Assembly (NCBI GenBank): GCA_003225595.1
Contig: QIAR01000077.1
Location: 1 to 39,570, forward strand
Direction: 5' to 3'
DNA length: 39,570 nucleotides
Source of the DNA: Acidobacteriota bacterium
GTDB lineage: Bacteria; Acidobacteriota; Terriglobia; Terriglobales; Acidobacteriaceae
The notes under the pieces were generated by a model, which made no database searches, was not told the DNA's origin, and saw nothing but the letters and a program-made list of their open reading frames with translations. Numbering within the stretch: the stretch's first letter is position 1; each line of letters opens with the position of its first letter. Of this stretch, positions 1-39,570 are shown piece by piece. Both the position numbers and the translations under genes were made by a program.

Positions 1-924
1 AGATGTAGCTCTGAAAACGATTCTCCGTTTCTTTGCTTTGTGCCGAAGTGAGCCAGAGCAGATCGTCTTCGATATGTACCGAGAGATGCAGAACCGACTA
101 ATGGCACGAAGGCAGGGAACATTTGAGGAGATTCAACTTGCCAAGCCGTTCAGTGAATTCGGGCAACGAAAACCTCCAGGCACTGGCAGTTGCCTATGCA
201 GAAAGCACCGAAGAAAGAGTCAAGAAGCAATGGGACGCCATCTTTTCTGCCGGCTGGAAGGAGAAGAAACCCGTAGAACTGCCTGTCGTGTGCCTGGGAA
301 TAGCGGTACTTCGGAAGAAACCGCGATTGTGCTGGCCGCCCCAAATCGATACCAGCTGCTCAGGGCAGAATATTGGTACTTATACCATCGGGCAGGTCAG
401 ATAGTGGCTGATCTGGGTGTAGCTGTAGGTCATCGAGCCACCTCGGAACTGCCAATGTCTCTAGGCAACGCAGCGGACAGTTCTTCCCACTGGCTGGCCG
501 TGTTCTCGCATTTCCTGCCTGTGGACCTTTCCCTCGATCCACGATTTACGCAAATTGCAGCTCTAGCTGCATTCTGAATTTCAACTTCACCGCGGATCAG
601 GGACCCCTGACGGATTTAGAACGGGGTTTTGTTAGAAGCTCTCAAAGAGCCAACGCTGATCAGAAATACCCCGCTTCACACCCACGTCCTGCACTGGCCG
701 AGATGAAAAAAGAGAGCCCACCACTAGGTCACCCACTCCGGCTCTGGTTCCACGTCTCCCTGCAAGTGCCAGCACGCGCTATCTCTGATTCTTTCTCCTG
801 CAGCGCATCAGGAGCCCAAAGCTTGCGGGCCTCTCCAATAGGCACATTATCCGCTTCGCTCTCCGTTAGGATGATGAGCCCTTCGACATGTGTTAGTATG
901 CGCGGGTTTTGAAAGGAGCTCTCC

Positions 925-1350
925 ATGAAGCGCATCAACTTCTTGGTTGGGGTCACACTAGCAGTGGGCGTGGTGCTGGGCTTGCTGGGTAGCCGGATGT
1001 TGAGCGCCCAAGACAATTTGAAAAGCGGCACGGTTCTGCAGCGAACAGAACTTAAGGCCGCGCCCGGATGGGAAGCGATCCTTGTGGAGCGTATCCTGCC
1101 ACCGGCTGCGGAGAGCGGCAAGCATACGCAATCGGGCAACGAGATCGTGTATATCCAGGACGGTTCGGTGATCTTTGAGGCGCAGGGCAAGCCCGCTGTG
1201 ACCCTGAAGCCCGGCGAGGCATTCACCACTGTCGCCGGCGAAGTGCACAATGTGAAGAATGCCAGCAGCAGCGATCCTGCCAAGGCCCTGGCCTTCTATG
1301 TTGCCAAAAAGGGCGCTCGTCTCGAGGATCTCTCGGTTCCGGCGAAATAA
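925..1350 (+). CDS. Secreted/anchored cupin-domain protein
   Basis: 141 aa ORF with N-terminal hydrophobic signal (MKRINFLVGVTLAVGVVLGLLGSRMLSAQ) and cupin-like pattern (PPAAESGKHTQSGNEIVYIQDGSVIFEAQGKPAVTLKPGEAFTTVAGEVHNVKN); AAAGGAGC upstream of ATG. Confidence 0.8.
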   Translation: MKRINFLVGVTLAVGVVLGLLGSRMLSAQDNLKSGTVLQRTELKAAPGWEAILVERILPPAAESGKHTQSGNEIVYIQDGSVIFEAQGKPAVTLKPGEAFTTVAGEVHNVKNASSSDPAKALAFYVAKKGARLEDLSVPAK

Positions 1351-2202
1351 GAATCGAAGGCGGCCCGGTGAGGAGACAGCCCGTTCCGAAGGATATGTGT
1401 GCCCCGCGACCTTATGAATTGCTAGCTGGGTTTCAGACTGCAGAAAAAGACTCACCCACCGAGAGTAGCCGCTGTCATAGTTCTATTCGCAGGACAGCCC
1501 GTGGTGCCGTGGTGGATTGTGGTGCCATTTCATCATTGCAAGCTCTATAGGACATAAAGGTGGTTGATCCGCTTGTGTGCGCATACCTATTGCGCCGCCA
1601 CGACTCGCCACAAGCGCCACGCGATGTTCTCCTTCTGCACATCCTGCTGTCGCTGCGGTTCTCCGCAGCGTGACCGTGTCCTCGGCGAACACCGCGCTTC
1701 GCTCAGGCCTGTTACTGCCTAATGTACCGCGGAACCTGCTTGATAGTTCCTGAGACACGCTTCCATCTGCCAGCGGCATCATGCCACAAGCCGCCGCTAC
1801 TCCCTAACAACGGGTTAAGCATCGCGGTCACCGCCGGTGTGGATCCGGCCTTCAATACTTCTCGTCGCGTCAGATTCCTCATTGCCCCTCAGCGCAGGTG
1901 ACTTTCTATCATAGGGCCGCGGATCGCGCTGCTTTCGCACGCCAGGTAGCACATAGAGAGGGCCATTCGCAATCGACGCAAGCAGCGGGAGTGTGGGCTG
2001 AGTGTAGCAATAGGGAATTGGGCTTCGGAACTGACTCGGTTCACGAAGCCCACAGGTTGCCAGCATCCTTCCACGCCGCCGCCCCTTTTTGACCGCAACG
2101 TTCCCGGTGCTGTACCAATCTGCAATATTGGACGCAAGGCTTGATTTGGAACTCAAACCGACTTGCGCCTGAGGACTGAAACGGTACAATGACGCCCGGA
2201 GT

Positions 2203-2250
2203 ATGTCAACGATAATCGCAAGGTATACTGCTGGTATACTCTGGTATACT
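2203..2250 (+). promoter_or_regulatory. Candidate GntR operator: shared 15-mer ATGTCAACGATAATC plus three GGTATACT direct repeats
   Basis: ATGTCAACGATAATC at 2203-2217; GGTATACT at 2222-2229, 2233-2240 and 2243-2250 (spacing 11 and 10 bp). About 100 bp upstream of the GntR-A start; same 15-mer recurs upstream of GntR-B. Confidence 0.7.
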
Positions 2251-2347
2251 CGCACTTGGAATAAACATCGTGGGTCCCGGCTTGAACGGCTGTAAGAAAG
2301 AGGCTTTCGGGTTACGACGACTGTCTTCGGGAATTGAGGTGAGTGTG

Positions 2348-3097
2348 ATGCCTACTGCATCAACGATGGAACGGAAGACTAGGGGCGCAACCGGGTCCAC
2401 GGGATTCTCTTATGCGCCTGCGTACCAAACTGTCGATAAACTGAGCGAGCGTGTTTACCAGTCGCTCAAGCGCGACATCATCACTGGGATTTTGCGGCCC
2501 GGTGAAGCGGTGACCGAGAAGGATCTCGCGGGACGATACAAATCAAGCCGCACTCCAGTTCGCGAAGCGGCCCTCCGATTGGAAGAGCAGAACCTGCTGC
2601 AGAACATTCCCAATAGAGGGTACTTCGTGACACATCTAACCGTAAACGATCTCAACGACATCTACGAATATCGGTTGTCAGTCGAGTGCACTAGTGCGGA
2701 ATTAGCTGCCAGTAGGGGTATTCCAGGCAACAATCTGTCAGAGTTGAACAAGCTTGGGAGTCGGCGCAGTCGACCCGATAGCCGCGCCAGTTTTGAGGAG
2801 TTCATCGCAGCCGATACCGCTTTCCACGTCAATATAGCTCGCCTGACGCGGAACCCTCTGCTGGTGAGGGCAGTATCTGATATGAGGTGTCAGATGGAGC
2901 GCATCCTCTTTGCAGGCATAGACGCCCTGGACACCTCTTACTACTACGGCGACTTGCCAGTTCATGGGCATCAAGGAATACTACGTGCGATCAAAGAGGG
3001 TAATGTGAAGCTGGCGAGGAAACTTATGCACGAACACATAATGAGTGCAAAGGAAGAAGTCATCCAACTGGCACAGAATGGATCAAGGCTGATCTGA
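2348..3097 (+). CDS. GntR family (FCD/FadR-type) transcriptional regulator A
   Basis: wHTH signature LSERVYQSLKRDIITGILRPGEAVTEKDLAGRYKSSRTPVREAALRLEEQNLL, followed by an FCD-like helical domain. ATG at 2348 preceded by GAGGTGAG; the ORF track start at 2270 is probably too long. Confidence 0.9.
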   Translation: MPTASTMERKTRGATGSTGFSYAPAYQTVDKLSERVYQSLKRDIITGILRPGEAVTEKDLAGRYKSSRTPVREAALRLEEQNLLQNIPNRGYFVTHLTVNDLNDIYEYRLSVECTSAELAASRGIPGNNLSELNKLGSRRSRPDSRASFEEFIAADTAFHVNIARLTRNPLLVRAVSDMRCQMERILFAGIDALDTSYYYGDLPVHGHQGILRAIKEGNVKLARKLMHEHIMSAKEEVIQLAQNGSRLI

Positions 3098-3147
3098 GCG
3101 GCGAAGTCTTTGCGACCTCACGTAGTGCAATAGTTCGATCTCGACCG

Positions 3148-4644
3148 ATGAATCAGAAACCTGATCGGCAACAACTGGCCCGCGGAGCGCTGGGACAGGC
3201 CGAAGTTTTATTCCAGGCCGTAGCTCATTTGGGCCCGGCAGGCGCCGCCATCGTAATTTTTCCATTTCTGACGCACTACGTCGGAGCAGCCGTCCCATTC
3301 CTGTTGGCCGTGTGTCTTGTCGCGGTGCTCCTCACCGCACTCTGTGTTTCCTCGCTGGCTCGCCATCTTCCCTCAGCCGGGGGATTTGTTACCTATGTTG
3401 GTCAAGGGCTGGGCAAGCGCTTTGGGTTCTTTACCGCGTGGGCGTATTTTCTTTATGATCCGCTCATTCCCACGGTTTCAATCCTGATTGCGGCTGGTTT
3501 TCTGGAACAGGTCCTGAAGAGGCAATTGGACGTCACCGTGCCTTGGTGGATTACCACCTTGGCATGTCTGGCCGTCGTCCATTTCGTTACTTATGCCGGG
3601 GTGAAACAGTCCGCCAAGCTGAACATGCTGCTGGGCGCTGCTGAGTGCGTGATGCTCTTGTTGCTAAGCATTTGGGTAATCATTGACGCCGGCAGCGGAG
3701 CTCAATCCCTTGTCCCATTCCGATTTCCCGAAAGCGGGCCTCATGCGCTCTTCCTTGGATTTGCGTTCGCTTTGTTATTGTTCTGCGGTTTTGAATCAGC
3801 CGCACCACTTGCCGAGGAGACGAAGAATGCAAAGACAGCGATCCCACGCACGATGATTTCGTCGCTACTGGTAGTGGGTGGGCTATGGATCTTGACTGGA
3901 TACGCAATGGTAGTTGGTTTTGGGATTACCAACGCCGATCAGATGTTGCAGGCTAGTGAAAACCCGTTTTTCAGTCTTGCAAATGGCGTTTGGCGTAATG
4001 GCTGGATTCTAGTCGCGTTCGCTCTCGTCAACTCCTCGCTGGCAGCTTCCATTGCGGGTCAGAATGCGGGTTCGCGCGTAATCTACGCGCTAGGCCGGGC
4101 AGGCGTGTTGCCATCGGCGCTGGGACGCACTCACCCTAAGCACCAGACACCACACGTTGCCATCGCGTTCCAGAGCATCTTGAACGTCGCGGTCTCGATC
4201 ACTTTGGGGCTTTGGCTCGGTCCAATTGGCGCGCTTAATTTCATTGGAGTGTTGATCGCCATAGGCATCATTGTGATTTACATATTGGCGAACGTTTCCG
4301 TAATCCCATTGTTCTGGAAACGGTACCGAGAGGAATGGAGAATTCTTCGGCACCTTGTGGTACCGGTCCTGGCGGTCGGACTGCTTGCTTTGGCGTTCTA
4401 TTACACGGTGTGGCCGATTCCTCCCCAACCTCTGTCAGTTGCTGAGGCTTTCGTCGCGGTGTGGCTATCGGTCGGCGCTAGTCTAGCCATTTTCCTCCGC
4501 GGACGCATCCGAGACGCACTTGAACGAGCGGTGTCAATTGTTTTTCAGGCAGGTCAAAATCCGGTTCTAGCCGCGGTAAATGATGATCCGCAGGTCATCG
4601 TCACGCCGGCACCGATGTCAAATACCAACATGAGTAATACGTAA
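3148..4644 (+). CDS. APC-superfamily amino acid permease A
   Basis: 498 aa, multiple TM segments; N-terminal GQAEVLFQAVAHLGPAGAAIVIFPFLTHYVG and EETKNAKTAIPRTMISSLLVVGG motif typical of APC transporters. Confidence 0.87.
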   Translation: MNQKPDRQQLARGALGQAEVLFQAVAHLGPAGAAIVIFPFLTHYVGAAVPFLLAVCLVAVLLTALCVSSLARHLPSAGGFVTYVGQGLGKRFGFFTAWAYFLYDPLIPTVSILIAAGFLEQVLKRQLDVTVPWWITTLACLAVVHFVTYAGVKQSAKLNMLLGAAECVMLLLLSIWVIIDAGSGAQSLVPFRFPESGPHALFLGFAFALLLFCGFESAAPLAEETKNAKTAIPRTMISSLLVVGGLWILTGYAMVVGFGITNADQMLQASENPFFSLANGVWRNGWILVAFALVNSSLAASIAGQNAGSRVIYALGRAGVLPSALGRTHPKHQTPHVAIAFQSILNVAVSITLGLWLGPIGALNFIGVLIAIGIIVIYILANVSVIPLFWKRYREEWRILRHLVVPVLAVGLLALAFYYTVWPIPPQPLSVAEAFVAVWLSVGASLAIFLRGRIRDALERAVSIVFQAGQNPVLAAVNDDPQVIVTPAPMSNTNMSNT

Positions 4645-4681
4645 GGAGTGGTTCGAACCTGCTCTTGATTGGACAAGCACT

Positions 4682-6307
4682 ATGGATTCCTACGATGCAG
4701 TATTTGTGGGAAGTGGAATCAATTCTTTGGTTGGTGCTGCAATCCTCGCAAAAGCCGGGTGGAAGGTTTGCGTCCTCGAACGGACTCCATGGCTCGGTGG
4801 CAACATTCGTACGGCTGAGGTCACAGAGCCCGGGTTTATCCATGACCTGTATTCGGGATGGCACCCGTTGTTTACGGGATCGGAAGCATATGCGCTGCTC
4901 AAGTCAGACTTGGAAGCTCGCGGATTGAAGTACCTGAATACCGAAAATCCGACCGCAACATTGTTCCCCGATGGTAATGCTGCATTTCTGTCTACCTCGC
5001 TACAAGAGAACGTTCGACATTTCGAGACTTTGGCGGCCGGAGATGGTGAGAGTTGGAATCGCGCAGTCACAGAGTTCATGGCGCGCTCTGACCTGGGATT
5101 GGGGTTACTCGGCACCGAATTGTGGTCCTGGGCGGGGTTGAAGTTCCTGGTCAAGGGCCTTCGGCGACTTGGTGTGGAAGGAACGATGGAATTCGGCTCT
5201 CAGTTGCTAGGCTCGAGCCGCTCATGGCTAACCGAAACTTTCCGGTCGTCACGTATACACGGCTTGCTTGCTCCTTGGGTTTTACATACAGGGCTGGGGC
5301 CTGACAGTGCTGGTTCTGGGTTCATGAACCTGCTGATCGCCGTAGCACTCCAACTGGGAGGCATGCCGGTACCGCGGGGTGGTGGCGCAAAACTGGTGGA
5401 TGCGATAGTCGGAATAATTCGCGATCATGGAGGCGAACTTCATAGCGACTGTCATGTTGATTTGGTGGAAGTGAGTGCTGGCTCCGCCGTTGGAGTCCGT
5501 ACCCGCGGACAACTGTTCCCAGCCCGGAAGGCCGTTATTTGCAGCGTGACCCCACAGCAACTCTACCTGCAACTTCTGGAAAAGACTGTTGTCCCCGAAC
5601 GTGCAGCACAGAAGGCGCGCCGCTTCCGTTTTGGGCGTGGAGATATGCAGATACATGTTGCTTTGTCGGAACCGCCCAAATGGCCTGGAGATGCAGAAAG
5701 ATTATCCCGCACCGCAATGGTCCATGTGACACCGGGCTTGGACGGAGTGTCGGGTGCCGTGAATGAGGCCGAGCGGGGCTTACTACCTGCAGAGCCGACA
5801 ATCGTCGTCGGGCAGCCCACAGCAGTTGATCCATCACGTTCTCCCCAGGGTACGTGGATTCTGTGGATTCAGCTTCAGGAACTACCCAATTCACCGCGGG
5901 GCGATGCAGCCGGCAAGATTCAAACTGATGGTACCTGGAGTGAAACGCTGCGCGAGTGTTTTGCCGATCGCATCATCGCGAGACTATGCGCGATCATCCC
6001 GAATCTCGAGAGTGCAATGCGTAAGCGCATGGTAATTTCTCCGGCCGATCTCGCGCGTACCAACATCAACCTGGTAGGGGGCGACCCCTATGCAGGTTCC
6101 TGTTCACCCGACCAATTCTTCATCTGGCGCCCTTTGCCTGGAATGCCACGGCACCGTACGAGCATCAAGAAGCTCTACCACATCGGGGCTTCCACGCATC
6201 CCGGTCCCGGCCTGCATGGTGCGTCTGGTCTAATGGTGGCAAAAGAACTGTTGAGTACGAGAGCTTATCGCAGGGTGAGGAGCGCCGGGTTGATGTTACT
6301 GCGGTGA
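4682..6307 (+). CDS. FAD/NAD(P)-dependent oxidoreductase, phytoene-dehydrogenase-like
   Basis: N-terminal dinucleotide-binding motif YDAVFVGSGINSLVGAAILAKAGWKVCVLERTPWLGGNIRT; C-terminal HPGPGLHGASGLMVAKELL typical of the family. Confidence 0.87.
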   Translation: MDSYDAVFVGSGINSLVGAAILAKAGWKVCVLERTPWLGGNIRTAEVTEPGFIHDLYSGWHPLFTGSEAYALLKSDLEARGLKYLNTENPTATLFPDGNAAFLSTSLQENVRHFETLAAGDGESWNRAVTEFMARSDLGLGLLGTELWSWAGLKFLVKGLRRLGVEGTMEFGSQLLGSSRSWLTETFRSSRIHGLLAPWVLHTGLGPDSAGSGFMNLLIAVALQLGGMPVPRGGGAKLVDAIVGIIRDHGGELHSDCHVDLVEVSAGSAVGVRTRGQLFPARKAVICSVTPQQLYLQLLEKTVVPERAAQKARRFRFGRGDMQIHVALSEPPKWPGDAERLSRTAMVHVTPGLDGVSGAVNEAERGLLPAEPTIVVGQPTAVDPSRSPQGTWILWIQLQELPNSPRGDAAGKIQTDGTWSETLRECFADRIIARLCAIIPNLESAMRKRMVISPADLARTNINLVGGDPYAGSCSPDQFFIWRPLPGMPRHRTSIKKLYHIGASTHPGPGLHGASGLMVAKELLSTRAYRRVRSAGLMLLR

Positions 6308-7537
6308 TGCCAAGGCCAATTCTGAATTCCTTGCGAGGTAGTCTTCCACCGCGTTCAACAGACGATCAACATCGCTCTTGTTGTTGTAGAAGTGACAGGA
6401 AACTCGCACACCGCCCACGTTGGAAGTGTACCGTACGGCTACCAGAATCTTTCGATCGAGTAGATGTTCCTTTAACTCGATGTCCTTGTGCGGACTCCCG
6501 GGAAATCCCATAGCGATGATCCCCGATCGATTAACGGGCGGCCGCGGCGTCACCACATTCATTCGCAGCGTCTCTAGCCCTTCTAAGAGGTAGTTTGTCA
6601 CAGTTCGGATTTGCTCTTCGATAACCGCCTTCCCGAGTTCATTAATCATGTGAAGCGAGGCAGCCAGGCCGATTCCCCCAGGATAGTTTGCCGTGCCACC
6701 GTTCTCGTAATCTCTCGCTTTATGAGAGAACTCGACGGGCTGCAACGGCGTGATCGACGGAGTTTCGAAATACGTGCCCCAACCGCCGAGTGGAGCTTCT
6801 AAGGAAAGGTATCCGGCTACAGGTCGTCGAAGTTTGTCTGAAATACCCTTGCGGATATACATGAAGCCCGCGCCAAACGGGGCGTTGAGCCACTTATGGC
6901 CGCCACAGACGACGATGTCGACAGGAACCTTCGACACATCCAGCGGAAAAGCACCGAGCTGCTGGATGGCATCGACAATCAGCAGAACACCGGACTGACT
7001 GCACAGCTTGGAAATGCCTTCGAGATCGCAAAAATAGCCGTTGCTCCATTGGACCGAACTGATGACTACGGCCTTGGTGCGACCGTCAATGACTTCTTCG
7101 AAACTGGAAAGTGGGAGCTCCCCATCTTTGTTTTTGGCAACACGGATCTGAGGACAAATCCCGCTGTTAGGCTGACGCCATGCGAGTGGTACTGCTATAA
7201 ATTCAAGGTCAGTAGTAACGATATTATCGCCGGGTTCCAGCGGGAGAGCGCGGGCAGCGATGCTCAGACCGTGGGTTGTGCTTTCGATAATTGCAATCTC
7301 ATCTTCCGACGCGCCGATCAACCGAGCTGCTTCCGGACGCGCCTTTTCGCGAGCAGCATCGATGGCGAGATGATGATCAACCATAGAGCGCACAGGGGCG
7401 ACCATTGTCTGGTCGAGGAACTCACGTATGGCGCCCACCGCGCTACGAGGCGCAATACCTACTCCGGCGCTGTCAAAAAATGTCTTGTCCCGCAAAGCGG
7501 GAAATTCTTTTCTAATGTGCGCCAGTGAAGCGCCCAT
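6296..7537 (-). CDS. Class-V aminotransferase-fold PLP enzyme 1
   Basis: FFDSAGVGIAPRSAV...; PLP Lys motif VVCGGHKWLNAPFGAGFMYIRK. ATG at 7537 preceded by AAAGGGGGG; the track start at 7786 is overextended. Stop overlaps the tail of the FAD oxidoreductase by 12 bp. Confidence 0.88.
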   Translation of the reverse strand: MGASLAHIRKEFPALRDKTFFDSAGVGIAPRSAVGAIREFLDQTMVAPVRSMVDHHLAIDAAREKARPEAARLIGASEDEIAIIESTTHGLSIAARALPLEPGDNIVTTDLEFIAVPLAWRQPNSGICPQIRVAKNKDGELPLSSFEEVIDGRTKAVVISSVQWSNGYFCDLEGISKLCSQSGVLLIVDAIQQLGAFPLDVSKVPVDIVVCGGHKWLNAPFGAGFMYIRKGISDKLRRPVAGYLSLEAPLGGWGTYFETPSITPLQPVEFSHKARDYENGGTANYPGGIGLAASLHMINELGKAVIEEQIRTVTNYLLEGLETLRMNVVTPRPPVNRSGIIAMGFPGSPHKDIELKEHLLDRKILVAVRYTSNVGGVRVSCHFYNNKSDVDRLLNAVEDYLARNSELALASPQ

Positions 7538-7666
7538 CGTCCCCCCTTTTGTGAGCGCCGTATAATTACACGAGCTGTGCGAGCAGCACAAGCGAAGTCG
7601 CCGGAACTTTTCCGCGGCAGATCTCTGATCGTCCCTCATCGTGAAATCTGCGGATCGATCTTGGAC

Positions 7667-7696
7667 TTGACAAGCCAACACGAATCCAACTAATAT
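7667..7696 (+). promoter_or_regulatory. Candidate sigma70-type promoter for TonB receptor A
   Basis: TTGACA (7667-7672), 18-bp spacer, TAATAT (7691-7696), about 145 bp upstream of ATG 7840. Confidence 0.55.
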
Positions 7697-7839
7697 CCGT
7701 GGCCGCTCCGCAGTGGGAGATGTAAGGTCGGTTCCCGCCCCGTCCCTTTGCCGACGTAATTCCCACCGACTCGAAGCGCTATTCACTCTAAGTGTTTTCA
7801 GCGTCAGAAGTTTGGCTCGAACTCGGGAGGAGATCGCTT

Positions 7840-10659
7840 ATGTCTTCGCGCAGGTGGATTGCGTCGGTCGTGTCCGCGAGTTTGTTACTGGTGGCGACGA
7901 GCTTCGCTCAGACCGCTACCGGCAGCTTACAAGGTGTCGTGAAGGACGCGTCGGGTGCGGTGTTGCAGGGAGTCAAGGTGCTCGCGACGAACTCGGCGAC
8001 TGGGGCGCAGCGCTCCTCGATGACGAACGATCGCGGCGAGTACCTGTTCCTTAACTTGCCACCGAGCCGATATCAGATCCTTGCGCAACATCCGGGTTTC
8101 TCAGACCAGAAGGTAGAGGCCGTCACGGTTAACGTCGGCATCACGGCGACTGTGGATATCTCCATGTCCCTCGCCGCAGTCGCATCCGTGATCAATGTGA
8201 GTTCGGAGGCTCCTACTATCGACGTCCAAAACGTAACGGTTGAGTCGGTAATCACGCAGGAGCAACTCAATTCTCTGCCAACCAACGGGCGGAATTTCCA
8301 GCAGTTGGCGATGTTGTCGCCCATGGCGGACAACGGTAGCCAAAGTGTTGGATCGAGCTTCGACAGCACCAAGACTCGTGTCGGTGCCGTTTCTGTAGGG
8401 GGCGGGCCTGGCCGTTACCTCAACATATCGATTGACGGCGGTGATGCGAACGACGATTTTGTCGGCGGCCAGAATTTGCAAATTAGCCAGGATGCTGTGC
8501 AGGAATTCAGCATTGTTACTCAGCGCTACAACGCCGAGGATGGTCGCGCCAGCCAAGGCGTCATAAATGTCATCACCAAATCGGGTACGAACCATCTGCA
8601 CGGAAGTGGATTCTGGTACTTCCGCGATGCAGCTATCAGCAACGAGAGCCAACTGGACAAGAACTTAGGGCTTCCGAAACCCGACTTTCGGAAGCAGCAG
8701 TACGGTGCGACTCTAGGCGGGCCGGTCAAGCCTGATCGGGTTTTCTTTTTCAGTTCTTTTGAGCGCCAACAAGAACACCAGTTTGCCACCTACACCAGCA
8801 ACGGCGCTTTCCCCACCGTCGATGGAGTTTTCAAGCAACCCTTTTGGCAGAACATGTATATGGCGAAGATGGACGTGCAACTGACGCGTTCCTTGAGCTT
8901 CTTCGGCAGATACACGCAGGAAAACAACAACTTACACAACGACACGGCTGGTGTGCCGAACGTTACTCCGAACACTGTTGTGAACATCAAAAACGATTTC
9001 CACACAGTGACGAGTGGTTTGACCAAGGTGGGGACCAATTGGGTCAATGACCTTCGCTTTCAGTACAGCGATTATCACGGGGCGACGGTTGATCCGCACG
9101 GCAACGAAGATGCTCCCACTCTCGTATTCCCAGACGGAGTGTTCGGACACAATCCGCAGGCGCCACAGTTCAACATTGAGAGAAAGTATCAGTGGCGAGA
9201 GACTTTGTCAGTCACGCGGAAGCAACATAGTTTCAAGGCCGGCACAGAATATATTTACCAACCCGAATTCGGCGGTCAGTTTGGGTTCGGGCGAAACGAA
9301 TTCTTTTACGCAAATGACGATTACAATCCCGCGACGGGAGTCGTAGGGCCAACCAACTCTATTGTGTCATTCGTCACATTTAGCCAGAAGCTGGGCAGCG
9401 CCCTCAACCCGCCTTTGCATTATGTTGGCCTTTTCGCGCAGGATGAGTGGAGGCCCACTTCGCGGATCACCCTGAATCTAGGGTTGCGGTATGACTTTGA
9501 GAAAAACCTATTTGTCCCGCGCAACACGACTACCAACCAGGTTCTTTATCCGGTCACAGGAACTCCCCACGATCGTTATCACAACTTCGCACCCCGGGTT
9601 GGTATTGCCGTGGATTTGTTCGGCAATCGCCGTACAGTTCTGAATGCCGGTTACGGCATGTACTACGAGTACCAAGCGATCACCGCCGCAACCTTGTACG
9701 AAGCGCTTAACCAGCTACCGAATGCTTTCGAAGTGATAGTCATACCTGCCCCGGTTCCATTTGGACCGAACAACATACCCAATTTCACCGGACAACCTGG
9801 CTTTGACATTGGATTCGCAAATAGCCCCAATCTAACCAACCCTCGGGTCCACGAGATCTCGGCAGGGATTTCTCATGAACTAACCGAAGGCGTGGTGTTG
9901 GAGAGTAACTTTGTCTCTAGTCTGGGGCGTGACTTTCCGGTATTCACTGATTTCAATCCCATTATTGATCCGGTGACTGGACAACGTCTAAGGCAGGCAC
10001 AGTTCCCGACTTTGGGCGGCGTGCAGATGTTCGTGAACGGCGGACACAATCGGTATCTCGCTTGGGCCACCCAGATCCGTTATCGCCGACACCGTTTGGA
10101 ATTTCAGGGTTCTTACCGCCTGTCGCAATCGAAGACTGACCAGGACAGCACGCAGGGATCTCCGTCTGACGGCGTGCTCAATACAGCTAATTGGCAAAGG
10201 GATCCCACGGAGTATGGGTATAGCAACTTCGATGAGCGCCACCGCTTCATCGCCAGCTTCGTTTGGAACCTGCCCAAGGGCTTCCTGCTATCCAACATAA
10301 TCAGCGCATCCTCGGGGCGGGCCTACACTCCACTGTGCAACGGCTGCGATGCCAATGGCGACGGCTTTAACGGGTTTTTCGGCATCGGGGATCGTACCGG
10401 TCCGCGTGGCAGCCTACGGGGCGATCCCACCTTTCAACTCGATTTGCGGGGAGCCAAGACATTTACTTTCAGGGAAAAAATGAGTTTGCAGTTGCTGGCT
10501 GAAGTGTTCAATCTAACCAACCGTGCGAACTACGGCAGCAACTTAAACCGGATTACGGCTCCGGATGGCTCAATCATTCCGAATTCCGGTTTCGGGCAAC
10601 CGATTGCTATTTATACGCCGCCGCGACAGGCTCAGATTGGAGTGCGCTTTAGCTTCTGA
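7840..10659 (+). CDS. TonB-dependent receptor with N-terminal carboxypeptidase-regulatory-like domain (Oar-like) A
   Basis: GSLQGVVKDASGAVLQGVKVLATNSATGAQRSSMTNDRGEYLFLNLPPSRYQI; plug region EQLNSLPTNGRNFQQLAMLSP; C-terminal ...RQAQIGVRFSF ending in aromatic. GGAGGAG RBS before ATG 7840. Confidence 0.92.
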   Translation: MSSRRWIASVVSASLLLVATSFAQTATGSLQGVVKDASGAVLQGVKVLATNSATGAQRSSMTNDRGEYLFLNLPPSRYQILAQHPGFSDQKVEAVTVNVGITATVDISMSLAAVASVINVSSEAPTIDVQNVTVESVITQEQLNSLPTNGRNFQQLAMLSPMADNGSQSVGSSFDSTKTRVGAVSVGGGPGRYLNISIDGGDANDDFVGGQNLQISQDAVQEFSIVTQRYNAEDGRASQGVINVITKSGTNHLHGSGFWYFRDAAISNESQLDKNLGLPKPDFRKQQYGATLGGPVKPDRVFFFSSFERQQEHQFATYTSNGAFPTVDGVFKQPFWQNMYMAKMDVQLTRSLSFFGRYTQENNNLHNDTAGVPNVTPNTVVNIKNDFHTVTSGLTKVGTNWVNDLRFQYSDYHGATVDPHGNEDAPTLVFPDGVFGHNPQAPQFNIERKYQWRETLSVTRKQHSFKAGTEYIYQPEFGGQFGFGRNEFFYANDDYNPATGVVGPTNSIVSFVTFSQKLGSALNPPLHYVGLFAQDEWRPTSRITLNLGLRYDFEKNLFVPRNTTTNQVLYPVTGTPHDRYHNFAPRVGIAVDLFGNRRTVLNAGYGMYYEYQAITAATLYEALNQLPNAFEVIVIPAPVPFGPNNIPNFTGQPGFDIGFANSPNLTNPRVHEISAGISHELTEGVVLESNFVSSLGRDFPVFTDFNPIIDPVTGQRLRQAQFPTLGGVQMFVNGGHNRYLAWATQIRYRRHRLEFQGSYRLSQSKTDQDSTQGSPSDGVLNTANWQRDPTEYGYSNFDERHRFIASFVWNLPKGFLLSNIISASSGRAYTPLCNGCDANGDGFNGFFGIGDRTGPRGSLRGDPTFQLDLRGAKTFTFREKMSLQLLAEVFNLTNRANYGSNLNRITAPDGSIIPNSGFGQPIAIYTPPRQAQIGVRFSF

Positions 10660-10705
10660 GAACAACAATTGCCATTGTGCGCAGCTCCAGGGGACAAGCA
10701 ACGTA

Positions 10706-12619
10706 ATGGTCACGGCTCCTGTATCACGGTGGTTCGCTCAAGCATCGGAAGATTTTCTCAATCTTGGTGCGATCCCTCCAGACGTACCTCGCGTGGAGGT
10801 TAGACGGAATGCTCTCGATCCTGTGACGTTCGCAGTCCTGGGTGGAGCACTCTTCTCCATCTGCCAGGAGATGGATATCACTCTGCGCAATACCTCGCTC
10901 TCCCCCATCATTAACATTGGGAAAGACTTCTCATGTGCGATTTTCACGTCCGACGCCCAGCTCGTGGCGCAAGCATGTAACTGTCCGGGTCATGTAGGCT
11001 CGATGCATTACGCGGTGCTCTCCTGTATTTCCTCCTTCGGATTCGAGAACCTGAACGAAGGCGACGTGTACATGCTCAACGATCCATATCAGGGAGGCAC
11101 ACACCTTCCCGACATCACTCTCATTACGCCCGTTTTTTACAAAGACGAGTTAGTAATGTTCGCAGGCAATCGTGCGCATCACAGCGATGTAGGCGGAAGT
11201 TGCCCCGGCAGCTTTCCACTTTCCGATTCAATTTTCGAAGAGGGCATTCGCATTCCGCCAGTTAAGTTCTACGACCGGGGCTCGAAGGTTCCTTCTGTCA
11301 TCAGCATGCTGTTGGCCAACGTTCGCACGCCCGAAGAGGTAGAAGGCGATATCGAAGCGCAACTTGCTGCCAATCGAGCGGGCGCGCGCGGTCTGGTTAG
11401 ACTCATGGACAAGTACGGCCGTGACGTCGTGCTGTGCGCGATCCTCGAGTACATGGATCACTCTGAACGAGCATTTCGCAACAGCTTGAATATTCCCGAC
11501 GGCAGTTACACAGCCGAAGATTGGATGGACGGCGACGGCAAGACGGAAGGGGCACGTAAAATCCGAGCAAACGTCGTCGTAAAAGGTTCGGACGTATTCG
11601 TTGACTTCACCGGGACTGAAGCGCAAGCGCGTGGCCCGATCAATAGCATCTTTCCGACAACTGCGTCGATGGTGGTTGCTGCCCTACTCGCTTTAACCGA
11701 TCCAACCATTATGCCGAACCACGGGTTCTATCGCCCTATACATGTAAAAGCACCGTCGGGAACGCTCGTAAACCCCACCTTTCCCGCTCCGGCGGTCGGA
11801 TTTCCGGACGTTTGTAACCGAATCGTGGAAGTGATCATGGAGGCTCTCACTCCCGTGATCCCCGATCGGGTGATTGCGGCTACCAGCGGCACAACCACCA
11901 ACTGTTTCTTTGGAGGAACCAACCCGACATCCGGGCAGCCCTACGTCTGGTACAACATCAACTCGCAAGGAGGTTGGGGAGGACGCAGCGACGCGGATGG
12001 CTGGCACAACGTGTGTTTTATCGAGGCGAACGGGTGGGACATTCCGGTGGAGACCATCGAATACCGCTATCCGTGGCGTGTACTAGCCTACAAACTTCGC
12101 GATGACGATTCCGGGGCAGGTAAGTTTCGTGGTGGCAAAGGCAATTACCTTGCGCTCACTCCGATCGGACATGACGTCCAGTTCTCAGTAAATGGCGACC
12201 GCGCAGTCACGCTGCCTTACGGACTCTTCGGCGGAAAGCCAGGCGCCAGTGGAAAGTGCACGATTTACCACAAGGATGGCAGGATCGAACGGGTCGCCCC
12301 GAAAATGCTTAAGGCAGATCGTCTCATCGTACGTCAGGACGACGTACTCGTGATCGAAGCGCCGAGCGGTGGAGGTTATGGTAATCCTCTCGAACGCAAC
12401 GTCGACTCCGTTCGAGACGACGTACTCGATGGCATTGTCTCAATTGAATCGGCGCGCCATGATTATGGCGTGGTGTTTTCCGATGGAGGTCGTGTCGTCG
12501 ATTTCATCGCAACCGCGGAACTGCGCGCGCAGATGTTTAATGCATATGAGACGCGATCCGCAGAATTGAACAGCATCAATCGGAAGCCTTACACCCTGGA
12601 CGACGACGCGGGGCATTGA
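10706..12619 (+). CDS. Hydantoinase B/oxoprolinase family protein (HyuB-like 1)
   Basis: DPVTFAVLGGALFSICQEMDITLRNTSLSPIINIGKDFSCAIF; NDPYQGGTHLPDITLITPVF; C-terminal GGGYGNPLERNVDSVRDDVLDG. Start at ATG 10706; the track start 10565 lies inside the TonB gene. Confidence 0.92.
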   Translation: MVTAPVSRWFAQASEDFLNLGAIPPDVPRVEVRRNALDPVTFAVLGGALFSICQEMDITLRNTSLSPIINIGKDFSCAIFTSDAQLVAQACNCPGHVGSMHYAVLSCISSFGFENLNEGDVYMLNDPYQGGTHLPDITLITPVFYKDELVMFAGNRAHHSDVGGSCPGSFPLSDSIFEEGIRIPPVKFYDRGSKVPSVISMLLANVRTPEEVEGDIEAQLAANRAGARGLVRLMDKYGRDVVLCAILEYMDHSERAFRNSLNIPDGSYTAEDWMDGDGKTEGARKIRANVVVKGSDVFVDFTGTEAQARGPINSIFPTTASMVVAALLALTDPTIMPNHGFYRPIHVKAPSGTLVNPTFPAPAVGFPDVCNRIVEVIMEALTPVIPDRVIAATSGTTTNCFFGGTNPTSGQPYVWYNINSQGGWGGRSDADGWHNVCFIEANGWDIPVETIEYRYPWRVLAYKLRDDDSGAGKFRGGKGNYLALTPIGHDVQFSVNGDRAVTLPYGLFGGKPGASGKCTIYHKDGRIERVAPKMLKADRLIVRQDDVLVIEAPSGGGYGNPLERNVDSVRDDVLDGIVSIESARHDYGVVFSDGGRVVDFIATAELRAQMFNAYETRSAELNSINRKPYTLDDDAGH

Positions 12620-14700
12620 TGGCCTCCAACTCGCGGTACATCGTCGGAATTGACATAGGCGGGACGTTCACAGACGTGATCGCCCTGGACGTCGAAACCG
12701 GGCACGCCCTCAGCGCCAAAACACCTACCACTCCCGGCCGGTTCGTCGCTGGAGTTACGAACAGTATCAAGACACTCGGGGTCCCTCTTCATGAAGTAGG
12801 CCAAATCATTCACGGTAGTACAACCTGCACCAATGCTCTGATTGAACGCAAGCACGCTAAGACGGGTTTCATTGGGACCAAAGGCTTTAGTGACGAGTTC
12901 GACATCCAGCGGATGATCCGCCGCTGGGGCAAAACTTCCTGGTCCGCTATCTATGATCTGCATCAGAAAAAACCGGCGCCGTTTGTACGTCGACACTTGA
13001 GGCGCGAGCTGGACGAGCGGGTTGCTTACCCGGGTGTTGTTGTCAAAGAACTCGATTTGGATGAGGTTCGCTGCAAGGCGAAGGAATTGATCGAGGCCGG
13101 GGCGTCGTCGCTAGCTGTCTGCCTGTTGTGGTCAACCGTGAATTCTTCGCACGAGCGCCGAGTGAAGGCATTGATAGATAGCGAATTCAAGAATGTTTAC
13201 GTCAGCATATCCTGTGAGGTGGCCCCTGTCGTGCGGGAGTACGAACGCATGGTGACCACCGCCGTGAATGCGTCGCTGATGCCGGTGATGACCGATTACC
13301 TCGCAACGGTTAAGGAAGAGTTGAATTCAATGGGTTTCCGTGGAAGCCTTTTGCTCATGCAGTCTCACGGCGGAGTGGCGGATCCCGAAGTCTTGAAAGA
13401 GCGGCCGATACTTACGTTGCGAGGAGGCCCAGTTGCTGGCGTGGTTGCTACGAATAACCTGGGCAAGACCCTTGGGACGAAAAGGTTGATCTCCTGCGAT
13501 ATCGGTGGCACAAGCTGTGACACCGCCATCATTCTTGATCACGCTATACCTCTAACCGACGAAACCGAAGTGGACTATTACCCTGTGAAGATCCCCACGG
13601 CTGATATCCACTGCATCGGTGCCGGTGGCGGGAGTATTGCCTACGTGGATGCCGGCGGAGCGCTTCGCGTGGGACCCGAGAGTGCGGGCGCGTCGCCTGG
13701 TCCAGCATGCTACGGATCGGGCACACAGCCTACCTTGACCGATGCGAATCTTGTGCTCGGTCGCTTGAGTGCTGACGAGTTCTGTGGTGGGCAGATCAAG
13801 CTGGACACAGATGCTGCGCGCTCTAGCCTCGAGGCGTTATCGCGCCGGCTTGGCTGTAATGTCACAACCGCCGCCGAAGGCATTGTCCGAGTTGCGGTCG
13901 CCAATATGGCCGAGTCAATTCGCTTGCAGACGATCGATCGGGGCCACGATCCGAGAGAATTTTCGTTGGTGGGATTCGGTGGGGGTGGTCCACTGCATGC
14001 CAGTCTTCTTGCGGAGGCTTCGTCTATTCCCGAGGTCATTATTCCTCTCCAACCTGGTGTTTTCTCGACTGTCGGCATGGTTGTCGCCGAGCTTGGTTAT
14101 CGCAGCCAGACAGGGTGCTTGCAGCCTCTCGCGAGCGTGGATCCCATTAAGCTGGAAAGAAGTTTTCGCGAAATGGAAGCCGCAGGTGCTGCGATGCTCA
14201 GAACAAGTTCAACGAAGCGCGGAGATGTACGGTTTTCTCGATCTGCGGCGATGCGTTACACACTTCAGGAGTGGGAGATTCAGGTCGGGATAGATGTTGG
14301 GCGCATCGATCACCACGGCTTAGAAAAGATTAAGGCGGCATTTCACGCGGCTCATAGAGCGCGATACGCCTTTGCGCCCGAAGATAAGCCGGTTGAGTTT
14401 GTGACTTTATATGTGGATTCTTCTCTCCCCACCCCACCCCTGCGGCACGAACCTCCAGTTCAAGGTGATGGAGACCCGGCCGGTTCACAAAAGGGCACAC
14501 GTGCTGTTTACATCGACGAACGTATGGGCTTTGTGGACGTATCGATTTATGACCGTGTTCGCCTGGAGGCGGATGATGTGATCAATGGACCTTGCATCAT
14601 CGAGGAACTCACCTCCACTACATTTGTCCAAAAGGGTTGGCAAGTGACGGTTGATCCGATGGGTAATCTGATTGTCCGTTCGCTCGAGAGTGAACGTTGA
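12619..14700 (+). CDS. Hydantoinase/oxoprolinase family protein (HyuA-like 1)
   Basis: RYIVGIDIGGTFTDVIALDVETG and ISCDIGGTSCDTAIILD phosphate-binding motifs; GAGGGSIAYVDAGGALRVGPESAGASPGPACYG. TGATG overlap with upstream HyuB. Confidence 0.93.
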   Translation: MASNSRYIVGIDIGGTFTDVIALDVETGHALSAKTPTTPGRFVAGVTNSIKTLGVPLHEVGQIIHGSTTCTNALIERKHAKTGFIGTKGFSDEFDIQRMIRRWGKTSWSAIYDLHQKKPAPFVRRHLRRELDERVAYPGVVVKELDLDEVRCKAKELIEAGASSLAVCLLWSTVNSSHERRVKALIDSEFKNVYVSISCEVAPVVREYERMVTTAVNASLMPVMTDYLATVKEELNSMGFRGSLLLMQSHGGVADPEVLKERPILTLRGGPVAGVVATNNLGKTLGTKRLISCDIGGTSCDTAIILDHAIPLTDETEVDYYPVKIPTADIHCIGAGGGSIAYVDAGGALRVGPESAGASPGPACYGSGTQPTLTDANLVLGRLSADEFCGGQIKLDTDAARSSLEALSRRLGCNVTTAAEGIVRVAVANMAESIRLQTIDRGHDPREFSLVGFGGGGPLHASLLAEASSIPEVIIPLQPGVFSTVGMVVAELGYRSQTGCLQPLASVDPIKLERSFREMEAAGAAMLRTSSTKRGDVRFSRSAAMRYTLQEWEIQVGIDVGRIDHHGLEKIKAAFHAAHRARYAFAPEDKPVEFVTLYVDSSLPTPPLRHEPPVQGDGDPAGSQKGTRAVYIDERMGFVDVSIYDRVRLEADDVINGPCIIEELTSTTFVQKGWQVTVDPMGNLIVRSLESER

Positions 14701-14711
14701 GCTCAAGCATC

Positions 14712-16499
14712 ATGCAAACCGACAGCACTGAATTGACGCTCCTGCACAATCGCCTGACCAGTATCTGCCGAGAGATGGGCGTCGCTATGATGAAGACCGC
14801 CTACTCACCAGTCTTCAATGAAGGCTTCGATTTTGTGTGCTCGTTATTCGACCGCGAAGGGCGCATGATCGCGCAGGCCGAATACAACCCCTCGATGCTT
14901 GGAGCCGCAATCTACACAGTCGAATGGATGCTCAATGAGATCGGAGTGGAATGTTTCCGACAAGGGGATGTTTGGGTTCACAACGATCCATATCGGGGTG
15001 GCTGTCACCTACCTGAACACATGCTGCTAAAGCCCGTTTTCCACAAGGATGAACTGTTTGGCTTCGCAGCCACCATTGGCCACATTGCTGAGATTGGGGG
15101 AAAAGCAGTGGGTGCTCTCGCCGGAGACGCTACCGAAATCTACCAGGAAGGGTTGCGTCTACCGCCTGTGAAACTGATGGATCGTGGCGAGCATGCCATG
15201 GATATTTGGAAGATTCTGATGACAAACCATCGCACTCCGAAGTTGACATGGGGTGACCTTCACGCAATGCTCGGATCTCTCCACATCGGCGAGAGCCGGC
15301 TAATTGAGCTGTTGGAAGCGCGTGGCCTATCCCGGACCCTCGATGAAACTAAAGAACTCATGCAACGTGCGGAAGCTTGGATGCGGCGAGAGATCGAAGC
15401 CATACCCGACGGCGAATACCGCTTCGAGGATTGGATGGAGAACGACGGGATAACGGACGAGCCACGCCGGATAAAGGTCGCCGTTTCCGTTCGTGGCGGG
15501 GAAATCATCGCTGATTTCACCGGCACTGACCCCCAAACACGTGGACCCATTAATGCCACGTATGCGGTGACGGCGGCTGCTACCTACAATGCTGCGTTCC
15601 ATCTCACCGATCCCCAAGTCCCACGCAATGCGGGTTGCTACCGGCCCATCAAGATAATCGCTCCGCCTGGAACGCTGGTGAATGTCCAGCACCCGGCGCC
15701 GGAGATCGGCGGTAATTCCGAGACGCACTGCCGGATAATCGGGGTAGTCATGGGCGCCCTTGCCCAAGCGGTGCCTGAGCGGGCCGCCGCGGCCGACGGC
15801 GCAACAGGCTGCAATTTCTTGTTTGGGGGGATTCACCCGGACACGGGTGAGTTTTACGCTAACTATCACTTCGAAAATGTTGGATGGGGTGCCGCTGCCA
15901 ACCACGACGGTAACGACGCCCAGTGTGCGCCCCTGGCCATCAGTCGCAATGTGCCGGTAGAAGTTTTCGAGACCCGATATCCAATTCTTGTACGGTCGTT
16001 GCGACTCCTGACGGACAGTGGTGGCGCCGGTCTGTTCCGCGGAGGTCTGGGAACGGAACGAATTCTTGAGATTCGTGCCCCGGAGATGACGGTCAGTGCG
16101 CTCTTTGATCGCATGAGAATCCCACCCTGGGGTTTGCAGGGCGGGAGCGCGGGGGGAACCACCAGTATTTCTATCCGTCGCGCTGGTGATAGCGACTTCC
16201 GCCTTTTCACGGATGTTTTCCACACCGTAACTCCATCCAAGTTTTCGAACATCATCGTGCGTCAGGGTGACCTCATACGGATTGTGAGTAGTGGGGGCGG
16301 AGGGTATGGAGATCCTTTCCAGCGCCCTGCACGCAAAGTGTTAAACGACGTGCTCGATCGCTACGTCTCGCCCCAGCAGGCAAGGAATCTGTACGGAGTT
16401 GTTTTGCGCGAGGGGGAAGGAACTTTGTCTTTCGACGAAGCGCCATCGAGAACGATGGCTGGTGAACGTGGCGCTGCGTCGGTAAATCTCAAAGCGTGA
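14712..16499 (+). CDS. Hydantoinase B/oxoprolinase family protein (HyuB-like 2)
   Basis: TELTLLHNRLTSICREMGVAMMKTAYSPVFNEGFDFVCSLFD; NDPYRGGCHLPEHMLLKPVFH; GGGGYGDPFQRPARKVLNDVLD. ATG 14712 preferred over the TTG at 14697. Confidence 0.92.
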   Translation: MQTDSTELTLLHNRLTSICREMGVAMMKTAYSPVFNEGFDFVCSLFDREGRMIAQAEYNPSMLGAAIYTVEWMLNEIGVECFRQGDVWVHNDPYRGGCHLPEHMLLKPVFHKDELFGFAATIGHIAEIGGKAVGALAGDATEIYQEGLRLPPVKLMDRGEHAMDIWKILMTNHRTPKLTWGDLHAMLGSLHIGESRLIELLEARGLSRTLDETKELMQRAEAWMRREIEAIPDGEYRFEDWMENDGITDEPRRIKVAVSVRGGEIIADFTGTDPQTRGPINATYAVTAAATYNAAFHLTDPQVPRNAGCYRPIKIIAPPGTLVNVQHPAPEIGGNSETHCRIIGVVMGALAQAVPERAAAADGATGCNFLFGGIHPDTGEFYANYHFENVGWGAAANHDGNDAQCAPLAISRNVPVEVFETRYPILVRSLRLLTDSGGAGLFRGGLGTERILEIRAPEMTVSALFDRMRIPPWGLQGGSAGGTTSISIRRAGDSDFRLFTDVFHTVTPSKFSNIIVRQGDLIRIVSSGGGGYGDPFQRPARKVLNDVLDRYVSPQQARNLYGVVLREGEGTLSFDEAPSRTMAGERGAASVNLKA

Positions 16500-16714
16500 A
16501 GGTTGCAATGGGTGAATGGGCCGACAGAGGGCGAGCGAGCGATTACTTTCAGCAGCAAAATGTGCATTGTTCCGCTTGCGGAAAGATGATCCCCCGGCGC
16601 GCGTGGGTCGTAGTTAGAGATGGGAAAGAGCTGCTTTTCTGTGAGCCAGACTGCGAGCGGATTTACGACGATTACTGCATACCACGTTACGGGGCGACGA
16701 TCCGGTGGCGATAA
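16496..16714 (+). CDS. Small Cys4 putative zinc-finger protein, possible accessory/gamma-like subunit
   Basis: 72 aa with CSACG...CEPDC pattern (VHCSACGKMIPRRAWVVVRDGKELLFCEPDCERIYDDYC). Overlaps HyuB2 stop by 4 nt and HyuA2 start by 10 nt. Confidence 0.75.
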   Translation: MKVAMGEWADRGRASDYFQQQNVHCSACGKMIPRRAWVVVRDGKELLFCEPDCERIYDDYCIPRYGATIRWR

Positions 16715-18750
16715 GAGTCGGCATTGATACTGGCGGAACGTTTACCGACCTGGTGGCCATCGATACGGCTTCATCACAGTGGTATCGCTCTAAAGTCTCT
16801 TCGATTGCCGGCGAGCCGCTGCGCGCAATCGTTCACGCTCTCGATTTGGCCGGGATCGATCCTGAGCAGATTGAAACGCTGATTCTGGGTACGACGGTAG
16901 GTACCAATGCTCTCCTCCAGCGGAGGGGTGCACGCGTCGCCTACATCACCAGTAAAGGATTCGAGGATGTCCCATTCATTCAACGGGGCAACCGCAAGTT
17001 TCACTATGACCTCCATTGGAGTAAGCCAAAGCCATTTCTCAATCGAAGAAATTGTTTTGGCATCGCCGAGCGAGTGGATTATCGCGGCGCAGTCGTGACT
17101 CCACTCGAGACACAGGAACTTGAGGCCCTCGGTGAGGAACTCGAAAAATTGTGCGCATCCGGCGATCTGCAGGCTGTCGCTGTCAACCTTCTTTTCTCAT
17201 ATTTGAATTCTTCGCATGAGGTAGCAGTAGGGAAGTGGCTGGAACAGAGATTTCCGCGATTATCGATTTCTCTATCGCATCAAGTGGCGTCCATCTGGCG
17301 TGAATACGAACGTGGGATCACCACTATTGCTGACGCCTACCTCAAACCATTGTTGCGCGAGTTTATTTCGGGTATCGATGGAGGGCTGCGCCGCAGTGGT
17401 TTTTGCGGAGGCTGGAGCCTGATGAAATCCAATGGTGGCACCCGGCTCGCTAAAGAAGCGGCGCACGAGCCTGTTCAGCTACTGCTTTCGGGTCTTGCCG
17501 GTGGCGTGATGGCGGGCAAGCATTTCGGGCTCGAAGCCGGATGCGACCTTATCACGCTTGACATGGGAGGCACCAGCTGTGACTTAGCTGTCATCACGGG
17601 TGGTCATGAGCGCTACGCGGCACAGTTCGACGTTGAGTTTGGCCTTCCACTCATCTTCCCGACGATTGAGCTCACTACGATTGGCGCGGGTGGCGGTTCT
17701 ATCGCATGGGTCGACCGAGGGGGCTTTCTCCGTGTCGGACCTCAGAGCGCATGCGCTGATCCCGGTCCTGCATGTTATGGGCAAGGAGGAGTGGAGCCTA
17801 CCGTAACCGATGCAAATCTCCTTCTGGGTCGCCTGAATCCGGACTACTTTCTTGGAGGCCAGGTACGACTAGACCCCGGAGCGGCAGCTAGTGCGGTGTC
17901 AGGTCTTGCGCTGAAGATGGGTATATCGAAGGAGGATGCGGCGCTTGCGATTATTGACATGGCAAATGAAAACATGGTGAATGCGATCCGGGTTCGTACG
18001 GTCGAGGTAGGGATCGATCCTCGCAGCTACTGTCTAGTAGCATTTGGTGGGGCCGGGGCTTTGCATGCCAGTGCCATTGCTCGACGACTTAAGATCCGTC
18101 GCGTCCTGATACCACCTCATCCCGGCCTTTGTTCTGCTTTTGGCGCTCTCATTGCCGATCTGCGGAGTGATCACGTGGCCACGGTATCCCTCAGGTCCAC
18201 TACGGTTCATGCGGGTGAACTTCGTGCTCATCTCGACCGACTTGCTGCCGCGGCGTGCAAGGAGCTTAAGGAGGAGGGGGTCGAGGGAAAGCTTCAGGTA
18301 ACGGCAAGGTTGGCCATGCGGTACGCTGGTCAGAATTACGAACATGAGGTCGAACTGCCCACGCTCGACATTACCGATCCCATGTTGCGTGATGCGTTCG
18401 GGCGATTCGAAGTGCTGCATGAGAAATTCTACGGATATCAGTTGGCGGGTGAAGTCATCGACATTGTGAATATTACCGTCAGCGCTGTTGACCCGAAGCA
18501 GCGGACCCTGCCGAGATTCGAACGCCATGCCACAAGTCGTCCCGCTGGTCTCCGTAAACTGCGGATGCGTTCTTCTGGGGAACTCACCGTTCCGGTTCAC
18601 CATCGTGACACGCTGCCGCCCAACTGGACAGGCGTCGGCCCCATGATTATCGAAGATGTCGACGCGACGGCCCTGATCGAAGTCGAGGATCGGGTTACGG
18701 TACTCGAAAGCGGGAGCCTGGTCATCGAAATCGCTAAGGAGCAGCCATGA
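16705..18750 (+). CDS. Hydantoinase/oxoprolinase family protein (HyuA-like 2)
   Basis: IRVGIDTGGTFTDLVAIDTASS, ITLDMGGTSCDLAVITGG, GAGGGSIAWVDRGGFLRVGPQSACADPGPACYG. GTG start at 16705. Confidence 0.92.
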   Translation: MAIRVGIDTGGTFTDLVAIDTASSQWYRSKVSSIAGEPLRAIVHALDLAGIDPEQIETLILGTTVGTNALLQRRGARVAYITSKGFEDVPFIQRGNRKFHYDLHWSKPKPFLNRRNCFGIAERVDYRGAVVTPLETQELEALGEELEKLCASGDLQAVAVNLLFSYLNSSHEVAVGKWLEQRFPRLSISLSHQVASIWREYERGITTIADAYLKPLLREFISGIDGGLRRSGFCGGWSLMKSNGGTRLAKEAAHEPVQLLLSGLAGGVMAGKHFGLEAGCDLITLDMGGTSCDLAVITGGHERYAAQFDVEFGLPLIFPTIELTTIGAGGGSIAWVDRGGFLRVGPQSACADPGPACYGQGGVEPTVTDANLLLGRLNPDYFLGGQVRLDPGAAASAVSGLALKMGISKEDAALAIIDMANENMVNAIRVRTVEVGIDPRSYCLVAFGGAGALHASAIARRLKIRRVLIPPHPGLCSAFGALIADLRSDHVATVSLRSTTVHAGELRAHLDRLAAAACKELKEEGVEGKLQVTARLAMRYAGQNYEHEVELPTLDITDPMLRDAFGRFEVLHEKFYGYQLAGEVIDIVNITVSAVDPKQRTLPRFERHATSRPAGLRKLRMRSSGELTVPVHHRDTLPPNWTGVGPMIIEDVDATALIEVEDRVTVLESGSLVIEIAKEQP

Positions 18751-19934
18751 AAGCCACCGCAAGTTCTTCTACTACTTCTGTGAATACATCTGCGGAGGTG
18801 TTTGCTTTCCGTAAGCAGTTCCCAATTTTTGAGAATAAGATTCACCTCGCAAGCAACTCGAAGGGCGCGCTGTGTCAAGCCGTGATCCTTGCCCATCAGG
18901 AGTACCTCGAGAGCTGGAAAAGAGATGGCGCGCCATGGCATACGTGGGTGGGAAGACACGAGAGCCTTCGAGCTTCGTTTGCGGAAATGATTGGGGCCAA
19001 ACTACATGAGGTTGCTGTGTGTCCGTCGGTGTCAGTGGCGCTATATTCGATCGCGTCCTGCTTGGATTGGCGTGAACGACCTGCGGTGGTTTTCGACGAC
19101 TTCAGTTTTCCATCGGTGACATATCTCTGGCATGCACAGGCGAGCCGCGGCGCCGAAATTCGTCGTGTTCATCCCGATGGGAATGGCGAAATTCCTCCTG
19201 AGGCATTCGATGCTGTTTTGGACGAACGTGTCCGCCTGGTATCGGTTGCTCACGTCTGTTACAAAAACGGTCACCGCCTAGATCTGCCTGCCATTGCCCG
19301 CAAGACGCACAACGCTGGTGCATGGCTGGTGGTAGACGATTACCAGAGCTCTGGAAGTCGTCCACTGAATGTGCGACAAACGGGAATCGACATTCTTACA
19401 ACTGGCACGGTCAAGTTCATGCTGGGTTCTGCGGGCGTCACCCTGCTTTATGTTCGGGAAGAGCTGTTGCCCGAACTCCATCCCACTCTCACTGGTTGGT
19501 TCGGGCAGAAGAATCCTGAAGATTTCCAGATTGACCGGCATATCGAGGCGCCAGATGCCGCGCGATTCCAAAATGGCACACCTGCGATTCCCGCGATATA
19601 CGACAGCCTTGCCGGAATTGAGCAAATAAAGTCAGTAGGCCTCAATACGATCGCGTCCTGGATTGATCAACTCACTGCGCTGTTGATGGACAGACTACAG
19701 GAAGAAGGATTCGTGCCCGCGACACCGAAAGATCCAGGGAAACGTGGACCCCAGGTGGCAATCCGTAGCTATGACATGGATGCGGCAGTTGCAGAATTAG
19801 CTCGTCGCAACATCTGCGTGACCAGTCGTGACGGGAATATCCGAATTGCATTTCACTACTACAACACTCCGGATGATATTGAGGTACTGATCGAAAACAT
19901 GAAACAAATGCCGAAACTCATGGTTCGACGATGA
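18747..19934 (+). CDS. Class-V aminotransferase-fold PLP enzyme 2
   Basis: FRKQFPIFENKIHLASNSKGAL..., Lys motif ILTTGTVKFMLGSAGVTLLYVRE; ATGA overlap with HyuA2. Confidence 0.87.
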   Translation: MKATASSSTTSVNTSAEVFAFRKQFPIFENKIHLASNSKGALCQAVILAHQEYLESWKRDGAPWHTWVGRHESLRASFAEMIGAKLHEVAVCPSVSVALYSIASCLDWRERPAVVFDDFSFPSVTYLWHAQASRGAEIRRVHPDGNGEIPPEAFDAVLDERVRLVSVAHVCYKNGHRLDLPAIARKTHNAGAWLVVDDYQSSGSRPLNVRQTGIDILTTGTVKFMLGSAGVTLLYVREELLPELHPTLTGWFGQKNPEDFQIDRHIEAPDAARFQNGTPAIPAIYDSLAGIEQIKSVGLNTIASWIDQLTALLMDRLQEEGFVPATPKDPGKRGPQVAIRSYDMDAAVAELARRNICVTSRDGNIRIAFHYYNTPDDIEVLIENMKQMPKLMVRR

Positions 19935-20011
19935 AAGGTTCTCAATCGTGATGCGCCGGCGTAGGCATCCCGTCTATCTTGACCACCTAGATATTCAAAG
20001 CGAGGATGTAA

Positions 20012-20401
20012 ATGCAAATTGAACGACTGAAACCCACCAACGTTTGGGACTCTACTCCCTACAAGTTTTCGCAAGCAATCCGTGTCCGCCAGTGTCAGGA
20101 TCTTCTATTTATCGCCGGGCAGACCGGGATGGACGACAAGGGGCAAATAGTGCAAGGCTTGGAGGCGCAAATCAGGCAATGCTTCGAGAATATCCGTCGG
20201 GTTGTCAATGGCGCCGGTGGCAGCATGGCGAACGTGATCAAGATAACCGGATACTTGCGGGACGTGGGTGCGCTGGAAACATATACCAAAATAGTGGCTG
20301 AGTTCTTCGGAGACAACCTTCCAGCGGCTACGGTTGTGCAAGTGACAGCTCTCGCGCTGGAGCCGTTGTTGGTAGAGGTAGACGCGGTGGCCGTGCTGTG
20401 A
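20012..20401 (+). CDS. RidA/YjgF/YER057c/UK114 family protein
   Basis: IRVRQCQDLLFIAGQTGMDDKGQIVQGLEAQIRQCFENIRRVVNGAGGSMANVIKITGYLRDV...ALEPLLVEVDAVAVL; GAGG RBS upstream. Confidence 0.9.
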   Translation: MQIERLKPTNVWDSTPYKFSQAIRVRQCQDLLFIAGQTGMDDKGQIVQGLEAQIRQCFENIRRVVNGAGGSMANVIKITGYLRDVGALETYTKIVAEFFGDNLPAATVVQVTALALEPLLVEVDAVAVL

Positions 20402-20436
20402 TTTATGCGCGCCGTTTCTACGCAGAAGCCAAATTT

Positions 20437-22449
20437 CTATTTCGCCTTCTCGTTGCCTCGTGGCAGTCGCTTATTAAACCAGTCAATCATGCGCAGATTG
20501 ACATCGAGCCGGTTCTCCGGAGCGTGGAACTGATGACCCTCGCCCGCGTACACCACCATTGATGTGGGCACGTGCAAGGTTTTCAGTGCGTGCCAGAACT
20601 CAAACGACTGAGGTGAGGGACACTCAGCGTCATATTGGCCAACGACGACCAATGTTGGCGTTTTCACATTCTTGATAAAGCTAATAGGCGAGCTGCGCGC
20701 ATACACGGCCGGGTCGTCGTACACGGATGCGCCGAAGTACGGGATCATCCACTGGTCGATCTCATTTTCTCCGTAATAACTCTGCCAGTTCATGATGCCC
20801 GCGCCGGCGACCGCGGCCGCAAAGCGGTTGGTCTGTGTGACCGCCCACATGGTCATGAAACCGCCGTAACTCCAGCCAGTTATTCCGAGGCGGCCCGGGT
20901 CGATGGGATATTCGCTGATCACCGTGTCCACGCCCCGCAGGATGTCGTTCAGATCGCCGTAACCGAAGTCCTTCACATTTGCCTGGGTGAATTCCTCGCC
21001 TTGCCCGTAGCTACCTCGCGGATTCGGAAAGAAAACGAAGTATCCCTGGCCCGACAACAAGATTGGTTCGTAGAAATGTTTGGGCCATGCAGACGTAAGG
21101 ACAGACGCCGGTCCGCCGTGCACGTCCACGACAAGTGGGTATTTCTTGGCCGGGTCGTAATCGAGCGGAAAGACCAACCACCCCTGCACATCGTAAGCAT
21201 CGCTTTTCCAGGACACACTTTCAGTTTTTCCCAATAAGGGCCGCACCGAGCTATTAACCGAGGTTAGAGGCTTCCAGGCGCCAATTGGTCCGGCAAAGAC
21301 TTCGGGCGGGTGAGTGAACGAACTGCTGACTGCAGCAGTCGTCACTCCGTCATGGGCAACCGAAAGACTTCCCATCCACATGTTGGCGTTAAGAAACTCG
21401 TTCCCCGACCACAGTTCTTCGATTTTGTCAGTCCCAACGTCGACCCGGGTCACGGCGCTCTTACCTCGAGAGTCCTGCACGAACAAAATCTGCGCCGGTG
21501 AAGTCCATGCGAGCCAACTCGCCGAGCCCCGCAGTTTGGGAGTGACATTGCGAGGTTCGCCGCCGCTGGCATTGATGATAAATACGTCGCCGCCGGTTGA
21601 CGCCTCATCGCTCATCAATCCAGCGATGAAGGCTATACTCTTGCCGTCTGGAGAGCAGCGCGGGATGGCGATTTGTAACGGCGGCTTGTAAATGGACGTC
21701 ATCTTGCCGCCGGCAGAAGGAAGCGTGTACAACTGCGCGATCCACCAGTTGTTTTCGCCTGAGCCAGGAGCGGAGGTAAGTGCGAACGCGCTTCCGTCCG
21801 GCGCCCAGTCATATTCGTAGACGTACATGTCGGGCGGCGAAACCACCTTCGTCTCGGAGGTAGCCAGGGTAACGACCGCGATTCTCTGCTCGGCAATTTG
21901 TTCGTCGAACTCTCCAACGCGCGGCGGGGAAGCCTCGAGCGGATCCGAACCACCTGACGCACCCTCCGTGAACAGCACCGCGATCTTCTTGCCGTCCGGT
22001 GACCAACGGGGATCGTCCAGGTAACCTGTGAGCGAAGTCACACGCTTCGGTTTACTTCCCGAGCAGTTGCCGAGGTATAGCTGAGGCGCTCCGGCTTTTT
22101 CGGCGTCCGAAACAAACACGATCTGCCGGCTATCCGGAGACCAGGCCACGTCATGTTCCCTGGCATCTTTCCCACTGGCGACGGTGATGCGCTTGGGCTG
22201 TGCCGTGTCGTTTCGCGACTTGCAATAGATTGCGGTATTGCGCGAAGGCGCGCCACTGGCGTCCCGCAATAGCTCTACCCACGCGACCTGCGCTCCGTCC
22301 GGGGAAATGGCGACCTGTTCGAAGTCGCGAACTTTCGCAAGAGCGTGCACTGCAGCCGTCACATCTGACATTTCGGCTCGCGCGGGAAATGCGGCAAGAG
22401 AAAACATCAGCAGGAAGGTCATGCGCAAGACGGCAGAGGTTCCATTCAT
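20437..22449 (-). CDS. S9 family serine peptidase (dipeptidyl/acylaminoacyl peptidase-like), secreted
   Basis: Signal peptide, beta-propeller-like N-terminus, catalytic LGITGWSYGGFMTMWAVTQ, D (VVGQYDAECP) and H (YAGEGHQFHAPEN). AAAAGGATAT before ATG. Confidence 0.92.
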   Translation of the reverse strand: MNGTSAVLRMTFLLMFSLAAFPARAEMSDVTAAVHALAKVRDFEQVAISPDGAQVAWVELLRDASGAPSRNTAIYCKSRNDTAQPKRITVASGKDAREHDVAWSPDSRQIVFVSDAEKAGAPQLYLGNCSGSKPKRVTSLTGYLDDPRWSPDGKKIAVLFTEGASGGSDPLEASPPRVGEFDEQIAEQRIAVVTLATSETKVVSPPDMYVYEYDWAPDGSAFALTSAPGSGENNWWIAQLYTLPSAGGKMTSIYKPPLQIAIPRCSPDGKSIAFIAGLMSDEASTGGDVFIINASGGEPRNVTPKLRGSASWLAWTSPAQILFVQDSRGKSAVTRVDVGTDKIEELWSGNEFLNANMWMGSLSVAHDGVTTAAVSSSFTHPPEVFAGPIGAWKPLTSVNSSVRPLLGKTESVSWKSDAYDVQGWLVFPLDYDPAKKYPLVVDVHGGPASVLTSAWPKHFYEPILLSGQGYFVFFPNPRGSYGQGEEFTQANVKDFGYGDLNDILRGVDTVISEYPIDPGRLGITGWSYGGFMTMWAVTQTNRFAAAVAGAGIMNWQSYYGENEIDQWMIPYFGASVYDDPAVYARSSPISFIKNVKTPTLVVVGQYDAECPSPQSFEFWHALKTLHVPTSMVVYAGEGHQFHAPENRLDVNLRMIDWFNKRLPRGNEKAK

Positions 22450-22485
22450 ATATCCTTTTGATCCCTTTAGTGGGGCGAACCCCGG

Positions 22486-24566
22486 CTTTCATTTTTACAA
22501 CTCCGACCGACGCTAAGAAGTCAAAGTAATTGGCGAACTCTTCAACTGGAATAGGTTCGAATTCGTCGCTGACCAGATCACGGATCTCGGCCACGGTTCG
22601 CCCGCCATCGACGAAATTAAGAGCTTCATACATCACGTAATGACCGCGGCGCGCCAGCGGAATTTTGCTGTCGAAATGTTCATCGCCGGTCTTATCGGCG
22701 AGCCACCATCGCCCGTACTCGGGCCGGTAGAAGTTGACCGGTCCGCGAATTGCCATGTTGCGTTCCGGAACCCTACTGTCTGCTGCCGCTGAAGCCGCCG
22801 CGTCCGCTCCCGATGCTGCCGGCATGCGGTTGGTCGCAAGCTTTTCTTCTTCGCGAAGTGTGGCAAGCGCTTTAGACAGCTCCTCCTTTTCGCCACCCTT
22901 CCCTACGAGTTCTGTTAGGGACTGCAAGGCTTGGGCTTCACGCGCGTAATCCAGATGCAGAAATGCTTGTGCATCGCGCCTCGCCTCCGGCAAGTGGGCA
23001 TTCTGCAACAGCGAGTGTGCCCGCAACTCATTCTCTGCAAGACGCGCTTTCGCCTTGGCGACGGCATTGTCGATGTAAGCAGGAAGGTCGGCCGCCGTAG
23101 CTGAGGCGATTGCATAGGCTGACGCTGCCGCAACTATCACCCCGCGGCGCATTTGGGTTCGGATCTCCAACTTCAGGAGTGTCCAGCTGCGTTCCCAGAA
23201 AGACGTCGGGGAAGTCGCCCAACAGGATTGCCGGAATGCCGATGCTTGCCTCACCCGCATCTTCGTGGTCGCTCGGTCCCCAGAAGAGCTCGACGTTGTA
23301 CCGGTAGTCGCTACGGCTGCCGAGGGGGTCAAACGTGGGATCGAGAAAACCCTCGGAAGGGCGCGGCCCGAGAAGGTCAGCATGGCGTATGGAGATCGTA
23401 TTCTTTGTTCCCATGTCTTCGATCAAACTCTGAACAACGTCATCAAGAAAGGTCGGGTGCGAATAGGGCGCACGAAACAGGTGCGCGACCGCCTTCGTTC
23501 GCTGCTGGTCATAGCCGATCATGTCCACGTTGATCATCGCGAGAATGTGCTGAGCGTCCTCTGGGTGGGCGTGGAAATGCGAGATGATTCCGAAATGTTC
23601 TGGGCCCCACATGAATCGAATAGTTCTACGTGGCCGGGGTAGTTGCTGCGCCTGAATCAGGCCGTTCAGAACGCGCGCCACCTCCATGGTGCAGCCTACG
23701 CCCGTCAGATTATTTCCGCCGCCGGCATTGCGGTCATTGGTGTGTGCATATACAAGAACTGCAGGCAGACGAGGGTCCTGGCCGGGAATCTCGGCGCGCA
23801 CTTCCGGGTATTCGCCGTTGCCGATATCGGCTTCGACGTCGGCCTGCACAACCAGAGGCTCCCCGGCTGCGAGGCGCTTGCGTAAGGATTCGCCGACACG
23901 ATTCGACAAGGAAAACGCAAACGTCGTCTGCTCGCCGTGGGGTCCTTCCCACGGCTTGGGTTCCTGAAAACCTACCAGGTCGGGATAGTCCGCAGCGTCT
24001 ATGTCGCGATCGATCACGATGCCGAGGGCCTTGTGCTCCCATACGGCCCGCCGCAGCACGACGCTGAGCGGGCCAGTAGCCAAGACGATTTTGCCTTCGA
24101 CTTGTCGGCCCGCATACTCCTCTTCCCGTGTGCCCGTCCCTACGTCTATCAATGGGGCGCTCACGTTCGCATTCCGGCTCAGTCGAGCCAGGTAGACGCG
24201 GTGTGCGGCGAAGCTGGCCAGTAGCTCCTTTTGGGGCCTTTCAAGCCACAGTTCTGCCCGATGCGCTTCCCAGTATGGTTCTGTCCGGAACGCCCACACA
24301 TACGTTTTACCGTCGGAAGGAAATCGCTCAATCTCGGCGTTTGCCAGTCCTACCCTGCGGGCCTCAAGCAGGAGATAGTTCGCGATTTGGTCGGCCCCCG
24401 CCGATGGCGCAAATCCGGAAAACTGGGTCAAGTTCCGGAAGTCGCCGAACGGGCGCTGTCCGGAGACGTTCGCGCGGATCATACGATACGCTTCCGGCGA
24501 CAGTATTTGTCCTTGAGTTGCCGAGCCCACCAGAAGGAAGATCGCCACTAGCCACGCGTTTTTCAT
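22486..24566 (-). pseudogene. M28-like peptidase with C-terminal PqqD-like segment, copy 1, frameshifted
   Basis: Two overlapping frames (24695-23028 and 23383-22151) together align by eye with the intact 728-aa copy at 33566-35752. The frame changes near 23155-23162 (DTPEVGDP|TQMRRG). Start ATG at 24566 (MKNAWLVAIFLLVGSATQGQ). Confidence 0.75.
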
Positions 24567-24589
24567 TTGCAATCCAGGAATTGATCTCC

Positions 24590-25690
24590 TTACCTTCGTT
24601 GCCGCGTTGACGTCAAGTTCAGCAATTCGTGGCCGCACATTGAAAAGTGAGCGGTTGCGGCCGATTTCGTATAGTAAAGCGTCGACGTCTTCCAAGTGTT
24701 GTACAGATGCAGCGACACCCGAAGGCCGTCATGCCGTGAAGACACGACGATTCCTTGCTTAGCCAACAGTTCGCACATCTCCGCTGCAGCCGTGCAGCGG
24801 ATCACCACAAGAGGTCCAACGGTGGTTGGCGGTGTTTTGAGGGAGAGACCCAGCGAGGCAAGACCTTGCAGAAGATATTGCGTAAGCGACGCGACATGAG
24901 CTGCGATGGCCTCACGACCGACATCCTCGATCAATGCCAGACTTCTTTTCGCGGCGTAGATGTTGGGAATTGGCGGAGAGCCTCCTTCGAACTTCCGCGC
25001 GGTGGGTGCCCGATCCAGGTGTTTAACATCAAACGCAAATGGCTGCCGCTGCGCGAACCATCCCGTCATGGTCGGGATCAAGGTGTCTTGTAATTCTTTG
25101 CGGACGTAAAGGAAGGCTAACCTAGGCGGGCCCAGCAAGTATTTCAAAGTGCCGGTCACATAAAAATCCACTCCGATAGCACGAACATCAATGGGGCGCG
25201 TGCCACAATCCTGGTAATCATCCATTAAGAACCAAGCGCCCTCGCGGTGGGCTTTCTCGACAATTTCTCTCACAGGAGATCGATACCCATTGCTGAAGCA
25301 GATGTGAGTCACGCCTACAATACGCGTGGGGCGGTCGATGCTCCGTTCATAGGCGGAGAAAGGTATAGTGTCACCTTCTGCACGTACAAACTCCACTTCC
25401 GCGCCACGCTCCTGCTGGGCCAGCCATACGTGGCCGATAGTGGGAAATTCAAATTCGCCGAGGACGACCTCGGGCCAAGTGTGAGAGTCGAAGGCGCTGG
25501 CAATCGAGCCGATCGCAGCTGTCTTCGACCCAGAGATCCTAAGGCGAGCCGTACCGATGCCAGCTTTCCAGGTAATCCCGGAAGCCTTGTTCCACGGCAT
25601 CCGACAAGGCTCCCTGAGAGCAACTATTCAAGTAGATGTTCTCGCGAAGTAGAGGAAACCGGGAACGGACTTGCTTTAACGCATCGTCGC
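24590..25690 (-). pseudogene. Class-V aminotransferase-fold PLP enzyme 3, disrupted
   Basis: N-terminal piece ALKQVRSRFPLLRENIYLNSCSQGALSDAVEQGFRDYLESWHRYGSP ends at TAG (25541-25539). The rest, IGSIASAFDSHTWPEVVLGEFEFPTIGHVW...VTGTLKYLLGPPRLAFLYVRK, continues in another frame, with about 27 residues missing relative to PLP enzyme 2. Confidence 0.8.
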
Positions 25691-25733
25691 CTCGCAACGC
25701 CCCCCTTTTTGCATAGATCCGTCACGCCATCCC

Positions 25734-26459
25734 TTACAGAAACCGCACGTCACGGCGGGCGAGATCGAGTACCTTCTGCTTCCCTCCGATGATGTGTTCG
25801 CGCATGAGCCGCCGGGCAAGCTCAGGATCGTTGCGCAAGATGGCTCGAAGGATGCCCATGTGTTCCCGCGCCGGAATCTCTCCGTAGTAACGCACGTCAA
25901 TCGCGTCAGTGGCCGCAAACATGATGCGCTCCGTTTGTGCGCGCATTTGCGCTACGGCTCTTACCAGCAAAGCATTGTGGGTCAGTCGAGCGATGCCGAG
26001 ATGGAAAGCGGTGTCAGCCTCGATGAACGCGCCGAATTCTCCCTCACGTTCGGCGCGGAAGCAGGCGGATGATTCCAACTCCGCAAGTGCCTGCGGCGGA
26101 ATCTTGGCGCCACATAAGAGTTCGGCGCAAGCACACTCGACGGCGGCACGGTATTCGTAAACATCGTTCATTCCCTGAATCGTGAGCTGCGTCACGAAAT
26201 AGCCGCGATTGGCGATGATCCGGACCAGTTCTTCTTCTTGCAGCCGTACGGCCGCCTCGCGCACCGGAGTACGGCTCGCCGTGTACTTGTGCGCCAGATC
26301 CTTCTCGGTGAATGCCTGACCAGGCCGCAGGACTCCGGTAATGATGTCTTTTTTCAGAGCGGCGTAAACCCGTTCGGTCAGAGGTAACTTTGGTTCACTT
26401 ACAGGCAGGGTAGAGGCCACCGGACCCTTGGTCTCCGCACGTCGAGAGGCAGCTTTCAT
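25734..26459 (-). CDS. GntR family (FCD/FadR-type) transcriptional regulator B
   Basis: LTERVYAALKKDIITGVLRPGQAFTEKDLAHKYTASRTPVREAAVRLQEEELVRIIANRGYFVTQLT; closely resembles GntR-A throughout the wHTH. Confidence 0.92.
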   Translation of the reverse strand: MKAASRRAETKGPVASTLPVSEPKLPLTERVYAALKKDIITGVLRPGQAFTEKDLAHKYTASRTPVREAAVRLQEEELVRIIANRGYFVTQLTIQGMNDVYEYRAAVECACAELLCGAKIPPQALAELESSACFRAEREGEFGAFIEADTAFHLGIARLTHNALLVRAVAQMRAQTERIMFAATDAIDVRYYGEIPAREHMGILRAILRNDPELARRLMREHIIGGKQKVLDLARRDVRFL

Positions 26460-26480
26460 AAGTCCAGTGCCAGCGCGAGG

Positions 26481-26536
26481 AGTATAGCAAGATCGTATGC
26501 ATACATAAAGTATACAAGTAAGATTATCGTTGACAT
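26481..26536. promoter_or_regulatory. Divergent regulatory region between GntR-B and TonB receptor B with GTATAC-type repeats
   Basis: GATTATCGTTGACAT (26522-26536) is the reverse complement of the 15-mer at 2203-2217. GTATAC at 26510-26515, palindrome GTATGCATAC at 26495-26504, AGTATAG at 26481-26487. TTGACA (26530-26535) with a 17-bp spacer to TAGTTT (26553-26558) could serve the TonB gene. Confidence 0.65.
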
Positions 26537-26632
26537 GGCAGACGACTGGTGTTAGTTTCCCGGCGGTTAGCTGGAGTTGTGAACTGCTTGTCGCTGCGCG
26601 GCCCGCGTTGGACTGCGCCGAGGGGGCGAATT

Positions 26633-29566
26633 ATGAACATCCGCAGTTCTTGCCGGGCCGTCGTCGTGTCAGCATTCGTGTTTTTCTTGCTGGCACCGGT
26701 ACTCGTGCAGGGGCAGCTGCCTAGCAATGGCGAAGTGACGGGCATCGTCGTGGACGCCAGCGGGGCAGCTGTCCCTGGTGCGAGCGTGTCCTTGATCGAT
26801 ACGGCTACTTCCGCCTCGCAGCGTTCGAAAACGGATTCCTCGGGGAATTTTGTCTTCCACGCGGTGGTTCCCGGTACCTACGACCTGACCGCCGCAGCAA
26901 GCGGTTTCCAGAAAGCAGAGGTGCGGGATGTGGTCGTGCTTGTCGGCAAAACAACCGATCAGCATGTGAAACTCGCGATAACAGGCGGTAAAGAAGTGGT
27001 GGAAGTCTCGGCCGAACCGCCCGTACTTCAGGGATCCCGGTCAGAGATAGGTCAGGTAATAGAGCGAAAGGAACTCGATTCGCTCCCTCTAAAGACGCGG
27101 GACTTCTCGGATCTCGCGACCCTCGTTCCACAAGTGGTGCGGACTCCCGTGATCGACCCAACCAAGCAGCGCGTCGGTAACATTAGCGTTGCGGGCACAG
27201 GTGGACGGCAGTCGAACGTGTATGTCGACGGCTTCGAGAACTATGATTTCGTTATCGGCGGACTCGCTTACGACGTCAGTCCCGATGCCATCCAGGAGTT
27301 CAACGTCGTAACCACTCGCTTCACGGCGGAGCAAGCGCGCTCGATGGGCGCGCTCATCAATATTGTGGAGCGGTCGGGCACGAACCGTCTCCATGGCTCG
27401 GGATTTTTCTTCTTCCGCAACCAAGATCTTAGTGCTCTCGATTATTTCCAAACCACCAAGAGTGATTTCCATCGTTATGAATCGGGCGGCGCCATTGGGG
27501 GACCGGTTAAGAAAGACAAGTTCTTCCTGTTTGGCACTTTTGAAGACCACCACGAACTGGACACCGGGATCGTGAATACCAATGGGCACTATCCTCAGTT
27601 CGAAGGCAACTTCCCATTGCCGTTCCGTCGTGATTTTGTCACCACGAAGGCGGATTACAACATCAACAGCCGGCACCGGCTGTCTTACATTTTTAATCTG
27701 GATGATTTCAACGCAGCAGAGAACGTGGGCGGGATCCGCGCATTGTCAAATGGTCGCCACGACATCACCAGGACTAGTTCGAATGCGGCCAGTGAGACCT
27801 GGGTCATATCTCCCAACAAGGTAAATACGGTCGGCTATCAATATTTTCACTTCAATAACCTGTTGCAGTCCTTCTCTCCTCCCAGCCCACAATTTACGAG
27901 GCCCGATCTCATCACCGGGGAGCGCACCGGCGACCCCCAGGGCACGACCGAAGTTCGCTCGCAGGTGCGCGATGACTTCGTTTGGTCGAAAGGCAGCCAC
28001 AGTATCAAGTTAGGCGGCGAATATCACCACGTCAACGGCTCGGCGTTCATCGACTTTGCCACGCATGGACAGTTCATCTTCTTCACCGATGCCCCATTGG
28101 ATGCTCCTAACGCCGACCTCCTGGTGCAGAGCGCATGCAACACGCCGGGATGCGAAATGGGAGATCTTACAAGCCAGATTCTCGGCTTCTATATGCACGA
28201 TGATTGGAAGGTACTTCCCAATCTGACCCTTAATGTGGGGCTTAGATGGGATTACTTCAGCAATGAGAATAATAAGAACTTTGACGGGATTCTAGGATTA
28301 CTCGCGCCTCCCGGCAGTCGCCATTCCAATAAGAAAAACTTCTCGCCACGCATTGGCTTCGCCTACGATCCGTTCAAGAAAGGCAAGTTCGTCATCCGTG
28401 GTGGCTACGGCATCTATTACGCGAACATCAATCTTCTGGATGGCATCGTGGAGCGCGGATTTGATGGGAGGAATATCGGCTTCCGCGTCTTCTTCAATCC
28501 CGGCGCAATTAACATCGCTAATCCGTTCCCAGGTTTGACTCCACAACAGGTTCACGACCAGTTCTTCGGTCCGCCACAGGACCCACTGGGTGCGCTTGAC
28601 AACAATTTGCGCACGCCCTACGTGCAGTACTGGTCCGGTGGCTTTCAGTGGGACCTCAGCAAGGGGTTCGTGCTGAGCGTGGATGGCGTCCACTCTCTGG
28701 GCCTCAAAGGAATCCTTTCACGAGACAGCAATGTTGACCCGGCATTCAACATCGCCGTGCCGGCAGCGCCTTTGTGCCAGCAGTTCGGAATGTCGGTATG
28801 CAGTCAGTTTGGGGCGACTACCTGGATCAGCAACGGTGATACTTTGAAGTACAACGCCTTCATCATCGCGTTGAACAAGAGCCTGTCGCAACGCTTCCAG
28901 TTCAACACGTCCTACACATTGTCGAAAGCCGAAAACCTCTACAACGAAACCGTGGGTTCAGGTGGAGACAACCTCTCCAATCCGTTCAATTACCAGGCGG
29001 ACCAGGGAGCCGCCGTCACTGACCAACGGCATCGCTTCATCTTCAGTGCGATCGTCGACCCCAGTCACTTGCCTCCGTTCTTTGGCAACGGATGGGAGCT
29101 AGCCCTGATTTCGAGCTACAACACGCCACTGCCCTACGACATTACCGCGGGCACTCAGTCCGATGGGATTACCCCGCTGCGTCCGGTGGGAATTACCCGC
29201 AACGATGGTAACCGTGCATCGCAGTCCACGTTGTTGGCCCATATCAATGCTTATCGTGCAAGCCAGGGGTTGCCTCTCATCAACCGGCAGCTGACGCCGA
29301 ATGATCTGAACTTTCGCTCCACAGACCTGCGGCTCAGCCGGACGATTGCGCTCGGCGAGCGCTTCCGGCTTCGCTTGCAGGGCGAGGTGTTCAACCTCTT
29401 GAACTCTCCCAACTTCATCTCGAACAGCGGGCACGCTGGGTTCGGCGTGTCTGGAATCGTGGGAGACGCGAACTCCTCGTCTGTCGGCTTACCGACTTCC
29501 ACGCCCGGTGTACTCGGCGTCGGGGGACCTAGAGCGTTCCAGTTGTCGGCGCGGGTTTTGTTCTGA
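26633..29566 (+). CDS. TonB-dependent receptor with N-terminal carboxypeptidase-regulatory-like domain (Oar-like) B
   Basis: GEVTGIVVDASGAAVPGASVSLIDTATSASQRSKTDSSGNFVFHAVVPGTYDLTAAASGFQK; plug ERKELDSLPLKTRDFSDLATLVP; C-terminal RAFQLSARVLF. ATG at 26633 after GAGGGGG. Confidence 0.92.
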   Translation: MNIRSSCRAVVVSAFVFFLLAPVLVQGQLPSNGEVTGIVVDASGAAVPGASVSLIDTATSASQRSKTDSSGNFVFHAVVPGTYDLTAAASGFQKAEVRDVVVLVGKTTDQHVKLAITGGKEVVEVSAEPPVLQGSRSEIGQVIERKELDSLPLKTRDFSDLATLVPQVVRTPVIDPTKQRVGNISVAGTGGRQSNVYVDGFENYDFVIGGLAYDVSPDAIQEFNVVTTRFTAEQARSMGALINIVERSGTNRLHGSGFFFFRNQDLSALDYFQTTKSDFHRYESGGAIGGPVKKDKFFLFGTFEDHHELDTGIVNTNGHYPQFEGNFPLPFRRDFVTTKADYNINSRHRLSYIFNLDDFNAAENVGGIRALSNGRHDITRTSSNAASETWVISPNKVNTVGYQYFHFNNLLQSFSPPSPQFTRPDLITGERTGDPQGTTEVRSQVRDDFVWSKGSHSIKLGGEYHHVNGSAFIDFATHGQFIFFTDAPLDAPNADLLVQSACNTPGCEMGDLTSQILGFYMHDDWKVLPNLTLNVGLRWDYFSNENNKNFDGILGLLAPPGSRHSNKKNFSPRIGFAYDPFKKGKFVIRGGYGIYYANINLLDGIVERGFDGRNIGFRVFFNPGAINIANPFPGLTPQQVHDQFFGPPQDPLGALDNNLRTPYVQYWSGGFQWDLSKGFVLSVDGVHSLGLKGILSRDSNVDPAFNIAVPAAPLCQQFGMSVCSQFGATTWISNGDTLKYNAFIIALNKSLSQRFQFNTSYTLSKAENLYNETVGSGGDNLSNPFNYQADQGAAVTDQRHRFIFSAIVDPSHLPPFFGNGWELALISSYNTPLPYDITAGTQSDGITPLRPVGITRNDGNRASQSTLLAHINAYRASQGLPLINRQLTPNDLNFRSTDLRLSRTIALGERFRLRLQGEVFNLLNSPNFISNSGHAGFGVSGIVGDANSSSVGLPTSTPGVLGVGGPRAFQLSARVLF

Positions 29567-29669
29567 CACGCACCGCCCGGGGCCATGAGGTGCTGGCCGC
29601 CGCCGTTCGAGCTAGTACGGGACGTCTAAGGAACCCAACTCCTTATCCCGTCCGAAGGAATGGGTAACC

Positions 29670-30437
29670 ATGCCACGAGAAATCGTCTTTTTCCTGTTGA
29701 TCGTGAGCGCCGTGGCCAACGCCACTAGTCAGAAAGCGTCGCCTACCATCATCGACCTCACGGACACGATCCGCGTCGGGATGGTCGAGGACTCGATCGG
29801 GGATGCGGCGATGAAGGCCTTCGGGATCGACGAAGTCTCTATGAGTCCCGAGATGACTTTCCAAAAGACAACCGGACGGTCTACGCGGATTTGCCTTTCC
29901 AGTCAGATTGGGACCCACATGGACGCCGGGGCGCATGCCGATCCCGATGGTTGGCCGGTCAATGAGGCTCCACTGGATCACTTGATTGTTCCGGGCGTCG
30001 TTGTGGACGTTCGTGCTAAGACGGACGAGGAAGGCATCACGCCAGCCGACCTTGAGAAATACGACATCCGCCCCGGGGACGCCGTGCTCTTCCTGTTCAC
30101 CTATGCCAAGCCCAAGCCAGGCGCGATGTTCACACAATCCTTCCTCACTGAGGAAGCCGCGGAATGGCTGGCGAAGCATGGGGTACGATGCGTTGGCAGC
30201 AACACGCCGGGCTTGGAGGACCATAAACGCGGCGCCCGTGAGCACTGGATGGACCCGGCAAACCAGAAGCAGGCATGGCCGGTTCACAAAATACTGCTCC
30301 GGCGTCACATCCCTATCATTGAGGGCCTTACCAATCTCGACAAACTGGTCGGAAAGAAATTCCAGTTTATTGGACTTCCACTGAAGATTGAGGGAATCGA
30401 TGGCGCCCCGGTTCGTGCACTGGCTGTACTTGATTAA
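29670..30437 (+). CDS. Cyclase family protein (kynurenine-formamidase-like fold), secreted
   Basis: Hydrophobic N-terminus and SSQIGTHMDAGAHADPDGWPVNEAPLDHLIVPGVVVDV (HxGTHxDxxxH-like metal motif). Confidence 0.88.
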   Translation: MPREIVFFLLIVSAVANATSQKASPTIIDLTDTIRVGMVEDSIGDAAMKAFGIDEVSMSPEMTFQKTTGRSTRICLSSQIGTHMDAGAHADPDGWPVNEAPLDHLIVPGVVVDVRAKTDEEGITPADLEKYDIRPGDAVLFLFTYAKPKPGAMFTQSFLTEEAAEWLAKHGVRCVGSNTPGLEDHKRGAREHWMDPANQKQAWPVHKILLRRHIPIIEGLTNLDKLVGKKFQFIGLPLKIEGIDGAPVRALAVLD

Positions 30438-31793
30438 GTGGCGCTGGAGTTGGAGCCACCGCTACTGATCCCGCAGCAAGGAACAATGCCCGTTCGGCTA
30501 GGTAAGAAACGAAGTCTCGGAGCCTCTCTTGTGCTTTGGGGGGTGGCAGTACTTGCGGCGACGTGTGTCGCCCAGGACGCGCTCATCCACGCGGGGCATC
30601 TTATCGACCCAGGAAGTAACACGGTCGCACAACACCAGTCAATCCTGGTCCGTGCGGGTAAGATCGCGGCAATAGGCGAAAACCTTCGGGCTCCTGCAGG
30701 CGTCCAGGTCATCGAACTTTCTGATTCCTGGGTTCTGCCTGGGCTGGGCGATGCCCATCAACACATCACCATGGACTTCCCGTCCGCGTCGGCAAAAGGC
30801 TCGGTATGGGAGGGCCTTCGATTAAATCAGAGTACGGCGGAGCGCACTCTTCGAGGGATTCGTAATGCCGGGGCGCTGCTTGTTGCCGGGTTCACGATGA
30901 TCCGCGATGTAGGCAACGCAGCCGAGTACGCCGATACCGAGGTGCGCCGCGCGATCGAACGCGGCTGGTTCCCAGGTCCCACTATGCTCAATGCCGGAAA
31001 GATCATCACCCCTTTCGGGGGACAGGATCCCGGCACCGCCCCAGAGCGGGGGAGATGGTGGCACGACGAATACATCGACGCGGACACTGCCGAGCAGATT
31101 CGAGCGGCAGTGCGTCGCAACATTTATTACGGAGCCACGGTTATCAAGCTGGCAGCAGATTCGAACGCGTATCATTTCAGCGAAGAGCAGGTCCGCGCTG
31201 CTGTAGACGAAGCACACCGGGCCGGCTTGACCGTTGCCGTCCACGTTTATGGCGGCGAGGCAGCCCGCAACGTCATTCTTGGCGGAGTGGACTCCGTCGA
31301 ACACGGCTACGAGTTGACCGACGAATTGCTTGATCTGATGAAGCAGAAGGGTACGTATATGGTGGCAACGGAGATGTCAGCCCAGAATGCGATGATGCTG
31401 TTTGGCGATATAGGCATGGACGCAAAGACGTTTCACGAACGTAGCCTGCAACGGCTTCAGCGGGCCTACCGGCACGGCGTCAAGATGGCTTTCGGAACTG
31501 ACGCCAGTCTGGATCTTACCGACAGCACGCGGGCGAACCAGATCCTGCAGCAGGCGGAAACATGGCAGGAAGCAGGTCTTCCACCCCAATTCATCTTGAA
31601 GTGTATGACGGTCAACGTTGCTGATCTGATGGGTGTAAGAAAATCCCGGGGCGCGATTCGGGCCGGACTTGCCGCCGACATCATTGCGACAGCGGCGAAC
31701 CCTTTGGAGAACATTGCAGCGCTGCAGAAGGTGAATTTTGTCATGAAGGACGGCAAAGTGGTTCGTGACTCGCGTGCGACGGTACGACACTGA
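30438..31793 (+). CDS. Amidohydrolase superfamily protein (imidazolonepropionase/prolidase-like), probable secreted
   Basis: DALIHAGHLIDPGSNTVAQHQSILVRAGKIAAIGENL, LPGLGDAHQHITMDF, TVIKLAADS, AVHVYGGEAARNVILGGVDSVEHGYEL, FGTDASLDL. Likely start ATG 30486. Confidence 0.9.
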   Translation: MALELEPPLLIPQQGTMPVRLGKKRSLGASLVLWGVAVLAATCVAQDALIHAGHLIDPGSNTVAQHQSILVRAGKIAAIGENLRAPAGVQVIELSDSWVLPGLGDAHQHITMDFPSASAKGSVWEGLRLNQSTAERTLRGIRNAGALLVAGFTMIRDVGNAAEYADTEVRRAIERGWFPGPTMLNAGKIITPFGGQDPGTAPERGRWWHDEYIDADTAEQIRAAVRRNIYYGATVIKLAADSNAYHFSEEQVRAAVDEAHRAGLTVAVHVYGGEAARNVILGGVDSVEHGYELTDELLDLMKQKGTYMVATEMSAQNAMMLFGDIGMDAKTFHERSLQRLQRAYRHGVKMAFGTDASLDLTDSTRANQILQQAETWQEAGLPPQFILKCMTVNVADLMGVRKSRGAIRAGLAADIIATAANPLENIAALQKVNFVMKDGKVVRDSRATVRH

Positions 31794-31909
31794 AGTAGTG
31801 AGGAACCACGTATGCCCGGCAATTTCTTTATGTGGGCCAGAAGGGCAAAACTTGTTCTCTGCAAATTTCAAGCAGGAATATTCGGTTTTCTATATCGCAA
31901 GGAGAAACG

Positions 31910-32383
31910 ATGAAGGCTTGCAAGTTAACTCGTATGCTGCTGCTGCTGATTTCTGTGCTGACTTTGACTGTGGGTGCCCTCGCCCAGCAACAGGCTGCTC
32001 CGGTGGCGCCACTCGACCAGCCGGGACACATATTCACGGTTACGATGCTGAAAATCGAGCCCAGCCGGATAAGCGAATTCCTGGATTTCTGGCAGAAGGA
32101 GTTTGTTCCTCTGGAAAAGAACATTCCGGAAATTCTAAGCTCAAAGATTCTCCAGCATCGCTGGGGACCTTCGGATTACATGGTATTCGTCATTCATGAA
32201 TACAAGGACCTGGCCGGCATTGAAAAAGCTCAGAAGCAGCAAGAAGGGGCCATTCAGCGTGCTTCTGCCACAGATCCGCAGGCGGCTGAGGCTTTCAAAA
32301 AGTTTCAGACCTTTGTGCCCGGACATGTGGACTACATCATGTTTGCTCCTGACCGGGTACGCAAGTACGGGACGCAGGAATAA
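31910..32383 (+). CDS. Small secreted protein, possible dimeric alpha/beta-barrel (ABM-like) fold
   Basis: Signal peptide MKACKLTRMLLLLISVLTLTVGALAQQ, then FTVTMLKIEPSRISEFLDFWQKEFVPLEKN...VFVIHEYKDLAGIEKA; AGGAGAAACG before ATG. Confidence 0.65.
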   Translation: MKACKLTRMLLLLISVLTLTVGALAQQQAAPVAPLDQPGHIFTVTMLKIEPSRISEFLDFWQKEFVPLEKNIPEILSSKILQHRWGPSDYMVFVIHEYKDLAGIEKAQKQQEGAIQRASATDPQAAEAFKKFQTFVPGHVDYIMFAPDRVRKYGTQE

Positions 32384-32443
32384 GGGCTTCTCCTCGTCTG
32401 CGTTTGGATTTCCCGCATAGCTAGTTGAGAGAAGGGATTCTCG

Positions 32444-33469
32444 ATGAACCCAAAGCTGCGATACGCAACGGTTGGATTACTGGCGTGCGTGCTGTGTGCG
32501 CATGTCCTGGAGGCTCGCACTCACGTCATCAAGACCGGCCCTGAAACCGTCGAGTGGGGATACTACGATGCTTCGAAGAAACCGGTTGCGGTGATTGATT
32601 CCGGCGACATTGTGCAGATTGAGAGTCCGCTGGCCGGTTCACGAGAGATGGAAGCCTTTGGCATGGCGGATTTGATTACGCCGGAAATGCGGGCTCTCGA
32701 AGCCGGAGTTCCGAACAGCGACAAAGGACCCGGGGCCAATATCCTGGTCGGCCCAGTTTACGTGAATGGAGCCGAACCCGGGGATGTGCTCGAGGTCAAG
32801 ATTTTGACACTCGAACCCATGGACAATTATGGCGTGAACCTGTTCGTCCAGGGACACGGAGCACTCTCCGACGACCTTCCTCGCATGAGAGTGAAAACTA
32901 TTCCCCTCGACAAAGCACGCAATGTTGCGGTGTTTGCGCCGGGCATCGAGCTTCCGATAAGACCGTTCTTCGGTACCATGGCAGTCGCCCCGCCCGTCAT
33001 GCTGGGAAGGATCAGTGATTCACCGCCGGATTATTACGCGGGCAATCTCGACAATAAGGACTTGGTTGCTGGTACGACCCTATACATTCCTGTGCAGGTC
33101 AAGGGTGCACTCTTCAGCGCCGGGGACGGGCACGCCGGGCAAGGCGACGGAGAAGTGGACGGTACTGCCAATGAAGTCGCGTTGCGGGGAAAGTTCCAAC
33201 TGACGGTTCGCAAAGACTTGCATTTCCAGTGGCCCCGCGCCGAGACGCCCGATTACTACATGACCATGGGGTTCAGCCCTGACCTGAATCGGGCCGCGGT
33301 TCAGGCGGTGCGGGAGATGGTTGATTTTCTTTCATTGAAATTCCATCTGAGCCCGGAAGATGCTTACATGTTGACCAGCATGGGTGCTGATCTGCACGTG
33401 ACCCAGGTTGTAGACGGCACAAAAGGCATTCACGCGATGATCTCGAAGAAGATCTTCGTTCAGCACTGA
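32444..33469 (+). CDS. Acetamidase/formamidase family protein, secreted
   Basis: KTGPETVEWGYYDASKKPVAVIDSGDIVQIESPLAGS; GPVYVNGAEPGDVLEVKILTLEP; YIPVQVKGALFSAGDGHAGQGDGEVDGTANE. Confidence 0.9.
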   Translation: MNPKLRYATVGLLACVLCAHVLEARTHVIKTGPETVEWGYYDASKKPVAVIDSGDIVQIESPLAGSREMEAFGMADLITPEMRALEAGVPNSDKGPGANILVGPVYVNGAEPGDVLEVKILTLEPMDNYGVNLFVQGHGALSDDLPRMRVKTIPLDKARNVAVFAPGIELPIRPFFGTMAVAPPVMLGRISDSPPDYYAGNLDNKDLVAGTTLYIPVQVKGALFSAGDGHAGQGDGEVDGTANEVALRGKFQLTVRKDLHFQWPRAETPDYYMTMGFSPDLNRAAVQAVREMVDFLSLKFHLSPEDAYMLTSMGADLHVTQVVDGTKGIHAMISKKIFVQH

Positions 33470-33565
33470 GTCATTTTGATCAGATTCGGCCTCATCCAAG
33501 ATTCACAAATGCTGGTTGAAACTTTTTGATCTTGTTTTACCACGCGATAAGGAGGCGTTTTTCTT

Positions 33566-35752
33566 GTGAAATCACGACTCTCCCGCCGATCGCCGCATGT
33601 CTTGGCGGTGTTTCTGTTTTCATTGACCGCGGTGGTTACGTCGTCAGCTCAGGAACTGCTCTCCCGCGATGCGTATCGCTTGATTAGGGAGAATGCCTCC
33701 GGCGAGTTACCGTTCGCAGACTTCCGCAACATCGTACGGTTTTCGGGTTATGCTCCTTCACCGGGATCAGATCAAGTTGCCGAATACCTCGCCAGCCGTG
33801 CGAATGCCATGCGGATGACCAACGTCCAGATTGAGAAATATCCTGCCGATGGCAAGAGCTACAGCTGGGCTTTCAGGACTGAACCGTCATGGGAAGGCCG
33901 TGAAGCCGAACTTTGGGTAGTGGAACCTGATTCGGAGTTGCTCGCGAGTTTCGCCTCGAGCAAGACGGTACTGGCTCGCCAGAGCCGCAATGCGGATGTC
34001 ACTGCGGCCTTGGTGGACGTGGGTGACGGTACCCGACCGCAAGACTACGATGGCAAGAACGTTGAAGGATGTCTCGTTCTTGCGACTGGGGGTCTGCCAG
34101 CCGTGACTCGGCAGGCGGTGTGGGAACGCAAAGCCGCGGGGGTGGTTTACTACCGGACGGCCAGCGCCATTGACTACCCCGACCTGTTCAGTTCGCTGGA
34201 TTTCGCACCATGGTATGGACCACACGGGGAGAATCCCCCCTTCGCCTTCTCGCTTTCCTATCGCGTCGGCGACGCGCTTCGCACTCGGTTGGCTGCAGGA
34301 GAAAAAATTGTGCTGCACGCCCACGTACGAGCCGATGTTGGCGCGGGCAACTACAATGTGGTTCGGGCAGAGATTCCGGGCACTAATCCCGAGCTTCCCG
34401 TGGTTCTGGCTTACGCTCACGACAATAGCCGGAACACCGGGGGCGCCAACAACCTTACTGGCGTCGGTTGTAACCTCGAAGTAGCTCGCGTCCTCACTAC
34501 GCTCATCGCCCAGGGCAAACTACCGCGTCCGGTACGCACCATCCGCTTCATGTGGGGTCCGGAGCATTATGGAATCACCGAACATTTTCGTGGCCATCCC
34601 GATGACATGGCGCGAATCGAGGCAATTGTAAATGTTGACATGATCGGCTACAGCCAGAGTCGAGCAGGCGCGGTATTTCACCTGTATCGCACACCTTGGT
34701 CACATCCGTCATTTATGAATGACGTGGTGCAGGAGTTTGTGGAGCGCATAGGCAACGAGAACGCCATCTCCATCCGCAACGCTCATTTTCTTGCGGCCCG
34801 GCCGACCGAAGGCTTTCTCGATCCGCTATTTGCCCCCACTGGAAGCCGTGAGCAGTTCCATTACAACATCGAGGAATTCTGGGGCCCGAGCGATCATGAA
34901 GATGCCAGTGACGGGAGCATAGGAGTGGCCGCCGTCCTGCTTAACGACTTCCCCGATGTATTTCTTGGAACCCAGGACGACAGGCCCGAACTGGCGGGAG
35001 ATCCGACGCAGATGCGCCGGGGGGTCGCCCTGGTGGCCAGTTCCATCTACGCATTGGCCTCTGCGTCAACTGCCAACGCTCAGGCGCTCGTCCATAATTC
35101 CGTCACCAAGGCCGAAGCGCGGCTGGCCCAAGATGCGGCCAGGGCGTTCGCGATGGTAGATGCCGCGAAGCCGGATGCGCTGAACGCTGCGCATCAAGAA
35201 GCCCGCAATGTGATCCGCCATGCTTATGCTCGCGAAGTGGCTTCCCTTACCAGCACGAAGGACGTGGTTGGCAGCGCTGCCTTCCAATCTTTGGCGGAAC
35301 CTGTGATCTCCGACTGGAACGCTCAGCAAGAACGCGTGTTAACGCAAATCGATCAGGCGGCTGCGGGTGTCGCCAGCCACGCAGGCCTTGCCAATTTCAA
35401 GCCGGTTCCGCCCTCTTTCGACAAGAAGTTTGCCGCCGAGATCCCGGTGCGAGACCCGCAGATTCGTGGGCCAGTGAATTTTTTTCGAACCGAATACGGG
35501 CGTTGGTGGCTGATCGAGAAGACTGGAGATGAGCACTTCGAACAGCAGGTCCCCCTGTCAAAGTATGGGCACTACACGTTGTACGAAGCCCTTAATCTCG
35601 TTGACGGCAAGAGAAGTGTGGCGGATATCCGCGATTTCATCAGCGCCGAATACGAGCCAGTAAATGTTCAAGATGTGGACCAGTACTTTCGCTTCCTTGA
35701 ATCTGTCGGCGTTGTCCACATGAAAAAGACTGGGGCAACGAGCGCTGAGTAG
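33566..35752 (+). CDS. M28-like metallopeptidase with C-terminal PqqD-like segment, copy 2 (intact)
   Basis: Signal peptide; LAYAHDNSRNTGGANNLTGVGC, RFMWGPEHYGI, NVDMIGY, FWGPSDHEDASDGSIGVAAVLL; C-terminal YEALNLVDGKRSVADIRDFISAEYEPVNVQDVDQYFRFLESVGVV. GTG start after AAGGAGG. Confidence 0.85.
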   Translation: MKSRLSRRSPHVLAVFLFSLTAVVTSSAQELLSRDAYRLIRENASGELPFADFRNIVRFSGYAPSPGSDQVAEYLASRANAMRMTNVQIEKYPADGKSYSWAFRTEPSWEGREAELWVVEPDSELLASFASSKTVLARQSRNADVTAALVDVGDGTRPQDYDGKNVEGCLVLATGGLPAVTRQAVWERKAAGVVYYRTASAIDYPDLFSSLDFAPWYGPHGENPPFAFSLSYRVGDALRTRLAAGEKIVLHAHVRADVGAGNYNVVRAEIPGTNPELPVVLAYAHDNSRNTGGANNLTGVGCNLEVARVLTTLIAQGKLPRPVRTIRFMWGPEHYGITEHFRGHPDDMARIEAIVNVDMIGYSQSRAGAVFHLYRTPWSHPSFMNDVVQEFVERIGNENAISIRNAHFLAARPTEGFLDPLFAPTGSREQFHYNIEEFWGPSDHEDASDGSIGVAAVLLNDFPDVFLGTQDDRPELAGDPTQMRRGVALVASSIYALASASTANAQALVHNSVTKAEARLAQDAARAFAMVDAAKPDALNAAHQEARNVIRHAYAREVASLTSTKDVVGSAAFQSLAEPVISDWNAQQERVLTQIDQAAAGVASHAGLANFKPVPPSFDKKFAAEIPVRDPQIRGPVNFFRTEYGRWWLIEKTGDEHFEQQVPLSKYGHYTLYEALNLVDGKRSVADIRDFISAEYEPVNVQDVDQYFRFLESVGVVHMKKTGATSAE

Positions 35753-35810
35753 CGGCTATACGGAGAGACTCGGCAAGAGCGCACGGCGTGCGGGACGCCT
35801 GGAGATTTTC

Positions 35811-37073
35811 ATGTTAGCGACCAAACCTGAAGCTGCCACCACCTTTCCGATCAGCTGGGTGCGCGAACAATTTCCGGCTTTGCACGGTGAGCCTCGAACC
35901 GTGTTCTTCGACAATGGCGCGGGCTCTCAGGTCCCGCAGTGGGTGCTGGATGCTGTCCATGATCATTTGCTCCGTCGAAATGCCCAGCGCGGAGGCCGAT
36001 ACCGTCAATCCAGGGAAGTTGATACGGTCCTCAGCAAGGCGCGTGAGAGCGTGGCCACCTTCCTGAATGCGAGAGAACCGGAAGAGATAGCTTTTGGCAT
36101 GAATGCTACCTCTTTCATGCGTCTCATAAGCCTGGCGATCGGATACGCACTTGGGCAGCGGCGCGAGATTGTCATTACAGACTTGGATCACGAGGCGAAC
36201 ATTGCCACCTGGCTGGCCCTCGAGCACGCGGGAGCATCCATCCGCTGGTGGAAAGTTCGCCGGGATGGTGCCCTCTACGTCGAGGATCTTGAACAGATAC
36301 TCACGCCGAATACTCGGCTCGTGGCTTGCACCATGGCTTCGAACGCGATTGGTTCCGTGCTAGGCATCCGCGCGATTGCGGAGCGAACACACTCCGTTGG
36401 AGCCGAACTTTTTGTTGATGCAGTTCATTTTGGCCCCCACGGACTAATTGATGTGCAGGAACTAGAGTGCGATTATCTGGTCTGCTCCGGCTACAAGATT
36501 TTTGGCCCTCACATGGGCTTCCTGTGGGGAAGGCGGGCGGCGCTGGATGCGTTACCTACATTCCGTGAGGATTTCATTCCCGACACGGCGCCGGCAAAAT
36601 ATGAGATTGGTACCTATGTCTATGAGAATGTTGCCGGCATGCAGGCAGCGATTTCCTACCTTGGGGAACTGGGCAAGCGTGTAAAAAATGGCACCGGCAG
36701 TGCCGGCGGAAGATCCGCGTTTACTGCGGCCATGCATGCCATTCGTGAATACGAAATCCGGCTTTCGAGCGCGTTGCTCGCGGGGATGGCGAAAATCGCC
36801 AACATTACCGTGTACGGGCGCAACAAGCCGTCGGACGCAGATTCGCGAGTTCCCACGGTGTGCTTCAACGTTGGCAACGTCCGTCCCCAAGCTGTTACCG
36901 AAAGACTGGCAGCGCGTGGCATAGCAGTGAGAGATGGCCATATGTATTCCCCTCGTCTGATGCGTCGCTTGGGACTTTCAGATACGTCGGGGGCCGTACG
37001 GGCATCGTTGGTGCACTACAACACGATCGAAGAAATCGACTCGCTGCTCCACGAATTGCAAAAATATCGTTAG
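35811..37073 (+). CDS. Class-V aminotransferase-fold PLP enzyme 4 (cysteine desulfurase-like)
   Basis: FFDNGAGSQVPQWVLDAV, DLDHEANIATWLALEHAG, LVCSGYKIFGPHMGFLWGRR (PLP Lys), HYNTIEEIDSLLHEL. Confidence 0.9.
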   Translation: MLATKPEAATTFPISWVREQFPALHGEPRTVFFDNGAGSQVPQWVLDAVHDHLLRRNAQRGGRYRQSREVDTVLSKARESVATFLNAREPEEIAFGMNATSFMRLISLAIGYALGQRREIVITDLDHEANIATWLALEHAGASIRWWKVRRDGALYVEDLEQILTPNTRLVACTMASNAIGSVLGIRAIAERTHSVGAELFVDAVHFGPHGLIDVQELECDYLVCSGYKIFGPHMGFLWGRRAALDALPTFREDFIPDTAPAKYEIGTYVYENVAGMQAAISYLGELGKRVKNGTGSAGGRSAFTAAMHAIREYEIRLSSALLAGMAKIANITVYGRNKPSDADSRVPTVCFNVGNVRPQAVTERLAARGIAVRDGHMYSPRLMRRLGLSDTSGAVRASLVHYNTIEEIDSLLHELQKYR

Positions 37074-37108
37074 TGCCAGATAGCCTGCCGGCAAAGAGAC
37101 TTCCGAAG

Positions 37109-38533
37109 ATGGCTGACAGCAAAGGCATTGCCGCGTTCGCCAAGAGTGTGGAATCGGATTATTCGCCGGAGGCGGGGCTTCACCGTCGGCTGACCGAACG
37201 GCAACTTTCCATGATCGCCATCGGCGGCGCCATTGGAGTGGGCTTGTTCTTAGGCACCAGCATCAGCATCAGCCTTGCGGGTCCCGGTCTTATCGTTACC
37301 TATTTGTTAGGAGCAGTGATCGCGGTGGTGGTGGCTTACGTGATTGCCGAGATGGCCGTGGTCCATCCTGCGGCGGGTTCATTCGGTGTCTATGCGGAAA
37401 AGTACCTGCACCCTTGGGCAGGCTTTGCGGTGCGCGCCACTTATGGCATCGTGCAAGTTATTGCCATCGGCGCGGAGGTTACGGCTGTAGCCATTTATTT
37501 TGCATTTTGGTTTCCCGCGGTCCCTCAGTGGATATGGGTCGGTATCGCTTCGGTCTTCCTGGTGACGCTGAACGCACTGCAAGTCAACCGCTTTGGAGAG
37601 TTTGAGTACTGGTTCGCGCTGATCAAGTTCGTGGCCATCGTATGTTTCATTGGAGTCGGCGCCGCGCTGATTGTTGGCCTAGGTCACCGGCCAGCTTTGG
37701 GAGTGGTAAATTTCACGCGTTATGGCGGTTTCTTACCTTTTGGCTGGCGAGGGGTATGGCTCGCGCTGCCACTTGTCATCACGAGCTATATGGGGATCGA
37801 AGTCATCGCGGTCACCTCCGGCGAGGCGGAGAATCCGGAAAAGTCGATTCCACGCGCCATGCGTAATATCGTGTACCGATTAATCATCTTCTATGTACTC
37901 GCCGTGACGGTCATGCTGGCGCTGGTTCCATGGAATCACATGGGAACCGGCGGATTGAACGGAAGCCCGTTCGTGCGCGCCTTCGCCATGGTTGGAGTCC
38001 CCTATGCCGCCGGCATCATGAACTTTGTTGTAATCTCAGCTGCACTGTCGAGCGCGAACACAAACTTGTATCTGTCGACGCGAATGTTGTTTTCACTCTC
38101 TCGAGGAGAGTACGCACCGGCTTGGATCGGCGGTCTGACTTCAGGAGGCGTGCCGCTGCGAGCGTTGGCAATCTCGACCGGGGGGATGATCGCTGCCATC
38201 ATTCTGGCCTTCTACAACCCAAAAGGTGCATTCCTCTTGCTCTACGGCACCGCCGTCGCGGGTATGTTTTTCGTCTGGCTAGTCATCCTCGCCAGCCATC
38301 TGCAGTTTCGGAAAGCGCTCGGAGCCAGGGTGAGAGAACTGCCGTTACGAGTGCCGTGGCACCCTTACCCGACGCTCTTTGCGATGTTCCTCATAGTGGC
38401 GATCGCTATCAGTACAGTCTGGGTACATGGGCTGACATATACGGTTCCGACTTATGCGGTGCTGCTGGTAGTTGTGACCGGCGTCTATATGCTTTTCGTC
38501 GCCCGCCGTAGTCGATCTATTTCTTCGAGCTGA
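37109..38533 (+). CDS. APC-family amino acid permease B
   Basis: LHRRLTERQLSMIAIGGAIGVGLFLGTSISISLAGPGLIVTYLLGAVIAVVVAYVIAEMAVVHPAAGSFGVYAEKYL, EAENPEKSIPRAMRNIVYRLIIFY. ATG at 37109; the track start 36860 overlaps the PLP gene. Confidence 0.92.
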   Translation: MADSKGIAAFAKSVESDYSPEAGLHRRLTERQLSMIAIGGAIGVGLFLGTSISISLAGPGLIVTYLLGAVIAVVVAYVIAEMAVVHPAAGSFGVYAEKYLHPWAGFAVRATYGIVQVIAIGAEVTAVAIYFAFWFPAVPQWIWVGIASVFLVTLNALQVNRFGEFEYWFALIKFVAIVCFIGVGAALIVGLGHRPALGVVNFTRYGGFLPFGWRGVWLALPLVITSYMGIEVIAVTSGEAENPEKSIPRAMRNIVYRLIIFYVLAVTVMLALVPWNHMGTGGLNGSPFVRAFAMVGVPYAAGIMNFVVISAALSSANTNLYLSTRMLFSLSRGEYAPAWIGGLTSGGVPLRALAISTGGMIAAIILAFYNPKGAFLLLYGTAVAGMFFVWLVILASHLQFRKALGARVRELPLRVPWHPYPTLFAMFLIVAIAISTVWVHGLTYTVPTYAVLLVVVTGVYMLFVARRSRSISSS

Positions 38534-38814
38534 ACAGGGAGGACATTGCCAAAGGACAGCCAGCGTTGGGCAATTTTTGCTACCGCGGTAATCAGCACCA
38601 GCATCGGTATGATGATCTGGGCTGCGGTCTTTCCATTGCGCCATGTGGAGAGGTTGTTGGCGATATCTGTGGCGATCCGCCGAAACTGAAGGAACAGGCA
38701 GATGATCCTCCTCACGCGGTTTTTCGTCCTTGATCTCGTCCGTGGTCCGCTGAGACAGGCTTTGAGTGTTGCGCTTGATGGCAGAAAAAACAGGGCAGGC
38801 AGTAGACGTGACAT
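38485..38814 (-). CDS. Small hypothetical membrane protein
   Basis: 109 aa with hydrophobic segment AAQIIIPMLVLITAVAKIA; 3' end overlaps permease B tail. Start uncertain. Confidence 0.4.
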   Translation of the reverse strand: MSRLLPALFFLPSSATLKACLSGPRTRSRTKNRVRRIICLFLQFRRIATDIANNLSTWRNGKTAAQIIIPMLVLITAVAKIAQRWLSFGNVLPVQLEEIDRLRRATKSI

Positions 38815-38951
38815 ACACTAGAGGTTTCTGCGTGTGGTTCGCATATTTCGATGCCGCAGTCAGAACATTGCGTGCTGGCCGTTCTTGAACAGGAATAGCC
38901 GACCGCATCTGCCAAATTTCTTACTTCCACGACTTCGCAGCGTTCTGGCAT
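38712..38951 (-). CDS. Small Cys/His-rich putative zinc-binding protein
   Basis: 79 aa, CSDCGIEICEPHAETSSVCHVYCLPCFFCHQAQH pattern. Confidence 0.55.
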   Translation of the reverse strand: MPERCEVVEVRNLADAVGYSCSRTASTQCSDCGIEICEPHAETSSVCHVYCLPCFFCHQAQHSKPVSADHGRDQGRKTA

Positions 38952-38987
38952 AGAGGCTAAAACCCCCTTTTCTCGGCAGCGTTCCGA

Positions 38988-39542
38988 TCAGATACGCCCG
39001 GATAGCGTACCGAACATCAGGTATGCGTATGGAGGCCACGGCCCAACAGGACCATGACCCAATGCAAATTGCAACAAAAGGTCAGGAACATCTGTCAATC
39101 CAGAAAACGGCAACATGAGATTAATCTGTTGGTTCGCTGACGGGATCCGCACGAGTTTTGCATTATTTGATGGTGCGACGAAGAGAATGCCTTGAAGCGG
39201 CTGTGTCTCATCAAAAGGATAGTTTAAACAAATGTCCTGATGTTCAAATTTTGAGATAGCAGCATAGTGGCTCGGATGCTGAAACAAGGCACGACACAGC
39301 TCTTGCTGTTCAACAATCGTTCGCAGAGAGTCACGCAGCAAGCGCTCACCTGCAACATTTATGCGACCTGAAGCGTGAAATGAGACCTTTGGGTTTTTGC
39401 GAAGTTCGGGATCACTGACATCTTGTCCTTCTTCGTATCGGACCGAAAGGCTGGAGCCGCTTACGTCCTTCGTTCCTTTGCGTAGGACTGAAACGTCTGT
39501 GTAGCGCGGGCCAAGGTAGATGCTCCCATCTTTTTTCACCAT
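38988..39542 (-). CDS. Hypothetical protein
   Basis: 184 aa ORF with coherent composition (MVKKDGSIYLGPRYTDVSVLRKGTKDVSGSSLSVRYEEGQDVSDPELRKNPKVSFHASGRINV...); no family recognised. Confidence 0.55.
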   Translation of the reverse strand: MVKKDGSIYLGPRYTDVSVLRKGTKDVSGSSLSVRYEEGQDVSDPELRKNPKVSFHASGRINVAGERLLRDSLRTIVEQQELCRALFQHPSHYAAISKFEHQDICLNYPFDETQPLQGILFVAPSNNAKLVRIPSANQQINLMLPFSGLTDVPDLLLQFALGHGPVGPWPPYAYLMFGTLSGRI

Positions 39543-39570
39543 CAGCCAGAAGATTGGCCGCCAAGCGTTT

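Follow-up and report, generated by a model that had tools for sequence, protein, structure and literature searches.

Comparative sequence analysis points to an operator-promoter module of VanR-like GntR/FCD regulators in Acidobacteria

Results

Two GntR/FCD regulator genes share an upstream element

The window, by which we mean the whole 39,570-nucleotide stretch of acidobacterial DNA analysed here, holds two regulator genes of the GntR/FCD type, gntR-A and gntR-B, the second of them divergent from a gene for a TonB receptor, TonB receptor B (Table 1). The likely ATG start of gntR-A lies in a frame open from 2270, and that of TonB receptor B follows GAGGGGG in a frame open from 26549. Upstream of both regulators we found the 15-mer ATGTCAACGATAATC, confirming the preliminary description, which had reported an exact 15-bp match in the same orientation relative to each regulator and GTATAC-type repeats following it in both places. 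These repeats, which we call boxes and regard as putative operator sites, read TGGTATRC towards the regulator gene in most cases and so form a direct repeat with members 11 bp apart; module A has three. Box 2 of A can also be read as an extended -10 towards gntR-A, and box 2 of B sits inside GTATGCATAC (26495-26504). Towards the target gene, the layout runs box 2, 5 bp, box 1, 13-15 bp, TTGACAT, 16-18 bp and TAnnnT. With the core GT-N2-AC at the regulator's own promoter (boxes GTATRC/GTATAC), the element bears the GntR operator signature N(y)GT-N(x)-AC-N(y) (PMC7797058, PMC4494728), and the TGGTATRC pairs 11 bp apart have the layout of a tandem operator of the NanR kind, with at least two direct GGTATA-type repeats at fixed spacing. 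No Rfam match that would indicate an RNA leader or riboswitch was found in the window.

Table 1. Positions of the shared element, its parts and the adjoining genes in modules A and B of the window
Feature	Position	Strand	Evidence or remark
-10-like TACCGT, 17 bp from -35	2181..2186	-	Kept in related genome AA123 (L040); no intact gene downstream
15-mer copy A, ATGTCAACGATAATC	2203..2217	+	Exact match; genome holds only two exact copies
-35 hexamer TTGACA, leftward promoter away from gntR-A	2204..2209	-	Sequence; alignment to 15 orthologous elements
Operator box 1 of A (GGTATAC), putative	2223..2228	+	13 bp from TGTCAA, a spacing shared with orthologs
Operator box 2 of A (TGGTATACT), putative	2234..2239	+	11 bp from box 1; kept in AA123
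Third box of A (TGGTATACT)	2244..2249	+	10 bp from box 2; not conserved in AA123
gntR-A, GntR + FCD regulator	2348..3097	+	Pfam PF00392, PF07729; 55% identical to gntR-B
gntR-B, GntR + FCD regulator	25734..26459	-	Pfam; VanR-like predicted fold
TATACT after TGC, likely extended -10 of gntR-B	26481..26486	-	Sequence; conserved in L039
Operator box 2 of B (GTATGC on minus strand), putative	26499..26504	-	11 bp from box 1
Operator box 1 of B (GTATAC), putative	26510..26515	-	14 bp from TGTCAA
15-mer copy B, ATGTCAACGATAATC	26522..26536	-	Exact match
-35 hexamer TTGACA of TonB receptor B promoter	26530..26535	+	Sequence; orthologous promoter alignment
-10-like TAGTTT, 17 bp from -35, TG just before	26553..26558	+	Orthologous promoter alignment
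TonB receptor B, target gene	26633..29566	+	Homologs divergent from gntR in other genomes

A search of the whole genome (5.05 Mb in 814 contigs) returned these two exact copies of ATGTCAACGATAATC, both beside GntR genes, and neither a third exact copy nor one with a single mismatch; the next-best matches, nine in number, each have two mismatches, and the 15-mer is no general genome repeat. Within the window, the repeat alone is not significant, because composition leads one to expect about 0.9 direct and 2.0 inverted 15-mer pairs, and one direct and two inverted pairs were seen. An 11-mer is common to 1.3% of random pairs, and a 15-mer common to the 250-bp upstream stretches of both regulators in one orientation would be unlikely by chance (about 6e-5, extrapolated from the 11-mer rate). 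Outside the shared element, the upstream stretches of gntR-A and gntR-B do not align. We regard conservation in other genomes as the decisive evidence for a shared element.

The element recurs beside related regulators

Close GntR-B homologs occur in 10 of 399 genomes of the class, the window's own counted. Twenty-two acidobacterial records (L039-L060) hold GntR-B homologs that are 46-58% identical, with a 95% identical copy in genome AA123, which carries both regulators (L039 and L040). Upstream stretches of the orthologs repeat the layout TGTCAA, 13-15 bp, GTATRY, 5 bp and GTATRC, as exemplified by ATGTCAACGAAAATCTTATGGTATAC in L042 and ATGTCAAGAGAATGGTTCTTGTATGCGAGTGGTATAC in L055. Near-GTATAC boxes paired at 11 bp were present in 7 of the 21 non-window orthologs, compared with 0.03 in dinucleotide shuffles (other spacings gave at most 1), TGTCAA-N13-15-GTATRY in 8 of 21 compared with 0.003, and looser boxes at 11 bp in 13 of 21 compared with 0.11, comparisons that overstate significance because related sequences (L041/L045, L047/L055, L042/L043/L053 and L048/L054) are not independent. 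For the loosest boxes, spacings of 9 and 13 were also somewhat in excess. At least five separate clades of the regulator tree carry the layout, and the element extends to further families of Acidobacteria. L042, L043 and L053 have a weak box 2, and no clear element was found in L058 or L060. Two records have rows of box-like words in 11-bp steps, resembling the three boxes of module A: GCATGC/GCATTC/GTATGC about 200-240 bases upstream of the gntR match in L046, and GTATGT/GTATAC/GTATGC about 550 bases upstream of the match in L057.

Both copies in the window fit the full layout with 0 mismatches; no other place in the window has fewer than three, nor does any in about 1 Mb of simulated sequence. 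In roughly 340 kb of ortholog flanks, all strict matches lie between regulator and target or ahead of the target. Across the 399 genomes, the full pattern has seven sites and a reversed control none; six of the seven adjoin gntR homologs, and the seventh (G378) lies between an aminotransferase gene and a broken gntR. That the 15-mer and its repeats mark a common cis-element, as first proposed, is thus upheld both by the rarity of the 15-mer and by the tie of the element to this GntR family across genomes. At the seventh site (L152, G378:C254, 331-640), the full element is followed by a gntR that loses homology after about 40 residues, either a broken gene or an assembly fault.

Several partial matches were not retained as operators. 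GTATRY-N5-GTATRC occurs at two other places in the same genome, inside moaC and where an acetyltransferase gene begins, and we attribute both to chance. Other TGTCAA-GTATRC pairs do not match the spacing, and three further TGTCAA-N13-15-GTATRY places, two of which are one repeated sequence, come without a second perfect box.

The 15-mer carries the -35 hexamer of a divergent target promoter

Read away from the regulator, TGTCAA becomes TTGACA, a perfect -35 hexamer, and in 13 of 16 elements TA...T stands 16-18 bp beyond it, compared with 0.6 in shuffles, the arrangement of a sigma-70 type promoter. The TTGACA that the preliminary description saw pointing away from the regulator accordingly reads as the -35 of the divergent gene's promoter, which in module B is that of TonB receptor B. 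The TonB receptor B transcript is predicted to start near 26565 and to have an untranslated leader of about 70 bases before the ATG. The divergent gene encodes a TonB receptor in module B, L042, L043, L047 and L053, an aminotransferase in L044, L046, L049 and L055, and an amidohydrolase in L041, L045 and L056. In L048 and L054, aminotransferase and TonB genes flank the element at a distance of 5.6 kb from gntR, and its TTGACA points to the aminotransferase gene; in L044 (more weakly in L041 and L045) it comes after gntR, ahead of a TonB gene. This travelling of the element with the target (L048, L054 and L044) suggests that it is an operator-promoter of the target and not a feature of the regulator gene alone, with the 15-mer as the target promoter's extended -35 and the boxes as the probable GntR operator. 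We considered the 15-mer as the regulator's own binding site and set this aside: orthologs conserve only its TGTCAA and an A/T-rich stretch, the pattern one would look for in an extended -35, and the boxes are conserved separately.

In L047 (9915-9945) and L055 (6738-6770), TTGACA lies 2-3 bases past box 2 and is followed after 17 bp by AAGAAT, reading towards gntR, so that the boxes there sit between two back-to-back promoters.

The outward promoter of module A is intact in sequence and also present in AA123. Open frames, tblastx and tblastn revealed no intact target gene to the left of gntR-A; synteny with AA123 runs out at about 2013, and no such element precedes the gene for TonB receptor A. 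Because an intact outward gene is missing and TonB receptor A is without the element, gntR-A itself is probably what the operator in A serves, and its outward promoter may be left over from an earlier arrangement. That promoter (2181-2209) points into a stretch without an intact gene, extending leftwards to 1700. Within it, at 1712-1882, the minus strand carries a twin-arginine-like leader fragment (MRNLTRREVLKAGS...), perhaps a decayed target.

The regulators are VanR-like

GntR-A and GntR-B both score above cut-off for PF00392 and PF07729, which places them in the FCD (FadR/VanR) group of the GntR superfamily. The predicted model of GntR-B (pLDDT 87.7) has six main helices after the wing, not seven, as in the VanR subgroup. 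Its best fold matches are 7u5q, Atu1419 (including the Atu1419-DNA complex), McbR and AlkR; the match to NanR is weak (TM about 0.4), that to FadR is also poor, and the NanR family model gives 55.3 and 50.3 bits against a cut-off of 260, which leaves the proteins outside that family of sialic acid repressors. The regulator is thus VanR-like and closest to Atu1419. GntR-B residues E52, R63, T64, R67 and G86 correspond to Glu34, Arg45, Thr46, Arg49 and Gly66 of Atu1419 and are invariant, and the putative FCD metal ligands, one Asp and three His (D149, H153, H200 and H222), are invariant in 27 sequences. Start codons permitting, the winged helix of the orthologs is preceded by about 20-45 N-terminal residues rich in Arg and Lys. 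GntR-A and GntR-B are 1.15 changes per site apart, close to the distance to other clades, and we take gntR-A and gntR-B to be ancient paralogs.

The two regulators had been described as sharing nearly the same recognition region. The likeness stands, in that the DNA-contact residues are the same in A and B; these residues are also invariant in distant GntR/FCD proteins, and recognition-helix identity was set aside as evidence for cross-regulation of A and B. Since the contact residues are the same and the sites nearly identical, each regulator may bind the other's site. Cross-regulation is plausible, and GntR1 and GntR2 of Corynebacterium glutamicum, paralogous FCD GntR gluconate sensors that act redundantly on shared promoters and can either repress or activate, depending on the gene, offer a precedent for shared control; there, redundancy was shown by deletion (PMC2230225), and for A and B it is a possibility.

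Discussion

The element is very probably a conserved operator-promoter module of a VanR-like GntR/FCD regulator in Acidobacteria, with binding inferred from the sequence. We read the control switch as the 15-mer, serving as the front part of a promoter, together with the nearby TGGTATAC-like boxes next to one GntR family, and it probably governs the uptake and breakdown of an amino-acid-like nutrient. Regulator dimers would bind the boxes on one face of the helix, with predicted centres near -52 and -63 from the target start (-52.5 and -63.5 in module B), one helical turn apart. From this fixed upstream position the regulator would contact RNA polymerase and activate the target promoter, and it would repress its own gene through boxes that overlap or adjoin that gene's -10. 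In module B, the boxes would serve TonB receptor B and lie in or just upstream of the promoter of gntR-B itself. A metal-chelating ligand, carboxylate or amino-acid-like, would act with the regulator to switch nutrient transport and breakdown.

Several characterised regulators invite comparison. Atu1419 of Agrobacterium fabrum (PDB 6ZA3) is a VanR-type FCD GntR repressor that recognises GTATAC-centred palindromes (ATGTATACAT) in two places, its own divergent promoter and a second target, the sites lying 190 bp apart and overlapping the -10 or the -35/-10 spacer (PMC7797058). The acidobacterial regulators share its GntR and FCD domains, are close to it in sequence and fold, and have its Glu, Arg, Thr, Arg and Gly contacts and the FCD metal ligands; the boxes here, however, repeat directly with an 11-bp step and lie ahead of the target -35, and the target genes of Atu1419 differ. 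NanR of Escherichia coli, an FCD GntR repressor, has an operator of two or three direct GGTATA repeats downstream of the polymerase site (PMC8012715). Module A likewise has GGTATAC three times, and an N-terminal extension precedes the winged helix as in NanR, whereas the repeats here follow one another at 10-11 bp and precede the target -35. CitO of Enterococcus faecalis is an FCD GntR activator with two sites between divergent operons and a metal-linked ligand (PMC4746285); it resembles our case in layout, having two sites in a divergent stretch and activating genes for uptake and breakdown, but belongs to another phylum and pathway. The element thus appears to join a known class of divergent GntR/FCD operators, with a tandem layout like that of NanR in a VanR-like protein.

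The sign of regulation divides two readings of this module. For activation of the target combined with autorepression, we put the chances at roughly even. The box-to--35 distance hardly varies, which hints at activation by contact with RNA polymerase, and autorepression is likely because boxes 2 and 3 of A form TGGTATACT extended -10s and B has TGCTATACT beside its boxes. The same module could carry the opposite sign, the regulator repressing both the divergent target and itself until released by ligand, which is quite possible though short of even: the characterised VanR/FCD relatives with such operators, Atu1419 and NanR among them, are repressors, and boxes 2 and 3 of A overlap the extended -10s of gntR-A, but the boxes keep an almost constant 13-15 bp from the target -35 on its upstream side, outside the -35/-10 core, a placement more typical of an activator or polymerase-contact site, and CitO activates from a divergent stretch (PMC4746285).

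Readings that dispense with this regulator fare worse. It is improbable that the conserved words are only the core elements of two divergent promoters, TTGACA outward and TATACT-like -10s inward, with no regulator bound. TTGACA and TATACT are indeed sigma-70 consensus words, a scan gives ATGTCA-16-TATACT towards gntR-B, and some of the box conservation may be promoter conservation, since GTATAC looks like a -10 and, in A, boxes 2 and 3 can be taken for extended -10s; yet box pairing at exactly 11 bp is no promoter feature, many orthologs would have an inward spacer of 15 bp, box 1 persists in L044 without any gene following inward, and genomes that lack this gntR have almost no instance of the full pattern. 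Attributing the element to another regulator acting on the same genes is very improbable, given that all seven full-pattern sites in the 399 genomes lie beside this gntR (broken in one case) and that the core GT-N2-AC fits the GntR signature (PMC4494728, PMC7797058). About two inverted 15-mer pairs are expected in such a window, which would allow for a chance repeat, but neither chance nor the remnant of a recent duplication of the regulator region is at all credible when the remaining upstream stretches do not align, the A and B regulators split long ago, and the element recurs in other acidobacterial families.

A bolder version of the operator-promoter module, which we hold to be rather doubtful, would have a VanR-like clade of Acidobacteria using NanR-like cooperative tandem TGGTATRC operators. 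The repeats, spaced by one turn of the helix and in a constant position upstream of the -35, would be bound with help from the basic N-terminal extension; stacked dimers would activate TonB, aminotransferase and amidohydrolase promoters; and the two ancient paralogs in this genome would share the operator code and jointly steer one catabolic island. The cooperative use of tandem repeats by NanR was described as unique among reported GntR mechanisms (PMC8012715), and the acidobacterial element would be a second natural case of tandem TGGTAT-type repeats. Our literature search found no description of this acidobacterial GntR regulon, and a comparative study of GntR motifs makes no mention of Acidobacteria. 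The module offers a specific, testable operator code with predicted target promoters, and would connect an Oar-like TonB receptor with a nutrient pathway.

The metal site and the neighbouring genes suggest that the ligand may be an amino-acid-like or cyclic amide compound. Among the neighbours are genes for class V aminotransferase, hydantoinase A and B, RidA, M28 and S9 peptidases, a cyclase, an amidohydrolase, a formamidase-like protein and APC permeases. From 2270 to 38533 the contig is largely one catabolic island, which contains several class V aminotransferase genes, two each for hydantoinase A, hydantoinase B, APC permeases and TonB receptors, and the RidA, S9 and M28 peptidase, cyclase, amidohydrolase and formamidase-like genes.
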